64,000 nucleotides of DNA from Prochlorococcus marinus str. MIT 9515 (GTDB lineage Bacteria; Cyanobacteriota; Cyanobacteriia; PCC-6307; Cyanobiaceae). Shown one piece after another: positions 1 through 64,000 of this stretch. Where the stretch lies: positions 496,001 through 560,000 of the forward strand of contig NC_008817.1 of assembly GCF_000015665.1 (NCBI RefSeq), written 5' to 3'. The number at the start of each line of letters is the position of its first letter. Position 1 is the first letter of the stretch. Both the position numbers and the translations under genes were made by a program. The notes under the pieces were generated by a model. It was given only the letters and a program-made list of their open reading frames with translations. It did not search any database and was not told the origin of the DNA.

Positions 1-132
1 ATGAAGTGATGTTAAATTTAAAATACCTGATTGGAAGTTACTTTTTTGTATAAATAAATTTAAATTGTGAGTAATATCAGTTAACCCCTCTCCATTAGTT
101 TTAAAGATTAATTTTGAAAAAATTTGTTCCAT
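1..132 (-). CDS. YjbQ/UPF0047 family protein, N-terminal part (cut by window edge)
   Basis: An open frame runs leftward from an ATG at 130-132 to base 1 with no stop, giving the first 44 residues. It begins MEQIFSKLIF and contains TNGEGLTDIT (residues 12-21) followed by an IQKSNFQSGILNLT stretch. This is the typical beginning of the YjbQ/UPF0047 family, small beta-rich proteins to which a weak secondary thiamine-phosphate synthase activity has been attributed; the true role is unsettled. The family is about 130-150 residues, so roughly two thirds of the gene lies outside the window. It is transcribed divergently from the carboxypeptidase gene. Confidence 0.75.
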   Translation of the reverse strand, partial: MEQIFSKLIFKTNGEGLTDITHNLNLFIQKSNFQSGILNLTSLH

Positions 133-242
133 AAATATTTAAATTCCATATAATTAATATTCTATTATGCATATAGTTTTAAAATTTTTACACTTTCTTC
201 AAAAATTTTGTTCTAAGATATTTACTAATAATATAAATATTT

Positions 243-1748
243 TTGGCTGAAACTGAATGGAATAAGCTAGGTGCTTATCTAAAAGAAACTCAAATATTAG
301 GCTCAATACAGAGTACATTATATTGGGATCAAAATACAGGGATGCCCAAGAAAGGAGCCTCTTGGAGATCTGAACAACTTACCTACATTGCCAAGAAACT
401 TCATAAAAGAAATTCCTCAGAAGAGTTTTCAGATTTAATAAAAAGTGCTGAAGATGAATTTGTTAGTTCCCTGGAAACATTATCGAGTCAAGAAATTATT
501 CAAAGTAAAAAAAAGAATCTTGAATTATTAACCAAAGAGTTTAATAGGCAAAATAATTTAGATCCTAAATTAGTTGAATCTCTCGCTAAGGCTAAATCAA
601 AAGGTTATGAAAGTTGGCAAGAAGCTAAATACAAATCAGATTTTAAAATTTTCTTGCCATATTTTGATGATTTGATCAAATTACGTATTGAAGAAGCAAA
701 CCAAATCTCTGAAAAATATACAAATTGGGAAACTTTAGCTCAACCATTTGAACCTGAAATAACCCTAGAGTGGTTAAATAATATTTTCATGCCACTTAAA
801 GAAATTATCCCGTCTTTATTAAGTGATCTCAAGAAAGGAGAAAAATATCACTGGGATTTAAGTCCCAAATCTCAGCAAAATTTGTGCTCTAAATTACTTG
901 ATGAGTTTGGGAGAGATAAAGATATAGTCGTAGTTGCAAAATCTCCCCATCCTTTTTCTATAACCTTAGGTCCAAATGATTACAGGATTACTACAAGAAT
1001 TGTTGAAGGTGAACCATTCTCTAGTTTTCTGGCTACTGCTCATGAGTGGGGACATTCGATTTATGAACAGGGTTTGCCTTCTCAAAGTCATCAATGGTTT
1101 GCATGGCCTTTAGGTCAAGCAACATCAATGGGTGTACATGAAAGTCAATCATTGTTTTGGGAAAATAGGATAGTTAAATCAAAATCTTTTTCAAAAAGGT
1201 TTTTCAGGCATTTTGTTTCTGAAGGTTGTTCTTTGAATAATCATTCAGAACTTTGGAAATCTATTAATCATTTGCAAGCAGGCTTAAACAGAGTTGAGGC
1301 AGATGAATTAAGTTATGGGTTGCATATTTTAATTAGAACTGAATTAGAAATAGATTTGATTGAAGGAGATCTAAATGCAAAAGATATTCCATCAGAATGG
1401 AATAAAAGATATGAAGAATTATTAGGTATTAAGCCATCTAATGATGCAGAAGGTTGTCTTCAAGATGTTCATTGGAGTGAAGGTGCTTTTGGATATTTCC
1501 CTTCATATTTATTAGGACATATTATAAGTGCGCAAATATCTTCAAAAATGGAAAAGGAAATAGGATTAATTGATAATTTAGTTGAAGATGGAGAATATGA
1601 AAAAATAATCTTTTGGTTAAAAAATAATATCCATAAATATGGAAGATCTCTTAACTCTATGGAGTTAGTGAGAAATGTGACAGGAGAAGAATTAACATCA
1701 AGTTATTTTGTTAATCATTTAAAATCGAAGTTAAAAGATTTTTGCTAA
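243..1748 (+). CDS. Metallocarboxypeptidase, family M32 (Taq type)
   Basis: The 501-residue product matches the M32 carboxypeptidase family in length and motifs. HEWGH at residues 267-271 is the HExxH zinc site, and GVHESQS about 30 residues later supplies the third ligand Glu. The N-terminal QSTLYWDQNTGMPKKG block is typical of the family. These are soluble cytoplasmic enzymes that remove C-terminal residues from peptides, so a role in peptide turnover is inferred. The start is TTG at 243; no ATG lies close by in frame. It is divergent from the YjbQ-like gene, with 110 bases between them, and the pyrophosphatase gene follows after a 62-base gap. Confidence 0.9.
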   Translation: MAETEWNKLGAYLKETQILGSIQSTLYWDQNTGMPKKGASWRSEQLTYIAKKLHKRNSSEEFSDLIKSAEDEFVSSLETLSSQEIIQSKKKNLELLTKEFNRQNNLDPKLVESLAKAKSKGYESWQEAKYKSDFKIFLPYFDDLIKLRIEEANQISEKYTNWETLAQPFEPEITLEWLNNIFMPLKEIIPSLLSDLKKGEKYHWDLSPKSQQNLCSKLLDEFGRDKDIVVVAKSPHPFSITLGPNDYRITTRIVEGEPFSSFLATAHEWGHSIYEQGLPSQSHQWFAWPLGQATSMGVHESQSLFWENRIVKSKSFSKRFFRHFVSEGCSLNNHSELWKSINHLQAGLNRVEADELSYGLHILIRTELEIDLIEGDLNAKDIPSEWNKRYEELLGIKPSNDAEGCLQDVHWSEGAFGYFPSYLLGHIISAQISSKMEKEIGLIDNLVEDGEYEKIIFWLKNNIHKYGRSLNSMELVRNVTGEELTSSYFVNHLKSKLKDFC

Positions 1749-1810
1749 AAATTTACTTTATAGATTGTGATTGAGTGTAAGGATGTAGGATAAATAAAAA
1801 TAATTTTTTG

Positions 1811-2398
1811 ATGGCAAACCTTAATCAACCTCCTAGCAGAGTTACTCCTAATTTATTGCATATTTTAGATGCTTTTACAGACAGTAAAAAATCAGTAGTT
1901 AATACAATTGTCGAATTGAATTCTAATACCATAAATAAATATGAGCTAATTACAGAAACTGGACATTTGAAACTTGATAGAGTTGGTTATTCCTCTCTTG
2001 CATATCCTTTTGCTTATGGCTGTATTCCAAGAACTTGGGATGAGGATGGCGATCCTCTTGATATTGAAATAGTTGGAGTAACAGAACCATTAGTACCTGG
2101 TTCAATCGTGGAATCAAGGATAATTGGAGTTATGAAATTTGATGATGGAGGAGAAGTTGATGATAAGGTAATTGCTGTTCTAGCAGATGATAAGAGAATG
2201 GATCATATTAATACTTTTAAAGATCTTGGAGAACATTGGCTTAAAGAGACCAAGTATTATTGGGAACATTATAAGGATCTAAAAAAACCCGGAACATGTA
2301 GAGTTAATGGATTTTATGGAATTGAGGAAGCTGTAAAAGTAATTCAAGATTGTGAATCTAGATATCACAAAGAAATTGAACCTAAATTGGTTGATTAA
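1811..2398 (+). CDS. ppa: Inorganic pyrophosphatase, family I (complete active site)
   Basis: A 195-residue family I soluble pyrophosphatase that hydrolyses PPi to phosphate and pulls biosynthetic reactions forward. Starting from ATG 1811 (a TTG directly before it is less likely), the expected residues are all visible by alignment to the E. coli enzyme: E35, K43, E45, R57, the YPFAYG block (65-70), the DGDPLD metal motif (79-84), D112, D117 and K119. It carries about 25 extra N-terminal residues compared with short bacterial forms. A second family I gene lies at 17185-17733 and has a changed metal motif, so this copy is probably the main housekeeping enzyme. Confidence 0.92.
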   Translation: MANLNQPPSRVTPNLLHILDAFTDSKKSVVNTIVELNSNTINKYELITETGHLKLDRVGYSSLAYPFAYGCIPRTWDEDGDPLDIEIVGVTEPLVPGSIVESRIIGVMKFDDGGEVDDKVIAVLADDKRMDHINTFKDLGEHWLKETKYYWEHYKDLKKPGTCRVNGFYGIEEAVKVIQDCESRYHKEIEPKLVD

Positions 2399-2405
2399 TA
2401 AAAGA

Positions 2406-3356
2406 TTATTTATCCCTAAATTGTTCAAATATTTCCGAGAGAATTTTATCTGCTCCTTGAAGTTTCAGCTTTTCAGCTAGTTTTTTACCAACTTCCTCTG
2501 GATATTTAACATTTCCACTTGATTCATCCTTAATAAGTTTTTTCCCATCAATAGATGCGACCATTCCTTTTAGGCATATTTCATCATTTTGAATACTACT
2601 ATTAACTCCAATTGGAACTTGACATCCACCTTCAAGTTCTCTTAAAAAAGATCTCTCTGCTAAACATTTTTGGCTTGAGGCCTTATCTTCTAAGACACTT
2701 ATAATTTTTAGAACTTCTTTATCCTCAGATTTACATTCTATTCCTAAAGCCCCTTGCCCAACTGCATGGAGGGAAATCTCGTTAGGAATAATTTGGTGTA
2801 TTCTTGATTCAAATCCCAATCTTTTTAAACCCGCTGCAGCAAGAATAATACAATCAAATTCTCCGGAATCTAACTTTTCTATTCTTGTAATAACATTTCC
2901 CCTGATGTCTTTGAAATTAAGATATGGGAATTTGTACCTTAATTGAGCCAGTCTCCTAAGAGAACTAGTTCCAACAATTGAACCCGCGGGAAGACTCTCT
3001 AATTGATAAATTTCATTTTTTTTATTAACTACTAGAGCATCAGAAGGATCTTCTCTTTTTGTTATACATCCTAATTTTAGTCCGTCAGGTAAGTTGGTTG
3101 GCAAATCTTTTAAAGAATGCACCGCAATGTCCGCTTTACCAATGAGCATTTGAGCTTCAAGTTCTTTTGTAAAAAGTCCTTTATCTCCTATTTTTGCTAA
3201 TGCCACATCGAGAATTTTATCCCCTTGTGTTGCCATGGACTCTATGGATACTTCCAAGTTAGGAATATTTTTTTCTAATTGCTCTTTAACCCATAATGTT
3301 TGAACCATTGCTAATTTACTTCTTCTACTAGCTATCTTTAATTTTAATTTAGTCAT
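2406..3356 (-). CDS. hemC: Hydroxymethylbilane synthase (porphobilinogen deaminase)
   Basis: This 316-residue enzyme polymerises four porphobilinogen units into hydroxymethylbilane in the common haem, chlorophyll and cobalamin pathway. Family landmarks are ASRRSKLA near the N-terminus, HSLKDLP (80-86) with the catalytic Asp, GTSSLRR (129-135), DIRGNV (150-155), and [10 protein letters not shown] with Cys245, the attachment site of the dipyrromethane cofactor. Length is normal. It converges with ppa across seven bases and lies downstream of the sigma factor gene on the same strand. The 95-base gap to that gene contains a hairpin. Confidence 0.97.
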
Positions 3357-3378
3357 TAAATGATAAGTTTAAATAGGT

Positions 3379-3404
3379 TTAAGATAAAGTCGAATTTATC
3401 TTAA
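3379..3404. terminator. Perfect 10-bp hairpin between rpoD and hemC
   Basis: TTAAGATAAA (3379-3388) and TTTATCTTAA (3395-3404) are exact inverted complements separated by the six bases GTCGAA. Both neighbours are on the minus strand, so an RNA made past the end of the sigma factor gene would form this hairpin just before hemC. On the minus strand no T-tract follows, so it may be a weak terminator, an RNA-stability element or a protein site. The plus strand does have a T-run a few bases later. The structure is clear; the function is inferred. Confidence 0.45.
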
Positions 3405-3451
3405 GATAATTTTTGGCAACTTTACAAAGCTGAAAATTATATTTAACTTTC

Positions 3452-4645
3452 TTATTTAATATATTCCTTTAAAACCCCATTTCTGTTTGGATGTCTTAGC
3501 TTTCTCAGTGCTTTTGCTTCTATCTGTCTAATTCTTTCCCTTGTAACATCAAATATTTGCCCTATCTCTTCAAGAGTTTTCATTCTTCCGTCATCAATTC
3601 CATATCGCAATCTAAGGACATCCCTCTCTCTTGGACTAAGAGTCGCTAAAACTCCCTCCAAATCTTCTCTCAATAAGGTTTTGGATACATCTTGTTCTGG
3701 GTTCTCAATATCAGCCTCAATAAAGTCTCCAAGCCTTGAATCCTCTTCTTTACCAATAGGAGTCTCTAGAGAAATTGGAAGCTGAGCACTTTTAGCTATA
3801 AATCTTAATTTCTCAATTGTCATCTCCATACTCTCAGCTATCTCTTCTTCACTAGGTTTTCTTCCGAATTCTTGACTAAGAACTTTTGTTGTTTTTTTTA
3901 TCCTAGAAATCGTCTCATATAAGTGAACAGGCAATCTGATAGTTCTACTTTGATCTGCTATGGCTCTCGTTATCGCTTGACGAATCCACCAAGTTGCATA
4001 AGTAGAGAATTTATAACCTTTTTCATGATCAAATTTTTCTGCAGCCCTTATTAAACCTAAGCTTCCTTCTTGAATTAGATCTTGAAAAGATAACCCTCTA
4101 TTCATGTATTTCTTAGCTATGGAGACAACTAATCTTAAATTAGATTGAACCATCTTCTCTTTAGCTCTTCTACCTAAGAGAAGTCTTCTTCTGAATTTTG
4201 AAAGAGGCATGTCTATTAATTCAGCCCATTCTCTGACTGAAGGGAAATGTCCCTTCTCAGACTCGAATTGTGTAGCTAACTCTTCAAGTTGGAGTAGATC
4301 AGCTATTTTTCTAGCAAGTTCAATTTCTTCATCGGGTCTTAATAGTCTTATTCTTCCAATTTCCTGAAGATAAACTCTTATAGAATCCTCTGTATAAATA
4401 CCTTTTGGTCCTAGCTTTATGTTCCCAAGAGCTTTAGCCTCTTCATCAGAACCACTAAATTCTTCATTATTCTCGATAATTTCTTTATCCTTCAAAGAAT
4501 TTTGTTGCGAGTTCTTAACAGGATCTAGATTTGTAGTAATTTTCTCTTCTTCTTGACCGGTTTTTAAATTTGAATTAATTTTTTTATTAGTTTTTTTCTT
4601 AGAGCTAGGACTAGAGTTTTTTGATTTTGCTGCAACTGGACACAT
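3452..4645 (-). CDS. rpoD: Principal RNA polymerase sigma factor (sigma-70 group 1, SigA)
   Basis: A 397-residue sigma-70 factor. After a lysine- and serine-rich, poorly conserved N-terminus (1-75), [17 protein letters not shown]-type region 1.2 begins near residue 86. Region 2 spans about 160-235 ([18 protein letters not shown], the core-binding [15 protein letters not shown], and [15 protein letters not shown] for -10 recognition). Region 3 follows, and region 4 ([13 protein letters not shown], then the [16 protein letters not shown] helix-turn-helix) ends the protein. Region 1.2 and the full region 2.3-2.4 block indicate the housekeeping factor of cyanobacteria. The long gap upstream (4646-4977) probably holds its promoter. 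Confidence 0.93.
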
Positions 4646-4892
4646 AATGGACTCCTTTCTACGGTGAATTTAACTAGGTAAAATTTTAATTAGGGCAATT
4701 TTATACAATTAGTAGTAAAAATTTGCCTTAAGGACTTAGAAGAACTAACTCACAAAAATTGTGAATAGATAAAGTTTTTTTTAAATTGTTGAAAAAATTA
4801 AATAGTGTTATAGATTACCTAAAGTAAAAAGTCTTGGGATTTCTCAGACTGGCAGATCATTTTTTGAATTTTCACTCAATGATCAAAGCTTC

Positions 4893-4991
4893 ATGTCTCC
4901 CTTAAGAACAGGATACTTACAATGTGCAAAAACACTTTGTGGAATGTTCAACAATCCAATACTAAGAAAAAGTTTTGATGACGGCAAGTAA
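4893..4991 (+). CDS. Possible small protein (32 aa) in the rpoD-priA gap
   Basis: Most of the roughly 330-base gap between rpoD and priA lacks an obvious gene. An ATG at 4893 opens 32 codons ending at 4991, inside the first codons of priA. The frame stays open upstream to about 4806. The predicted peptide is unusually rich in Gly, Arg, Pro and Cys for a chance frame in such AT-rich DNA: it starts MSPLRTGYLQ and includes the word CAKTLCGMFNNP. I recognise no family. It could be a small protein, a priA leader peptide or chance. The repeated word described at 4939-4952 lies inside it. Confidence 0.28.
   Translation: MSPLRTGYLQCAKTLCGMFNNPILRKSFDDGK
4939..4952 (-). repeat. Copy C of the 14-bp word TTGAACATTCCACA (inverted)
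   Basis: The plus strand reads TGTGGAATGTTCAA, the exact reverse complement of the word found twice before csoS1 (52960 and 53192). This copy lies 25 bases before the priA ATG. It is flanked by an imperfect TGGA/TCCA dyad. The TTCCACA end resembles part of a cyanobacterial DnaA box (TTTTCCACA), but the match is incomplete. Confidence 0.6.
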
Positions 4992-7251
4992 TAATTTATC
5001 AAATACCTCTTTTAAGTTTGAGGTCTTGCTTGATATAGGTAGTCATAGTAATAGTTTCTCTTATTTAGACGGTAATAATCTCGGAGTAGAAGTTGGTGAT
5101 ATTGTTTCAGTAAAACTTAAAGGAAGATTATTAAATGGATTAACGATTGCTAGAAACCCTTTCTTAAAAAGGGATAAAAATGGAAAAGATTTTGATGAAG
5201 AATCTAGGTTTAGATATTTGTCTATAGAAGGTATTGTGCAAAAAAAAGTGATTCAAGACTGGTGGAGAGAATGGCTGGAGACTTTAGCTTTATCTTATCG
5301 AGTAAGCAACTTAAAAATGTTTAAAACAGCTTTTCCTCCGGGATGGATTGGAAAACATAAAAAAATATCTCAAAAATATAGATATCAAATATGGATTAAA
5401 TTACAACCTAATTTTCACTTCAGGAATTATGAATTAAATAAGAGAGAACTTTCATTAATAAATTTTCTAGGTCTTAAAGGGAAATGGCAAAGCGAATTAA
5501 TTAAGTTTGGTTTTAATTCAAAACTTATAAATTTAATGATTAGTAAAAAACTTTTGATAAAGACTAAACGAAAAAAAATATTTAATACCAAATTAAGTTC
5601 TTTTAAAAATGATTGTATTTCAATTAAAAAACCAAATCTTACACAGGAGCAAAAAAAAGTATATGTGGAAATGCAAGAGATGCAACCTGGAGAGGTCTGT
5701 TTGCTCTGGGGAGAAACAGGTTCTGGCAAAACAGAAGTTTATATGAGAATGGCTGAAGATCAACTACTTAATAAAAAGAGCTGTTTAATATTGGCTCCGG
5801 AAATTGGCTTGATTCCTCAACTTATTGATAGATTTAGTAAAAGATTTCAAAGTGAGGTCATTGAGTATCACAGTAATTGTTCTTCAAGGCATAGGACTTT
5901 AGTTTGGGAAAAAATAATAGATGAAGATGAACCCGTTATTGTTGTAGGGACAAGATCTGCAGTATTCCTTCCTATTCGGAATTTAGGCTTAATAGTGATG
6001 GATGAAGAACATGATGTTTCCTATAAGCAAGATAGTCCAATGCCTTGTTACGATGCGAGAGATGTTGCCCTTGAAAGAGTAAAAAGAAATCCAACTAAGC
6101 TAATTTTTGGAAGTGCAACTCCTTCAATGAGAACTTGGAAAAGGGTTGTTTATGAAAAAAAAATAAGGTTAATAAGAATGAAGGAAAGAATATCTACTAC
6201 AGAAATACCCGAAATTAAAGTTGTTGATATGCGTAGTGAATTTAAAAAGGGAAATACAAAAATTTTTTGCAGCGAATTATTAGAATTAATTTCTAAGCTT
6301 AAAGAGAATCAAGAACAAGCAATAATTTTGATTCCTAGAAGAGGTTATAACGGTTTTCTAAGTTGTAGAAATTGTGGATTTATAATCAATTGCCCTAATT
6401 GTGATGTACCTTTATCCGTTCATATGGGATCAAAAGGTAAACAGTGGCTTAGCTGTCACTGGTGTGACCATAAAGCAAAACTTATTTACTCTTGTCCAGA
6501 TTGTAAATCAAATGCCTTTAAGCCTTTTGGGATAGGAACTCAAAGAGTTATTGAGTTCTTGAATAATGAATTCCCCGAATTGAGGGTACTTCGTTTTGAT
6601 AGAGACACTACCTCAGGTAAAGATGGTCATAGAAATATCCTTTCAATGTTTTCTAATGGGAATGCGGATATTCTTGTAGGAACTCAAATGTTAGCAAAAG
6701 GGATTGATATTCCCAATGTTACTCTTTCTGTGGTTATTGCTGCAGATGGACTTCTTCATCGTCCAGACATTTCTTCAGAAGAAAAATCATTACAATTATT
6801 TCTACAATTAGCAGGCAGAGCAGGTAGAGCTGATAAAACAGGAAAGGTTGTTTTTCAAACATATAAACCAAGTCATCCTGTCCTCTGTTATCTCAAAAAT
6901 AGAAATTATGAGGGTTTTTTAGCTGAAAGCTCTATCTTAAGAAAAGATGCAAAACTATTTCCTTTTTGCAATGTATGCCTTTTTAAAGTTTCTGGAAAGA
7001 ACTATGAATGTACTGAAAATACTGCAGCTGAGCTGGCAAAATATTTGATGAGTTTTTGTCAAGGAGATAAGTGGACGGTAATTGGTCCTGCTCCAAGTTT
7101 AATTGCAAAAGTTGGGAATAAATTTAGGTGGCAAATATTAATGCATGGTCCAGAAAACTCGGAAGTCCCTTTGCCAGATAGGGCTAAATTATGGCAATTA
7201 ATTCCCAAAAATGTCTTTTTATCACTTGATCTGAATCCGGTAGAGCTATAG
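4978..7251 (+). CDS. priA: Primosomal replication protein N' (replication-restart helicase)
   Basis: A 757-residue superfamily 2 helicase that recognises stalled forks and reloads the replicative helicase. The N-terminal DNA-binding part is divergent. The motor domain has Walker A GETGSGKTE near residue 244, DEEH near 342, and GSATPSM. Between the lobes, paired cysteines (CRNCGF, CPNC, CHWC, CPDC, about residues 463-515) form the family's zinc-binding insertion. GTQMLAKGID and QLAGRAGRA are helicase motifs V and VI. ATG 4978 is preferred over the TTG just before it. The stop directly abuts the end of the convergent DUF3153 gene. Confidence 0.93.
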   Translation: MTASNNLSNTSFKFEVLLDIGSHSNSFSYLDGNNLGVEVGDIVSVKLKGRLLNGLTIARNPFLKRDKNGKDFDEESRFRYLSIEGIVQKKVIQDWWREWLETLALSYRVSNLKMFKTAFPPGWIGKHKKISQKYRYQIWIKLQPNFHFRNYELNKRELSLINFLGLKGKWQSELIKFGFNSKLINLMISKKLLIKTKRKKIFNTKLSSFKNDCISIKKPNLTQEQKKVYVEMQEMQPGEVCLLWGETGSGKTEVYMRMAEDQLLNKKSCLILAPEIGLIPQLIDRFSKRFQSEVIEYHSNCSSRHRTLVWEKIIDEDEPVIVVGTRSAVFLPIRNLGLIVMDEEHDVSYKQDSPMPCYDARDVALERVKRNPTKLIFGSATPSMRTWKRVVYEKKIRLIRMKERISTTEIPEIKVVDMRSEFKKGNTKIFCSELLELISKLKENQEQAIILIPRRGYNGFLSCRNCGFIINCPNCDVPLSVHMGSKGKQWLSCHWCDHKAKLIYSCPDCKSNAFKPFGIGTQRVIEFLNNEFPELRVLRFDRDTTSGKDGHRNILSMFSNGNADILVGTQMLAKGIDIPNVTLSVVIAADGLLHRPDISSEEKSLQLFLQLAGRAGRADKTGKVVFQTYKPSHPVLCYLKNRNYEGFLAESSILRKDAKLFPFCNVCLFKVSGKNYECTENTAAELAKYLMSFCQGDKWTVIGPAPSLIAKVGNKFRWQILMHGPENSEVPLPDRAKLWQLIPKNVFLSLDLNPVEL

Positions 7252-8358
7252 CTAATTGGAAGGAAGTTCTGGAAAGTTAGAACCTATCTGGTATCTATAA
7301 AATCTTATTAAATAAGTAAGTAATATCGATACTAAGATAAGTAAAAACCCTAAAAATAATTTGTTCCAAATCCAAAATGTGAACTCCAGGCTATTTAATT
7401 CTCCAGGGATTAATTGCCATTTTATAAAATTTTTAGATAATTCCACCTTATTTTCATCTAGGTCACGAACTCTAACTCTATTTGGGTTAATAATATTCAA
7501 AGTTAGTTCTAAATCATCAACATATAAAAGATTATGAAGATCAAAATCTATACTATAAATATATTTTTTAAAAAAGAAAAAATTATTTTCAACACTATTA
7601 ATTTTTAGATCAGTTGATTCTCCTAATAATGTACTCGCTGTTTTTTCTATTTTGTAAAGGGTTTCTTGAGCTGTTTCGATATTTAGATTTTTATTTGTAA
7701 AAGAAAAATCTAAATTTCCTTCTGATATTTCAGCATCAGGAAAAATTTCTTTGACTTTCTGTTCGAAATTTATTTGCCAAGGAAATTTTTTAATATATTT
7801 GCTTTCAATTTCGAAACTATTATTAATTGAGTCAATCTCACTAAGATCTAGGGTGTCATCAATTTTAACGCAGCCGCTTAAAAGAGGAATTAGTAATAAT
7901 AATAAAAAAGAAATGATAAATAGAAATCCTTTCTGAAATGGTTTTGTTTCACCTGTTGGAATATTTGAGATGTTTATAAACTTTTTTTCCTTTTTATTTT
8001 TATTCGGTTTTATAGAAGTAAGAGATGTTTTGTTTAAGTTGGAATTACTTTCAATGGTAATATTCCAATTATCAGGTTTCTTGATTTCAGGAGAATCGAT
8101 GATTTCCATTAAATACTTTGCATTATCTCTCACTTTAAAATCATGAGATTTTAAAAGTTCCTTACAAAATATTTTTGCCTCTTCCTTTTTATTAATTCCA
8201 GATAAGGCTGTTATCATTATTGTTCGTAAATTAACTCCTTCTTTACTTGAGGGAGGGTAAGATTCGATTATTGGGTATAAATATTCAATACAGAAACTAT
8301 ATTCACCTTTAATAAGAGCAAACTCTGCTGTCTCAACAACTTGCTTGTATGAATCCAT
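7252..8358 (-). CDS. TPR-like plus DUF3153 membrane protein
   Basis: A protein of about 368 residues in three parts. Residues 1-100 look like short helical repeats of TPR type (ALIKGEYSFCIEYLYPIIE and similar). A basic linker leads to a hydrophobic segment (about 145-163) ending LLSGC. A soluble domain of cyanobacterial DUF3153 type follows, and a final membrane helix (FLGFLLILVSILLTYLI) lies near the C-terminus. LLSGC is a perfect lipobox, yet it sits internally after some 160 residues, where signal peptidase II could not use it in the normal way. ATG 8358 is two bases after the argB stop, so the two are probably co-transcribed. Function unknown. Confidence 0.75.
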   Translation of the reverse strand: MDSYKQVVETAEFALIKGEYSFCIEYLYPIIESYPPSSKEGVNLRTIMITALSGINKKEEAKIFCKELLKSHDFKVRDNAKYLMEIIDSPEIKKPDNWNITIESNSNLNKTSLTSIKPNKNKKEKKFINISNIPTGETKPFQKGFLFIISFLLLLLIPLLSGCVKIDDTLDLSEIDSINNSFEIESKYIKKFPWQINFEQKVKEIFPDAEISEGNLDFSFTNKNLNIETAQETLYKIEKTASTLLGESTDLKINSVENNFFFFKKYIYSIDFDLHNLLYVDDLELTLNIINPNRVRVRDLDENKVELSKNFIKWQLIPGELNSLEFTFWIWNKLFLGFLLILVSILLTYLIRFYRYQIGSNFPELPSN

Positions 8359-8360
8359 TA

Positions 8361-9212
8361 TCAAGCATTAATCATTGTTCCAATCCCTGAGTTTGTGAAA
8401 ATTTCTAGAAGTAATGAATGCTCAATTCTTCCATCAATTATGTGAGCAGCTCTTACTCCTTGAGCTAAGGCTCTAATACAACATTCGGTTTTTGGGAGCA
8501 TCCCATTAGAAACAATATTCTTTTCAATAAATTTTCTGGCTTCTTTTAGGTTGATTTGTTTTGCGAGACTATTTGGGTTATTTCTTTCTTTTAGTATCCC
8601 CGGAGTATCAGTTAGAAGAATAAGTTTTTCGGCATTTATTGCAGCAGCAAGTTCACCTGCAACGAAATCTGCATTGATGTTATGGGAAATGCCATCTGTT
8701 GTAGAGCCAATACTTGATATGACAGGAATATATCCTTTCGCAATAAGAGGTTCTAATAATTCAGGGTTGATTTGTGTGACTTCTCCAACTAATCCATGAC
8801 TCCCATCTCCTAATTCTCTCGACTGAATTAAGTTCCCATCGAGTCCTGAAATACCTACAGCTAATGAGCCTGTTTTGTTGATTCCTCTCACAATCTGTTT
8901 ATTTACTCTTCCCATAAGCACCATCTCAACTATTTCCATTGTTTTATCATCTGTAACTCTTAGCCCCTTCTCAAATTTTGGAGATATTTCTAATTTGCTA
9001 AGCCATCGATTGATTTCGGGACCACCCCCATGTATAACTACTGGACATACACCAACACTTGATAAAAGAGCAATATCTCGGAAGAAAGCTTTTTTTAATT
9101 TTTCATCTTCCATAATGGAACCACCATACTTAACAACAATTTTTCTACCTGAAAAACTTTGTATGTATGGAAGTGCCTCGCTTAATATTGATACTCTTAG
9201 AGAATCATCCAT
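8361..9212 (-). CDS. argB: Acetylglutamate kinase
   Basis: This 283-residue amino acid kinase phosphorylates N-acetylglutamate, the second step of arginine synthesis and the arginine feedback point. VKYGGS (27-32) and VIHGGGPEI (58-66) bind the phosphates and substrate, and TDTPGIL with GGM/GML-type loops near the C-terminus complete the fold. In cyanobacteria the enzyme is activated by the PII protein; the length includes the N-terminal helix used for hexamer formation. The downstream TPR-DUF3153 gene begins almost at its stop. Start ATG 9212. Confidence 0.96.
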
Positions 9213-9277
9213 AATGACAAGAATATTGAAATTTGATTTAATTAATTAATTGAATTTTCCTAAATATATTCCAATAT

Positions 9278-9808
9278 TTAATAAAAGAAAATCAAATCGA
9301 ATTCCTTTTTATTATCGTTGATAATAAATTCTGATTCAAGCCCTTTGACGAAAAACCTATTTAATCTCTCTTGTTTCTCAATCCATTTTTCAAAGGGAAC
9401 ATCATTGATTTCAAAACGCATCTTAAAGCCATTTTTTTCCTCTTTTGAAATTTCTTCAATCTCTTTTAGTTGGGGTGGATTATCTTCATTCCATAAATTT
9501 AATGCCTCTAGAGAAGATTCAAGATGCGCTTTTATTCCATACCTCCATCTAGTTACATCTCTAACTAATTCGGTTAATTCTTTTGGTCTATTAAATCTAT
9601 TTGCCTTGAAATCGTTTCTATTTATTAATTTAACTGGAGGTATTTCAGAAGTTTTCAAGCCAAGTCCAATTAGCAAAATTGGAACTCCATAAAAGAATGT
9701 TGGCACGCTTAGATTAACTGAGTCAGTAAAGTAGGCTGTCATCCCAATAAAAGCCAAAACTCCTCCTGCGACTGTTATTATGTTTGCAGGAGATAGGTAT
9801 TTCTTCAT
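9278..9808 (-). CDS. DUF2854 membrane protein of cyanobacteria
   Basis: The 176-residue product begins with two hydrophobic segments (about 7-27 and 36-52, including VPTFFYGVPILLIGLGLK), followed by a charged, probably cytosolic C-terminal half. The SPANIITVAGG opening and the TSEIPPV stretch after the second helix match the cyanobacterial and plastid DUF2854 family, whose role is unknown. It lies on the minus strand 65 bases upstream of argB and diverges from the small gene at 9839. Nothing in the sequence points to a catalytic site. Confidence 0.7.
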   Translation of the reverse strand: MKKYLSPANIITVAGGVLAFIGMTAYFTDSVNLSVPTFFYGVPILLIGLGLKTSEIPPVKLINRNDFKANRFNRPKELTELVRDVTRWRYGIKAHLESSLEALNLWNEDNPPQLKEIEEISKEEKNGFKMRFEINDVPFEKWIEKQERLNRFFVKGLESEFIINDNKKEFDLIFFY

Positions 9809-9838
9809 TTTGTTTTATTAGAAAAGTTATTGAATATT

Positions 9839-10021
9839 ATGCAAGATCATAATTCTACAAATCAAGAAGATTTAATTTTAAAACTTGATCAAGAAAGATC
9901 ATGGTTGTTGGAGAATCTTGATAAAGGAAAATGGTCTGAGATTAGGAGTGAACTTGCTGATCTCGAAAGAAAAATAAGCAAACTCATTATACGTGTTCAA
10001 GAATCAAATATTGATACTTGA
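9839..10021 (+). CDS. Small coiled-coil protein, unknown function
   Basis: A 60-residue charged protein using ATG 9839 (a TTG at 9830 is possible). Heptad-like spacing of Leu and Ile in SEIRSELADLERKISKLI suggests one long amphipathic helix or coiled coil. It is divergent from the DUF2854 gene and converges with the ssb gene two bases later. Pattern and position support a real gene; I cannot assign a family. Confidence 0.6.
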   Translation: MQDHNSTNQEDLILKLDQERSWLLENLDKGKWSEIRSELADLERKISKLIIRVQESNIDT

Positions 10022-10023
10022 TT

Positions 10024-10473
10024 TTAAAAGGGTATTTCGTCAACTTCAGGTACTAGAGGAGAACTATTCCATTGCGTATTTTCTGTATTTCCAGATTTCT
10101 CTTCAGAAGAATTGCTATCTTTGGTTCGAGAAATATTAGTTTCTTTTCCCTCTGAGGTTATTTGTCCTGCTGGACTTATATTATGAATTCTAGAAGCTGT
10201 AAGTTCAGGCTGCTTTTCTTTAGTGCCATCTTGTCTGGTTATTGAGTTCATTCTAAGACGTCCTTCAATAACTATGTTTTGACCTTCTTTTAATTCGCTC
10301 ACCATTTCTTGCGCAATATTGCCCCAACCTAAAACTTTTAATTCTCTGGATGGATCCTCATTGCGTAATCCTTTGAAAATAACAGTCATTTCAGCAATGG
10401 GTGTTTTATTATCTTTGGTGTATCTCATCTGAGGAGAGCTATTTATTACAGCTTGAATTAAACAATGATTCAT
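10024..10473 (-). CDS. ssb: Cyanobacterial single-stranded DNA-binding protein
   Basis: A 149-residue OB-fold protein with QMRYTKDNKTPIAEM, KVLGWGNIAQEM and GQNIVIEGRLRMNSI, as in the cyanobacterial SSB-like family, then a disordered polar linker. It ends VDEIPF, the acidic-hydrophobic SSB tail that docks repair and replication partners. Cyanobacteria usually carry another SSB with a different N-terminus; whether this is the main or the accessory one cannot be decided here. PriA, a known partner of SSB tails, is encoded nearby but not in the same operon. Confidence 0.88.
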   Translation of the reverse strand: MNHCLIQAVINSSPQMRYTKDNKTPIAEMTVIFKGLRNEDPSRELKVLGWGNIAQEMVSELKEGQNIVIEGRLRMNSITRQDGTKEKQPELTASRIHNISPAGQITSEGKETNISRTKDSNSSEEKSGNTENTQWNSSPLVPEVDEIPF

Positions 10474-10502
10474 GAACTTTCTATTTAATTAAAGACATCT
10501 TG

Positions 10503-11297
10503 ATGCACAATTCAGAAAATTGCCACGAAAATGTGTGGATCCTTTCAGGAACTTCAGATGGACCAGCCATCGTTAACAAACTTTTAAAACTGGATTATGT
10601 AGTATTTGTAAGTGTTGTCACCCATAAAGCGAGTATGTCTTACTCTGAAAATTCAAAGTTACACATCATTACAGGAAAATTAAATGATTCGAGAGAAATT
10701 ATAGATTTTATTGAAAAAAATAAAATTAATTATGTAATAGATGCAACTCACCCATTTGCCTTAATAATTTCTAAAAATTTAAATGAAGCATGCAAAAAAA
10801 TCAAAAAGCCTCTTTTGGCTTTTGAAAGGAAATCGGAAATAAAACATTCCAAAAACTTTAACTATATAAATGGTTTAAAAGATATAAAGCGGCAAGGTCT
10901 AGTAAATAAAAATATTCTGTTAGCAATAGGATCTAGATTACTAAATGATACTGCAAGTTATTATTTAGAATGCGGTGCAAATGTATTTACAAGAGTAATT
11001 CCAACATATGAGAGTATATCTAAAGCTTTTGCCTCATGTATTAAAAATTCAAACATAGCAATACTTGAACCTAGTAAAAAAAAAGGAAATATTTTAGAAA
11101 AAAAACTTTGTGATCATTGGGACATAGATTATATACTTTGTAGAGATTCTGGAAGTTATGCACAAATGAATTGGGAGGCAATTGTTTATGGAAGTGATAT
11201 CAATTTATTTTTAGTTAAAAGGCCAAAACTAAAATTTAAAAATCCGCTACTGTTTTTTGATTATGATGAGTTGATAAACCAAATAACTAAAAATTAA
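10503..11297 (+). CDS. cobK: Precorrin-6A reductase
   Basis: A 264-residue enzyme of the cobalamin pathway that reduces precorrin-6A with NAD(P)H. The opening VWILSGTSDGPAIVNKL is the family's nucleotide-binding Gly-rich loop. DATHPFALIISKNL and the later ILCRDSGS with a downstream aromatic block are further CobK signatures. ATG 10503 is chosen over the TTG directly before it. cutA starts nine bases after the stop, so the two may be co-transcribed. Another cobalamin gene, cobO, is in the window at 28748, consistent with full B12 synthesis by this organism. Confidence 0.88.
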   Translation: MHNSENCHENVWILSGTSDGPAIVNKLLKLDYVVFVSVVTHKASMSYSENSKLHIITGKLNDSREIIDFIEKNKINYVIDATHPFALIISKNLNEACKKIKKPLLAFERKSEIKHSKNFNYINGLKDIKRQGLVNKNILLAIGSRLLNDTASYYLECGANVFTRVIPTYESISKAFASCIKNSNIAILEPSKKKGNILEKKLCDHWDIDYILCRDSGSYAQMNWEAIVYGSDINLFLVKRPKLKFKNPLLFFDYDELINQITKN

Positions 11298-11306
11298 TAC
11301 TTTAGG

Positions 11307-11621
11307 ATGAAGCCAGTCTTACTCGTGATATCAACTGAACTAAATAAAAAATCAGCTAAAAAAATTGCTAAGTTATTAATCAAAAAAAAACTTGCAGCAT
11401 GTGTCTCCTTAAAAGATATTAATTCAATTTATGAATGGGAAGGAAAAGTTGTGGAGGTTAATGAGGTTGAGATTACAATAAAAAGTAAACTGGAATTGAA
11501 AAATGATTTGATAGTTTTCTTACGAAAGATGCTGTCTTATGATTTGCCCCAAATCGTTTATAAAAAATTTAAATCTGAAAAAAATTATATGAATTGGATA
11601 AACAAATCTTGCTTAAAATGA
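11307..11621 (+). CDS. cutA: Divalent cation tolerance protein CutA
   Basis: A 104-residue small trimeric protein of the CutA family. Typical features are the N-terminal VLLVIST strand, AKLLIKKKLAACVSL, IYEWEGKVVEVNEVEITIKS and the final LPQIVYKKF block with the conserved Pro. CutA folds like PII signalling proteins, and a role in copper or other metal tolerance has been proposed but is not well established in cyanobacteria. Its last nine bases overlap the 3' end of the convergent kinase gene. Confidence 0.9.
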   Translation: MKPVLLVISTELNKKSAKKIAKLLIKKKLAACVSLKDINSIYEWEGKVVEVNEVEITIKSKLELKNDLIVFLRKMLSYDLPQIVYKKFKSEKNYMNWINKSCLK

Positions 11622-12629
11622 GTGTTCTTGTAATAAATTTTTGAGATTAATATTAGATCTAGAACCTAGCTGAGTAATTATATGACCAGCGCAAATTGAA
11701 CCTAATTCTCCACACTTCTTTGTAGGATAGTTATTAATTAATCCATGAATAAATCCACCAGCATAAAGATCTCCCGCACCTGTTGTATCAATAATCTTTC
11801 CTAATATTTTGGGATTTATTTCTTCAAGCTTACCGTTATTGATAATTAAAGAGCCTTTACTGCCTAAAGTAATTATCACTAATTCGCAAATTGAGGAAAT
11901 AGATTTTTGACAGCTTTGTAAATTATTTTCTTCAAATAGACTCAATACTTCAGATTCATTACAAAAAACTATATCTACATAGTTATCAATTAATTCTAAG
12001 AAACTTTCTCTGTGCCTATCTACACAAAAAGAGTCCGATAATGAAAGTATTATTTTTGTATCTGATTCTTTGGCAAGCTTAGAAGCTTTAAGAAAGGCTT
12101 TTTTGGCTAGATCACTATCCCATAAGTATCCTTCTAAGTATAAATATTTGCTTTCTTTAATTAAATTATAATCAACATCTTTAGGCTCAAACTCAATAGA
12201 TGCTCCTAGATATGTACACATAGTTCTTTGAGCATCTGGAGTTATAAAAATTATTGAATGTGCACTTGATGGTCCTTTTTCTATTGGCGGGGTGTTAAAA
12301 ATAGTATTACTTTTTTTAATATCAATAGAGAAGAAATTTCCAAAATTATCATTCTTCACTCTTCCAATAAATTGAACATTATTCCCTAACTCAGCCAGGC
12401 ATACGACAGTGTTAGCAGAAGAACCTCCTGATATTTTTTTAATTACTGTGCAATTTTTTAACAAAGTTTCAGATTCATTAGAGTTGATAAGATTCATAGA
12501 TCCTTTTTTAAGATCATTTATCTCGAGAAAATTATCGTTAACATTTACGATAATATCTACGATTGCGTTTCCCAAACCAATAAGATCAATACCTTTTTTT
12601 TGATCAAAATTTTTATTTTTTTCTTTCAT
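11613..12629 (-). CDS. PfkB-family carbohydrate/nucleoside kinase
   Basis: A 338-residue ribokinase-fold enzyme. The first PfkB signature is ISGGSSANTVVCLAELG (from about residue 66), and the second is DTTGAGDLYAGGF at 281-293, with Asp287 as catalytic base. VFCNESEV contains the NxxE magnesium and phosphate motif. Cyanobacterial members of this subgroup are usually annotated as adenosine kinase-like sugar kinases; substrate specificity cannot be fixed from sequence. It lies 20 bases downstream of purA on the same strand, so a link with adenosine metabolism is attractive but is an inference. Confidence 0.85.
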   Translation of the reverse strand: MKEKNKNFDQKKGIDLIGLGNAIVDIIVNVNDNFLEINDLKKGSMNLINSNESETLLKNCTVIKKISGGSSANTVVCLAELGNNVQFIGRVKNDNFGNFFSIDIKKSNTIFNTPPIEKGPSSAHSIIFITPDAQRTMCTYLGASIEFEPKDVDYNLIKESKYLYLEGYLWDSDLAKKAFLKASKLAKESDTKIILSLSDSFCVDRHRESFLELIDNYVDIVFCNESEVLSLFEENNLQSCQKSISSICELVIITLGSKGSLIINNGKLEEINPKILGKIIDTTGAGDLYAGGFIHGLINNYPTKKCGELGSICAGHIITQLGSRSNINLKNLLQEHSF

Positions 12630-12649
12630 TTAATTTAAAAATTTTTTGA

Positions 12650-14032
<1,383 letters not shown>

Positions 14033-14041
14033 TCATTTGTA

Positions 14042-14479
14042 TTAACTTTCTCTGAGAACCATTTTTTCGGCAAGTGAGAATTCCTTAGTTAAACGCTCTT
14101 TAAGTTTATCCGGTAGAGGCCTTGTTGCAAAATTCTTGTAATGACCAGCCATAGCATTTAATGCTGTCTGCATTGTTGTAAATGATTGAGTTTTATTAAC
14201 CATACCCCTATTTCTATATCTTGAAATATAGTCAGTTATTAGAGCAAGTGATTCATCTCTAACCTCGTTCTTATTAGGAGAATCTTTTGGTGTGTCAACT
14301 GCAATTTGTAAAGTTTTAACGACAGATATTGTATCTTGAGTGTAATCCCCAGTCATAGATGTCTTTGCTGCATATGAAGGGGAATTAAATAATGTGAAAA
14401 AAATAGATAAACAAATGGTAAAAGATATAACTTTTGCAAAAAAATCAGGAAATAATAAAGGCTTTTCTTTAACTAACAT
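14042..14479 (-). CDS. psb27: Photosystem II assembly protein Psb27
   Basis: A 145-residue lumenal protein that binds CP43 during photosystem II assembly and repair. A hydrophobic signal segment (about 13-31) ends near SPSYAAKTS, a signal peptidase I type site. The mature part has the family's helical features YTQDTISVVKTLQ, YISRYRNRG and TMQTALNAMAGHY. Many cyanobacterial Psb27 proteins are lipoproteins; here the only early cysteine (Cys23) sits inside the hydrophobic stretch with no lipobox, so the mature protein is probably soluble. It lies directly upstream of purA on the same strand and downstream of proS. Confidence 0.9.
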   Translation of the reverse strand: MLVKEKPLLFPDFFAKVISFTICLSIFFTLFNSPSYAAKTSMTGDYTQDTISVVKTLQIAVDTPKDSPNKNEVRDESLALITDYISRYRNRGMVNKTQSFTTMQTALNAMAGHYKNFATRPLPDKLKERLTKEFSLAEKMVLRES

Positions 14480-14505
14480 AACTTTACTCCGAATAAAATT
14501 TAGCT

Positions 14506-16308
14506 TTAAGAATTTTCATTGTACAGTATTTTTGATTCGGAAATAAATTTTTCTAACAAATTCTGTGAAGAAATCTTAATTTTTCTTTTGCTTGATCTGC
14601 ATATAAATTCTACTTCTTTATTGATCGAATCTCTGCCAATAATTATTTGAAAAGGAATACCAATTAAATCCGCATCTTTGAACTTAACTCCTGCTCTAAC
14701 ATCTCGGTCGTCAAGTAACACATCAATTTTTTTGCTTTCAAACTCCTTGTAAATCTCTTCAGTAAGTTTTGTTTGATATGGATCTTTTAAATTAGTTGGA
14801 ATAATTAAAATCTCAAAGGGAGAAATTTGAATTGGCCAAGAAATACCATTTTCATCATGATTCTGTTCAATAGCTGCTTGAGCGATTCTTGTAACGCCAA
14901 TTCCATAACAACCCATCCATAAATTTTTCAATTTACCATCCTTGTCAGAGAATTTTGCATTCAATTTCTCGCTATATTTTTGACCTAATTGAAAAATATG
15001 TCCAATTTCAATACCTCTTTTTTCTTTTAACTCTTCATTACTTTCAAGGCTAATACGATCTCCTTTTTTTGCATTCCTTATATCTGAGATTAGGAATTGA
15101 TTATCAATGAATGAAAATGTTTGGAATACTTTATGAAAATTAACTTTATTGCTACCACTTACAAAACTTGAAAGATTATTGGCAGAGTGATCAGCGATTC
15201 TTATCCAACTTTTGTCCCAACTTGAACTATTTTTTATTACTTCATCATTAATGTCTGGTCCAATGTAACCTAATGGAAAATTGGTTAGATTTTTTTCAAT
15301 AGTTGCATTGTCTTCAATTATTTCTAGGCTAATCAAGTTTGAACTATATTTTTTGCTAATCAAATTAAAAAGTTTAATTTCATTTATATGTTGATCTCCT
15401 CTTATACATGTGAGGATTGGAAGTTGGGACTTGTTTTCAAATTTAGCGACGAATATAACGACTTTAACTATTTGGCTAGCATCCAAATCATTTTCCTTAC
15501 ATATATCAACAATTGATTTTTGATTAGGTGTTTCTAACCATTCAGTTTCAAAACTTTTTAAAGGAATCTCTTTTGAAGGTAAAGAAATGGCTTTTTCAAT
15601 ATTAGCTGCATAAGAACCACTTTCAGTAAATAAAATATAATCTTCGCCGGCATCTGCTGTTACCATGAATTCTTTAGATGCGGCCCCTCCAATAGCTCCA
15701 CTATCTGCATCTACTCCAACTGTATCTAATCCACAATTTTTAAAAATATTTTCATATGATCTTTCCATTTTTTCATAAAAAGATGACAAATCTTCTTTTG
15801 AAGAGTGAAAAGAATAACCATCCTTCATTATGAATTCCCTACTCCTCATCAACCCAAATCGTGGCCTTATCTCATCTCTAAATTTTGTTTGTATTTGGTA
15901 GAAACATAAAGGTAGCTGCTTATATGAATTAATAATTTCTGATGCAATATTTGTAATTACTTCTTCATGTGTTGGTGCCAAGCCAAATTCTTTCCCTTGC
16001 CTATCCTTGAGATTAAACATTATTCCTTCCCCGGCTGTATAACCTTCCCATCTTTCACTCCTTTTCCATAACTCTGCTGGGTGGAGTTGGGGTAAAAGTA
16101 ATTTTGAACAGCCATTATTATTTAGTTCTTTTTCAATTATGTTCGATATTTTTTCAATTACTTTGAGCATTATCGGCATGTATGCATATATTCCACTATT
16201 TACTCTGCGAATATAACCCCCTTTTAAAAGTAATTGATGAGAAATAATTTCTGCTTCAGAAGGAGTATCACGAAGCGTCCCCAGAGGAAAGGAGGTGGTG
16301 ACGCGCAT
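14506..16308 (-). CDS. proS: Prolyl-tRNA synthetase
   Basis: A class II aminoacyl-tRNA synthetase of bacterial type with an editing insertion, 600 residues from ATG 16308. The chosen start gives MRVTTSFPLGTLRDTPSEAE, the normal N-terminus; a TTG 39 codons upstream is also open but adds an unrelated stretch. GLAPTHEEV, FRDEIRPRFGLMRSREFIMKDGYSFH (motif 2), GAIGGAASKEFM and the motif 3 block WMGCYGIGVTRIAQA are visible. The anticodon-binding domain forms the last 120 residues. psb27 begins 26 bases after its stop. Confidence 0.95.
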   Translation of the reverse strand: MRVTTSFPLGTLRDTPSEAEIISHQLLLKGGYIRRVNSGIYAYMPIMLKVIEKISNIIEKELNNNGCSKLLLPQLHPAELWKRSERWEGYTAGEGIMFNLKDRQGKEFGLAPTHEEVITNIASEIINSYKQLPLCFYQIQTKFRDEIRPRFGLMRSREFIMKDGYSFHSSKEDLSSFYEKMERSYENIFKNCGLDTVGVDADSGAIGGAASKEFMVTADAGEDYILFTESGSYAANIEKAISLPSKEIPLKSFETEWLETPNQKSIVDICKENDLDASQIVKVVIFVAKFENKSQLPILTCIRGDQHINEIKLFNLISKKYSSNLISLEIIEDNATIEKNLTNFPLGYIGPDINDEVIKNSSSWDKSWIRIADHSANNLSSFVSGSNKVNFHKVFQTFSFIDNQFLISDIRNAKKGDRISLESNEELKEKRGIEIGHIFQLGQKYSEKLNAKFSDKDGKLKNLWMGCYGIGVTRIAQAAIEQNHDENGISWPIQISPFEILIIPTNLKDPYQTKLTEEIYKEFESKKIDVLLDDRDVRAGVKFKDADLIGIPFQIIIGRDSINKEVEFICRSSKRKIKISSQNLLEKFISESKILYNENS

Positions 16309-16485
16309 ATAAATAAATTTGTAATTATGTTTAATTTTATCAATTAAGTCGTAAAAAAAATTTAAAGTATCTTGAGTCCCTGAAGGCAGGTAGTTTAGAT
16401 TGAGCCTTTCTGCTACTTTCTTCAATAATAAAACTTAAAATTTTTAGGTAATTTCATTAACCTTGAAGGCATTTTTAATAAAGTT

Positions 16486-16836
16486 ATGGACAATATAGAT
16501 TCCAATATTTCTAGTTCAGAAGAATTAGTTGGTATTGATGAAGTTCAAAAATTCCTTAACCGATCAAGAGCCTCTGTTTACAGATACACAAATACAGATC
16601 TAAGGAATTTAAATCCTAGTTTCAACCCAAGAAAATTAAACCCAGAATATAGAACGGATCAAAAAGATCCATTACGTTTTCACCCAAATGAAATTGCCAG
16701 ATTTGCAAAAGATATTTTAAGAATTAAAGAAGTGACTGTAGAAGTTTTTAATTCTCCATCTTCTGCTGCTCAAAATATACTTTCACAAATACTTGAAGAA
16801 TTAAAAAGTATTAGATCGTTACTCGAAAAAAATTAG
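16486..16836 (+). CDS. Conserved small protein, possible helix-turn-helix
   Basis: A 116-residue protein, divergent from proS. The N-terminal half, LVGIDEVQKFLNRSRASVYRYTNTD, resembles the winged helix-turn-helix of excisionase/MerR-like proteins (a recognition helix after a turn at RSRAS). The middle is polar with several Pro and Asn. The C-terminus ILSQILEELKSIRSLLEK forms an amphipathic helix suited to dimer formation. This suggests a DNA-binding regulator, but I know of no experimental role. No mobile element is nearby that would require an excisionase. Confidence 0.6.
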   Translation: MDNIDSNISSSEELVGIDEVQKFLNRSRASVYRYTNTDLRNLNPSFNPRKLNPEYRTDQKDPLRFHPNEIARFAKDILRIKEVTVEVFNSPSSAAQNILSQILEELKSIRSLLEKN

Positions 16837-16937
16837 TTTAAAATTTAATTTTTTAAAATACATTTTGATTTATTTACTTTTTAATTGTAAAATTAAATTT
16901 GTTAAGTTTAATACTCAACTTTTAGCAAGTAAAACTC

Positions 16938-17195
16938 TTGAAATACTCAAATTCAAAGAAGTTTGTCGAAGGTAAATTAAGCGAAAACTCCTCTCTTATT
17001 AATACTCCAAGTGAATTAATAAGGGATGATGATGATGACCCCTTAAGTATGAGGAGCCTCTCTATATCTTTTCTTGGGATCATGATTGCTTTTCTTACAA
17101 TTTTATTGCCTTCAATAAGTATTTTGCTTGGTAGACCTTTATCTCAAGGAAATGAGATTACTTCTTTTCACTTAATTAAAAAAGATGGATCTTAG
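16938..17195 (+). CDS. Small single-pass membrane protein, unknown
   Basis: An 85-residue product from a TTG start at 16938. The N-terminal half is polar with an acidic run of five Asp (near 30-34), followed by one transmembrane helix (about 42-66, including FLGIMIAFLTILLPSISILLG). Its last 11 bases overlap the start of the second pyrophosphatase gene, which suggests translational coupling. The family is not recognised. Confidence 0.6.
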   Translation: MKYSNSKKFVEGKLSENSSLINTPSELIRDDDDDPLSMRSLSISFLGIMIAFLTILLPSISILLGRPLSQGNEITSFHLIKKDGS

Positions 17196-17733
17196 TTTGA
17201 TACCTCCATCTCCAACGAAGGGTATAGTAAATTTAGTGGTTGAAATACCAGCTGGGAGCAGGAATAAATACGAATATTGTTCTCAAGCTGGAATTATGGC
17301 ACTTGATAGAATTTTACATTCTTCAGTAAGGTACCCCTTTGATTATGGTTTTATTCCAAATACACTTGCTGATGACGGGGCTCCGCTTGATGCAATGGTA
17401 ATAATGGATGAACCAACATTTGCAGGTTGTTTAATTAAAGCAAGACCTATAGGAGTTTTAGATATGCATGATTGTGGGCATTATGATGGCAAACTTTTAT
17501 GCGTTCCTGTAGCTAATCCAAGACAAGATAATATAACTAGTATTAATCAAATAGCTCCTAATCAATTAGAAGATGTCGCAGAATTTTTTAGAACAAGTAA
17601 AGGTTTAGACGGAAGAACAGTTCAAATAGATGGTTGGAGAGATTTTGAAGTGATTGAGGAACTTTTAAGAAAATGTACATCTTCAAAAAAGAAAACCTTT
17701 AAAGTTCTAAAAAAATCATCAATAGTTAAATAA
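17185..17733 (+). CDS. ppa: Family I inorganic pyrophosphatase with altered metal motif
   Basis: A 182-residue protein close to cyanobacterial Ppa (MDLSLIPPSP start, EIPAGSRNKYEY, SVRYPFDYGFIPNTL). By alignment to the E. coli enzyme, most active-site residues are kept: E20, K28, E30, R42, Y50, Y54, D64, D69, D96, D101 and K103. The central metal ligand of the DGDPxD motif is replaced: the sequence is DGAPLDA, with Ala66 in place of Asp67 (E. coli numbering), a residue that binds the activating metals. Activity could be weak or changed. A fully conserved family I gene lies at 1811-2398. It overlaps the preceding membrane-protein gene and is followed within one base by the ArsC/Spx-like gene. 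Confidence 0.88.
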   Translation: MDLSLIPPSPTKGIVNLVVEIPAGSRNKYEYCSQAGIMALDRILHSSVRYPFDYGFIPNTLADDGAPLDAMVIMDEPTFAGCLIKARPIGVLDMHDCGHYDGKLLCVPVANPRQDNITSINQIAPNQLEDVAEFFRTSKGLDGRTVQIDGWRDFEVIEELLRKCTSSKKKTFKVLKKSSIVK

Positions 17734-17734
17734 A

Positions 17735-18091
17735 TTGAAAAAAGTAATTTTTTATAGCTATCCAAAATGTTCAACATGCAGAAAAGCATCAAAATGGCTT
17801 GATCAAAATAATATAAACTATAAATTTATAGATATAGTTAAAGAACCTCCTTCAAAAAAATTTTTAGAAATTGCTTTAATACAATTTTCGTTTGATATTA
17901 AAAAAATATTTAATACAAGAGGTAAGAGTTTTAAATTAATTGATTTTGATATTTTTGACTTAACAAAAAAGAAAATTATTGAACTATTATCAAATGATGG
18001 AAAATTAATAAAAAGACCATTTTTAATTATTAACGAAAGTGAATTAATACTTGGATTCAATGAGTCTGAATATGCCGCCAATTTCAAATAG
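17735..18091 (+). CDS. ArsC/Spx/MgsR-family thioredoxin-fold protein
   Basis: A 118-residue protein that opens with VIFYSYPKCSTCRKASKWL, a thioredoxin-like strand followed by CSTC, then FIDIVKEPPS and, near the end, IKRPFLIINESELILGF. This is the layout of the ArsC/Spx family. The CxxC pair resembles Spx/MgsR or YffB-like members rather than a classical arsenate reductase, so a redox or regulatory role is as likely as arsenate reduction. The TTG start lies one base after the pyrophosphatase stop, implying co-translation. Confidence 0.8.
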   Translation: MKKVIFYSYPKCSTCRKASKWLDQNNINYKFIDIVKEPPSKKFLEIALIQFSFDIKKIFNTRGKSFKLIDFDIFDLTKKKIIELLSNDGKLIKRPFLIINESELILGFNESEYAANFK

Positions 18092-18120
18092 AGCTTTAAT
18101 TTTAAAATTAAATAAATTTT

Positions 18121-18807
18121 ATGAATTCATCCTATAAAAACAAACTTCTTGAATGGGGACCACTACTTTGTTTGACTTTTTTGGTTTCTTCTTGCAGATC
18201 TTTTATAGCAGAACCGCGTTACATTCCATCAGGTTCAATGCTACCTGAATTACAAATAAACGATAGATTGATTATTGAAAAAATTTCTTTAAAAAAGAAA
18301 TTACCTCAACGAGGAGATATTGTTGTTTTTAAATCACCTTTTTCTTTCGATGAAAAACTTGTTATGTCACGATCAAATCCTTTGCCAAATAAAAGGTATT
18401 GTTTTTTTATGAGTTTTCCTCCCATGTCATTCATCCCTGGATTTAGAGATCAGGCTTGTGATGCATATATAAAGAGAGTAGTAGCTTTGCCTGGAGAATT
18501 AGTAAGTGTAAATGTTAAGGGTGAGGTAACAATAAATAATAAAAAAATTTTTGAGCCATATGTTACCAATTTCTGTTCCGAGTCCTATTTTAATAATTGC
18601 GGAGGATTTAAAAGTTTGAGAGTACCAAAGGATCATTTTTTGGTACTAGGTGATAATAGATCAAATAGCTGGGATGGAAGGTATTGGCCTGGAGGGAAAT
18701 TTCTTCATAAAAAAGAAATTATTGGGAAAGCCTATTTTAGGTTTTGGCCTTTAAACAATTTTGGTTTTTTTAGAAATCAAGACCAACCTCGATCACTTTC
18801 CCTTTAA
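18121..18807 (+). CDS. lepB: Signal peptidase I
   Basis: A 228-residue membrane-anchored serine protease that removes signal peptides on the outer face of the plasma or thylakoid membrane. The N-terminal anchor is about residues 12-26. YIPSGSM carries the nucleophile Ser39. IKRVVALPGE holds the general base Lys118, and GDNRSNSWDGR begins at 177. An insertion between the catalytic boxes contains several Cys residues. The last 38 bases overlap the end of the convergent dihydroorotase-like gene. Confidence 0.94.
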   Translation: MNSSYKNKLLEWGPLLCLTFLVSSCRSFIAEPRYIPSGSMLPELQINDRLIIEKISLKKKLPQRGDIVVFKSPFSFDEKLVMSRSNPLPNKRYCFFMSFPPMSFIPGFRDQACDAYIKRVVALPGELVSVNVKGEVTINNKKIFEPYVTNFCSESYFNNCGGFKSLRVPKDHFLVLGDNRSNSWDGRYWPGGKFLHKKEIIGKAYFRFWPLNNFGFFRNQDQPRSLSL

Positions 18808-20023
18808 TTAATTCATTCTTCTTAGGAAAATTTGAGGGGGAATCATATCCTAAATTTTTTTGACTATTCACCCATTTTGTATCAGGGTCAAATATAAGCC
18901 ATCTTTTACTGCCTAGAGATAATTTCTCTTGATTTATATTTAATAAATTAGAGGAATTAAAACTTAAATAATTCCATAGCTTTGAGATCGGCCAATCTCT
19001 TTTGATAATAAATTCTTTCCACAATAATGGTAAAACCAATTCAAAAGAGCTTATTCCAACGGACCTATCATTTATTGGGATAAAGGTATTTTCATCATTA
19101 AATCCAATTGAGTTTACTGCAATAGCCTGAATTAAATCTTTTTCTAAACCTTTTATTAAAAATTCTCTATTTTCCTGAGAGCCCAATGGAGGATCTACTT
19201 TCCAACCAAGATCATCTAACTCCAAATTATTTGTATCTGCTATTAAGCTCCACCAACTAATGGTTGTTGAAATTGGAATTTTTTGCTTTTCAATTTCTTT
19301 AAGAGAATTTGAATCTGAGATATTTTTAATTATTATATTTTTACTTTGAAAAAGGTTCTTGAGTTCTAAGATGTTCTTAACTTCAGAAAGTTCATTATTA
19401 TTATCAATAACGTAAAACCCCGATTGAAGTGATTTAAGATCTTTATTAACAATTCCTTTTTGAACTGAATTTTTTTTTGTTAATGAAAATATTATTGGAG
19501 ATGAATTGACTGTATCAAGAGACAGGCCTTTGAAAATTATTGGAGAATCAAAAAAATTTCTTGTGCAGAGACCTATTGAACCTGATTTTAAAAGTTCATC
19601 ATGAGGAGAAAGATTTATTCCTTCATCACCTAAACTAAAACTTCCCCAAAAATAAATATTTAGATCGAAAGAATTATTATTCTGAAAGGGTATTTTTTCA
19701 GGCTTATCTCTCCAATTGTCACTGTTTGGAAGAAAGGCAATTGCCCCAAAACCTGATTTTTTTGCTCTAGACTTTAATATTTCTAAGTTATCATTAGAAC
19801 CTGTTAATGGATCTTTTAAAAATGAGTGAATATCGACCAGCAGCGGGGCAACTAATTTATTACCAGATTTAGAACTCTCAATATTTTTTTTTAAGGCTCG
19901 TTTTTTAGCTTCATCACCAAATGCTTCTATTTTTCCATCAATAATTAACAAACTATCTTTATATGCCTTTGTATTGGGGCCCATTAAAATGTTGATATTT
20001 TCAAAAAAAAATGTTTTCTCCAT
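18770..20023 (-). CDS. Dihydroorotase-like protein, probably not catalytic
   Basis: A 417-residue amidohydrolase-fold protein related to PyrC. The beginning has the expected beta strand layout (SLLIIDGKIEAFG, then LVAPLLVDIHSFLKDP). Active dihydroorotases have DxHxHxR after this strand; here the residues are D64, H66, F68 and K70, so the second zinc His and the substrate-binding Arg are lost. I also see no clear carboxylated-Lys site or His ligands in the middle. It may be a structural partner of aspartate transcarbamoylase, as seen for pseudo-dihydroorotases in some bacteria, or have another role. It shares the strand and a two-base gap with the phosphatase gene upstream. Confidence 0.75.
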   Translation of the reverse strand: MEKTFFFENINILMGPNTKAYKDSLLIIDGKIEAFGDEAKKRALKKNIESSKSGNKLVAPLLVDIHSFLKDPLTGSNDNLEILKSRAKKSGFGAIAFLPNSDNWRDKPEKIPFQNNNSFDLNIYFWGSFSLGDEGINLSPHDELLKSGSIGLCTRNFFDSPIIFKGLSLDTVNSSPIIFSLTKKNSVQKGIVNKDLKSLQSGFYVIDNNNELSEVKNILELKNLFQSKNIIIKNISDSNSLKEIEKQKIPISTTISWWSLIADTNNLELDDLGWKVDPPLGSQENREFLIKGLEKDLIQAIAVNSIGFNDENTFIPINDRSVGISSFELVLPLLWKEFIIKRDWPISKLWNYLSFNSSNLLNINQEKLSLGSKRWLIFDPDTKWVNSQKNLGYDSPSNFPKKNELIKGKVIEVGLDF

Positions 20024-20025
20024 TT

Positions 20026-21354
20026 TTAAAGAGCGCCAGATGCTGTGGAATCTAATATCCCTCCAAGATGTGTAGTGATGTTTAGAGCACTTATAACATG
20101 ATCTTTTTGGGGATCATTAAAAAGATCAATAATAGTTATACCTCCATTACCTTGTTTTATCATCCATATGTTGGAATAATCAATGCCTAATAAATTACAA
20201 ATCAGAGTTTTGTTGACTGCATCATGTGCCACTAATAATGTTAAGTCATATTTTTTTTGATTAAGACAAATTTCTTCCCAAGCCTTAATAGATCTCTCAG
20301 ATACTTCTCTAATAGACTCACCTTTAGGCATTGTTACCTCTTCAGGTTTTTCATGCCAACTTTTAAGTAATTCTGGCCATTGTTCTTTAATTTCATTTTC
20401 TAACTTGCCTTCCCATAAACCATGACTTATCTCTACTAATTTTTTAATTTTTTTAATTTCTATATCTGATTTGTTTTGAAGAATTATCTGTGCTGTTTCA
20501 TATGGCCTATCCATTGAACTTGAAAAAGCTTTGTTAAAGTTTACTTCCTTTAAGTAAGTAGAAGCTTTTTTCGCCTGATCTTTCCCATTATCGTTTAATG
20601 GGATATTAATTTGCCCCTGAAATCTGCCTTCTTTGTTCCAGTTAGTTTCGCCATGTCTTACTAGGAATATTCTAGAGTCGCCAATCTGATCAGGTATTTT
20701 CTTATTTAGATGAGATGTCTGATTAAGACACTCAATTTGTGTTTTAAATGAATTTCTAAACTTTAAAATGTTGAGGATTGAAAAAGAGGCATTATCCAAT
20801 TTTAATTTTCTAAAACCTTTTTGAGGTCTACCAATTAATGAGAGAATTAAACATCTAAGAATTGCATTGTGGCCAACAACTAAAATGTTAACTTCATTTT
20901 TTTCTAAATAGATATTTAAAATATTCTTGATGAATTCATTTGCCTGAGAATATAATTCTTGGATCGGTTGATACGGCAAATTATCATTACCATCTAATTT
21001 TAAATTTTCAGGATCAGTTTTCCAAAGAAGATATTTTTCTGGATATTTGTTTTTTATTTCATTAATAGTTAAACCAGACCATTTACTAAGATCTACCTCT
21101 AGTAAATTTTCGTCGTATATTATATTATTTTCTCCTTTTAAGTTTTTTTTAATTGTTTTTGCTGTCTCTGCTGCTCTTGAAAGTGGAGATGAATAGATCT
21201 TGTTGAAATTGATATCTGATAATGCCTCCCCCGACTTCAATGCCTGTTCATAACCTTTATCGGTTAAATATGATTCATCTGTCCTACCTTGGATTAATCC
21301 CTTTTCATTAAAACTGCTAAGTCCATGCCTAACTAAAACTAGTCTAACGCTCAT
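20026..21354 (-). CDS. Tandem histidine-phosphatase (phosphoglycerate mutase-like) protein
   Basis: A 442-residue protein made of two histidine-phosphatase domains. The first has VLVRHGLSSFNEKG with His10 and VVGHNAILRC with His162. The second has FLVRHGETNWNKEG with His234 and VAHDAVNKTL. Both keep the phospho-accepting RHG and the second His, so both could be active. Two-domain forms are typical of cyanobacteria and are annotated as phosphoglycerate mutase; a phosphatase acting on a carboxysugar phosphate has been suggested for relatives. The substrate cannot be decided here. The pseudo-dihydroorotase gene follows immediately. Confidence 0.85.
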   Translation of the reverse strand: MSVRLVLVRHGLSSFNEKGLIQGRTDESYLTDKGYEQALKSGEALSDINFNKIYSSPLSRAAETAKTIKKNLKGENNIIYDENLLEVDLSKWSGLTINEIKNKYPEKYLLWKTDPENLKLDGNDNLPYQPIQELYSQANEFIKNILNIYLEKNEVNILVVGHNAILRCLILSLIGRPQKGFRKLKLDNASFSILNILKFRNSFKTQIECLNQTSHLNKKIPDQIGDSRIFLVRHGETNWNKEGRFQGQINIPLNDNGKDQAKKASTYLKEVNFNKAFSSSMDRPYETAQIILQNKSDIEIKKIKKLVEISHGLWEGKLENEIKEQWPELLKSWHEKPEEVTMPKGESIREVSERSIKAWEEICLNQKKYDLTLLVAHDAVNKTLICNLLGIDYSNIWMIKQGNGGITIIDLFNDPQKDHVISALNITTHLGGILDSTASGAL

Positions 21355-21472
21355 TATATAGATTTAAGAATTGTAGTATTTTAATCATCTCATGGCGTGA
21401 TAAAAATAGGTATAAGATTATTAGAAATTTCAATGAAAACTAAATTTAGTTTTATAATTTATTATCGTATAT

Positions 21473-22831
21473 ATGAATAAAAATACCTCAAAGACAAAAA
21501 TATTTTTGGTTTTTATTTCCTTAATAATAACATTTCTTGTCTGGCAACAAGGACTTCGCGATAGTCTTAGCAGACCTTCCGTTGGATTTGATATAGGTCA
21601 AAAAGAAAAAGAAATTACAGAATTAGCTTTGCCTGCAATACCTGATGAATTTAGAAAAATTCTTGTTGTCAATGATCCAATTGAAGAGATTAAAACTTCT
21701 CTTTCTGAGATTTCTTTTAGTGAATTAACAGAGAGGAATAAATTAATTTGGATAATTTCTTTAAGTGACAATGAGATAAAAGATAATGATGAATACCTCA
21801 ATAGCTTTGACAATAAAAAATATAAATTGGTAGTAAAAGATTTACGGAAAAGTAATATTGATAGTTCATATAAACCTGACGATGATTTACTAGATTTGTT
21901 CAAAGAGGATAGATTTCTATACCACTTGCTAAGTAAAAGATTTGATTTTAATGAGAGTCAATTGATAACAAATGCGCTTTCTAAAAAAATGTTTTTAAAA
22001 ATCATAGTTATTAGATTAGTACCTATATTAACAATAGTTTTGGGTTCAATACTAGTCCTAAGAACATCATGGAGTCTTCTAGTCTCAAGAAAAATTGAAT
22101 GGGGAGAATTCAAACCTCTAGATTTAGATTTGTTGGATATGATTTTGTTGATATCAGGAGGATTTGTTGTTCTGGGAGAAGTGATTTCCCCTTTGTTTTC
22201 TATAACTTTAGTTGAATTGTTCTCCTCTAATCTATCAATTGAGTTAATACAATCATTAAAAATATTTTTTGGATATCTTTTTATGGCAATTCCTCCTCTT
22301 TTAATTATTTATTATCAAATAAAGTCTTTCGATAATAAATTTATTTTTAAAAAAGATTATTTTCAATTTAAATTTTTACCCATTAAAGAATCGATATTTC
22401 AGGGATTCAAGGGTTTTTTAATGATAATACCTTTTGTTTTGTTGGTATCATTAATTATGAATCTTTTAATTGAGAATCAAAATGGGAGTAATCCGTTGCT
22501 TGAAATCGTTTTAAATAATAATAATTATTTTTCTTTTTTCCTTTTGTTTTTAACAACTACATTTTTAGCTCCGTTGTTTGAGGAGGTTATTTTTCGAGGA
22601 GTTTTGCTACCAATTTTATCAAGAGAATTTGGTATTATATTGGGTATTACGATTTCTGCTTTTATTTTTGCCTTGGCTCATTTGAGTATAGGTGAAATGC
22701 CACCATTGTTTACGTTAGGGTTGGGGTTGGGAATTACAAGAATGATTTCAGGAAGATTATCATCTTCTATAGTTATGCATTCTTTATGGAATGGAATGAC
22801 TTTTTTGAATTTGTTACTATTGAGAACATAA
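21473..22831 (+). CDS. CPBP-family intramembrane protease (CAAX protease-like)
   Basis: A 452-residue membrane protein with an N-terminal anchor, a roughly 150-residue soluble loop and then seven or so hydrophobic segments. The C-terminal CPBP (Abi) domain has EEVIFRG (Glu370, Glu371, Arg375), FALAHLSIGEMP and HSLWNGM, the expected glutamate and histidine metal motifs. Such proteases sit in the membrane and are often involved in bacteriocin immunity or in handling membrane proteins; in cyanobacteria the target is unknown. It is the first gene of a rightward run leading to the ftsI pair. Confidence 0.88.
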   Translation: MNKNTSKTKIFLVFISLIITFLVWQQGLRDSLSRPSVGFDIGQKEKEITELALPAIPDEFRKILVVNDPIEEIKTSLSEISFSELTERNKLIWIISLSDNEIKDNDEYLNSFDNKKYKLVVKDLRKSNIDSSYKPDDDLLDLFKEDRFLYHLLSKRFDFNESQLITNALSKKMFLKIIVIRLVPILTIVLGSILVLRTSWSLLVSRKIEWGEFKPLDLDLLDMILLISGGFVVLGEVISPLFSITLVELFSSNLSIELIQSLKIFFGYLFMAIPPLLIIYYQIKSFDNKFIFKKDYFQFKFLPIKESIFQGFKGFLMIIPFVLLVSLIMNLLIENQNGSNPLLEIVLNNNNYFSFFLLFLTTTFLAPLFEEVIFRGVLLPILSREFGIILGITISAFIFALAHLSIGEMPPLFTLGLGLGITRMISGRLSSSIVMHSLWNGMTFLNLLLLRT

Positions 22832-22916
22832 AGATTGAGATATATTCCTTGCATAATAATTTAAAAGATGTTTACTTGATGCATAACACTTTTTATCTTT
22901 TTAATAATTCTTAGAG

Positions 22917-23339
22917 ATGAACATATTTGAGAATGAAAATTCTTTAAGCAAAAATCTCTATAATACTAATCAAGAAAATTCAAAAAATATATCTTTATTT
23001 AATTTAAAATTAATCCATAAAATATTGAATAGCATAAATATTTCATTACTAATTTTAATTTTTATGCTTTCTTTTATTTCTTTTAAAAGTCAAAGGAACT
23101 GGACAATCATATACAAAAATCTAGCCAAAACAAGATCAAATAATAATAATCTTATAGATTACATTTCTAAGACTGAAGAGTTTTTTATTAATGAAGTTGA
23201 GTCCCTTAATACATTTAAAAAAACAACTCCAAAGGATTTAATTTACCTCGATAAGCAAATTCCTAAGCAGAAAAAAAATGAATTAATTAATAATATTCGA
23301 GATGGATTAAAGGATAGTCAATACCAAAGAGGCTATTAA
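22917..23339 (+). CDS. Small bitopic membrane protein before ftsI, FtsL-like candidate
   Basis: A 140-residue protein with a polar cytosolic N-terminus (about 35 residues), one transmembrane helix (41-57, NISLLILIFMLSFISF) and an outer part of about 80 residues with a helical pattern. Its stop overlaps the ftsI start in TAATG. Size, topology and place fit FtsL, the coiled-coil division protein that commonly precedes ftsI, but similarity in sequence cannot be shown by eye because FtsL is highly variable. The assignment is therefore an inference from position and shape. Confidence 0.55.
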   Translation: MNIFENENSLSKNLYNTNQENSKNISLFNLKLIHKILNSINISLLILIFMLSFISFKSQRNWTIIYKNLAKTRSNNNNLIDYISKTEEFFINEVESLNTFKKTTPKDLIYLDKQIPKQKKNELINNIRDGLKDSQYQRGY

Positions 23340-25090
23340 TGAAAAGAAATAAGAAAATTGTTAAACTCGCCCCTCTTAAAGCTCGAAGGTTTAAGGTCAC
23401 GTATATATTTTGTTTGACATTAATTTTTGGACTTTTTGGCAGACTTGTAAATCTACAAGTTTTTAGTGCCTCTGACTTACAAAAAAAAGCTAGGTTAATT
23501 CAATTTACTAAAACTATTTCTCTAAGAAGTAGAAGATCAATAGTTGATAGGAATAATAGATTGATTGCTTATGATAAACCTCTTTATAAATTATGGGCTC
23601 ATCCAAAATACTTTAACTTCCCTGGAGATCCTACTCAGAGGTTAAGAAGCATTGAAGAGGTAATTAATATATTGTCCCCAATTTTAAATGTAAAAGAAGA
23701 AATTCTCCTCTCAAAGTTTGATAATAAAATAACAGGGATAGAATTACTTGATGAAATAACAGAGAATCAAGCAAAAAAGATCAAAAGCCTTCATATAAGT
23801 GGTCTAGATCTAGTGAAATATTCTCAAAGATATTACCCTCAAAGTAATTTATATTCAAATCTCATTGGTTTTGTTAATCATGATAATAAGGGTTCAGCTG
23901 GTTTAGAACTGCACTTGGACAATCAAATTAAAGTATTTAATAAAAGTAATTTGCTAAAGAAAGGTGGAGACGGAACTCCTCTTCCAGATAATTCGGGTCC
24001 AAGAGATTTTATTAATGATTATCAGAGCTTAGGTTTAACAATAGATTCAAGATTGCAGAAAGCTTCATTTCAAGCTTTAAATAAACATGTAATGAAGTGG
24101 AAGGCAAAGAAAGGCTTCGCAATAGTTATGAATGTTAATAATGGTGAAATCCTATCGTTAGCGTCAATCCCATCTTATGATCCAAATAAATATTGGGAAT
24201 ATAATTCTGAAATCTTCAAAGGTTGGTATTCTCAAGATTTATTCGAACCTGGCTCGACTTTTAAACCTATAAATCTAGCTTTGGCATTAGAAGAAAAAGT
24301 AATTCAAAAAGATGGTTTAGTTGAAGATAGTGGGAAGGTTAATGTTGGAGGATGGACCCTTTCGAATTGGGATAAAAAGGGTAATGGATATATCGATTAT
24401 CCAAAAGTTTTACAAGTTTCAAGTAATGTTGGGATGGTAAAAATAATGCAAAACTTACCGCCTAAAACCTATTGGGATTGGCTGAATAAATTAGGAATTA
24501 GTAAAAATATAAAGACAGATTTGTTTGAATCTACGGCAGGTCATTTAAAGTCAAAAGATATATTTGTTAATCAATCAATTGAGCCGGCAGTTGCTTCTTT
24601 TGGAAAGGGGTTTTCCATTTCGCCATTGAAATTAGCTCAACTTCATGCTGTCTTAGCTAATGGGGGGGTTGAAGTGATTCCTCATGTAACTTTAAATTTC
24701 AAAGATAATCTTAAAAATAAATCACAAGAAGAAATCTTCTCTAATGAGGTCTCTAGAACTGTTCTTGAATGGATGGAAAGTGTTGTTGATAAGGGTAGTG
24801 GAATTGGCGCAAAAATTGAGGGCTACAGAATTGGAGGGAAAACTGGAACCTCTCAGAAGGCGATTAATGGAAGATATACAAGTAAGAAGGTTTGTAGTTT
24901 TGTTGCTACTTTTCCTATAAATAATCCTAGGTATGTTGTACTTGTTGTCATTGATGAGCCATCTAAAGCCTACGCTTATGGCTCAACAGTTGCTGTTCCA
25001 GTTGCAAAAGAAATTATCGAAAGTCTAATTGTTATTGAAAAAATACCCCCGCAAATTGAAAAGAATAGATTAATTGTTAAAAAACCATGA
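23339..25090 (+). CDS. ftsI: Division transpeptidase (class B penicillin-binding protein)
   Basis: A 583-residue class B PBP that crosslinks septal peptidoglycan. There is an N-terminal anchor (about 20-40), then a pedestal domain with RSIVDRNNRLIA and YPQSNLYSNLIGFV. The transpeptidase domain follows: the nucleophile serine in FEPGSTFK (near residue 306), SSN near 364 and GGKTGTSQ near 500. The last residues are basic and short, without a PASTA domain. It overlaps the FtsL-like gene and is followed 90 bases later by tal. Confidence 0.93.
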   Translation: MKRNKKIVKLAPLKARRFKVTYIFCLTLIFGLFGRLVNLQVFSASDLQKKARLIQFTKTISLRSRRSIVDRNNRLIAYDKPLYKLWAHPKYFNFPGDPTQRLRSIEEVINILSPILNVKEEILLSKFDNKITGIELLDEITENQAKKIKSLHISGLDLVKYSQRYYPQSNLYSNLIGFVNHDNKGSAGLELHLDNQIKVFNKSNLLKKGGDGTPLPDNSGPRDFINDYQSLGLTIDSRLQKASFQALNKHVMKWKAKKGFAIVMNVNNGEILSLASIPSYDPNKYWEYNSEIFKGWYSQDLFEPGSTFKPINLALALEEKVIQKDGLVEDSGKVNVGGWTLSNWDKKGNGYIDYPKVLQVSSNVGMVKIMQNLPPKTYWDWLNKLGISKNIKTDLFESTAGHLKSKDIFVNQSIEPAVASFGKGFSISPLKLAQLHAVLANGGVEVIPHVTLNFKDNLKNKSQEEIFSNEVSRTVLEWMESVVDKGSGIGAKIEGYRIGGKTGTSQKAINGRYTSKKVCSFVATFPINNPRYVVLVVIDEPSKAYAYGSTVAVPVAKEIIESLIVIEKIPPQIEKNRLIVKKP

Positions 25091-25180
25091 AATTATCCGA
25101 TTTTAGGTTTAAATAGTTGATATTTTAATGAATTCATTTTGAATTGAGGCTAACTTAAAGGTATACATGATTATCTAAAA

Positions 25181-26182
25181 ATGAAATCAATTTTAGAACA
25201 ATTGTCCTCTATTACTACTGTTGTTGCCGATACTGGAGATTTAGATGCGATTAAAAAGTTTCAACCCAGAGACGCTACTACTAATCCTTCCTTAATATTA
25301 GCTGCGGCTAAGAATCCTGATTATGTGAAATTAATTGATCAATCTTTAGAAAGTTCTAGAAAATCACTGCCTAATGGAGTCTCTGAAAGTGAATTAATAA
25401 AAGAGGCTATTGATCAGGTCTCAGTATTTTTTGGTAAGGAGATTCTTAATCTTATTTCAGGAAGAGTATCTACAGAAGTTGATGCAAGACTTAGTTTTGA
25501 TACTGATGCCACAGTTAAAAAAGCAAGAAAGTTAATAAACCACTATAAAAGTTTTGGAATAGATAAAGAAAGAATTTTGATAAAGATCGCTTCAACTTGG
25601 GAAGGAATTAAAGCAGCTGAAATCTTGGAAAAGGAGGGTATTAGATGCAATTTAACTTTACTTTTTAACTTCTGCCAAGCTGTAGCCTGTGCGAATGCAA
25701 AAATCACCTTAATCTCCCCTTTTGTTGGAAGAATATTAGATTGGCATAAAGTAAAAACAGGCAAAGATAATTTCTCAGGGAAGGAAGATCCAGGTGTTAT
25801 TTCAGTAACCAAAATCTACAATTACTTTAAAGAGAAAGGTTTTAAAACTGAAGTAATGGGTGCAAGTTTTAGAAATGTTGATGAAATAAAAGAATTAGCA
25901 GGGTGTGACCTTCTAACTATTGCGCCAAAGTTTTTAGATGAACTTAGTAAAGAAGAAGGGGAACTAATTAAAAAATTAGATGAAAATATTCAATCTAAGA
26001 GCTCAATTGACTATGAGTTTGATGAAAAAGACTTTAGATTAAGTATGTTAGAAGATCAAATGGCTAGTGAGAAGCTAAGTGAAGGAATAACAGGTTTCAG
26101 TAAAGCAATAGAAGAATTAGAAGAATTGTTACTTAAAAGATTTTCAGAAATTAATAATCAAAAATTAATTTCAGCAACTTAA
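25181..26182 (+). CDS. tal: Transaldolase
   Basis: A 333-residue pentose-phosphate enzyme that moves a dihydroxyacetone unit between sugar phosphates. [25 protein letters not shown] is the N-terminal signature, Lys135 in [12 protein letters not shown] forms the Schiff base, and [16 protein letters not shown] with [10 protein letters not shown] follow. The length matches the classical class. In Prochlorococcus this enzyme and the oxidative pentose phosphate pathway supply NADPH in darkness and during phage infection; phages often carry their own shorter version. The present gene has the bacterial length and context, so it is the host gene. Confidence 0.96.
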
Positions 26183-26206
26183 GTTTTATCAACTTTTAAT
26201 GGCAAG

Positions 26207-27340
26207 TTAACCTTGACTATTTGTTAATAGCCTCTTTATAACTCTCTTAGCTATATCTTCATAACTCATTTGACCAGATAATATTTGAGCGATTCTTTTT
26301 GGAGCTGTTTTTCGTTTGACTCCTAATTGATACCCAGTTTTTGGGAACCTATAAAAGATTTGAGCAATTCTCTTGCCCCATGCCATAGATTTCCCCCATT
26401 CATTATTAATTTTTATTGAATAAGTATTTAAATCACTTTTATTACTAGATAAACATTGGTGGATACTTTCTGCAGCGAAATAACTACTAATTAAAGAAGG
26501 CCTTATCCCTTCTGCTAAAAATGGATCGCAAAGGGATGCAGCATCCCCCACTGCAACTACTCTATCTCCATTGAGTTTGTGAGTGCCATTCCAAATCCTT
26601 AGTTTTTTATGAACTTTTTCAAAAGATAAATCTTCAAATCCGAAACTTTTTAATACTTTATTATTCAGGGCTTCGTCTTCTAAAAGCTTATTGTTTATAA
26701 AAGTGCCTAATCCAATATTGACACTATCTTTTAATGGGAATGCCCACGCAAACCCATATTTTATAAAACCAAACTCAAATCTAACTGAATCTTTGGGAAT
26801 ATTTCCTAAACCTTTTAACCTTAAGGCAATAGTGTTGGCAAATTTTGGTTTTCTTGGACCCAGATTAAAATAGCCTGCCCATTGTGATTGTGAACCGTCA
26901 GCGATAACAAGATATTTAGATTTATAAATATCTTTATGACTGCATTTTATTCTCCAAGTCTTATTTTGAGATATTATTTCTTCAACCTGCGCTGGTCTCA
27001 GTATTTCAATGCCATTCTTTAGAGCTTCATCAAGTAATAATTGATCTAATTTTTCTCTTCTAATTATCCAAAAAGGTGATTCGCCAGAAAGGTCAGCGTT
27101 AACATTATCAGATGATTCCCATCTGAATTCAACATTCCTTATTTTGGATTCTATTGCTTGATCAATATCTAATGGGAGATATTGTTTCATTGAAGATGCC
27201 ATCCCTCCTGCGCAGGGCTTAATAATTCCTGTTGCTTCCTTTTCTATAATTAAAACTGAATAACCTTTTTTTGATAGGTTTAGAGCTGTTGAAGATCCAG
27301 ATAAACCACCTCCAATTATTATGGCGTCAAATTCCTTCAA
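26207..27340 (-). CDS. Geranylgeranyl-reductase-family flavoprotein
   Basis: A 377-residue FAD-dependent enzyme with the dinucleotide-binding loop [22 protein letters not shown] at the N-terminus (glycines at 10-16), the family's GGMA segment, and [22 protein letters not shown] towards the C-terminus. It belongs to the geranylgeranyl reductase/ChlP group. Whether it reduces chlorophyll's geranylgeranyl tail, other polyprenyl lipids or something else cannot be told; a separate canonical chlP is expected elsewhere in the chromosome. It overlaps the frr stop by four bases and sits in the cobO-pyrH-frr run, so it is probably translated with frr. Confidence 0.8.
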
Positions 27341-27885
27341 ACTTTAAGTATCTCTTTCTCTTTTTCAGATAGTTTAGTTTCTATTAAAGAAATATATTTG
27401 TCAGTAAATTTTTGTATTTCTAATTGGTTATCCCTTGATTCATCTATTGATATTAAACCTTCCTTTTCATCTTTTTTTTCTTTATCAACAGCATCTCTTC
27501 TTATATTTCTGAGGGCTACTTTACCTTCCTCTGCATATTTCGAAGCCAACTTGCAAAACTCTTTTCTTCTTTCTTCAGTTAAAGGGGGGACATTTATTCT
27601 TATTACTTTTCCATCGTTATTAGGGGTGATCCCTAAGTCACTCATTGATATTGCTTTCTCTATAGCTTGTAAGCAAGAAATATCAAATGGCTGTATTGAA
27701 ATTGTTTGTGAATCGACAGTAGCTATAGAGGCTAACGATTTTATGGGAGTTTCTGCTCCGTAGTATTCAACACTAATTCGGTCTAGTAAGGAAGCGTTAG
27801 CTCTCCCAGTCCTTATTGTATTAAAGTTTCTTTGAGTGGCCTCAACACTTTTATTCATACTTGATTGAATTTCTTGTTCTTTCAT
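27337..27885 (-). CDS. frr: Ribosome recycling factor
   Basis: A 182-residue protein that splits the post-termination ribosome with EF-G. Signatures are the N-terminal [52 protein letters not shown], and a long helical C-terminal half. It follows pyrH with 26 bases between them, the classical pyrH-frr arrangement. Confidence 0.97.
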
Positions 27886-27911
27886 AATTAAAAAAGTAAT
27901 TAAAATAAGTT

Positions 27912-28616
27912 TTAACTTATTAAAGATCCTATGGACTCTCCAGCAACAGCTCTCGAGATGTTCCCTTTTTTGAAGATATCAAAAACCATTATGGGAATAT
28001 TATTATCTTTGCATAGAGCGATAGCGGTACTATCCATTACAGCAATTTCATCACTAAGAACTTGTTGATAACTCAGAGAAGAGTACTTTTTTGCTTCATT
28101 AAATTTATTTGGATCACGATCATAAACCCCATCAACTTTTGTAGCTTTCATAACAACTTCAGCATTTATCTCGGCAGCCCTCAATGCAGCAGTCGTATCA
28201 GTAGTAAAAAATGGGTTTCCACAACCACCTCCAAAAACTACAACTCTGCCTTTCTCTAAATGCCTCATTGCTCTTCTTCTAATATAAGGCTCGGCAATTT
28301 CTTGCATCTCTATGGCTGTTTGAACTCTTGTTTCTACCCCAACTCTCTCTAATCCATCTTGAAGGGAAATAGCATTCATTACTGTTGCTAACATTCCTAC
28401 ATAATCTGCTGTAGCTCTATCCATACCATCAGCAGAACCTTTTAGTCCTCTAAATATATTGCCCCCACCAACAACTATTGCAAGTTGAACATTATTTGCG
28501 ATTACCTTCTCTACATCTTCAGCAATTGATTGGACTATGGCAGGATCTATCCCATACGGTTTATCACCCATTAGTGCTTCGCCACTAAGTTTTAAAAGAA
28601 CTCTTTTGTAAGTCAT
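27912..28616 (-). CDS. pyrH: Uridylate kinase (UMP kinase)
   Basis: A 234-residue hexameric bacterial UMP kinase for pyrimidine nucleotide synthesis. [63 protein letters not shown], and [12 protein letters not shown] are the family blocks. The gene starts at ATG 28616, 131 bases downstream of the cobO stop. frr follows. Confidence 0.97.
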
Positions 28617-28747
28617 TCACTAATCAATCTTTTAAGACTTTAGCAAGTAAATATAAAGAATTCCTTTTTTAATATGATATTGCTTGCGTCTTTAAACATT
28701 TCTTTGTCGGATAATGTGAAATTTAAATAAAATTCTGCTTATCAACC

Positions 28748-29443
28748 CTAAAACTCAATGCATTTCTGAGCTTTTATACCTTGCTCTTTAAAGGGATGCT
28801 TAATTAATTTCATCTCTGTTACTAGATCTGCTTGATTAATTATTGATTCGGAAGCCCCTCTACCAGTTAAAACAATATGATTTTTTCTTTTATTTACACT
28901 TTGTATGAAAGTAATTATTTCTTTTGGAGAAAGATACCCAAGTTTTGTTGCGATATTAATTTCATCAAGGATTATTAGTTTATAAGATTCATCTTTGATG
29001 AATGTTTTAGCAACTTGCCAAGCTCCTTTAACTAATTCTTCGTCCCTTATTCTATCTTGTGTTTCCCATGTGAATCCCTCTCCTAATGCATGCCAAGAAA
29101 TATCTGGGGATAACATTTTAAGTGCTTTTTCTTCACCAGTAGTCCAACCACCCTTAATAAATTGAATAATAGCTACTTTATGACCATGGCCAATAGTTCT
29201 TAAAGCCATACCTAAGGAGGCAGTTGTTTTCCCTTTGCCATTACCAGTAAAAACAACTAATAATCCTTTTTTTGTTTTCCTTTCTTTTAATCTCTTTGAT
29301 TGAACCTCTTTTCTTTGTTGCATTCTTTTTTTATAAAGGCTCTCATCGTTTTCAGGAGATAACTTTCCTCCAATCCCAAGTTTTTTAGCCTGAAGATCTA
29401 GACTGGTTGTTTTCCTAGAAGAGGTTTGTTCTTCACTTGGCAT
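28748..29443 (-). CDS. cobO: Cob(I)yrinic acid a,c-diamide adenosyltransferase
   Basis: A 231-residue P-loop enzyme of CobO/BtuR type that adds the adenosyl group to cobalt in corrinoids. The motif FTGNGKGKTTASLGMA (66-80), IIQFIKGGW, LIILDEIN and VLTGRGAS are diagnostic. The first 60 residues are a basic extension longer than in E. coli BtuR. B12 synthesis is also supported by cobK in this window. The recombinase gene upstream on the same strand is 19 bases away, so transcription may continue from it. Confidence 0.93.
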   Translation of the reverse strand: MPSEEQTSSRKTTSLDLQAKKLGIGGKLSPENDESLYKKRMQQRKEVQSKRLKERKTKKGLLVVFTGNGKGKTTASLGMALRTIGHGHKVAIIQFIKGGWTTGEEKALKMLSPDISWHALGEGFTWETQDRIRDEELVKGAWQVAKTFIKDESYKLIILDEINIATKLGYLSPKEIITFIQSVNKRKNHIVLTGRGASESIINQADLVTEMKLIKHPFKEQGIKAQKCIEF

Positions 29444-29462
29444 AGAAGTGCTTTATTTATCA

Positions 29463-30641
29463 TTATAGTGATTTGAAAATTTCACGTTTTTTATATTTTG
29501 AAAGAGCATTATTAACTGCTTGTTGTTGATCACGTTTAGTTATCCAATGGTGATATGTTTGAGTATGAAGGCTAACGGAATGACCCATCATTCTGGCTGC
29601 TACTGTATCAGGTAAATCATAAAAAATTGTCCTTACTGCCCAAGCATGTCTAAGATCATAAGGCTTGATATTTAGAGAATAACGTTTAAATTGATCAGTT
29701 ATCTTTTTCCCAATTTTTTGCAAAGTTGTATCTTTAAGATCTCTATTGATATTTGGCAGCAATCCTGGATCTTTTCCCAATTTACAAAGTTCGAATTTAT
29801 CTATCCATTTCGGATGGAAAGGCCAAACCTGATGTTCCCCTGTTTTTGTTGTTGGTAAAACCCTTATGATTTTATCTCCATAAATGTTTAATGAGCTTAG
29901 GTCACAAAAAAAAACTTCATGATTTCTTAAGCCATAAGTTGCCATAAGCCCAAAAACATATTGCCATGATTTGTTTGGTATTTTATCCCATAGGTCTTCA
30001 ATTACTTCATCAGAAGGAAGATCTCTAAAGCTTGCCTTATTTAAACCATATCCTTTAGCCATTAATTTCCAATCTTCTGGAAGTTTATGTCCTAAAAATT
30101 TCGCCAGAACACTAAGAGATGTTGCACATTGTTTTCTGCTTCTAGTACCTTCTTTGTAGGTTTTTAATGTTGCTATAAAAATATCATTTAAATCTTCAGT
30201 ATTTGAATCGCTTTGGATGGAAATTATTCTTTTAAGGTATGGCTTATAAGAACTTCTCCAAGTTGTTTTTCTAGTACTTGATAAATATTCGTTCTTGTTT
30301 TCCTTGAAAAAAAATTCCTCAAATTCCTTAAGTTTGACTAGTAATTTAAATTCATTTTTAATTTCTTTCTTATCGGTTTTTTTTACCCAATTGATCCAAT
30401 TAAATTGATTTAACTCTAATTGCAAAGTTATCAATTGTAATTTTTTTTTCGCTTCTTCTAACCCATTAAAATCTGCATTTAAACCGAGAGCTATTCGTTG
30501 AACAGAAAAATCATGTTCGTTTTTTTTTGAAGGCAGTGAACCTCTAATATTTAATTTCTCGCCCCTTTTTTCAATTTTAAGTTTGCTTCCTTGGGTAGCA
30601 AATTTATCATTGACATTATTGATTTCGTGAATTATGTTCAT
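29463..30641 (-). CDS. Tyrosine recombinase (phage integrase family), solitary
   Basis: A 392-residue protein with an N-terminal SAM-like core-binding region (about 100-190) and a C-terminal catalytic domain. Conserved residues are Arg239 (ATYGLRNHEV), Lys266 in the hairpin (TTKTGEH), Arg331 in YDLRHAWA, His354 in MMGHS and the nucleophile Tyr363 (TQTYHHW). The usual His three residues before the second Arg is Tyr328. I found no tRNA, attachment repeats, phage genes or excisionase around it; its neighbours are cobO and hemH. It may be a stable chromosomal gene or the last remnant of an old element. Confidence 0.85.
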   Translation of the reverse strand: MNIIHEINNVNDKFATQGSKLKIEKRGEKLNIRGSLPSKKNEHDFSVQRIALGLNADFNGLEEAKKKLQLITLQLELNQFNWINWVKKTDKKEIKNEFKLLVKLKEFEEFFFKENKNEYLSSTRKTTWRSSYKPYLKRIISIQSDSNTEDLNDIFIATLKTYKEGTRSRKQCATSLSVLAKFLGHKLPEDWKLMAKGYGLNKASFRDLPSDEVIEDLWDKIPNKSWQYVFGLMATYGLRNHEVFFCDLSSLNIYGDKIIRVLPTTKTGEHQVWPFHPKWIDKFELCKLGKDPGLLPNINRDLKDTTLQKIGKKITDQFKRYSLNIKPYDLRHAWAVRTIFYDLPDTVAARMMGHSVSLHTQTYHHWITKRDQQQAVNNALSKYKKREIFKSL

Positions 30642-30706
30642 TAACTTATATAATTGACCTTATAATGACGTTTCTAATGTTTATTTTCAATATCCATATA
30701 CTTTAA

Positions 30707-31882
30707 ATGGAAAAAATAGGCGTCTTATTGATGAATCTTGGAGGCCCTGAACGCATTACAGATGTGGGTCCATTTTTATATAATTTATTTTCCGACCCTG
30801 AAATAATAAGGCTCCCAGTACCAGCTTTTCAGAAACCTTTAGCCTGGCTAATAAGCACACTTCGAAGTACTACTTCACAACAGGCCTACCTTTCGATTGG
30901 TGGTGGATCTCCTATTAGAAGAATTACTGAACAACAAGCCAGAGAATTGCAAAGTAAATTAAGAGATAAAGGTTTAAATGTCACAACTTATATAGCTATG
31001 AGATATTGGCATCCTTTCACAGAATCTGCAATAGCAGATATGAAAGCAGATGGGATAGATCAAATTGTTGTACTGCCTCTTTACCCTCATTTTTCTATAA
31101 GTACAAGTGGTTCTAGCTTTAGAGAATTAAAAAAATTACGAGACTCGGATTCCGATTTTAAAAAAATACCAATGAGATGTGTAAGAAGCTGGTTTAGTCA
31201 ATCAGGTTATTTAAAATCTATGGTTGAACTTATTTCAGAGCAAATTTCACTTTGCGAATCACCTGCTGATGCACATATATTTTTTACCGCTCACGGTGTT
31301 CCAAAAAGTTATGTAGAGGAAGCTGGAGATCCATATAAAGAACAAATTGAAGATTGTTCATTACTAATTATTAATGAACTTGAAAAATATTTAGGCCATA
31401 GTAATTCATATACTCTCTCATATCAAAGTAGAGTCGGTCCTGTTGAATGGTTGAAACCTTATACTGAAGAAGTTTTGACAGACCTTGGTAAAGCGAAAGT
31501 AAATGATTTAATTGTAGTGCCCATAAGTTTTGTAGGTGAACATATTGAGACTTTGCAGGAAATTGATATTGAGTATAAAGAAATTGCCGAGAAAGCAGGG
31601 ATTGTTAATTTCAGAAGAGTAAAGGCTCTAAATACACATCCTACATTCATTGAGGGTCTTAGTGATCTCGTTGTTTCTAGCCTAAATGGACCAGTTGTCA
31701 ATATAGAAAAAGCTTCTGAGTTACCTGAAAAAGTTAAACTTTATCCTCAGGAAAAATGGCAATGGGGCTGGAATAATAGTTCAGAAGTTTGGAATGGGAG
31801 GGTTGCAATGATTGTTTTCCTAATACTTTTTATTGAACTAATATCAGGCTCTGGACCTCTTCATAAATTAGGTATTTTATAA
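30707..31882 (+). CDS. hemH: Ferrochelatase with C-terminal chlorophyll-binding-like helix
   Basis: A 391-residue enzyme that inserts iron into protoporphyrin IX to form haem. [34 protein letters not shown], the catalytic His in [19 protein letters not shown], and [14 protein letters not shown] are all typical. The last 40 residues ([26 protein letters not shown] and the end) form a transmembrane helix with the ExxNxR chlorophyll-binding signature of the light-harvesting-like family. Such an extension is found in cyanobacteria and plastids, and links haem synthesis to the thylakoid membrane and to chlorophyll status. Confidence 0.95.
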
Positions 31883-32015
31883 ATTACACTCCATAAATAA
31901 AAATCTAAACTACATTTAAAAATATTTAATTTAGAAGTGGTTCCTGACATTACGTTTCTAAATTAGGCAAAATTTTTTAATTAAGTTTAAGATTTATATA
32001 GAATTATTTTTCTTA

Positions 32016-33779
32016 GTGACTCTTACTTCTCCACCTTTGTCAAAAGGTGATTCAGAAAAAAAATACCCAAAATGGATTACAGGTGCAGAAGCACTTATGG
32101 ATTCACTAAGAATCCATGGTGTGAGAGTTATATTTGGATATCCCGGAGGAGCTATACTCCCAATTTATGATGCTGTATATAAGGCAGAGAGTGATGGATG
32201 GTTGAAACACTATATGGTTAGACATGAGCAGGGAGGTTCCCATGCCGCAGATGGGTATGCGAGAGCAACTGGTGAGGTAGGAGTATGTTTTGGAACTTCA
32301 GGCCCAGGAGCTACGAATTTAGTAACGGGAATTGCAACAGCTCAGATGGATTCAGTCCCATTGGTGGTGGTCACTGGCCAAGTTCCAAGACCTGCTATCG
32401 GAACAGATGCTTTTCAAGAGACTGATATTTTTGGGATAACACTTCCTATCGTTAAACATTCATGGGTAATTAGAGATCCTTCAGATATAGCGAAAGTAGT
32501 TTCAGAAGCTTTTTTCATTGCATCCTCAGGAAGACCCGGCCCAGTTTTAATTGACATACCAAAAGATGTGGGTCAAGAATTCTTTAATTATGAAAGAATT
32601 TTACCAGGTGAAATTATTCCTAAAGGTTTTAAAAGGAATGGTGAAATTAATGATAATGATATCGATAAAGCAATTGAATTAATTAAACAGTCTGCAAAAC
32701 CTTTGCTCTATGTGGGTGGTGGTGCTATATCTTCTGGGGCTCATAAGGAAGTGGAAATACTAGCAAAGAATTTTCAAATTCCTGTCACAACTACTTTAAT
32801 GGGGAAGGGAGCTTTTGATGAAAGGGATGATTTATCTGTGGGAATGTTGGGTATGCATGGAACTGCATATGCAAATTTTGCAGTAACTGAATGCGATCTT
32901 TTGATTACTGTTGGAGCGAGATTTGATGATAGAGTCACTGGCAAATTAGATACATTTGCTCCATCTGCAAAAGTTATTCATATCGATATTGATCCCGCAG
33001 AAGTTAATAAAAATAGACGTGTTGATGTTGCAATCGTTTCTGATGTGGCTGTAGCTCTTTCAAAAATCAATGAAAAATCTTTAAGTAAAAATACTTCGTG
33101 TAATACTAGAAATTGGTTAGAAAAAATAAATTCTTGGAAAAATAAACATCCTTTATTTATTCCTCCTGAAGAAGGAGAAATTTACCCTCAAGAAGTACTT
33201 TTAAAAGTTAGAGATTTGTCCCCTGAAGCTTTCATTACAACAGATGTAGGTCAACATCAAATGTGGGCTGCGCAGTATCTCAGAAATGCCCCAAGAAGGT
33301 GGATTAGTAGTGCAGGCTTAGGAACAATGGGCTTTGGATTACCTGCCGCAATGGGAGTAAAAGCTGCATTACCAACATCTGAAGTTATTTGTATAGCTGG
33401 TGATGCAAGTGTTTTGATGAATATACAAGAATTGGGTACTTTATCTCAATATGGTCTAAAAATTAAATTAGTTATAATAAATAATCGCTGGCAAGGAATG
33501 GTTAGACAATGGCAAGAAAGCTTTTATCATGAAAGGTATTCTTCTTCCGATATGAGTTGTGGAGAACCAGATTTCGTTAAGCTAGCAGAATCCTTTGGAG
33601 TTAAGGGATTTTTAATCTCCGAGAGAAAACAATTACATAATGAATTTAAGTCTGCTTTAGATTTTGATGGTCCAGCCTTAATTAATGTTCGAGTTAGGAG
33701 GGGAGAAAATTGTTATCCAATGGTTCCCCCAGGTAAAAGTAATGCTCAAATGGTTGGTTACGTTAACTGTAAAAACTAA
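32016..33779 (+). CDS. ilvB: Acetolactate synthase, large subunit
   Basis: A 587-residue thiamine-pyrophosphate enzyme of branched-chain amino acid synthesis. [25 protein letters not shown], the active-site [20 protein letters not shown] with the catalytic Glu, [22 protein letters not shown] and the TPP/Mg motif GDASVLMN with [11 protein letters not shown] are present. The start is GTG at 32016 ([11 protein letters not shown] follows). The small regulatory subunit is not adjacent. Confidence 0.95.
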
Positions 33780-33840
33780 TTATTGTTTTTGGATAAAATT
33801 AACAACTTATAATAAAAATAAATTATTGAGTTTACCTTAA

Positions 33841-34194
33841 TTGAAAAAAGTTATATCGATATTAATAATTTTTGTTTTGGTTATTTTTTTTCCAATTAGA
33901 ACATATTCTGCCGAAATTCTGCAGATAAATAGTTCAAGTAATATTTTAGTTGGAGATCAAAACAGAGATCTTCCAATTAAATTATTTTGTGTTGAGATTA
34001 ATGATAAAGATAATGAACAAATAGCTATAAATCTTCTTAAGAAAGAATTCCCAAGAGGAAGTAAAGTTAAGATAAAACCACTTGGTTTCAAAGAAAATAT
34101 ATTATTAGCAAGGGTTTTTGATATTAATGAAACTAAGGAAATGTCAGAATTGTTATTTGCAAAAGATTTATTAAAAGAGAACTGTCAAAATTAA
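33841..34194 (+). CDS. Small secreted protein, possible nuclease-like
   Basis: A 117-residue protein from a TTG start with a clear N-terminal signal peptide (about 1-23, VISILIIFVLVIFF, cleavage near TYSA-EI). The mature part has one Cys pair possibility (FCVEI and ENCQN) and a basic stretch EFPRGSKVKIKPLGFKENILLARVFD. The phrase with GSKVKIKP resembles the core of staphylococcal-nuclease-like secreted proteins of marine picocyanobacteria, but the catalytic residues are not evident. Function unknown; export is the only firm point. Confidence 0.6.
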   Translation: MKKVISILIIFVLVIFFPIRTYSAEILQINSSSNILVGDQNRDLPIKLFCVEINDKDNEQIAINLLKKEFPRGSKVKIKPLGFKENILLARVFDINETKEMSELLFAKDLLKENCQN

Positions 34195-34200
34195 AGTTTT

Positions 34201-34983
34201 CTAAGGACTTATGAAACTCCATTGACGTGAATAGGTCTTAGATCTTCTCCAAGAATGAAAGTCATAATTTGATTCGTAGGTGCATAAGTCGGAGATATCA
34301 ATATTCTTTTTTGGGATCTTTTCGTTAATAAGTTGAAGATGAGCATATTTTTTTAGATCTAATGCATTTAAAACTTTATTTTTATTATTAACTAATTTTT
34401 TTAACTTAAATAAAGTAGGCAAATTATCTATCAAGGAAATTGATTCATTATGAGGAACATATCTATAAAAATTTTCTAGGGTTTTATTATCTACCAAATA
34501 ATATTTTTTTGATATTGATGGTCCTATTGCCACAATTAAATCTTCATTTGAACAACCATTATTATAAAATTTATCGATAATATTTTTTATTATTTTGTTT
34601 TCTAAACCTTTTCTTCCACAATGTATTGCCCCAACCTGTCTTTTGCTTTTGTCAGCAAACAAAATTGGCATACAGTCTGCTGTATAAATCCATAAAGTTT
34701 GGTTGTGTTTGTCGCTAAAAATACCATCTGCTTCTTCAATTTCGCTTCCTTGGGTCTCAGATCCAAATACAATTTGATTGCTATGAATTTGATTTAAAAT
34801 GCAATCCTTATTATTTTCATTAAGCTGTTTTGATAAGACTGATAGATTGGTTTCAGAACTTGTTTTTGTAAAAAACCCATGTTTAAAATTATTTTCAACA
34901 AAAATAGGAGATAAAAAATATTTAAAAGATTTATCTTTTATTTTTAGGTCTTTTTCTTGAAATTTTTGTTGATTATCATCCAT
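34201..34983 (-). CDS. PgeF/YfiH (laccase-domain) family protein
   Basis: A 260-residue member of the YfiH/PgeF family, formerly called multicopper oxidase laccase domain. The zinc site residues fit: His in NQIHSNQIVF, then YTADCMPILFAD with Cys, and GAIHCGRKGL with the second His. EADGIFSDK and the C-terminal DLCTYESNYDFHSWRR are also characteristic. Family members act in purine nucleoside handling or correct peptidoglycan precursors, not as copper oxidases. It lies ten bases after the Tab2-like gene on the same strand. Confidence 0.85.
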   Translation of the reverse strand: MDDNQQKFQEKDLKIKDKSFKYFLSPIFVENNFKHGFFTKTSSETNLSVLSKQLNENNKDCILNQIHSNQIVFGSETQGSEIEEADGIFSDKHNQTLWIYTADCMPILFADKSKRQVGAIHCGRKGLENKIIKNIIDKFYNNGCSNEDLIVAIGPSISKKYYLVDNKTLENFYRYVPHNESISLIDNLPTLFKLKKLVNNKNKVLNALDLKKYAHLQLINEKIPKKNIDISDLCTYESNYDFHSWRRSKTYSRQWSFISP

Positions 34984-34993
34984 TGTCCTTCCA

Positions 34994-35899
34994 TTATGAA
35001 ATCAATTCAATATCTCTTAAAATCCAGAATCCTGCGAATTTTTCAATAAAAGGAGTTGATTGTATTGAAATAAACTGATATCCAAAAGAATCATTTTTAT
35101 TTTGAGTGAATTTATTATTTAATTCCTTGGCAACTTTTTCTGATAAATCTGTTACCAACCATTTATTATCTTCTGAGGCCTCAAGTATGAGTTGATTCTT
35201 TTCGATATGCAGCTTGACTGGTTCTAAACTGCTAAACCAAGCGGCCAGAGCTAGTGATCTTTCTTTACTAAAAAGTCTAAGACCAGGCACTAAGTTCTCA
35301 TTTTTAAGAGACTTTTTGATTGGAAAAATATCTCCAAATTCAATAGGCCAATTTTCAGCAGATTTTAATTCCTCTATAGATATTTCTGAAATTGTTAATG
35401 CATCACCTCTCACTGCTTCAGGCAAAGGAGTGGGATCATTAGCAATTCTTGATGTGAAAGTCGGAGCCAATACTCCTCTTACATATCCATTCTCGAGAGG
35501 GTAAACCTCTTTTTCTAGAAATTCAATTCTATCAAATAATTCATATGTCCTTCTACTAACAAGAGCCTCAATTCCAATATTCTCAATAGATTTCTTAATT
35601 ATGGATTTCATTGATGCTCTCCAAAATCTTATCTTCGAGGGTTTCTCCCAACCCTTTCTTTCGGCGTCGTTTAGCGCTTCATTTAATGATTTTGTAAGCC
35701 ATATCGAATTAACCTCGTTTGCGGGGCATATTTTATTCCAAAGAAATATATCCTCTGTTTTGAAGGTTTTTGAAGATGAAATAATTAATTCCCATCTTTT
35801 TTTACCGTTTTTTTCAATAATAGGCCTCGAATAAAAGTCCAATTCCCAATCTGATTTTTTAAAATTTTGAATCGAATCGATTTTTTTATTGGGAGTCAT
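34994..35899 (-). CDS. Tab2/Atab2-like RNA-binding protein
   Basis: The 301-residue product, from ATG 35899, contains WELDFYSRPIIEKNGKKRWEL, the strongest signature of the Tab2/Atab2 (DUF1092) family, then CPANEVNSIWL, IRFWRASM and several conserved acidic blocks such as ANDPTPLPEAVRGD. Tab2 in green algae and plants controls translation or assembly of photosystem I core subunits; in cyanobacteria the role is similar but less studied. A frame open to 35980 would overlap the S1 gene by 95 bases and adds no family residues, so the shorter start is used. It still overlaps the S1 3' end by 14 bases. Confidence 0.88.
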   Translation of the reverse strand: MTPNKKIDSIQNFKKSDWELDFYSRPIIEKNGKKRWELIISSSKTFKTEDIFLWNKICPANEVNSIWLTKSLNEALNDAERKGWEKPSKIRFWRASMKSIIKKSIENIGIEALVSRRTYELFDRIEFLEKEVYPLENGYVRGVLAPTFTSRIANDPTPLPEAVRGDALTISEISIEELKSAENWPIEFGDIFPIKKSLKNENLVPGLRLFSKERSLALAAWFSSLEPVKLHIEKNQLILEASEDNKWLVTDLSEKVAKELNNKFTQNKNDSFGYQFISIQSTPFIEKFAGFWILRDIELIS

Positions 35900-37112
35900 T
35901 TTGTAAGTTTTTTTTATCGAAAAGTGCTTTTGCTTTGAGAGCTCTTTCAGAGGCTTCAAGCATAACTTTTCCTTTATCAACGATTAATTCTCCAGGAGAG
36001 TTTTCTAATAACGCTGTATTTAAGCCAATTCTTCCTCGTTCTAGATCAATTTCTGTTATGAGCGCTTTGATAAGCTCACCCTCCTCAAAAATTTCTCTTA
36101 AATTACGAATCGAGCCATTTGTTATGGAAGATTGATGAAGAAGACCGCTTGCTCCTCCTAAATCTACAAAGAAGCCATAGGGTTTTATTCCTAAAACCTC
36201 GCCTTCAATTAATTGTCCTAATTTTAGACCTGAAAATTTAGAAACTAATAATGCTTTTTTTTCTGACAAAACAAGTTTTCTTGACTCTGGATTAACTTCT
36301 AAAAATGCAACTTTTAAAGTTTTGTTTACTAAAGATTGATAGTCTTGGCCATCTTCAAGTTGCGATCTTGGGATAAACCCTCTTAATCCATCAACATCGC
36401 AGGTAAGACCACCTCTATTAAATCCATTAATTGAGACTTGAATTAATTCTCCATTTTTTGCAGAATTTTCAACTTTTTCCCAACTTTGTCTAAGAATTAA
36501 AGCTCTTGAACTAATAGTAACCATCCCATCAGCATTTTGTTCTTTGATAACTAAAACTTCCATTTCAAGACCAATGGGAAATTTTTCCTTGAAATTGGTG
36601 ATCACTCCTAATCCACATTCTTTTTTAGGCATGAACCCTGGTGCTTTCCCTCCAATATCTACATACAATCCATCACTTTCTAAGGCTATTATTTTTCCCT
36701 TTATTGTCTCTCCAGTGGTTCCAATAGGTTCATTTTCATTTAATGCTTCTAAAAAGGCATTTTCATCAAAATCAAATTCATCAACCTTCCTTTCTATTAT
36801 AAATTCTTGATCTTCATCTTTAAAATTCACAGGCTTTGCTAACTCTTGATAACTTTTGTTCTCAAGATTAATGTTTGCGGAATGGTTTTCTTTATCTTCA
36901 TTTAAAGGGGCTTCAATAATTTGTGGCTTTGTTGCATTTATATCTTTCGTAATTCCATTTGAAAGTTTTTGATTATCATCAAAATTTGCCTCTTTTTCTT
37001 TTTCGCTATCTTTTTTACTTATGTGAAGAACCTGAAGAGGTTTTTTAACATCGTTTTTTTGGCCCTTAATTTTCTTATCATTTTGGGCACCCTTATCATT
37101 AACTCCCTTCAT
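35886..37112 (-). CDS. Ribosomal protein S1-like protein (S1 homologue B)
   Basis: A 408-residue protein with an N-terminal low-complexity region of about 110 charged residues (many Lys, Glu, Asn and Asp) followed by three S1 RNA-binding domains of about 70 residues each: IGTTGETIKGKIIALESDGLYVDIG, the block with GELIQVSINGFNRGGLTCDVDGLRGFIP, and IEGEVLGIKPYGFFVDLGGASGLLH. Cyanobacteria carry two S1 genes; this shape matches the second (rps1b or nbp1 type). It could help recruit mRNAs lacking Shine-Dalgarno sequences, which are common here. It diverges from the creatininase-family gene. Confidence 0.85.
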   Translation of the reverse strand: MKGVNDKGAQNDKKIKGQKNDVKKPLQVLHISKKDSEKEKEANFDDNQKLSNGITKDINATKPQIIEAPLNEDKENHSANINLENKSYQELAKPVNFKDEDQEFIIERKVDEFDFDENAFLEALNENEPIGTTGETIKGKIIALESDGLYVDIGGKAPGFMPKKECGLGVITNFKEKFPIGLEMEVLVIKEQNADGMVTISSRALILRQSWEKVENSAKNGELIQVSINGFNRGGLTCDVDGLRGFIPRSQLEDGQDYQSLVNKTLKVAFLEVNPESRKLVLSEKKALLVSKFSGLKLGQLIEGEVLGIKPYGFFVDLGGASGLLHQSSITNGSIRNLREIFEEGELIKALITEIDLERGRIGLNTALLENSPGELIVDKGKVMLEASERALKAKALFDKKNLQNDSQ

Positions 37113-37175
37113 AGGTAAAATAGGACTAATTTATTATTAACATATTCTAAATGCTAGTACTTACAATTAAAAATA

Positions 37176-37964
37176 ATGAACTTTAAATCAATACCTAGTG
37201 AATTTGAATATTTATCTTGGCCAGAAGTGAAAAATATTTCAAAAGAGAAAAGATCCACAATTATCTGGCCATTTGGAGCGGTAGAACAACATGGTCCACA
37301 TTTGCCTTTGGCTACAGATAGTATTTTTGTGGATGAGATAATTTGTGAAGTTTTAAAATTAATTCCCTCTGAGACACCCATAAAAAAACTTCCAACTCAA
37401 TACATAGGATTTTCTCCAGAACATAAGGGATTTGATGGGACTATATCTCTTTCATCAAACCTAATAACCCTAATGATTAAAGAAGTTGGATCTCAATTAG
37501 CTGATATGGGTTTTAAAAGATTGGTGTTAATTAATGCACATGGAGGGCAAATTTCTTTGCTAAATACAGCAGCAAGAGAATTAAGAAGTATTGCTCCAAA
37601 ACTTTCAGTTTTTCCATGCTTTTTGTGGAGCGGTGTTGATGGGTTAAGTGAATTGTTAACGAAAAAAGAAATTGAGAATGGATTACATGCATCTTTAGCT
37701 GAAACGAGTTTGATGATGGCTCTGAAATCTGATCTTGTTGGAGAGGAAAGACCATTTGAAGAAATTGAAAAGCAAATTCCTGAGGGCTGGAGTTTAGAGG
37801 GAAATGCTCCAACGGCTTGGTTCACAGACGATTTAAGTAAGTCTGGAGTTATCGGGGATAGCAGAGGTTCAAACAAAGAATTGGGTATCACCCTAAAAAC
37901 TCTTTTGACTAATCATTGGTACAATATGATTAATAATTTAATGCAATCTGATTGGCCAAAATGA
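37176..37964 (+). CDS. Creatininase-family metal-dependent amidohydrolase
   Basis: A 262-residue protein of the creatininase/ArfB/MftE family. IIWPFGAVEQHGPHLPLATDS supplies several metal ligands (Glu and His), followed by INAHGGQ and HASLAETSLMM. Family members hydrolyse amides in creatinine, formamidopyrimidines or peptide cofactors; the physiological substrate in cyanobacteria is unknown. It precedes the hydrocarbon genes on the same strand but with a 118-base gap, so a shared role is not implied. Confidence 0.88.
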   Translation: MNFKSIPSEFEYLSWPEVKNISKEKRSTIIWPFGAVEQHGPHLPLATDSIFVDEIICEVLKLIPSETPIKKLPTQYIGFSPEHKGFDGTISLSSNLITLMIKEVGSQLADMGFKRLVLINAHGGQISLLNTAARELRSIAPKLSVFPCFLWSGVDGLSELLTKKEIENGLHASLAETSLMMALKSDLVGEERPFEEIEKQIPEGWSLEGNAPTAWFTDDLSKSGVIGDSRGSNKELGITLKTLLTNHWYNMINNLMQSDWPK

Positions 37965-38082
37965 TATTTTCATTATCATTTATTAATGAATAAGTTTAAA
38001 ATTGAAACTATTTCCATCATATATTTATATTTTCATTATAATTGTGTAAAATCATCGCAAATTGATCAAAAGCTTTTCTGAA

Positions 38083-38814
38083 ATGCAAACTCTAGAATCT
38101 AATAAAAACATCCAAATAGGCTCATCACCTGAAAGTGATTCAGCTAATCTTCCTGATTTTACAACAGATGCTTACAAAGATGCATACAGTAGGATTAATG
38201 CGATAGTTATTGAGGGTGAACAAGAAGCTTATGACAACTACATTTCAATTGCGACTCTTTTACCCAATGATTCGGAAGAATTAACAAAATTGGCCAAAAT
38301 GGAGCTAAAACATAAAAGAGGTTTTACGGCTTGTGGTAAAAATTTGGGAGTAGAAGCAGATATGTCTTTTGCCAAGGAATTCTTTTCAAAACTACACGGT
38401 AATTTTCAGGCAGCGTTAAAGAATGAGAGTTTAACTACTTGTCTTCTAATACAAGCCATTTTAATTGAAGCTTTTGCAATTTCTGCTTATCACGTTTACA
38501 TAAGGGTTGCTGATCCATTCGCAAAAAAAATTACTCAGGGTGTGGTTAATGATGAATATCTCCATTTGAATTATGGTGAGAAATGGCTCAAAGAAAATCT
38601 TAGTACATGCAAAGATGAGTTAATCGCTGCTAACAAAGTTAATCTTCCTATTATAAAAAAGATGCTTGATCAAGTCGCAGATGATGCGGCTACCTTGGCT
38701 ATGGATAAAGAAGAGTTGATGGAAGAATTCATGATTGCTTATCAAGACGCACTTCTAGAAATGGGTTTAGATAATAGAGAGATAGCAAGAATGGCAATGG
38801 CAGCAATTGTTTAA
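38083..38814 (+). CDS. ado: Aldehyde deformylating oxygenase
   Basis: A 243-residue ferritin-like diiron enzyme that converts fatty aldehydes to alkanes (mostly pentadecane and heptadecane) plus formate, using oxygen and reductant. The six iron ligands known from the MIT9313 enzyme are here at Glu46, Glu74, His77 (MELKH), Glu129, Glu158 and His161 (DEYLH). ATG 38083 gives MQTLESNK, matching the Prochlorococcus start; a TTG seven codons earlier is also open. The aldehyde comes from AAR, encoded next. Confidence 0.96.
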   Translation: MQTLESNKNIQIGSSPESDSANLPDFTTDAYKDAYSRINAIVIEGEQEAYDNYISIATLLPNDSEELTKLAKMELKHKRGFTACGKNLGVEADMSFAKEFFSKLHGNFQAALKNESLTTCLLIQAILIEAFAISAYHVYIRVADPFAKKITQGVVNDEYLHLNYGEKWLKENLSTCKDELIAANKVNLPIIKKMLDQVADDAATLAMDKEELMEEFMIAYQDALLEMGLDNREIARMAMAAIV

Positions 38815-38923
38815 ATAATTAAGAATTTACATATATACTTCATAGTTATTTTTTATTTCTTTTAAGTAAATAGCTCTATGCTATTGTTCATAAGAATAAA
38901 TAGTTTTACTTAATAAATTATCC

Positions 38924-39964
38924 ATGTTTGGGCTTATTGGTCATTCAACTAGTTTTGAGGATGCAAAAAGAAAAGCTTCATTATTGGGCTTTGACCATAT
39001 TGCTGATGGAGATTTGGATGTGTGGTGCACAGCTCCACCTCAATTAGTTGAAAATGTTGAGGTGAAAAGTGCTACAGGAATATCAATTGAAGGTTCTTAC
39101 ATTGATTCATGTTTTGTTCCTGAAATGCTTTCTAGATTTAAAACAGCACGAAGAAAAGTTTTGAATGCTATGGAATTAGCTCAAAAAAAAGGCATTAATA
39201 TCACTGCTTTAGGAGGTTTCACTTCTATTATCTTTGAGAATTTTAATCTCCTTCAACATAAGCAGATTAGGAATACCTCTTTAGAGTGGGAAAGATTCAC
39301 AACTGGTAATACTCATACTGCTTGGGTTATTTGCCGACAGTTAGAGATAAATGCTCCTAAGGTAGGGATCGAACTTAAAAAAGCAACTGTTGCTGTTGTT
39401 GGTGCTACAGGTGATATAGGCAGTGCTGTTTGTCGATGGTTAATTAATAAAACAGGTATTGGGGAACTTCTTTTGGTAGCAAGACAAAAGGAACCTTTGG
39501 ATAATTTACAGAAGGAATTAGATGGAGGAACTATCAAAAGTTTGGATGAGGCATTACCCGAGGCAGATATTGTTGTATGGGTAGCAAGTATGCCAAAGAC
39601 CATGGAAATTAATACAAATAATCTTAAACAACCATGTTTAATGATTGATGGAGGATATCCAAAGAATCTCGATGAAAAATTCCAAGGTAATAATATACAT
39701 GTTGTTAAAGGAGGTATTGTGAAATTCTTCAATGATATAGGCTGGAATATGATGGAATTAGCGGAAATGCAAAATCCCCAGAGAGAAATGTTTGCCTGTT
39801 TTGCAGAGGCTATGATTTTAGAATTTGAAAAATGTCATACTAACTTTAGTTGGGGAAGAAACAATATATCCCTTGAAAAGATGGAGTTCATTGGAGCTGC
39901 TTCTGTGAAACACGGATTCTCTGCTATTGGCCTTGATAAACATCCAAAAGTATTAGCAGTTTGA
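38924..39964 (+). CDS. aar: Long-chain acyl-ACP reductase
   Basis: A 346-residue NADPH-dependent enzyme that reduces fatty acyl-ACP to aldehyde, the step before ADO. The Rossmann loop [18 protein letters not shown] starts near residue 157. Cys292 in [15 protein letters not shown] is the likely acyl-accepting nucleophile known from AAR. The 109-base spacer after ado carries a long-range inverted repeat and could hold a separate promoter. accA follows three bases after its stop, which couples acyl supply and use. Confidence 0.95.
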
Positions 39965-39967
39965 ACC

Positions 39968-40975
39968 ATGCCAAGACGTTATCTTCTAGATTTTGAAAAA
40001 CCTCTTGTGGAGCTTGAGAAGCAAATCGAGCAAATTAGAGAATTAGCTAGAGATTCAGAAGTAGATGTTAGTCAACAGTTATTACAACTAGAAACACTTG
40101 CCACAAGAAGAAGAGAGGAGATTTTTAGATCTCTCACCCCAGCTCAAAAAATTCAAGTAGCCAGACATCCACAAAGACCAAGTACTTTAGATTTCATTCA
40201 AATGTTTTGTGATGATTGGATCGAACTTCACGGCGACAGAAATGGAGGAGATGATATGGCTCTAATCGGAGGTTTAGGTTCGGTCAATAATCAACCTGTG
40301 CTTTTATTGGGCCATCAGAAAGGTAGAGATACAAAAGAAAATGTAGTTAGAAACTTTGGCATGGCAAAACCAGGAGGTTATAGAAAAGCTTTAAGGTTAA
40401 TGCAGCATGCTGACAGATTCTCATTGCCTATTCTTTCTTTTATTGATACTCCGGGGGCATATGCAGGCCTTTCTGCTGAAGAACAAGGTCAAGGTGAAGC
40501 TATAGCTAGAAATCTAAGAGAAATGTTTGGTTTTAAAGTCCCAATAATTGCTACTATTATCGGTGAAGGCGGTTCTGGAGGTGCTCTTGGAATCGGAGTG
40601 GCTGATAGATTGCTGATGTTTGAACATAGTGTTTATACGGTTGCCAGCCCCGAAGCTTGTGCCTCAATACTTTGGAGAGATGCTGCAAAAGCTCCTGAAG
40701 CTGCAACCGCATTAAAAATCACTGGTAAAGATCTTCTTGAATTAGGGGTAATAGATGAAGTTTTATCAGAGCCCGCAGGAGGTAATAACTGGGCCCCTAT
40801 AGAGGCTGGGAATACTCTTAAAGCTTCAATTGAGAGGCATCTTAGTGAATTATTGAAAATGAGTAAAGAGGAACTTTTAGAACAAAGATATTCAAAATTC
40901 AGAGTTTTAGGGAAATTTATTGAATCAAGTAGTGTTGAAGAAATTAAGGAAGAATTCACTCAAAAAAAAGAATAA
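39968..40975 (+). CDS. accA: Acetyl-CoA carboxylase carboxyltransferase, alpha subunit
   Basis: A 335-residue subunit of the enzyme producing malonyl-CoA for fatty acid synthesis. [68 protein letters not shown] and [14 protein letters not shown] are hallmarks. It is joined to aar (three bases) and the short-chain dehydrogenase (one base). accD is not in the window. Confidence 0.97.
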
Positions 40976-40976
40976 A

Positions 40977-41684
40977 TTGAAATTAGCATTTATTACAGGA
41001 GCATCAAAAGGTATTGGAAGATCTACCGCAATTACTTTCGCAAATGCTGGATGGGATTTAATTTTACTTTCAAGAGATTTAGAGATGATGGAAACATTAA
41101 GAGATGAACTATCAGAAACGAAGTCAAGAATCAATCTTGTGAAGTGTGATTTATCCAATTCAAATGAAATAGAAAGTTCTGTCAAAGAATCTATAAAAAA
41201 ATATGGCTGCCCTTCCGTTCTCATAAATAACGCAGGAGCTGCTTTTAATGGGAATTTAATAGAAACGTCATTACAAAAATGGCAGGAAATAATTCAAATT
41301 AATCTGACAAGTATTTTTCAACTTTGTAGTTTAATTGTGCCAAAAATGCGGAAAAATGGCGGTTTGATTATTAATGTTAGTAGCCATGCTTCTTATAATC
41401 CTTTTCCACAATGGGGCCCTTACTGTGTTTCAAAATCTGCTCTTGCAATGTTTACTAAATGTTTAAGAGAGGAGGAAAGATCTAATTCAATTAGAGCATG
41501 TACAATTACTTTGGGTTCAGTGAATACACCACTATGGGACTCGGAATCAATCAATTCAGATTTCGATAGAACAGCGATGCTTTCCTCAACTAAAGTCTCT
41601 GATACGATTCTATATATCGCTGAGCAACCTGAATCACAATTAATAGAAGATCTAACTCTTATGCCTGCAGGAGGCGCTTTTTAA
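40977..41684 (+). CDS. Short-chain dehydrogenase/reductase
   Basis: A 235-residue Rossmann-fold oxidoreductase. The TTG at 40977, one base after accA, gives MKLAFITGASKGIGRST with the cofactor loop in its normal position. NNAGAAFNG, the catalytic Ser in INVSSHAS and YCVSKSA with the catalytic Tyr and Lys are in place. FabG-like reduction of a fatty acyl chain is suggested by the position after aar-accA, but the substrate is not known. A longer frame overlapping accA is unlikely. Confidence 0.88.
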   Translation: MKLAFITGASKGIGRSTAITFANAGWDLILLSRDLEMMETLRDELSETKSRINLVKCDLSNSNEIESSVKESIKKYGCPSVLINNAGAAFNGNLIETSLQKWQEIIQINLTSIFQLCSLIVPKMRKNGGLIINVSSHASYNPFPQWGPYCVSKSALAMFTKCLREEERSNSIRACTITLGSVNTPLWDSESINSDFDRTAMLSSTKVSDTILYIAEQPESQLIEDLTLMPAGGAF

Positions 41685-41837
41685 ATCGAAGACCAGGATT
41701 TAAAATGTTCTTAAAGTGATCTTTTATTAGTCTAAATACACCCTAATGAACATTGAGATGTGATATAGTGTTTAGGCAATTTAACTAAAAGTAGATAAAG
41801 TAATTAAGTTTGCAGACTATTTTCTGATAACATTTCT

Positions 41838-42584
41838 ATGACCTCTACAGTACCTAACGATAATCTTAAGGAGAATTTAGGCGATCAAATAAGCAATAAA
41901 TTAGTTTCTGAAATAATCAGAAATAGAATTAAGGTTAATAAAAAAAGATTCCATGCTAACGACAACATCTCAGATTTCATAAATCCAGGAGAATTAGATA
42001 TTCTACAAAAGGAGGTGGCCTCAAAAGTTAAGGATTTATTAAAGTCTTTAGTAATTGATATTGATAATGATCATAACTCTCAAGAGACTGCTGAAAGAGT
42101 CGCAAAAATGTATTTGAAAGAAGTTTTTAAAGGTCGTTATCAAAAAAGACCTGATGTCACTGACTTCCCTAATGCAAAGAAATTAGATGAGATATACACT
42201 CTTGGTCCAATAAGTGTACGCTCTGCTTGTTCTCATCATATGGTGCCTATTATTGGTGATTGCTGGATTGGGATTAAGCCTGGAGATAAAGTTATAGGAA
42301 TTTCAAAATTTTCTAGAGTTGCTGATTGGGTTTTTTCTAGACCACATATTCAAGAGGAAGCTGTCATGATTCTTGCAGATGAAATTGAACGTTTATGTGA
42401 ACCAAAAGGTTTAGCAATTCTTGTTAAAGCTAAACATTATTGCATGTGTTGGAGGGGAGTAAAGGAACCTAATACAAGTATGATTAATTCCATTGTAAGA
42501 GGGGACTTTAGACATGATATAAGCCTAAAACAGGAATTCTTTGAGTTAGTTAAACAACAACCAAATGCGTTATCTTGTTATTAG
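41838..42584 (+). CDS. folE: GTP cyclohydrolase I
   Basis: A 248-residue enzyme opening the folate (and pterin) pathway from GTP. TAERVAKMYLKEVFKG, SVRSACSHHMVPIIGDCWIG with zinc Cys and His, FSRVADWVFSRPHIQEEA, and HYCMCWRGVKEP with the second zinc Cys are all present. A roughly 45-residue N-terminal extension precedes the catalytic fold. It converges on trpF; a 7-bp inverted repeat lies at their junction. Confidence 0.95.
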   Translation: MTSTVPNDNLKENLGDQISNKLVSEIIRNRIKVNKKRFHANDNISDFINPGELDILQKEVASKVKDLLKSLVIDIDNDHNSQETAERVAKMYLKEVFKGRYQKRPDVTDFPNAKKLDEIYTLGPISVRSACSHHMVPIIGDCWIGIKPGDKVIGISKFSRVADWVFSRPHIQEEAVMILADEIERLCEPKGLAILVKAKHYCMCWRGVKEPNTSMINSIVRGDFRHDISLKQEFFELVKQQPNALSCY

Positions 42585-42639
42585 ATTAGCGAGAAGTTAT
42601 TTTTTATAGTTGTTTGATATTAATTATTTAAGAAATAGA

Positions 42640-43293
42640 TTATTTATTTATTTCTCTAATTATATTTTTTGTTTTTTCTAAATCTTTTATTCCTGGAGAG
42701 ATCTCGACGCTACTTGAAATATCAATCCCATTTGGTTTTATCTTTTTTAAAATCTCATATATCCATTCTTTAGAGACACCTCCAGCAAGCCACCATGGTT
42801 TACTAAAACTTAATTCCTCTAAATAACTTTTTTCTATTCTCTTACCAGAACCTCCATATGTTTCTTTATTCCATGAATCTAAAAGTATTGCGTCTACAAA
42901 TTTTTCATAGATTTTGATTTTTTCAATATCTTTTTTATTTTTTATCCTAAACGCTTTCCAAATACCAATGTTCGGAATTTTTTGCCTTAATTGTTGACAG
43001 TAATCGACATCCTCATCTCCATGAAGTTGAATTATAGTTTCGTTTGGCTCTCCTAAGAAATTTTTAATAATTGATTCAATAGGGCTATTCTTTACTACCG
43101 AAACTCTCTCAATATTTGGATATAAAATTTTTAAAGTTTTGAAGATTTCTTTTTTTTTTTCTGGGGAAATATATCTTGGAGATTCATTAACAGAAATAAT
43201 ACCTATCGCATTAGTTCCTAATTCAGCTATTTGAACAGCTTGATCAATAGATGTTATTCCGCAAATTTTAACTAAAGTTTTGGTCTTAGGCAT
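42640..43293 (-). CDS. trpF: Phosphoribosylanthranilate isomerase
   Basis: A 217-residue TIM barrel of tryptophan synthesis. VKICGIT with the catalytic Cys, QLHGDED, LLDSWNKETYGGSGKR carrying the catalytic Asp, WWLAGGV and GIDISSSVEISPGIKD are present. The gene stands alone; other trp genes are not near. It is divergent from the S2P-like gene. Confidence 0.94.
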   Translation of the reverse strand: MPKTKTLVKICGITSIDQAVQIAELGTNAIGIISVNESPRYISPEKKKEIFKTLKILYPNIERVSVVKNSPIESIIKNFLGEPNETIIQLHGDEDVDYCQQLRQKIPNIGIWKAFRIKNKKDIEKIKIYEKFVDAILLDSWNKETYGGSGKRIEKSYLEELSFSKPWWLAGGVSKEWIYEILKKIKPNGIDISSSVEISPGIKDLEKTKNIIREINK

Positions 43294-43348
43294 ATCTTTA
43301 TCATATATGTAGAATTAATATTATTTGTAAATATAAAGGAGATCTTTT

Positions 43349-44572
43349 TTGAGAAGTTTGCAAATTTTTAAAATATGGGGAATCCCCTTTAAAATCCATC
43401 CATATTGGTTTGCAATTCTTTTTTTATTTTCATGGAGCATTACTAATCAAGTTAATTTAACTTCTAGCGAAATTTATAATATCAAGGAAGCTTGGTTAAT
43501 TGGTTTTTTAACCTCTTTTTTCTTATTGACGACTATTATATTTCACGAGGTCTTTCATACTTTTGTTTCGCTAAATCATGGAGTAAAAATAAAAAAAATT
43601 ACTTTTTATTTCCTAGGGGCTATTTTGCAAATAGATAAGGAGTGCCAAACAGCTTTAGGTAATATAAAAATTGCTATTGTAAGGCCTTTCTTATGTCTCT
43701 TTACTGCTTTAATTCTTCTTTTAATAAGTTATCTAAGTAAATCTAATGAACATATATTCACAAATATAGTTAACAGACTTGCCATATTAAATCTTTTTCT
43801 AGCTTTTCTAAACTTGATACCGGTAGGTTCTTTAGATGGAGGTAATTTGTTGAAGAGTATTATTTGGTATTTTTCAGGGAGTAAAAATAAAGGAAGGAAT
43901 TTTTTAAATAAATTTACTTTAGTATTATCAACTTTATTTTTTTTATCAGGCATTGCAATTTTATTTGGTCTAAATTTTTACTATGGATTATTAATATCTT
44001 TTTTAGGTTTATTCGGTATTAATTCATCAAAATCTGAAAGTCAATTTTTTAGAATTGAGAATATTCTCAAATTCAGTAAAGTTTCTGATCTTAAATTTAA
44101 GCCATTAAGAAAAATTGAATTCGATTCAAATTTTGTCGAGTTAAATAATGTTGTCAAAAATAAAAAAGATAATCAAGATAAATATTTATTTCTGACTAAT
44201 AGTGGTAGATGGGATGGCTTTGTTGAGGAAAAGATTTTAAAAGATGTTTCAGTAAAAAAATGGAAGCATACTCTTGTTGGAGAATTTAAGAAGCCAATTA
44301 AAAATTTTATTAGTATAAGAGGTAGTACTGAATTATGGAGAGCCATTGAAAAACTAGAAAGTACTAATGAAGGGTTCTTACTAGTACTAAATTCTGCTGA
44401 ATTACCTTTAGGAATTATTGACAGAAACAAAATTGGTTATTTTGTCTTTAGTAAATTAGGAGTTGAATTACCTTACAATCTAATTAGTAAATTCAATAAT
44501 AAGAATCAGTATCCTTTAGGAATTGAATTTCCTAAAATCATCAATTTAATGAAACAGAAAGGAGATATTTAG
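43349..44572 (+). CDS. Site-2-protease-like membrane metalloprotease (M50 family)
   Basis: A 407-residue membrane protein from a TTG start. HEVFH (66-70) in a hydrophobic segment is the zinc motif, and NLIPVGSLDGG (Asp163) supplies the third ligand, the normal S2P layout. About six hydrophobic segments are followed by a soluble C-terminal part (about 220-400) with two CBS-like repeats (FVELNNVVKNKK and STELWRAIEKLESTNEGFLLVL). Such proteases cleave anti-sigma factors or other membrane proteins; the target is unknown. Confidence 0.88.
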   Translation: MRSLQIFKIWGIPFKIHPYWFAILFLFSWSITNQVNLTSSEIYNIKEAWLIGFLTSFFLLTTIIFHEVFHTFVSLNHGVKIKKITFYFLGAILQIDKECQTALGNIKIAIVRPFLCLFTALILLLISYLSKSNEHIFTNIVNRLAILNLFLAFLNLIPVGSLDGGNLLKSIIWYFSGSKNKGRNFLNKFTLVLSTLFFLSGIAILFGLNFYYGLLISFLGLFGINSSKSESQFFRIENILKFSKVSDLKFKPLRKIEFDSNFVELNNVVKNKKDNQDKYLFLTNSGRWDGFVEEKILKDVSVKKWKHTLVGEFKKPIKNFISIRGSTELWRAIEKLESTNEGFLLVLNSAELPLGIIDRNKIGYFVFSKLGVELPYNLISKFNNKNQYPLGIEFPKIINLMKQKGDI

Positions 44573-44582
44573 TTAATTCAAG

Positions 44583-45290
44583 TCATAATAATTTTTTTAT
44601 ATCACTTTTTTTTAAGAGGATTTTTTCGATTTTTAAATTTGTTTTGGATTCTAAAAATGATTTCATTAGATATTTTATTATTTCCTCATTAGTAAGATTC
44701 AAATCAATCTTTGTAGGAGGCTCTTCTCCAAATATTTTGAACCATAATTCTCTTGGGGGGTTGAGTTGAATTTCACCATGCTGAAGAAATGCTCCTTTCT
44801 TTCGGTATTGGGCGCTTCCTATACGTTTAAATCCATATTGATCAACTAAATCAGATATGTAAGAAGATCCAAAGCAGTTTTCTTTTATAGTTGATTTTCT
44901 TAAATTACCTCTTTCTAAACCTAAACCTAATTCATTAAAACTTTTAATTAACCAGTTATTTACAAGCTCATAACTGAAGCTCTTGTAAGAGGACTTTTTA
45001 AATGTTAAAGCGTATGTTATTCCTCCAGAATGAAGGACGGCTCCGCCTCCTGAGGGTCTTCGCACGATTTTTATGATTCCATCTTTGAATAGCTTTTCCC
45101 AATGAGGCGGAATTATTTTTTGATGATAACCAAGAGAAATCCAATCTCCCTCCCAATAATAAAACCTTAATGTAAAAAGAATTTCAACTTTAGAAATAGT
45201 TTTTTCTAGAAAATGCAAATCCAGAGCCATTTGTTCAACTCCAGTTAATTTCATTGTTGGAATAATTAAAGCTTGATTATCTATTCTCAA
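44583..45290 (-). CDS. Lipoate/octanoate protein ligase-like protein
   Basis: A 235-residue BPL/LplA-fold protein. RRPSGGGAVLH is the family's lipoyl-AMP-binding loop, ITYAL the following strand, and GSAQYRKKGAFLQHGEIQLN holds the conserved Lys. It most resembles the LipM-like group that moves octanoyl or lipoyl groups onto the lipoyl domains of pyruvate dehydrogenase. The TTG start at 45290 includes an ALIIPTMKLTGVEQMALD block typical of this group; an ATG at 45254 gives a shorter version. Confidence 0.8.
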   Translation of the reverse strand: MRIDNQALIIPTMKLTGVEQMALDLHFLEKTISKVEILFTLRFYYWEGDWISLGYHQKIIPPHWEKLFKDGIIKIVRRPSGGGAVLHSGGITYALTFKKSSYKSFSYELVNNWLIKSFNELGLGLERGNLRKSTIKENCFGSSYISDLVDQYGFKRIGSAQYRKKGAFLQHGEIQLNPPRELWFKIFGEEPPTKIDLNLTNEEIIKYLMKSFLESKTNLKIEKILLKKSDIKKLL

Positions 45291-45387
45291 AATTATTTTT
45301 TAATTTAATTACGTAACAGCAATTTGTAATAGTCTATCAATTTTTCGCTTTTGGGTAGAGAATATAGAAAATAAATGTGTATTTATT

Positions 45388-45492
45388 ATGGAACCATCTC
45401 AATCAATCAATTTAATTATCCTTGGTCTAATTGTAGTAATGCATGCAGGAGTATTAGCTTTAAGGCTTGGCATAAGTTTAGCTAGAATTTAA
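45388..45492 (+). CDS. psaM: Photosystem I reaction centre subunit XII (PsaM)
   Basis: A 34-residue protein made almost entirely of one transmembrane helix: [17 protein letters not shown], then [17 protein letters not shown] to the end. The pattern (short polar start, one helix ending LALRLGIS) fits PsaM, a small PSI subunit near the trimer interface. The gene is followed by a strong hairpin and T-tract at 45504-45545. Confidence 0.85.
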
Positions 45493-45503
45493 AATTAATT
45501 TTG

Positions 45504-45545
45504 AGTCCTAATAACTTTATGTTATTAATAAAATAGGACTTTTTT
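45504..45545 (+). terminator. Rho-independent terminator after psaM
   Basis: AGTCCTA (45504-45510) pairs exactly with TAGGACT (45534-45540), with an inner ATAAC/GTTAT pair, and is followed at once by TTTTT. It begins 12 bases after the psaM stop. It would separate psaM from the following unknown gene. Confidence 0.75.
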
Positions 45546-45575
45546 ACTAGGTCTTTTAAAAATTCTTAAAAAAAT

Positions 45576-45923
45576 TTGTCTAGAAATTATTATAAAAGCA
45601 TAGCTACAGATAAAAGATCTTTAGCATCTGCCATTGAAAAAAATTATAAAGATCAAGAAGATTTTGTAAGTTCTGTTTTTTTGGGGTTAAAAGTTTGTTT
45701 TACTCTTTTAGCTATGGTTAGTTTAATAAAAATTGGATATAGCTCAAAAATTAGATTAACTAGATTGAGGGAGATTAAAGATTCTTATTTATATGAAAAA
45801 TCAAGGTTTGATGTTTTAAGTCGTAGATTTGATGATTTAATCTCATTTGAAGGCGAGCAAAGATTTATGAAGGATCAAGAGCAAATGATTTCTAGAGACA
45901 TAATCAGAGTAATATGGCGTTGA
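45576..45923 (+). CDS. Small membrane-associated protein, unknown
   Basis: A 115-residue protein from a TTG start, with one hydrophobic segment (about 34-50, FLGLKVCFTLLAMVSLI) and a charged helical C-terminal half (RLTRLREIKDSYLYEKSRFDVLSRRFDD). The shape resembles a membrane-anchored coiled coil. It sits between psaM and por on the same strand; a role in photosynthetic membranes is suggested only by position. The family is not recognised. Confidence 0.6.
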   Translation: MSRNYYKSIATDKRSLASAIEKNYKDQEDFVSSVFLGLKVCFTLLAMVSLIKIGYSSKIRLTRLREIKDSYLYEKSRFDVLSRRFDDLISFEGEQRFMKDQEQMISRDIIRVIWR

Positions 45924-45979
45924 TAAGTATGATTATAAAGTCATTCAATTATCGAATTTTTAATTAATTTTCTTAGCTA

Positions 45980-46984
45980 GTGGGTAATAGTACTAAAGGC
46001 CTTGTTTTAATAACAGGAACAACATCAGGAGTAGGATTAAACACCCTAAAACCTTTATTGAGATTTGGATGGGAAGTTATAGCAGTTAATCGCTCAAATA
46101 AAAGAGCAATAGAAATAGCTCACCAATCCTTGACAGATTCCGAAATGAAAAATATGCATTTTATAGAAATTGATTTATCTGATTTAGATGATGTAAGAAA
46201 TGGTTGTGACGAAATATTGAAAAAATTTAAAAAACCTATAAATTCGATGATTTGCAATGCTGCAGTTTATAAACCAAGATTACGGAAGCCTGAAAGGTCT
46301 GCCCAAGGGTTTGAAAATTCTATGGCAGTTAATCATTTTGGACATTTTCTCATGATAAATCTTCTCATAGATAAGATTTTGTCTTCTGAGAACGAAATTT
46401 ATTTAAATGGTAAAGTTACTAAATTCAAACCAAGAATAACAGTATTAGGAACTGTCACTGCAAATTATTCAGAACTAGGTGGAAGAATTCCGATACCTGC
46501 CCCAGCTAATCTTGGAAATTTATCAGGTTTTAAAAATGGATTTTTAGCTCCAATTAGCATGGCTAATGGGAAAAAATTCAAACCGGGGAAAGCCTATAAA
46601 GATAGTAAACTTTGCAACATGATTACGGTACAAGAATTATCAAAAAAATATTCCAATGAAAGAATAATTATTAATTCTCTTTATCCTGGATGTGTCGCAG
46701 ATACAAAACTTTTTAGAAATACCCCTTGGATTTTTAGATTTTTGTTTCCAATCTTTCAGAAATTTATCACAAAAGGATATGTCTCTCAAAGATTAGCGGG
46801 AGAAAGGGTCGCGCAAGTAGCTACTTTTAAAAAATATGCTAAACCAGCAGTTCATTGGAGTTGGGGAAATCGTCAAAAGTCGGGAAGAAAAGCCTTTTCT
46901 CAAAAATTGTCAAAAAGAATAATAGATTCTGACATTTCAAAACAAACTTATGAATTAACTAGAAAATTAGTTGGTTTGAATTAG
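45980..46984 (+). CDS. por: Light-dependent protochlorophyllide oxidoreductase
   Basis: A 334-residue SDR enzyme that reduces protochlorophyllide to chlorophyllide in light. TGTTSGVG (12-19) is the NADPH loop, ICNAAVY follows, and AYKDSKLCN provides the catalytic Tyr and Lys plus the Cys that is characteristic of LPOR. The gene uses GTG at 45980. It converges with the dark-operative genes (chlL ends five bases away), so the organism can make chlorophyll by both routes. Confidence 0.95.
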   Translation: MGNSTKGLVLITGTTSGVGLNTLKPLLRFGWEVIAVNRSNKRAIEIAHQSLTDSEMKNMHFIEIDLSDLDDVRNGCDEILKKFKKPINSMICNAAVYKPRLRKPERSAQGFENSMAVNHFGHFLMINLLIDKILSSENEIYLNGKVTKFKPRITVLGTVTANYSELGGRIPIPAPANLGNLSGFKNGFLAPISMANGKKFKPGKAYKDSKLCNMITVQELSKKYSNERIIINSLYPGCVADTKLFRNTPWIFRFLFPIFQKFITKGYVSQRLAGERVAQVATFKKYAKPAVHWSWGNRQKSGRKAFSQKLSKRIIDSDISKQTYELTRKLVGLN

Positions 46985-46989
46985 GGTAG

Positions 46990-47889
<900 letters not shown>

Positions 47890-48068
47890 TTAACGCTTTA
47901 ATATATATATTCTTGCAGGTATATGGTTCTTGAAATGTATTTCTCAACAAATAGTTATTTATTATGATTAAAGATACAAGATATATGTTTATAACTAGAT
48001 AATTTGGATTTATTAATTATATTATGAGTCTAAATACTCATGCTTAGATGATAGTTTATTTGTAGGCG

Positions 48069-49649
48069 CTAGCTGAAATATGCTTTTGCATCGTAAAGGG
48101 TCTCGTCGCTAATTTCAGGAAGACCTTTTGAAAGAGCGTATTTCTCGGTATTAGATTTAACTTTACCTCTTACAAAAAATGGAACTTTTGTAAGTTCTGC
48201 TCTCCCTGATTCTGTCCAAAGAACACCTCCATTCTTTTTGAGGGTGTCATTCTTTAGACCATGTTCATCTTCAATATTATCGAGCCCTTTTGTAGCAGTA
48301 TGACCAAGATGACTTTGATGGCCATCAACGAATTCAAAATCATGTTTAAACATATCGATAAGATGTTCTTCAAGACCCATCATTAAAGGATGAACCCAGT
48401 CGTCAAAAATTACATTTGCTCCTTCCCATCCCATTTGGGGGCTATATCTAGCAGGAACATCTTGAACATGCATTGGAGTACTTATTACTGAGCATGGTAT
48501 ACCAAGTCTTTTTGCGCTGTGCCTTTCCATTTGAGTCCCTAAAACTAATTCAGGGGATGCTTTTTTCATCGCGTCTTCCACCTCTAGGTAGCTGTTAGTA
48601 ATGAGTGCTTCTATATTTAAATCCTTAGCTGCAGCTCTAACTTGCCTTGCCATTTCTCTGCTGTAAGTCCCCAAACCCACAACTTCAAATCCTAGTTCAT
48701 CCTTGGCAATTTTGGCTGCTGCAATAGCATGAGTCCCGTCACCAAAGATAAAAACCCTTTTTCCTGTCAAGTAGTTTGAATCAATTGATTTTGAATACCA
48801 TGGTAATTTTGACTTGTGCTCTAGTTCCTCTTTATTTGTTAAGGGAAGGCCAAGTTTATCATGTACTTCATTAATAAAATTAATTGTATTTTTTATACCA
48901 ATTGGAATAGTTGTGGTAAATTCCATTCCACATTTACGCTTAAGCCATTCACAAGAAGTCTCTGCAATTTCTTGATATAGACAAATATTAATATCAGCAT
49001 CTATTAGTCTTTTAATGTCATCTGGACTTGAACCCAGTGGTGCAACAACATTAGTATCAATACCTTGCTCTGAAAGTATACGTTGAATCTCAATAACATC
49101 ATCTCTGCATCTAAATCCTAATAATGTAGGACCTAATATATTTACTTTAGGTCTTCGACCTAAAGACTTCCATCTTTGAGGATTAATATTATTAATTTCA
49201 TTCGTCTTATCGTTCAAAAGAGTTCTAATTATTTGATAAAAGGTTTCTGAAGCTCCCCAGTTTTCTTTTTTGCTATAAGCGGGCAGTTCAAGGTTAACTA
49301 TTGGAATATTAAAACCCATACCCTTAGCAAGAGCTCCTGGTTGATCTTGTATTAATTCAGCAGTACAGCTTTCACCTATTAAAAGAGTTTTTGGTTTAAA
49401 TCTTTCTACTGCCTCAGAAATATTTCTTTTAACTAATTCCGCTGTATCTCCTCCTAAATCTCTGGCTTGAAATGTTGTATAAGTTACAGGTGGTCTTTTA
49501 CCTCTTCTCTCAATCATAGTGAAAAGAAGATCTGCATAAGTATCACCTTGAGGAGCATGGAGAACATAATGAATTTCTTTCATTGATGATGCCACTCTCA
49601 TGGCACCTACGTGAGGAGGTCCTTCATATGTCCAAAGAGTTAATTCCAT
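48069..49649 (-). CDS. chlB: Dark-operative protochlorophyllide reductase subunit ChlB
   Basis: A 526-residue catalytic subunit related to nitrogenase NifK. The opening [35 protein letters not shown] and [20 protein letters not shown] are ChlB hallmarks; the Asp ligand of the unusual 4Fe-4S cluster lies in the early part. The long C-terminal tail ends in a chlB-specific domain. Three bases separate it from chlN, so the two are surely co-transcribed. Confidence 0.97.
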
Positions 49650-49652
49650 AAT

Positions 49653-50924
<1,272 letters not shown>

Positions 50925-51065
50925 TCATTCTTCAAGCTTGCATAAACTTTTGGTTTTAAGCATTAATTGATAAGTTCTCTTACAAAATGTATACATTTAA
51001 AAAACTTATATGAATGTTTTAAAACTTTAATAAGAATAATAAAACTAATTCTTTTTATTAAAATT

Positions 51066-51434
51066 TCAGTTCCTGTAATAAGAGCTTCCTTGGCCTATTT
51101 TAGATAATTTCCATACATTTCTAGCAATTTTGGTGGCTAATAATCCACCTCTTTCTATCTTTGATTTACCAGGCTTTGCACCCATTAAAATTGAAACTTC
51201 AGTAGTTGAAAGAGGTGCACCTGTGTTAATTGCTAATTCCGTTAACTCTAATCTGTCTCTAAGCTTTTTAACATTTATTTGATCTGGTTTCGTATCTACT
51301 AACCAACTAAATGAGGGATCTTTTTGAGATAACTTTTGCATTAAACTTAAGCTTACTAATCCGAGGGTTTGATCAGGGCTTAATTCATTTTTAGAGGAAG
51401 AAGAATCTGGTTCTTTTTTTTGAGAAGTTACCAT
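51066..51434 (-). CDS. Conserved unknown protein next to the carboxysome region
   Basis: A 122-residue basic protein. The first 20 residues are polar; the core (SPDQTLGLVSLSLMQKLSQKD, then LELTELAINTGAPLSTTEVSILMG) reads as a helix-turn-helix-like bundle, followed by a Lys- and Arg-rich end with KIARNVWKLSKI. It lies between chlN and csoS1D and is divergent from csoS1D with a 97-base gap. A regulatory or nucleic-acid-binding role is a guess from composition; the family is not recognised. Confidence 0.6.
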   Translation of the reverse strand: MVTSQKKEPDSSSSKNELSPDQTLGLVSLSLMQKLSQKDPSFSWLVDTKPDQINVKKLRDRLELTELAINTGAPLSTTEVSILMGAKPGKSKIERGGLLATKIARNVWKLSKIGQGSSYYRN

Positions 51435-51531
51435 AGAATTACATATCTTTAATTTGAAGTTATCGGTTTGTGCGAAGCATGCAAGTTAATTTAATAGAAA
51501 AAAAGAACCTTAATCCGTTATAGTCTCCTGA

Positions 51532-52302
51532 ATGGAACCAACTTCTAGCCTAAATAGAGGAGAATCAAAAAAAGGAAGCTCTCTTGTAACGGGGTCTGAA
51601 GTTCAATCTCAGGCCAATGGAGCAAGTTGTTTTATTACAACTGACTCTGAAAAGTCATTAGTTTCTAGACAAGCAAGTCAAGTTGAGCAAATAGAACTAA
51701 GGACGTATGTCTTTTTAGACTCCCTTCAACCTCAGTTATCCGCATATATGGGAACTGTAAGTAGAGGCTTTTTACCAATACCTGGCGATTCTTGCTTATG
51801 GATGGAGGTGTCTCCAGGAATGGCCGTTCATAGAGTTACTGATATTGCTTTAAAAGCAAGCAATGTAAGACTAGGCCAAATGATTGTTGAAAGAGCCTTT
51901 GGTTCTTTAGCTCTTTATCACAAGGACCAAAGTACGGTTTTGCATTCAGGAGATGTAGTTTTAGATGCGATTGGTAGTGAAGTAAGGAAAAGAACAAAAC
52001 CATCTACAAGCTGGACAGAAGTTATCCGTGCAATTACTCCAGACCATGCAGTTTTAATAAATAGGCAAAACAGAAGTGGATCTATGATTCAATCTGGAAT
52101 GAGCATGTTTATTTTGGAGACTGAACCCGCAGGATATGTACTGAAGGCTGCTAATGAAGCTGAAAAATCTTCAAATATAACTATCGTTGATGTAAAGGCT
52201 GTCGGAGCTTTTGGAAGGTTAACTCTTGCAGGGAAAGAGGGAGATGTCGAGGAGGCTGCAGCAGCTGCAATAAGAGCTATCGAGCAAATATCAAATAATT
52301 AA
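51532..52302 (+). CDS. csoS1D: Carboxysome shell protein CsoS1D (tandem BMC pore protein)
   Basis: A 256-residue protein with a polar start of about 50 residues and two BMC-fold halves, ELRTYVFLDSLQPQLSAYMGT onward and then WTEVIRAITPDHAVLINRQNRSG to the end with VDVKAVGAFGRLTLAGKEGDVEEAA. CsoS1D forms trimers with a large gated pore and is thought to let larger metabolites such as RuBP pass the carboxysome shell. It precedes the main cso operon by about 0.9 kb, with the NTP pyrophosphatase gene between them on the other strand. Confidence 0.92.
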   Translation: MEPTSSLNRGESKKGSSLVTGSEVQSQANGASCFITTDSEKSLVSRQASQVEQIELRTYVFLDSLQPQLSAYMGTVSRGFLPIPGDSCLWMEVSPGMAVHRVTDIALKASNVRLGQMIVERAFGSLALYHKDQSTVLHSGDVVLDAIGSEVRKRTKPSTSWTEVIRAITPDHAVLINRQNRSGSMIQSGMSMFILETEPAGYVLKAANEAEKSSNITIVDVKAVGAFGRLTLAGKEGDVEEAAAAAIRAIEQISNN

Positions 52303-52311
52303 ATAGGTTTT

Positions 52312-52896
52312 TTAAATAATTCCAAATTCTTTTTTCAAAAAAGGAGATATATTTTTTGCTGCTTTGCCTCTACTTCCAAGTTTAATTAATTGAGAATGAC
52401 TTAATTCTCCGTATACACAATTAGCTTCCTTGATCCAGAAAATAGATTCAAATTCTCCGTTAGGATATTTTGGTTCTTTAAGGATTTCCCCCCAGCAAAT
52501 ACCAGTTGTATCTTTTACTAAATTCCCCTTTGGATCACATAAGACCATACAACTAATAAATTTTGCGCTTCTGTAAGGGATATCGCTTAGTTCTCTTAGT
52601 AACTTGCTAATCTTTTCATTTTTGCTTTTGGCATATCTTGCAGAATATATGCCAGGTCGTCCATCCAAATAATCAACCTCAAGCCCTGAGTCGTCGGCTA
52701 ATGCCCAAGTCTTAGTTTCTAAAGCAGCTGCTTTTGCCTTTAAAAAAGCATTTTCAAAATAGGTTTTACCTGTCTCCTCTACGTTTAGATATTCTGGTTG
52801 CTTTTTTACTTCTAAAGATAAAACGTCTAACATCTCAAATATTTCAGATACCTTCTTTGGATTACCGCTTGCAATTGTAAGAGCAGGAAAGTTCAA
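52312..52896 (-). CDS. rdgB: Non-canonical purine NTP pyrophosphatase (RdgB/HAM1)
   Basis: A 194-residue nucleotide-cleaning enzyme that removes inosine and xanthosine triphosphates. ASGNPKKVSEI at the N-terminus, ENAFLKAKAA, ALADDSGLEVDYLDGRPGIYSARY and the C-terminal LGSRGKAAKN basic site are present. Its presence between csoS1D and csoS1 is a conserved-looking insertion on the opposite strand. Its promoter must lie in the 52897-53223 spacer, shared with the cso operon. Confidence 0.93.
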   Translation of the reverse strand: MNFPALTIASGNPKKVSEIFEMLDVLSLEVKKQPEYLNVEETGKTYFENAFLKAKAAALETKTWALADDSGLEVDYLDGRPGIYSARYAKSKNEKISKLLRELSDIPYRSAKFISCMVLCDPKGNLVKDTTGICWGEILKEPKYPNGEFESIFWIKEANCVYGELSHSQLIKLGSRGKAAKNISPFLKKEFGII

Positions 52897-52959
52897 AATA
52901 ATATAATAAATATCTGAAATATCATCTTACTTTAAAACTTGATACAGAGACAGGAAGGG

Positions 52960-52973
52960 TTGAACATTCCACA
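52960..52973 (+). repeat. Copy A of the 14-bp word TTGAACATTCCACA
   Basis: An exact copy of the word also found at 53192 (same direction) and inverted at 4939. It begins an unusually GC-rich patch (about 52950-53000) in which CCTGT and ACAGG (52974-52987) can pair around GTAG and further CAGG/CCTG pairs occur, so a folded RNA from either strand is possible. Confidence 0.6.
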
Positions 52974-53096
52974 CCTGTGTAGACAGGGCCTGCCTCGTAC
53001 GGAAATAACTTAATGTAAATTTTTTATTAACACAACCGTATGTTTTGATGCTCTAACTAATTCCCATAAGTATTGACATATCAATAGTACCAAGGG

Positions 53097-53115
53097 TGAT
53101 AAGTTTAACTTATCA
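53097..53115. promoter_or_regulatory. Perfect 19-bp palindrome, candidate LysR-type operator
   Basis: TGATAAGTTTAACTTATCA has two 9-base arms around one central T and lies 108 bases before the csoS1 ATG. Inside it, TAAGTTTAACTTA (53100-53112) fits the T-N11-A dyad bound by LysR-type regulators such as CbbR, RbcR or CcmR, which control CO2 fixation genes in many bacteria. A TTGACA box sits 18 bases before it. Structure is seen; regulator identity is inferred. Confidence 0.55.
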
Positions 53116-53191
53116 ATGATAGAAAAAACATTAATAGGGTTTTTAATGGAAAACGCTTGACTTATAAGTACGTTATGGACCATTCTTCCAA

Positions 53192-53205
53192 TTGAACATT
53201 CCACA
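53192..53205 (+). repeat. Copy B of the 14-bp word TTGAACATTCCACA
   Basis: Exact second copy, 232 bases after copy A in the same orientation, ending 18 bases before the csoS1 ATG. At this place it would be in the mRNA leader or overlap the promoter. No Shine-Dalgarno sequence is visible between it and the ATG. Confidence 0.6.
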
Positions 53206-53223
53206 TTTAGTAATTAGTAGGCA

Positions 53224-53535
53224 ATGGCTACAGAAACAATGGGTATCGCACTCGGCATGATCGAGACACGCGGACTTGTACCTGCAATCGAAGCAGCAGA
53301 CGCAATGACCAAGGCAGCAGAAGTTCGTCTTATTGGTCGTGAATTCGTAGGTGGCGGTTATGTCACAGTTTTAGTTAGAGGAGAAACAGGCGCTGTTAAC
53401 GCAGCAGTTAGGGCTGGAGCTGATGCTTGTGAGAGAGTTGGTGACGGTCTTGTTGCGGCTCACATCATTGCTCGTCCTCATAGAGAGGTTGAGCCAGCTC
53501 TTGGTAATGGCGATTTCCTTGGTCAAAAGGACTAA
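53224..53535 (+). CDS. csoS1: Carboxysome major shell protein CsoS1
   Basis: A 103-residue BMC-domain protein that forms the hexagonal tiles of the alpha-carboxysome shell. ALGMIETRGLVPAIEAADAM, AEVRLIGREFVGGGYVTVLVRG and GAVNAAVRAGADA are the BMC core; FVGGGY lies at the pore. Base composition is richer in G and C than its neighbours, as in other highly expressed genes here. One csoS1 copy is seen. It is the first gene of the operon. Confidence 0.96.
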   Translation: MATETMGIALGMIETRGLVPAIEAADAMTKAAEVRLIGREFVGGGYVTVLVRGETGAVNAAVRAGADACERVGDGLVAAHIIARPHREVEPALGNGDFLGQKD

Positions 53536-53545
53536 ATTAAATAAA

Positions 53546-53562
53546 GCAAAATATAATTTTGC
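53546..53562 (+). other. Small hairpin between csoS1 and rbcL
   Basis: GCAAAAT (53546-53552) and ATTTTGC (53556-53562) pair around three bases, ten bases after the csoS1 stop. It has no T-tract, so it may mark an RNA end or processing point between shell and Rubisco parts of the message rather than a terminator. Confidence 0.4.
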
Positions 53563-53601
53563 ACAAAAATATTTTCCCTTTATAGACCTTAATTTATCCT
53601 T

Positions 53602-55017
53602 ATGAGTAAGAAGTATGACGCTGGGGTAAAGGAGTACAGAGATACATACTGGACTCCTGAATATGTCCCCCTTGACACTGACTTGTTAGCCTGTTTCAAA
53701 TGCACAGGTCAAGAAGGTGTTCCGAGAGAAGAAGTTGCTGCAGCGGTAGCGGCTGAATCTTCTACAGGTACTTGGTCAACTGTTTGGTCCGAGTTACTTA
53801 CAGACCTTGAATTTTACAAGGGTCGTTGTTATCGGATTGAAGATGTTCCCGGAGATCCAGAAGCATTCTATGCATTTATTGCATATCCTCTAGATCTTTT
53901 CGAAGAAGGTTCAATCACAAACGTATTAACATCATTAGTCGGAAACGTTTTTGGATTTAAAGCTCTAAGACATCTACGTCTTGAAGATATTAGATTCCCA
54001 ATCGCTTTTATTAAGACTTGTGGTGGACCACCTAATGGCATAGTTGTTGAAAGAGATCGACTTAATAAGTATGGAAGACCTCTTCTTGGCTGTACCATTA
54101 AACCTAAATTAGGTCTGTCTGGTAAAAACTATGGTCGAGTTGTATATGAGTGTCTTAGAGGCGGTCTTGATTTAACAAAGGATGATGAGAATATTAATTC
54201 TCAACCATTCCAGCGTTGGAGAGAAAGATTTGAGTTTGTTGCAGAAGCAGTTAAACTTGCTCAGCAAGAAACTGGAGAAGTTAAAGGTCACTACCTAAAC
54301 TGTACTGCAAACACTCCTGAAGAGCTCTATGAACGTGCTGAATTTGCAAAAGAGCTAGATATGCCAATCATCATGCATGATTATATAACTGGTGGTTTTA
54401 CTGCAAATACTGGCTTGGCAAACTGGTGTCGTAAAAATGGCATGCTTCTGCATATTCACAGAGCTATGCATGCTGTTATTGATAGACATCCGAAGCATGG
54501 TATTCATTTCAGAGTTCTAGCAAAATGTTTGAGACTCTCCGGTGGAGATCAATTACATACTGGAACTGTTGTTGGAAAACTAGAGGGTGATCGTCAAACA
54601 ACTCTTGGCTACATTGACAACTTAAGAGAGTCATTTGTTCCTGAAGATAGATCAAGAGGTAACTTCTTTGATCAAGATTGGGGTTCAATGCCAGGAGTTT
54701 TTGCTGTCGCATCAGGTGGTATTCACGTATGGCATATGCCTGCACTTTTAGCGATTTTTGGAGATGATTCTTGTCTTCAGTTCGGTGGAGGAACACATGG
54801 TCACCCATGGGGTTCAGCTGCTGGAGCTGCAGCCAACAGAGTTGCTTTAGAAGCTTGTGTAAAAGCACGTAATGCTGGTCGCGAAATCGAAAAAGAGAGT
54901 AGAGACATTCTTATGGAAGCTGCTAAGCACAGTCCTGAATTGGCTATTGCTCTTGAAACTTGGAAGGAAATTAAGTTTGAATTTGATACCGTCGACAAGC
55001 TTGACGTTCAAGGTTAA
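53602..55017 (+). CDS. rbcL: Rubisco large subunit, form IA
   Basis: A 471-residue catalytic subunit that carboxylates ribulose bisphosphate. The catalytic block [17 protein letters not shown] with the proton-shuttling Lys, the carbamylated Lys in [45 protein letters not shown] (loop 6 with Lys) and [10 protein letters not shown] are all intact. Close linkage with cso genes and the sequence type mark it as form IA, which works inside alpha-carboxysomes. Confidence 0.98.
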
Positions 55018-55031
55018 ACCACATTTCAAAA

Positions 55032-55056
55032 TTGAGGAGATTTTTCCTCTCCTCAA
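55032..55056 (+). other. 9-bp hairpin between rbcL and rbcS
   Basis: TTGAGGAGA (55032-55040) pairs exactly with TCTCCTCAA (55048-55056) over a 7-base loop. It begins 15 bases after the rbcL stop. No T-tract follows, so it probably protects the 3' end of rbcL RNA or marks processing. The stem contains a strong AGGAG-like sequence, but it lies too far from rbcS to serve as its ribosome site. Confidence 0.5.
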
Positions 55057-55068
55057 ACTTCTATAAAT

Positions 55069-55084
55069 CTCGTTCTTTTACGAG
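55069..55084 (+). other. 5-bp hairpin before rbcS
   Basis: CTCGT (55069-55073) and ACGAG (55080-55084) pair around TCTTTT. It is the second stem in the rbcL-rbcS spacer, 26 bases before the rbcS ATG. It is short, so it could be chance. Confidence 0.3.
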
Positions 55085-55110
55085 TAATTTCATTCACATT
55101 TAAATTTATT

Positions 55111-55452
55111 ATGCCTTTCCAGAGCACAGTAGGCGACTATCAAACAGTTGCAACCCTGGAAACATTCGGTTTCTTACCACCGATGACCCAGGAAGAAATA
55201 TACGATCAAATTGCATACATAATTGCTCAAGGCTGGAGTCCTGTTATTGAGCATGTTCATCCTAGTGGCAGTATGCAAACTTATTGGTCTTATTGGAAGC
55301 TCCCATTCTTTGGGGAAAAAGACCTTAACTTGGTTGTAAGTGAATTAGAGGCATGTCATAGAGCATACCCTGATCACCATGTAAGAATAATCGGATACGA
55401 TGCTTACACTCAAAGCCAAGGAACAGCTTTTGTAGTTTTCCAAGGACGTTAA
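55111..55452 (+). CDS. rbcS: Rubisco small subunit
   Basis: A 113-residue small subunit that completes the L8S8 holoenzyme. TLETFGFLPPMTQEEIYDQIAYIIAQGW, YWSYWKLPFFG, and HHVRIIGYDAYTQSQGTAFVVF match the cyanobacterial form IA type with no N-terminal extension. It lies 93 bases after rbcL; the spacer is rich in hairpins. Confidence 0.97.
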   Translation: MPFQSTVGDYQTVATLETFGFLPPMTQEEIYDQIAYIIAQGWSPVIEHVHPSGSMQTYWSYWKLPFFGEKDLNLVVSELEACHRAYPDHHVRIIGYDAYTQSQGTAFVVFQGR

Positions 55453-55474
55453 ACCTACTTTATGTAGTAAATAT

Positions 55475-55508
55475 CTTTCTCCAATATTTTTTGGAGAAAG
55501 TCTTTTTT
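55475..55508 (+). terminator. Strong terminator-like hairpin between rbcS and csoS2
   Basis: CTTTCTCCAA (55475-55484) and TTGGAGAAAG (55491-55500) form a perfect 10-bp stem over a 6-base loop, followed by TCTTTTTT. This is a textbook intrinsic terminator inside the carboxysome operon, 22 bases after the rbcS stop and 36 bases before csoS2. Partial termination here would lower csoS2 and later gene expression relative to Rubisco. Confidence 0.8.
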
Positions 55509-55544
55509 AAAAGAGTTTTTTAAAGAGTTTCAAATTTGAAGATT

Positions 55545-57842
55545 ATGTCAAAAAAAACCAGTAGAGAGATTGCACTTGAAAGAAGAAAGGCGATGAGCGA
55601 TAGCGGTAAAAAAGCTGCTGCCTACTCTTCAACTACTAAAGAAAGAGTTCGATCTTCTCAAGATATAAAGATTTCTGGGACTCAGTCTTCTCCTAATAAT
55701 CAAAATATTTCTAAGCCAGCAACAAAACATATTCCAAAAACTCAGGTAAGTAGAAAGTCTTCTTCAACAACTTTATCTAGTAAAGAGTTAGTAATAAATA
55801 GAAGAAAGGCAATGTCTACGCATGGGAAATCTGCTATAAATTCATCTGATAGAACTCGCACTGATGTTAAAAAAGAAATTCCTATAAATACAGTTAAATC
55901 AACCATAAACAAAAATCAAGAAGTTGAAAATTCCTATAATACAGAAATCAAAACTTCAAAACCAAACGTTAAAAGAAGAATAAAACAGAAGAGAAAGCCT
56001 ATAACTAATACAAGTAGAGATATTGTTTTAGCGAGAAGAGAAGCTCAATCTAAGCATGGTAAATCAGCATCTAAACAAAATACTAGTGCCGCTTCTTTAG
56101 CTAGAAGGGGAGACCCAGATTTAAGTAGTAGAGAAATTTCTCAGAGAGTAAGAGAGCTAAGAAGTAAAACTGGTGCCACAGGTAAAAAAGGTAATGGTAA
56201 ATGTAGACCATGTGGTCCAAATAAAAATGGAGCCAAACAAAATATTGCTGATGCTAGCTGGAAAGTTGGAACAAGTGAAACTGATTCAGGTCAAATAGTT
56301 ACTGGAACACAAGCTAATAGATCTGTAAAAACTACAGGTAATGAAGCTAGTACATGCAGAACAGTTACTGGGACACAATACATGGGAGCAGAAGTAGCTG
56401 ATCAATTTTGTCAAGATAGACCAATTTATAAACAACCACTTAGATCTACTGTTACCGCTACCACATCAGGTAATAAAGTAACTGGGAACGAAGTTGGTAG
56501 ATCCGAGAGGGTAACAGGAGATGAGCCAGGCACTTGTAAAAACCTTACAGGTACTGAATACATATCTGCTAATCAATCACAGAAGTATTGTGGTGATATT
56601 CCAAAAAATCCTTCAAAGGTTAAACATAGTACTACAACCGACGGTCTAAAAGTATCTGGATCTCTTCCTGGTAGATCAACGTTGGTTACTGGAGATGAAT
56701 CAGGTTCTGGACATCAGTTAACAGGAGATCAATATCTTGGCTCTGAGCCAAATCCACAAGGTAAAGCATTTGAAAAAGTAGGGAGTTATAACACTCTTAA
56801 TGGGAATTCTGTAACTGGTACAGGGGTAGGCAGATCAGATCATATGACAGGTAATGAACATGGAAGCTGTAAAAATATAACTGGTGATGAGTATATAGGA
56901 TCTCAACAATATGAGAAGTTTTGTGGTTCAAAACCAAAACCTGAAGCTAGAAAAGTAGGTTTAAGCCTTTCATCAAAGTCTAATTTGATAAGTGGGACTA
57001 TGACAGGAAGATCAAAAATCGTAACTGGAGATGAACCCGGTTCATGCAAAGTGTTAACTGGAACACCATACGCAGGCTTAGATCAGATTAATGAAAATTG
57101 TAGTACTGAGATTTCTGAAGATATGAAATCTAGAGCCACAATCAATTCTGGAAATAATTCAAATGCAAGACTTACAGGACAGCAACCAGGGATTGGTGGA
57201 GTAATGACAGGTGCTAAGAAAGGTGCTTGTAAGAATCTCACAGGGACACCTTATGTTGGTGGAGATCAGTTCTCAAAAACTTGTGATAATCCCTCGCATG
57301 ATACTGCCTATGCGAATCCGGAAAAGTCAGCAGGTAATTCTTGGAACGAATTCTCTGTTAAATCACCATCAAGGGACAAATATTCTGAAAAAAATACTCA
57401 AGGTGTTACCGGTAATGAATATGAAAATGGTTCAAAGATAACAGGCCCTTTTGATATGGCTGTAGACAAAGTCACTGGAACTGAAAAATTTAGATTCGAA
57501 CCAAATAAAAATATTACCTATAAACAAAAAATGGAAATTGAAGAGACAGATCGTGCTGCAAATACACCTGAAAAAAGAGTTACATCTAGGATTACTGGTG
57601 AAGGACAATCAGTGGGGAACGTAACTGGTGATGATTGGGATCGTGGTGATAAGGTTACAGGTACAGAGGGAGCTTCTTCAAGGAAGAGAAATCCATCAAG
57701 AGCAGGATTTACTAGCGCAATGCCTCCTTTAGAGGTTAAGAGGAACGAGGAAGTAGAAAAACCAGATTTCTTGATAACTGGATCTAGTGGTAATACTCGT
57801 GAAGGACAACTTGTTACCTTTTCAGGTGGTGCAAGAGGTTAA
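55545..57842 (+). CDS. csoS2: Carboxysome scaffold protein CsoS2
   Basis: A 765-residue, largely disordered protein that links Rubisco to the shell. The N-region has four basic helical repeats, such as SREIALERRKAMSDSGKKA and KELVINRRKAMSTHGKSA (starting near residues 7, 80, 157 and 195), which bind Rubisco. The M-region (about 240-582) has six repeats with VTGxE/GRS... KNLTGTxY patterns, most with paired Cys; the third (SGSLPGRSTLVTGDESGSGHQL) has none. The C-region ends TREGQLVTFSGGARG, the shell anchor. ATG 55545 is chosen over a TTG three codons earlier because MSKKTSREIAL is the usual start. Confidence 0.96.
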   Translation: MSKKTSREIALERRKAMSDSGKKAAAYSSTTKERVRSSQDIKISGTQSSPNNQNISKPATKHIPKTQVSRKSSSTTLSSKELVINRRKAMSTHGKSAINSSDRTRTDVKKEIPINTVKSTINKNQEVENSYNTEIKTSKPNVKRRIKQKRKPITNTSRDIVLARREAQSKHGKSASKQNTSAASLARRGDPDLSSREISQRVRELRSKTGATGKKGNGKCRPCGPNKNGAKQNIADASWKVGTSETDSGQIVTGTQANRSVKTTGNEASTCRTVTGTQYMGAEVADQFCQDRPIYKQPLRSTVTATTSGNKVTGNEVGRSERVTGDEPGTCKNLTGTEYISANQSQKYCGDIPKNPSKVKHSTTTDGLKVSGSLPGRSTLVTGDESGSGHQLTGDQYLGSEPNPQGKAFEKVGSYNTLNGNSVTGTGVGRSDHMTGNEHGSCKNITGDEYIGSQQYEKFCGSKPKPEARKVGLSLSSKSNLISGTMTGRSKIVTGDEPGSCKVLTGTPYAGLDQINENCSTEISEDMKSRATINSGNNSNARLTGQQPGIGGVMTGAKKGACKNLTGTPYVGGDQFSKTCDNPSHDTAYANPEKSAGNSWNEFSVKSPSRDKYSEKNTQGVTGNEYENGSKITGPFDMAVDKVTGTEKFRFEPNKNITYKQKMEIEETDRAANTPEKRVTSRITGEGQSVGNVTGDDWDRGDKVTGTEGASSRKRNPSRAGFTSAMPPLEVKRNEEVEKPDFLITGSSGNTREGQLVTFSGGARG

Positions 57843-57849
57843 GTAAATA

Positions 57850-59379
57850 ATGCCTTTAAGAGGACTGGCTAAAGCCAAGAACTTCACATTGGGGCCAACA
57901 GCTCCAATGAAAACTTTTACGGAAAATATCCATATACAAACTAAAGAATCAAATAATTTACTAAATCCCGTAAATCTACACAAATTAACTAATAATATTC
58001 AAAATGAAAATCTATTTAAGTATGAGAGCAAAATAAAAAGTGATTTTGACGAAATTGTTCCAACTCTTAAGGAAATTGCACGAATACAACATCATGAAGA
58101 TTTTATAAATAAGGCTCAGACAATATCTAGAAAAAATTTGGGAATAGATTTACCCCTTCATATATTAGATAAATCTTGGGTAAAACCTCTTGATATGAGA
58201 GCTTTATATGCATGGTGCGCTTTCAAACAGCATGAGAAACTTAGTGATAATTTTTTTAATAATGATCCACTTGAAGGTGCTGCTGGAAGTAGAGGTGCAG
58301 AAGACTTTGAAAAATTTCTTTTAGATTGTGGAATACATTTACTTGATATAACTCCTTGTTCAGATGGGCGATTAGCTCATTCAGTAGCATATGTAATGAG
58401 AATACCTTTTAGTTCAGTAAGAAGAAGATCTCATGCTGGAGCACTTTTTGATATTGAAAATACAGTAAATAGATGGGTTAAAACAGAACACAAAAGATAT
58501 AGAGAGAATATTCCTAATGAAGCACATAAAGATACCAGATACTTAAAAGTTGTAACTTATCATTTTAGTTCAGTAGATCCTTTGCATCAGGGATGCGCAG
58601 CTCATGGGAGTAATGACGAGTTAGCTGCAGGAGAAGGTAGAAATAAACTATATGCTTTCAAAGAGGCTGTAGAGAATAGCTTTTGCTGCGGTGCATCTGT
58701 GGATTTAATGTTGATTGGACTTGATACAGACACTGATTCATTAAAAATACATTTGTCAAATAGCGATGGCAGTATAGATCTAGAAAAAACTATTTCTACA
58801 TTAGATATTTATAATTCAACAATAAATTTTTCAGGGGATGATGCAGAAAGAGAGATTTGTCAAACAATTTCTAATCATTCTTCAAAAGATAAACTCCAGG
58901 GGCTGGAAAAATTTATGTATAAATTAATTGTTAATAATATTTCTCAGATTGATTACGTTAAAAAATTTCATAAAGGTTCATATGAAGATATTGGTCATGC
59001 TGAGAGGTTTATTGGTGTTGGAATTGGTTTCAAAGAGGTACATTTAAGAAATTTAACCTATTTTGCTCATCTTGATACTGTTGAAGAAGGAGCTCCAGAT
59101 TTGGATGTAGGGGTAAAGATTTTTACAGGATTAAATGTTTCTCAAGATCTGCCTATTCCAGTAGTAATAAGATTTGATTATTCCGGTAAAGTTCCCGGAG
59201 CAAAAGATAGAGCGGCAAAAGATTGTAATAGAGTCAATAATGCGATATCAATTAGATATAAAAGTTTAGTTGATAAGGGGTTGTTACACACCTGTCTTAC
59301 CATAAGAGATAGGGACAACATTCATTCCGCTCAAATTATTGGAATGTCTTTAGATAAAAAAACAGAGGAGGCTCACTAG
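57850..59379 (+). CDS. csoSCA: Carboxysomal carbonic anhydrase CsoSCA (CsoS3)
   Basis: A 509-residue shell-associated carbonic anhydrase that turns bicarbonate into CO2 near Rubisco. Zinc ligands known from Halothiobacillus (Cys, His, Cys) align with Cys170, His238 and Cys249, and the catalytic Asp and Arg with D172 and R174 in TPCSDGRLAH. The spacing H238 to C249 equals the known one. The N-terminal domain (about 1-110) and the degenerate C-terminal domain are present. It begins eight bases after csoS2. Confidence 0.95.
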   Translation: MPLRGLAKAKNFTLGPTAPMKTFTENIHIQTKESNNLLNPVNLHKLTNNIQNENLFKYESKIKSDFDEIVPTLKEIARIQHHEDFINKAQTISRKNLGIDLPLHILDKSWVKPLDMRALYAWCAFKQHEKLSDNFFNNDPLEGAAGSRGAEDFEKFLLDCGIHLLDITPCSDGRLAHSVAYVMRIPFSSVRRRSHAGALFDIENTVNRWVKTEHKRYRENIPNEAHKDTRYLKVVTYHFSSVDPLHQGCAAHGSNDELAAGEGRNKLYAFKEAVENSFCCGASVDLMLIGLDTDTDSLKIHLSNSDGSIDLEKTISTLDIYNSTINFSGDDAEREICQTISNHSSKDKLQGLEKFMYKLIVNNISQIDYVKKFHKGSYEDIGHAERFIGVGIGFKEVHLRNLTYFAHLDTVEEGAPDLDVGVKIFTGLNVSQDLPIPVVIRFDYSGKVPGAKDRAAKDCNRVNNAISIRYKSLVDKGLLHTCLTIRDRDNIHSAQIIGMSLDKKTEEAH

Positions 59380-59381
59380 TT

Positions 59382-59648
59382 ATGTTAATTTGCAAGGTTG
59401 TAAAACCACTTGTATCAACCAATAGAATTCCTGGTTTCGAACATAAACATTTACAAGTAGTTTTAGATGGATCCTCAAACAAAGTTGCAGTGGATGCCGT
59501 TGGTTGTAAACCAGGAGATTGGGTAATTTGTGTGGGTAGTTCTGCCGCGAGAGAGGCCGCCGGTAGCAAATCATATCCAAGTGATTTAACTATTGTTGGA
59601 ATTATTGATCATTGGGACCCTAATAGTCCAAAACAAATAGAGGTATAG
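59382..59648 (+). CDS. csoS4A: Carboxysome vertex protein CsoS4A
   Basis: An 88-residue BMV-type pentamer that closes the vertices of the carboxysome shell. It opens LICKVVKPLVSTNRIPGFEHKHL, with VDAVGCKPGDWVICVGSSAAR and LTIVGIIDHW at the end, the CcmL/CsoS4 family pattern. It starts two bases after the csoSCA stop. Confidence 0.95.
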   Translation: MLICKVVKPLVSTNRIPGFEHKHLQVVLDGSSNKVAVDAVGCKPGDWVICVGSSAAREAAGSKSYPSDLTIVGIIDHWDPNSPKQIEV

Positions 59649-59653
59649 AAATT

Positions 59654-59902
59654 TTGGAAATAATGAAAGTATGTGGAAGAATGGTATGCACTCAAAGAGT
59701 TCCAGGATTGGGACACATGAATTTAAGAATTTTAGAAAATAATAAAGGTAAAAAGGTTGTTGCGGTTGATCCTGTTGGAGCTAGAGAGGGGAATTGGGTT
59801 TTTACTTCTAGTGGTTCAGCAGCAAGGTTTGCTTGTCCTAATCCAGAAGTTCAAACTGATTTAACTATTGGTGGAATTATTGACTTCTGGGAACCTAATT
59901 AG
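59654..59902 (+). CDS. csoS4B: Carboxysome vertex protein CsoS4B
   Basis: An 82-residue paralogue of CsoS4A. The TTG start at 59654 yields MEIMKVCGRMVCTQRVPGLGH, as in related proteins; an ATG three codons later is the alternative. VAVDPVGAREGNWVFTSSGSAARFA and LTIGGIIDFW complete the fold. It is thought to be a minor pentamer of the vertices; loss of both proteins leaks carboxysomes in Halothiobacillus. Confidence 0.94.
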   Translation: MEIMKVCGRMVCTQRVPGLGHMNLRILENNKGKKVVAVDPVGAREGNWVFTSSGSAARFACPNPEVQTDLTIGGIIDFWEPN

Positions 59903-60002
59903 ACTTTTTATAGTTATTGCTTGATCAAATTTATTTGTAAAAAAATCAGGAAAAATATCGCATAAATGTATAGTATTAATTATTGTTATAAAATTCACCT
60001 AA

Positions 60003-60242
60003 ATGTGGAACCATAGGGATTCTCCTTCAAGAATTGAAAAAAGATTTGAATTTGAAGAGTATCAAAAAATTAGTATATTTTTAAAAAAAATAGATGAATT
60101 ATGTAAAGAAAAAAATATCTATCCAAATATTAGTTTTGGTAAGAATTTTGTAAGTGTATCAATATTTTTAGATTCTACGGAAATACTAAGTAATGAAAAA
60201 GAATTTTCTACAAGATTAGATAATTACTTTTTAGAAAAATAA
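60003..60242 (+). CDS. acRAF-like Rubisco assembly factor (PCD-like fold)
   Basis: A 79-residue protein resembling pterin-carbinolamine dehydratase (PCD) and the alpha-carboxysome Rubisco assembly factor acRAF. WNHRDSPSRIEKRFEFEEYQKISIFLKKIDELC, then IYPNISFGKNFVSVSIFLDS match that fold, while the catalytic His cluster of true PCD enzymes is missing (FGKNFVSVSI in place of a His-containing motif). Given its place directly after csoS4B, a Rubisco chaperone role is preferred over pterin recycling. Confidence 0.8.
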   Translation: MWNHRDSPSRIEKRFEFEEYQKISIFLKKIDELCKEKNIYPNISFGKNFVSVSIFLDSTEILSNEKEFSTRLDNYFLEK

Positions 60243-60247
60243 TCTTC

Positions 60248-60475
60248 TTAATAATTATTAGGTTTATTTATATCTCTTTTGATAAGAGCCATTAAATAGG
60301 TAGGAGCTTTATATCTGCCAGGTAGGCATCTATTTAATGTTTCAAGATGCCCCCAACATACAGTCCTCTCAATCTCTTTTATTGAGTTCCCTTTTAAAAT
60401 TAATAACCTTAGAGCTTTACAAAATAAAGGATAACCTGCTTCTAGTTCGTCTATATTTAGCTTTGCTGCTGTCAT
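60248..60475 (-). CDS. Small conserved unknown protein beside the cso operon
   Basis: A 75-residue protein on the opposite strand, five bases after acRAF. It is helical (LDELEAGYPLFCKALRLLILKG-type start, KEIERTVCWGHLETLNRCLP, then YKAPTYLMALIKRDI). Conserved-looking features are a Trp-Gly-His motif and two Cys. I recognise no family. It may concern carbon fixation by position only. Confidence 0.65.
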   Translation of the reverse strand: MTAAKLNIDELEAGYPLFCKALRLLILKGNSIKEIERTVCWGHLETLNRCLPGRYKAPTYLMALIKRDINKPNNY

Positions 60476-60559
60476 AGATCATAGAAGAATTGTTATTAAT
60501 AATCTATACAAATATGGTGCAGAATTGGCTCTTATTTCAAATTTCTAAATAATTATAAA

Positions 60560-60952
60560 TTAATCTAAGTATGCGACACAATCTATTTCAATTAAAACGC
60601 CTTTAGGTAAAGAAGAAACTTCAACACAAGCTCTTGCTGGGGGGTTCTTTACCTTAAAGAAGTCACTATATATTTCATTGACAGTTTTAAAATTTTTTAA
60701 ATCAGTTAGATATATAGTTGTTTTAATAACATCTTCCGCTGTGGCTCCTCCGGAATTAAGAACAGCTAGAAGATTTTTTAAAACTTGAGTAGTCTCCTTT
60801 TCGATATTCCCAAGGCAATTTATTTCATTTGAAACTGGATCAATAGCAATTTGACCAGAACAATAAATAAAATTTCCTGCTTTTATAGCTTGGTTATAAG
60901 GACCAACTGGGTCTGGGGCATTAGAAGTCTTAATTACTTTTGATGAGGACAT
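60560..60952 (-). CDS. ridA: RidA/YjgF family reactive imine deaminase
   Basis: A 130-residue trimeric protein that hydrolyses reactive enamines and imines made by PLP enzymes. SNAPDPVGPYNQAIKAGNFIYCSGQIAIDP, TTQVLKNLLAVLNSGGATAEDVIKTTIYLTDL and PPARACVEVSSLPKGVLIEIDCVA with the conserved Arg are the family blocks. gloB lies 24 bases away, upstream on the same strand. Confidence 0.94.
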   Translation of the reverse strand: MSSSKVIKTSNAPDPVGPYNQAIKAGNFIYCSGQIAIDPVSNEINCLGNIEKETTQVLKNLLAVLNSGGATAEDVIKTTIYLTDLKNFKTVNEIYSDFFKVKNPPARACVEVSSLPKGVLIEIDCVAYLD

Positions 60953-60976
60953 TTGATGAAAGATGTTTCTATAAAT

Positions 60977-61717
60977 TTAAACCCATGTATCTTTATTTGC
61001 TCTTAAGTAAGAAAATCTTTTTAAATTATCTGCTCTTAAAAACAGATTAATTATCAACTCTTCTTCGAGTAGAAATGGAATTGTAAGTTCTTTTAACGCA
61101 ATTTTCTTTTCAACTTCAATTAGTTTATTTTTTATATTTTCGTTTTCAGGTTCAAGATCTAAGGCCCATAAAAGATTTGACTTTGTATACTCATGAGCAC
61201 AGTAAATAGTGGTGTTTTTAGGTAATGACTTTATTTTTTTAAGTGAGTTATACATTTGTTTGTAAGTTCCTTCAAATATTCTTCCACATCCAGCTGAAAA
61301 TAACGTATCACCAATAAAAAGAATTGGAACTTTATTATGAATGTAGAAAGCCAGGTGTGATCTTGTATGCCCTATTACTTCTATCACGTGAACTTCCTCG
61401 TCTAATAATTTTAACTTGTCTCCATCTTTGACAGATAAATTTTGAAATGGTATTCGATCTTTTTCTTTTGCTGAAGCTATAACTTTAACCTTAGGCCATT
61501 CTTTTATAAGTTCTCTTGTCCCTCCAATATGATCGTGGTGATGATGTGTTTGTAAAATAGCTTTTAAATAAAGATTATGGGTTTTTAGGTATTCTATTAC
61601 AGGTTGAGAAAGGGCAGGATCAATTACTACTGCTGAATTATTCTTTCTCCATAACCATATGACATTATCACTGAGAACTCTAATTCCAATTATTGTTTGC
61701 TCTTTATTAAATTCCAT
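60977..61717 (-). CDS. gloB: Hydroxyacylglutathione hydrolase (glyoxalase II)
   Basis: A 246-residue metallo-beta-lactamase-fold enzyme. [18 protein letters not shown] supplies the zinc ligands, followed by [34 protein letters not shown] and [16 protein letters not shown]. It finishes methylglyoxal detoxification by cleaving S-lactoylglutathione. It probably shares a transcript with ridA. Confidence 0.93.
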
Positions 61718-61756
61718 TATTACCTTAGAATTAAAAGATTGCGTAAAAATTGATCT

Positions 61757-62395
61757 ATGATTACTATAGCTTTACCCAAAGGAGCTCTGTTAGAGGATTC
61801 AATTTCAATTTTTAAAAAAGCAGGATTGAACTTCTCTGATGCATTATTAGAGAATAATAGATCATTAACTATTGAATCAGAATGTAAACGAGCAAAGGCC
61901 TTATTGGTAAGAAATGGAGACGTTCCCGTTTATGTAAGTTACGGACAAGCTGATTTAGGAATCGTAGGATATGACGTATTACAGGAGTCAGAATTAAAAG
62001 TAGCTAAGTTACTTGATTTAGAGTTTGGTGGATGTCATATGTCTCTTGCAGTAAAAAATACTAGTAATTATTCAAAACCGACCGATCTTCCCGCTAATTG
62101 TAAAGTGGCAAGTAAATTTACAAAAACGGCAAGGGCCTATTTTGATGACTTAAATATACCCGTTGAGATTGTCCATTTAACTGGGTCAGTCGAGCTTGGT
62201 CCTATTACGGGGATGGCTGAAGCTATTGTTGATTTGGTCGCAACAGGCAAGACTCTTAAAGAAAACGGTTTAAGTAAAATTGATGATCTTTTTTATTCAA
62301 CTGCAAGGTTAATTGCCAATCCTCTCTCTATTAGATTAGATAGCAATCCTCTCCGAGATGTGATTTTATCAATAGAATCTTTTAAAGGTACATAG
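61757..62395 (+). CDS. hisG: ATP phosphoribosyltransferase, short form
   Basis: A 212-residue catalytic subunit for the first step of histidine synthesis. [34 protein letters not shown], and the PRPP-binding [28 protein letters not shown] are diagnostic. It lacks the C-terminal regulatory domain of long forms, so it should work with a separate HisZ protein encoded elsewhere. An ABC exporter gene begins 13 bases after its stop. Confidence 0.95.
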
Positions 62396-62408
62396 CATAT
62401 TTAAATAA

Positions 62409-64000
62409 ATGTTTTTGAATGATTTTAATAGAATCAAAAAATTAGGTAGATATTTAACTAAAGATAAGAAAACAATTTATCTTATTTTAATAGTCTTATT
62501 ACCTGTTTCTTTTGCAGGAGCAATTCAACCATTATTGGTTGGTCAAGCGATAACAATATTAAAAAATGAGAGTACAGATGTTTGGTTAGGCAAAACCTTC
62601 TTTGGTCAATCTATAAATTTAATTATTATTACCTTGTTCATAACGGTTCTATTTAGATTGGTTTTGCAGGGCTATCAATCCTATAATATTCAATCCGTTG
62701 GACAGAGATTGACAGCGAGGATTAGAAGAGAGCTTTTCGAACATTCTATTTCTCTTTCTCTGAAGTATCACGATAAAATGCCTGTTGGTAAATTGCTAAC
62801 AAGACTTACCAATGATGTAGATGCTTTGGCAGAAGTTTTTGGCAGCGGGGCGGTTGGAGTTATTGCTGATTTTGTAAGTCTTATAGTTATTTCATTAACA
62901 ATGCTTTCGATAGATAAAGGGCTCGCAATGTTGCTTCTTTTAACTCAAATTCCGGTTTCCTATTTTATTATTTGGCTTCAAAAACGCTACAGAAAAGCAA
63001 ATTATCAAGTGAGAGAGGAGTTATCTCAACTTAACTCTGACTTTCAAGAGAACCTTCAAGGATTAGAAGTCGTTCAAATGTTTAGGAGAGGATTTTTTAA
63101 TAGCAGGAAATTTTCTAATACAGGTATTGCATATCAAAAAGCAGTAAACGGGACCATTTTTTATGATAGTAGTATATCTGCTTTTATAGAATGGATATCT
63201 CTTGCTGCAGTATCTTTGGTTTTAGCTGTAGGAGGGTATCTAGTAACTTCGGGTAATATTGGATTAGGAACATTAACAACTTTTATTCTTTACTCCCAAA
63301 GACTCTTCGAACCCTTAAGACAATTAGCAGAAAGATTTACTCAGATACAAGGAGGACTTACTGCTGTAGAGAGAATAAATGAATTATTAGATGAAGAAAT
63401 TGAGATTAAAGACACATTTTCTTCTAAACAAATCTCAAAGGGTATTTTAAATAAGAATTATAAATTTAAAGGGAAGATTGAATTTCGTAATGTAAATTTC
63501 TTCTACAAAGAAGGTGAACATGTAATAAAAGATTTATCTTTTTTAGTTAATCCTGGAGAACATGTTGCTTTTGTTGGTCCAACTGGTTCTGGAAAATCAA
63601 CCATCATAAGATTACTTTGCAGACTCTATGAGCCTCAAGATGGCGAGATTTTAATTGATGATGTAAACATTAAAGATATACCAATAGCAAGACTTAGAAA
63701 TATGCTTGGGGTTGTGCTCCAAGATACTTTTATTTTTAGTGGTGATGTTGCCGATAACATAAAATTAAATAACGAAATAAATAATCAAGACTTAGAAAAT
63801 ATTTGTAAAGAGTTGGGTTTAGATACTTTATTAAAAAAGTTGCCTAATGGATTGAATACTTATCTTAGGGAGAGAGGGGGTAATCTTTCATCTGGAGAAA
63901 GACAACTTCTTTCAGTAGCAAGAGTAGCTATAAGAAATCCAATCATTTTGATAATGGATGAAGCTACGGCCTTTATGGATCCTTCCACAGAAGCAACTTT
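62409..64000 (+). CDS. ABC exporter, membrane plus ATPase domain, 3' end cut
   Basis: An open frame from ATG 62409 to the window edge gives about 530 residues. The first half has six hydrophobic segments (starting YLILIVLLPVSFAGAIQPLLVG). The second half is the ATPase: Walker A GPTGSGKST, Q-loop VVLQDTFIFSGDVADN, signature LSSGERQLLSVARVAI and Walker B ILIMDEATAFMDPSTEAT. This is the fused exporter type (MsbA/MdlB/multidrug class); the substrate may be lipid or drug. The last 60 or so residues are missing. Confidence 0.9.
   Translation, partial: MFLNDFNRIKKLGRYLTKDKKTIYLILIVLLPVSFAGAIQPLLVGQAITILKNESTDVWLGKTFFGQSINLIIITLFITVLFRLVLQGYQSYNIQSVGQRLTARIRRELFEHSISLSLKYHDKMPVGKLLTRLTNDVDALAEVFGSGAVGVIADFVSLIVISLTMLSIDKGLAMLLLLTQIPVSYFIIWLQKRYRKANYQVREELSQLNSDFQENLQGLEVVQMFRRGFFNSRKFSNTGIAYQKAVNGTIFYDSSISAFIEWISLAAVSLVLAVGGYLVTSGNIGLGTLTTFILYSQRLFEPLRQLAERFTQIQGGLTAVERINELLDEEIEIKDTFSSKQISKGILNKNYKFKGKIEFRNVNFFYKEGEHVIKDLSFLVNPGEHVAFVGPTGSGKSTIIRLLCRLYEPQDGEILIDDVNIKDIPIARLRNMLGVVLQDTFIFSGDVADNIKLNNEINNQDLENICKELGLDTLLKKLPNGLNTYLRERGGNLSSGERQLLSVARVAIRNPIILIMDEATAFMDPSTEAT

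Follow-up and report, generated by a model that had tools for sequence, protein, structure and literature searches.

The cso operon and its intercistronic hairpins

The genome of Prochlorococcus marinus str. MIT 9515, a high-light (HL) strain, is a single contig of 1,704,176 bp, and the window discussed here, meaning the whole 64,000-nucleotide stretch of DNA that was analyzed, covers its positions 496001-560000. The cso operon lies within it, with the gene order csoS1, rbcL, rbcS, csoS2, csoS3 (csoSCA), csoS4A, and csoS4B and a Pfam match for each gene. The features, in window coordinates, are as follows.

53224..53535, + strand: csoS1, major shell protein, opens the cso operon (PF00936 BMC, E 1.5e-26)
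53602..55017, + strand: rbcL (cbbL), Rubisco large subunit (PF00016, E 1.7e-139)
55032..55056, + strand: predicted rbcL-rbcS hairpin, the first intercistronic one, 9 bp (TTGAGGAGA/TCTCCTCAA), loop of 7, T-tract not directly adjoining (fold; kept in relatives)
55069-55084, + strand: predicted weak 5-bp hairpin between rbcL and rbcS (fold)
55111..55452, + strand: rbcS (cbbS), Rubisco small subunit, flanked by both intercistronic hairpins (PF00101, E 1.1e-36)
55475..55500, + strand: predicted rbcS-csoS2 hairpin, the second intercistronic one, 10 bp, loop TATTTT, -12.9 kcal/mol (fold and conserved position; compensatory base changes in low-light (LL) Prochlorococcus and in marine Synechococcus)
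55501..55508, + strand: U-rich tail TCTTTTTT adjoining the rbcS-csoS2 stem, typical of HL (sequence and clade comparison)
55503..55527, + strand: predicted AU-only helix that would absorb the U-tract and the following AAAGAG (single-sequence fold only)
55545..57842, + strand: csoS2, scaffold protein, its ATG 44 nt 3′ of the hairpin (PF12288, E 2.1e-192)
57850..59379, + strand: csoS3 (csoSCA), carboxysomal carbonic anhydrase, 7 nt past csoS2 (PF20686, E 3.6e-105)
59382..59648, + strand: csoS4A, vertex protein (PF03319, E 1.8e-22)
59654..59902, + strand: csoS4B, vertex protein (PF03319, E 1e-23)

A preliminary description of this DNA had reported a perfect 10-bp stem with a T-tract between rbcS and csoS2, and the sequence bears this out at 55475-55508. 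The stem CTTTCTCCAA/TTGGAGAAAG closes the loop TATTTT and is followed by the U-rich tail, in which 7 of 8 bases are T, and the hairpin stands 22 nt past the rbcS stop. The spacer at 55453-55542 folds with z = -3.56 and was equaled in stability by 1 of 200 shuffles. No other hairpin in the window combines a stem of 8 bp or more and -12 kcal/mol or lower with 5 or more T among the 8 bases that follow; in a 464-kb sample made up of the window and 20 stretches of this genome, read on both strands, 56 hairpins are that strong and 14 of them carry such a tract. The pattern CTTTCTCC-N4..26-GGAGAAAG occurs at a single place in the whole genome, and among co-directional spacers of 50-200 nt in the 20 stretches of 20 kb, for which genes were called crudely as ORFs of at least 100 aa, 1 of 51 is as strong as the one between rbcS and csoS2. 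Rfam 15 covariance models gave zero matches up to E = 1 in 52900-60300 and zero at gathering score in the window. The hairpins that had also been described between rbcL and rbcS are the 9-bp one, which no T-tract directly follows, and the weak one of 5 bp. The left arm of this 9-bp hairpin (TGAGGAG, within 55032-55056) sits in the stem; presumably this arm and a portion of the Yfr1/Yfr10 motif are complementary.

Conservation and compensatory change among relatives

A search for rbcS found it in 154 of 200 genomes from the same genus, in 267 of 271 from the family, and in all 32 genomes chosen from other genera. Eighty named loci were drawn from genome contigs, and the working set comprises 201 loci with rbcS and the start of csoS2, all within one family. 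Because these loci contain duplicates (the genome's own locus twice, and some genomes in two collections), counts are given for the 144 distinct spacers; L110 was excluded, its contig ending there. The groups HL and LL (both Prochlorococcus), marine Synechococcus, and others are our own labels, assigned partly by similarity and without a tree. A hairpin of at most -8 kcal/mol was found in the first 95 nt of the rbcS-csoS2 spacer in 143 of the 144 (HL 75/75, LL 21/21, uncertain label 2/2, a further genus 1/1, marine Synechococcus 15/15, and other genera 29/30), with the best hairpin off the usual place in several spacers of other genera and in L140. The stems read CTTTCTCC/GGAGAAAG in HL, ATAGCCTCGA/TCGAGGCTAT with variants in LL, GAGCCCTGA/TCAGGGCTC in marine Synechococcus, and often GGTCCCGG/CCGGGACC in the others. 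Across the 75 distinct HL spacers the core stem is nearly fixed and the loops span roughly 10-24 nt; stems of the MED4 type are 8 bp long, enclose a loop of about 22 nt, and reach -8.9 kcal/mol.

To weigh these folds against chance, the first 75 nt of the spacer were compared with dinucleotide shuffles for at most 25 spacers per group. The median z was -5.23 in HL (n = 25), -4.80 in LL (n = 23), -3.66 in marine Synechococcus (n = 15), and -4.25 in the others (n = 25), and the real fold was equaled by 0.1%, 0.1%, 2.8%, and 6.7% of the shuffles, respectively. The rbcS-csoS2 hairpin is beyond chance in the first three groups and less clear in the GC-rich remainder. Control pieces from within csoS2 and rbcS gave z between -0.96 and +1.68. 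The csoS1-rbcL spacer gave -1.15 in LL, -1.42 in Synechococcus, and -3.15 in HL (5.7% of shuffles), so some excess structure exists in that spacer in HL too. For the rbcL-rbcS hairpin, at most -8 kcal/mol was reached in the first 60 nt in 78/81 HL, 22/22 LL, 15/15 marine Synechococcus, and 20/31 other spacers; of the failures, the HL locus L081 has a misplaced rbcL stop, and L111 and L167/L168 carry real mismatches. Its median z was -5.39, -4.07, -3.75, and -1.89 in the same order of groups, with 0.5%, 0.7%, 1.3%, and 26.9% of shuffles as stable. Set against 143/144, these failures indicate that, of the two hairpins, the one between rbcS and csoS2 is kept more strictly. The idea, which came from HL, that both might pair with each other through a shared GGAGA/TCTCC was rejected on finding that core missing from the stems of the other groups.

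The preliminary description had named conservation of the stem by compensatory change in other strains as a check, and such change was found in LL and Synechococcus, the stems of which align with each other. The covariation set holds 34 rows and 9 pairs; rows had to carry an AGC-Y-Y core and 7 or more inward pairs, and 40 loci were tried, from which 2 that failed (L114 and L134) and 4 duplicates were removed. Pairing holds in 98.0% of stem cells, partly by construction because the rows were chosen by the stem, and falls to 26.8-49.3% when the partners are slid by 1-3 columns. Two-sided change occurs at 4 of the 9 pairs. Cells with two-sided change number 35 against a shuffled mean of 12.8, and the covariation score is 0.343 against 0.175; neither value was reached by any of 500 shuffles. 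Two other measures were not outstanding: 75 of 500 shuffles reach 4 pairs with two-sided change, and 445 of 500 reach the observed number of further pair types. Common ancestry could be partly the source of the two-sided change at these four pairs. The stem cells of the 34 rows include 12 G.U and 0 A.C, which points to the + strand RNA as the folding molecule. With its position kept, its fold better than shuffles, and its compensatory changes, the comparison supports the view that the rbcS-csoS2 structure is under selection. The same view is supported for the rbcL-rbcS hairpin.

The U-tract, termination, and transcript ends

The 8 nt after the stem hold a mean of 5.67 T in HL, 4.17 in LL, 3.73 in Synechococcus, and 3.00 in the others, where the rest of the spacer would predict 3.26, 3.18, 1.92, and 1.94. 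U is enriched past the stem in all four groups and strongly only in HL, in which 67 of 75 spacers have at least 5 T in those 8 nt and positions +1 to +5 are T in 0.9-1.0 of spacers; in LL and the others the T are diffuse. The 15 marine Synechococcus spacers (L135-L149) show an unusual fixed offset, with the U-tract 3-5 nt from the stem at +4 to +9, U being absent at +1 and +2 and present in 0.8-0.9 of spacers at +6 to +9. In one Synechococcus genome the strongest co-directional hairpins carry U right against the stem, and the hairpins at its convergent gene ends show no sharp U peak and are therefore an imperfect yardstick.

The terminator score that we used is presumably of the d'Aubenton-Carafa form, with a usual threshold of 0 tuned on E. 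coli. By this E. coli-tuned formula the hairpin in the window scores -11.2, below 0; in the genome-wide sample that gave this score, the hairpin scored for Synechococcus genome G374 was another one at +55 rather than the conserved one. Scores above 0 were obtained for 28 of 144 spacers (HL 23/75, LL 1/23, marine Synechococcus 0/15, others 4/31), and 61/75 HL spacers score above -15. A stable stem followed directly by a U-tract, as expected of an intrinsic terminator, is present in the window and mostly missing from the other groups. To call this a strong intrinsic terminator was thus an overstatement, given the score of -11.2 and the mere 5 of 69 non-HL spacers that pass; judging from the sequences, the terminator is at best an HL elaboration of a conserved intercistronic hairpin. 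For a second promoter before csoS2, consistent support from the sequence was not found. A TAnnnT hexamer between the hairpin and csoS2 occurs unevenly (HL 17/75, LL 14/23, Synechococcus 0/15, others 3/31), and a promoter consensus scan of 52000-64000 gave zero + strand candidates between 52903 and 58137. The MED4 RNA-seq operon map is said, in an excerpt of that report, to contain the cso cluster (PMC3898218), which suggests read-through.

Strong hairpins appear to be rare at transcript ends in this genome. Among 90 convergent gene ends in 400 kb (stretches L202-L221), none has a hairpin of at most -10 kcal/mol, and for MED4 the excerpted text of the same report gives just 11 significant termination signals in 337 3′ UTRs (PMC3898218). 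A search with PF07497, which matches 9 of 14 control genomes, found no Rho in the genome, and PF10150 found one RNase E/G. Elsewhere in the genome, an identical 28-nt hairpin, AAAAGACCTGCC..GGCAGGTCTTTT, occurs twice on the - strand of stretch L214 (6692-6719 and 8363-8390), 1.7 kb apart. These paired hairpins adjoin a possible OprB-type porin gene, are among the few strong hairpins of the genome sample, and have zero Rfam matches.

A proposed role and its relation to known systems

On this comparative evidence, the conserved unit is a predicted intercistronic RNA hairpin that is kept although its letters and its U-tract differ among groups. Being kept even where the letters change, it probably helps to set Rubisco output relative to scaffold and shell output, and a structure that stays while the U-tract comes and goes favors a role independent of termination. 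The explanation that we prefer, with moderate confidence, is that the hairpin guards the 3′ end of the rbcL-rbcS segment of the mRNA and that in HL it may also terminate transcription in part; what we infer in this is the protection, the cleavage, and the influence on protein ratio. Polymerase would transcribe through from csoS1 into csoS2, and the csoS2-csoS3-csoS4 RNA would then be cut, with RNase E as the likely enzyme, or degraded from its 3′ end. Exonucleases would halt at the rbcS-csoS2 hairpin, about 20 nt past the rbcS stop and just beyond a terminating ribosome. The rbcL-rbcS mRNA could thereby outlive the csoS2 mRNA and help far more Rubisco subunits than scaffold to be made. The rbcL-rbcS hairpin may act in the same way for rbcL, and in HL Prochlorococcus the U-tract adjoining the stem may reinforce this outcome through partial termination. 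The preliminary description had the ratio of Rubisco to shell and scaffold proteins set by partial termination or RNA processing; conservation of both hairpins fits that proposal, while strong termination as the general role is not supported. Two observations count against protection: the HL stem letters hardly vary, implying more constraint than structure alone requires, and the U enrichment in all four groups also fits weak termination.

That enrichment bears directly on the main competing explanation, in which the hairpin is a partial intrinsic terminator, or attenuator, between rbcS and csoS2, with some polymerases stopping at the U-tract and others continuing. We regard this as possible but doubtful. 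The HL stems with their U-tracts (at least 5 T of 8 in 67/75) and scores (above 0 in 23/75, above -15 in 61/75) speak for it, and with no Rho found, hairpins would be one means of stopping polymerase in this genome. It has to contend, however, with passing scores in so few non-HL spacers, with a marine Synechococcus U-tract set off from the stem, unlike that of the best co-directional hairpins in one Synechococcus genome, and with the short, wide-looped, and less stable MED4-type stem. The near-invariance of the HL stem letters would instead find its explanation if these letters were a putative recognition sequence for a protein or small RNA on the rbcS-csoS2 mRNA. An almost fixed core beside a loop that varies in length and letters is what such a site might look like, and a Yfr10 pull-down in MED4 enriched csoS1 and csoS2 and not other operon genes such as rbcLS, according to an excerpt of the report (PMC6778093). 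The stem letters are nevertheless wholly different among HL, LL/Synechococcus, and other genera, and we consider a binding site quite unlikely.

Least probable, and already disfavored, is the reading that the hairpin is a plain 3′ structure that arose by chance or mutation bias and has no part in csoS2 expression. Some structure does turn up by chance in two-thirds of the sampled control regions, and in the GC-rich other genera 6.7% of shuffles do as well and several of the best hairpins lie off the conserved place. Against this very improbable reading stand the conserved position and the compensatory change, the coding controls without any excess, the csoS1-rbcL spacer with none in LL/Synechococcus and moderate excess structure in HL (z -3.15, 5.7%), and the lack of any hairpin of at most -10 kcal/mol at the 90 convergent gene ends sampled over 400 kb.

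Protection of the rbcL-rbcS segment, our preferred explanation, could be carried one step further. Rather speculatively, the two hairpins that bracket rbcS may form an RNA-encoded ruler of α-carboxysome composition, the stem stability of which is retuned in each clade and which in HL has turned from stabilizer to attenuator through the U-tract. That HL attenuator would sit in a genome in which Rho was not found and which is almost devoid of other strong 3′ hairpins. If such a ruler were real, the proportion of Rubisco to scaffold and shell would be encoded in the stability of the stems between cistrons. How one operon yields unequal numbers of carboxysome proteins matters for α-carboxysomes and for their transfer to other hosts, and a hairpin preserved through compensatory change in the Rubisco operon of highly abundant marine phototrophs offers an exact, testable site. 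Operons rebuilt without their native spacers may, this suggests, lose a ratio control.

The carboxysome of Halothiobacillus neapolitanus provides figures for comparison. Excerpts of two reports give Rubisco:CsoSCA:CsoS2A:CsoS2B as 13:1:2:2.5, with the genes called differentially expressed (PMC12918739), and describe transcript levels that differ among the cso genes and follow protein abundance (PMC2760150). These protein numbers, which come from another organism, fit the direction of the proposed effect. In 2008, Cai et al. reportedly pointed to secondary structure elements in the H. neapolitanus cso operon as a possible cause of unequal expression. That operon is proteobacterial, whereas the conservation analyzed here is cyanobacterial, and we know of no cyanobacterial conservation analysis of cso operon structures. 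In the open-licence literature that was searched, no description of the rbcS-csoS2 hairpin or of its lineage-wide conservation was found. Among the rows consulted of an early RNA screen that compared four marine genomes, the region upstream of rbcLS is listed and rbcS-csoS2 is not (PMC1242208). The general idea that structures in the cso operon could set unequal expression is already known. A proteobacterial origin of the hairpin was examined on two plasmid-borne cso operons. In that of Nitrobacter hamburgensis, cbbS is followed after 6 nt by a 10-bp hairpin, in a spacer no better than shuffles (z -0.16). On plasmid pTs417 of Candidatus Thiodictyon syntrophicum, a very long near-perfect inverted repeat (L282, 7860-7960) lies between cbbS and csoS2; its z is -6.06 for a piece chosen around the repeat, and it may be a repeat element.

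Among known classes of RNA structure, rho-independent terminators resemble the HL hairpin in the GC-containing stem with an adjoining T-tract, but the cso hairpin differs from them in its place inside an operon, its low score (-11.2), and a T-tract that varies where the stem is kept. For the cip-cel operon of Clostridium cellulolyticum, a study states that 28 of the 33 stem-loops at intergenic processing sites have no U run and that stem-loop stability tracks upstream transcript abundance, reporters included (PMC4423207). By analogy, this SRPS type of stem-loop is the nearest measured precedent for the cso hairpin. Both are intergenic stem-loops, mostly free of U runs, in an operon for a multiprotein machine; those of cip-cel stand 3′ of the most abundant cistrons, as the cso hairpin presumably does. 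The cip-cel evidence comprises measured processed ends, Northern blots, and reporter assays, and that for the cso hairpin is sequence conservation. On that basis its place 3′ of a cistron inside an operon and its structure match, and the structure is conserved with no need of a U-tract (hairpin in 143/144, score above 0 in 28/144, and compensatory changes). The Rhodobacter puf operon likewise has intercistronic hairpins between highly and less expressed subunits of the photosynthetic complexes. Its genes and lineage differ from those of the cso operon, but hairpins would be placed between unequally expressed subunits of one operon in both.
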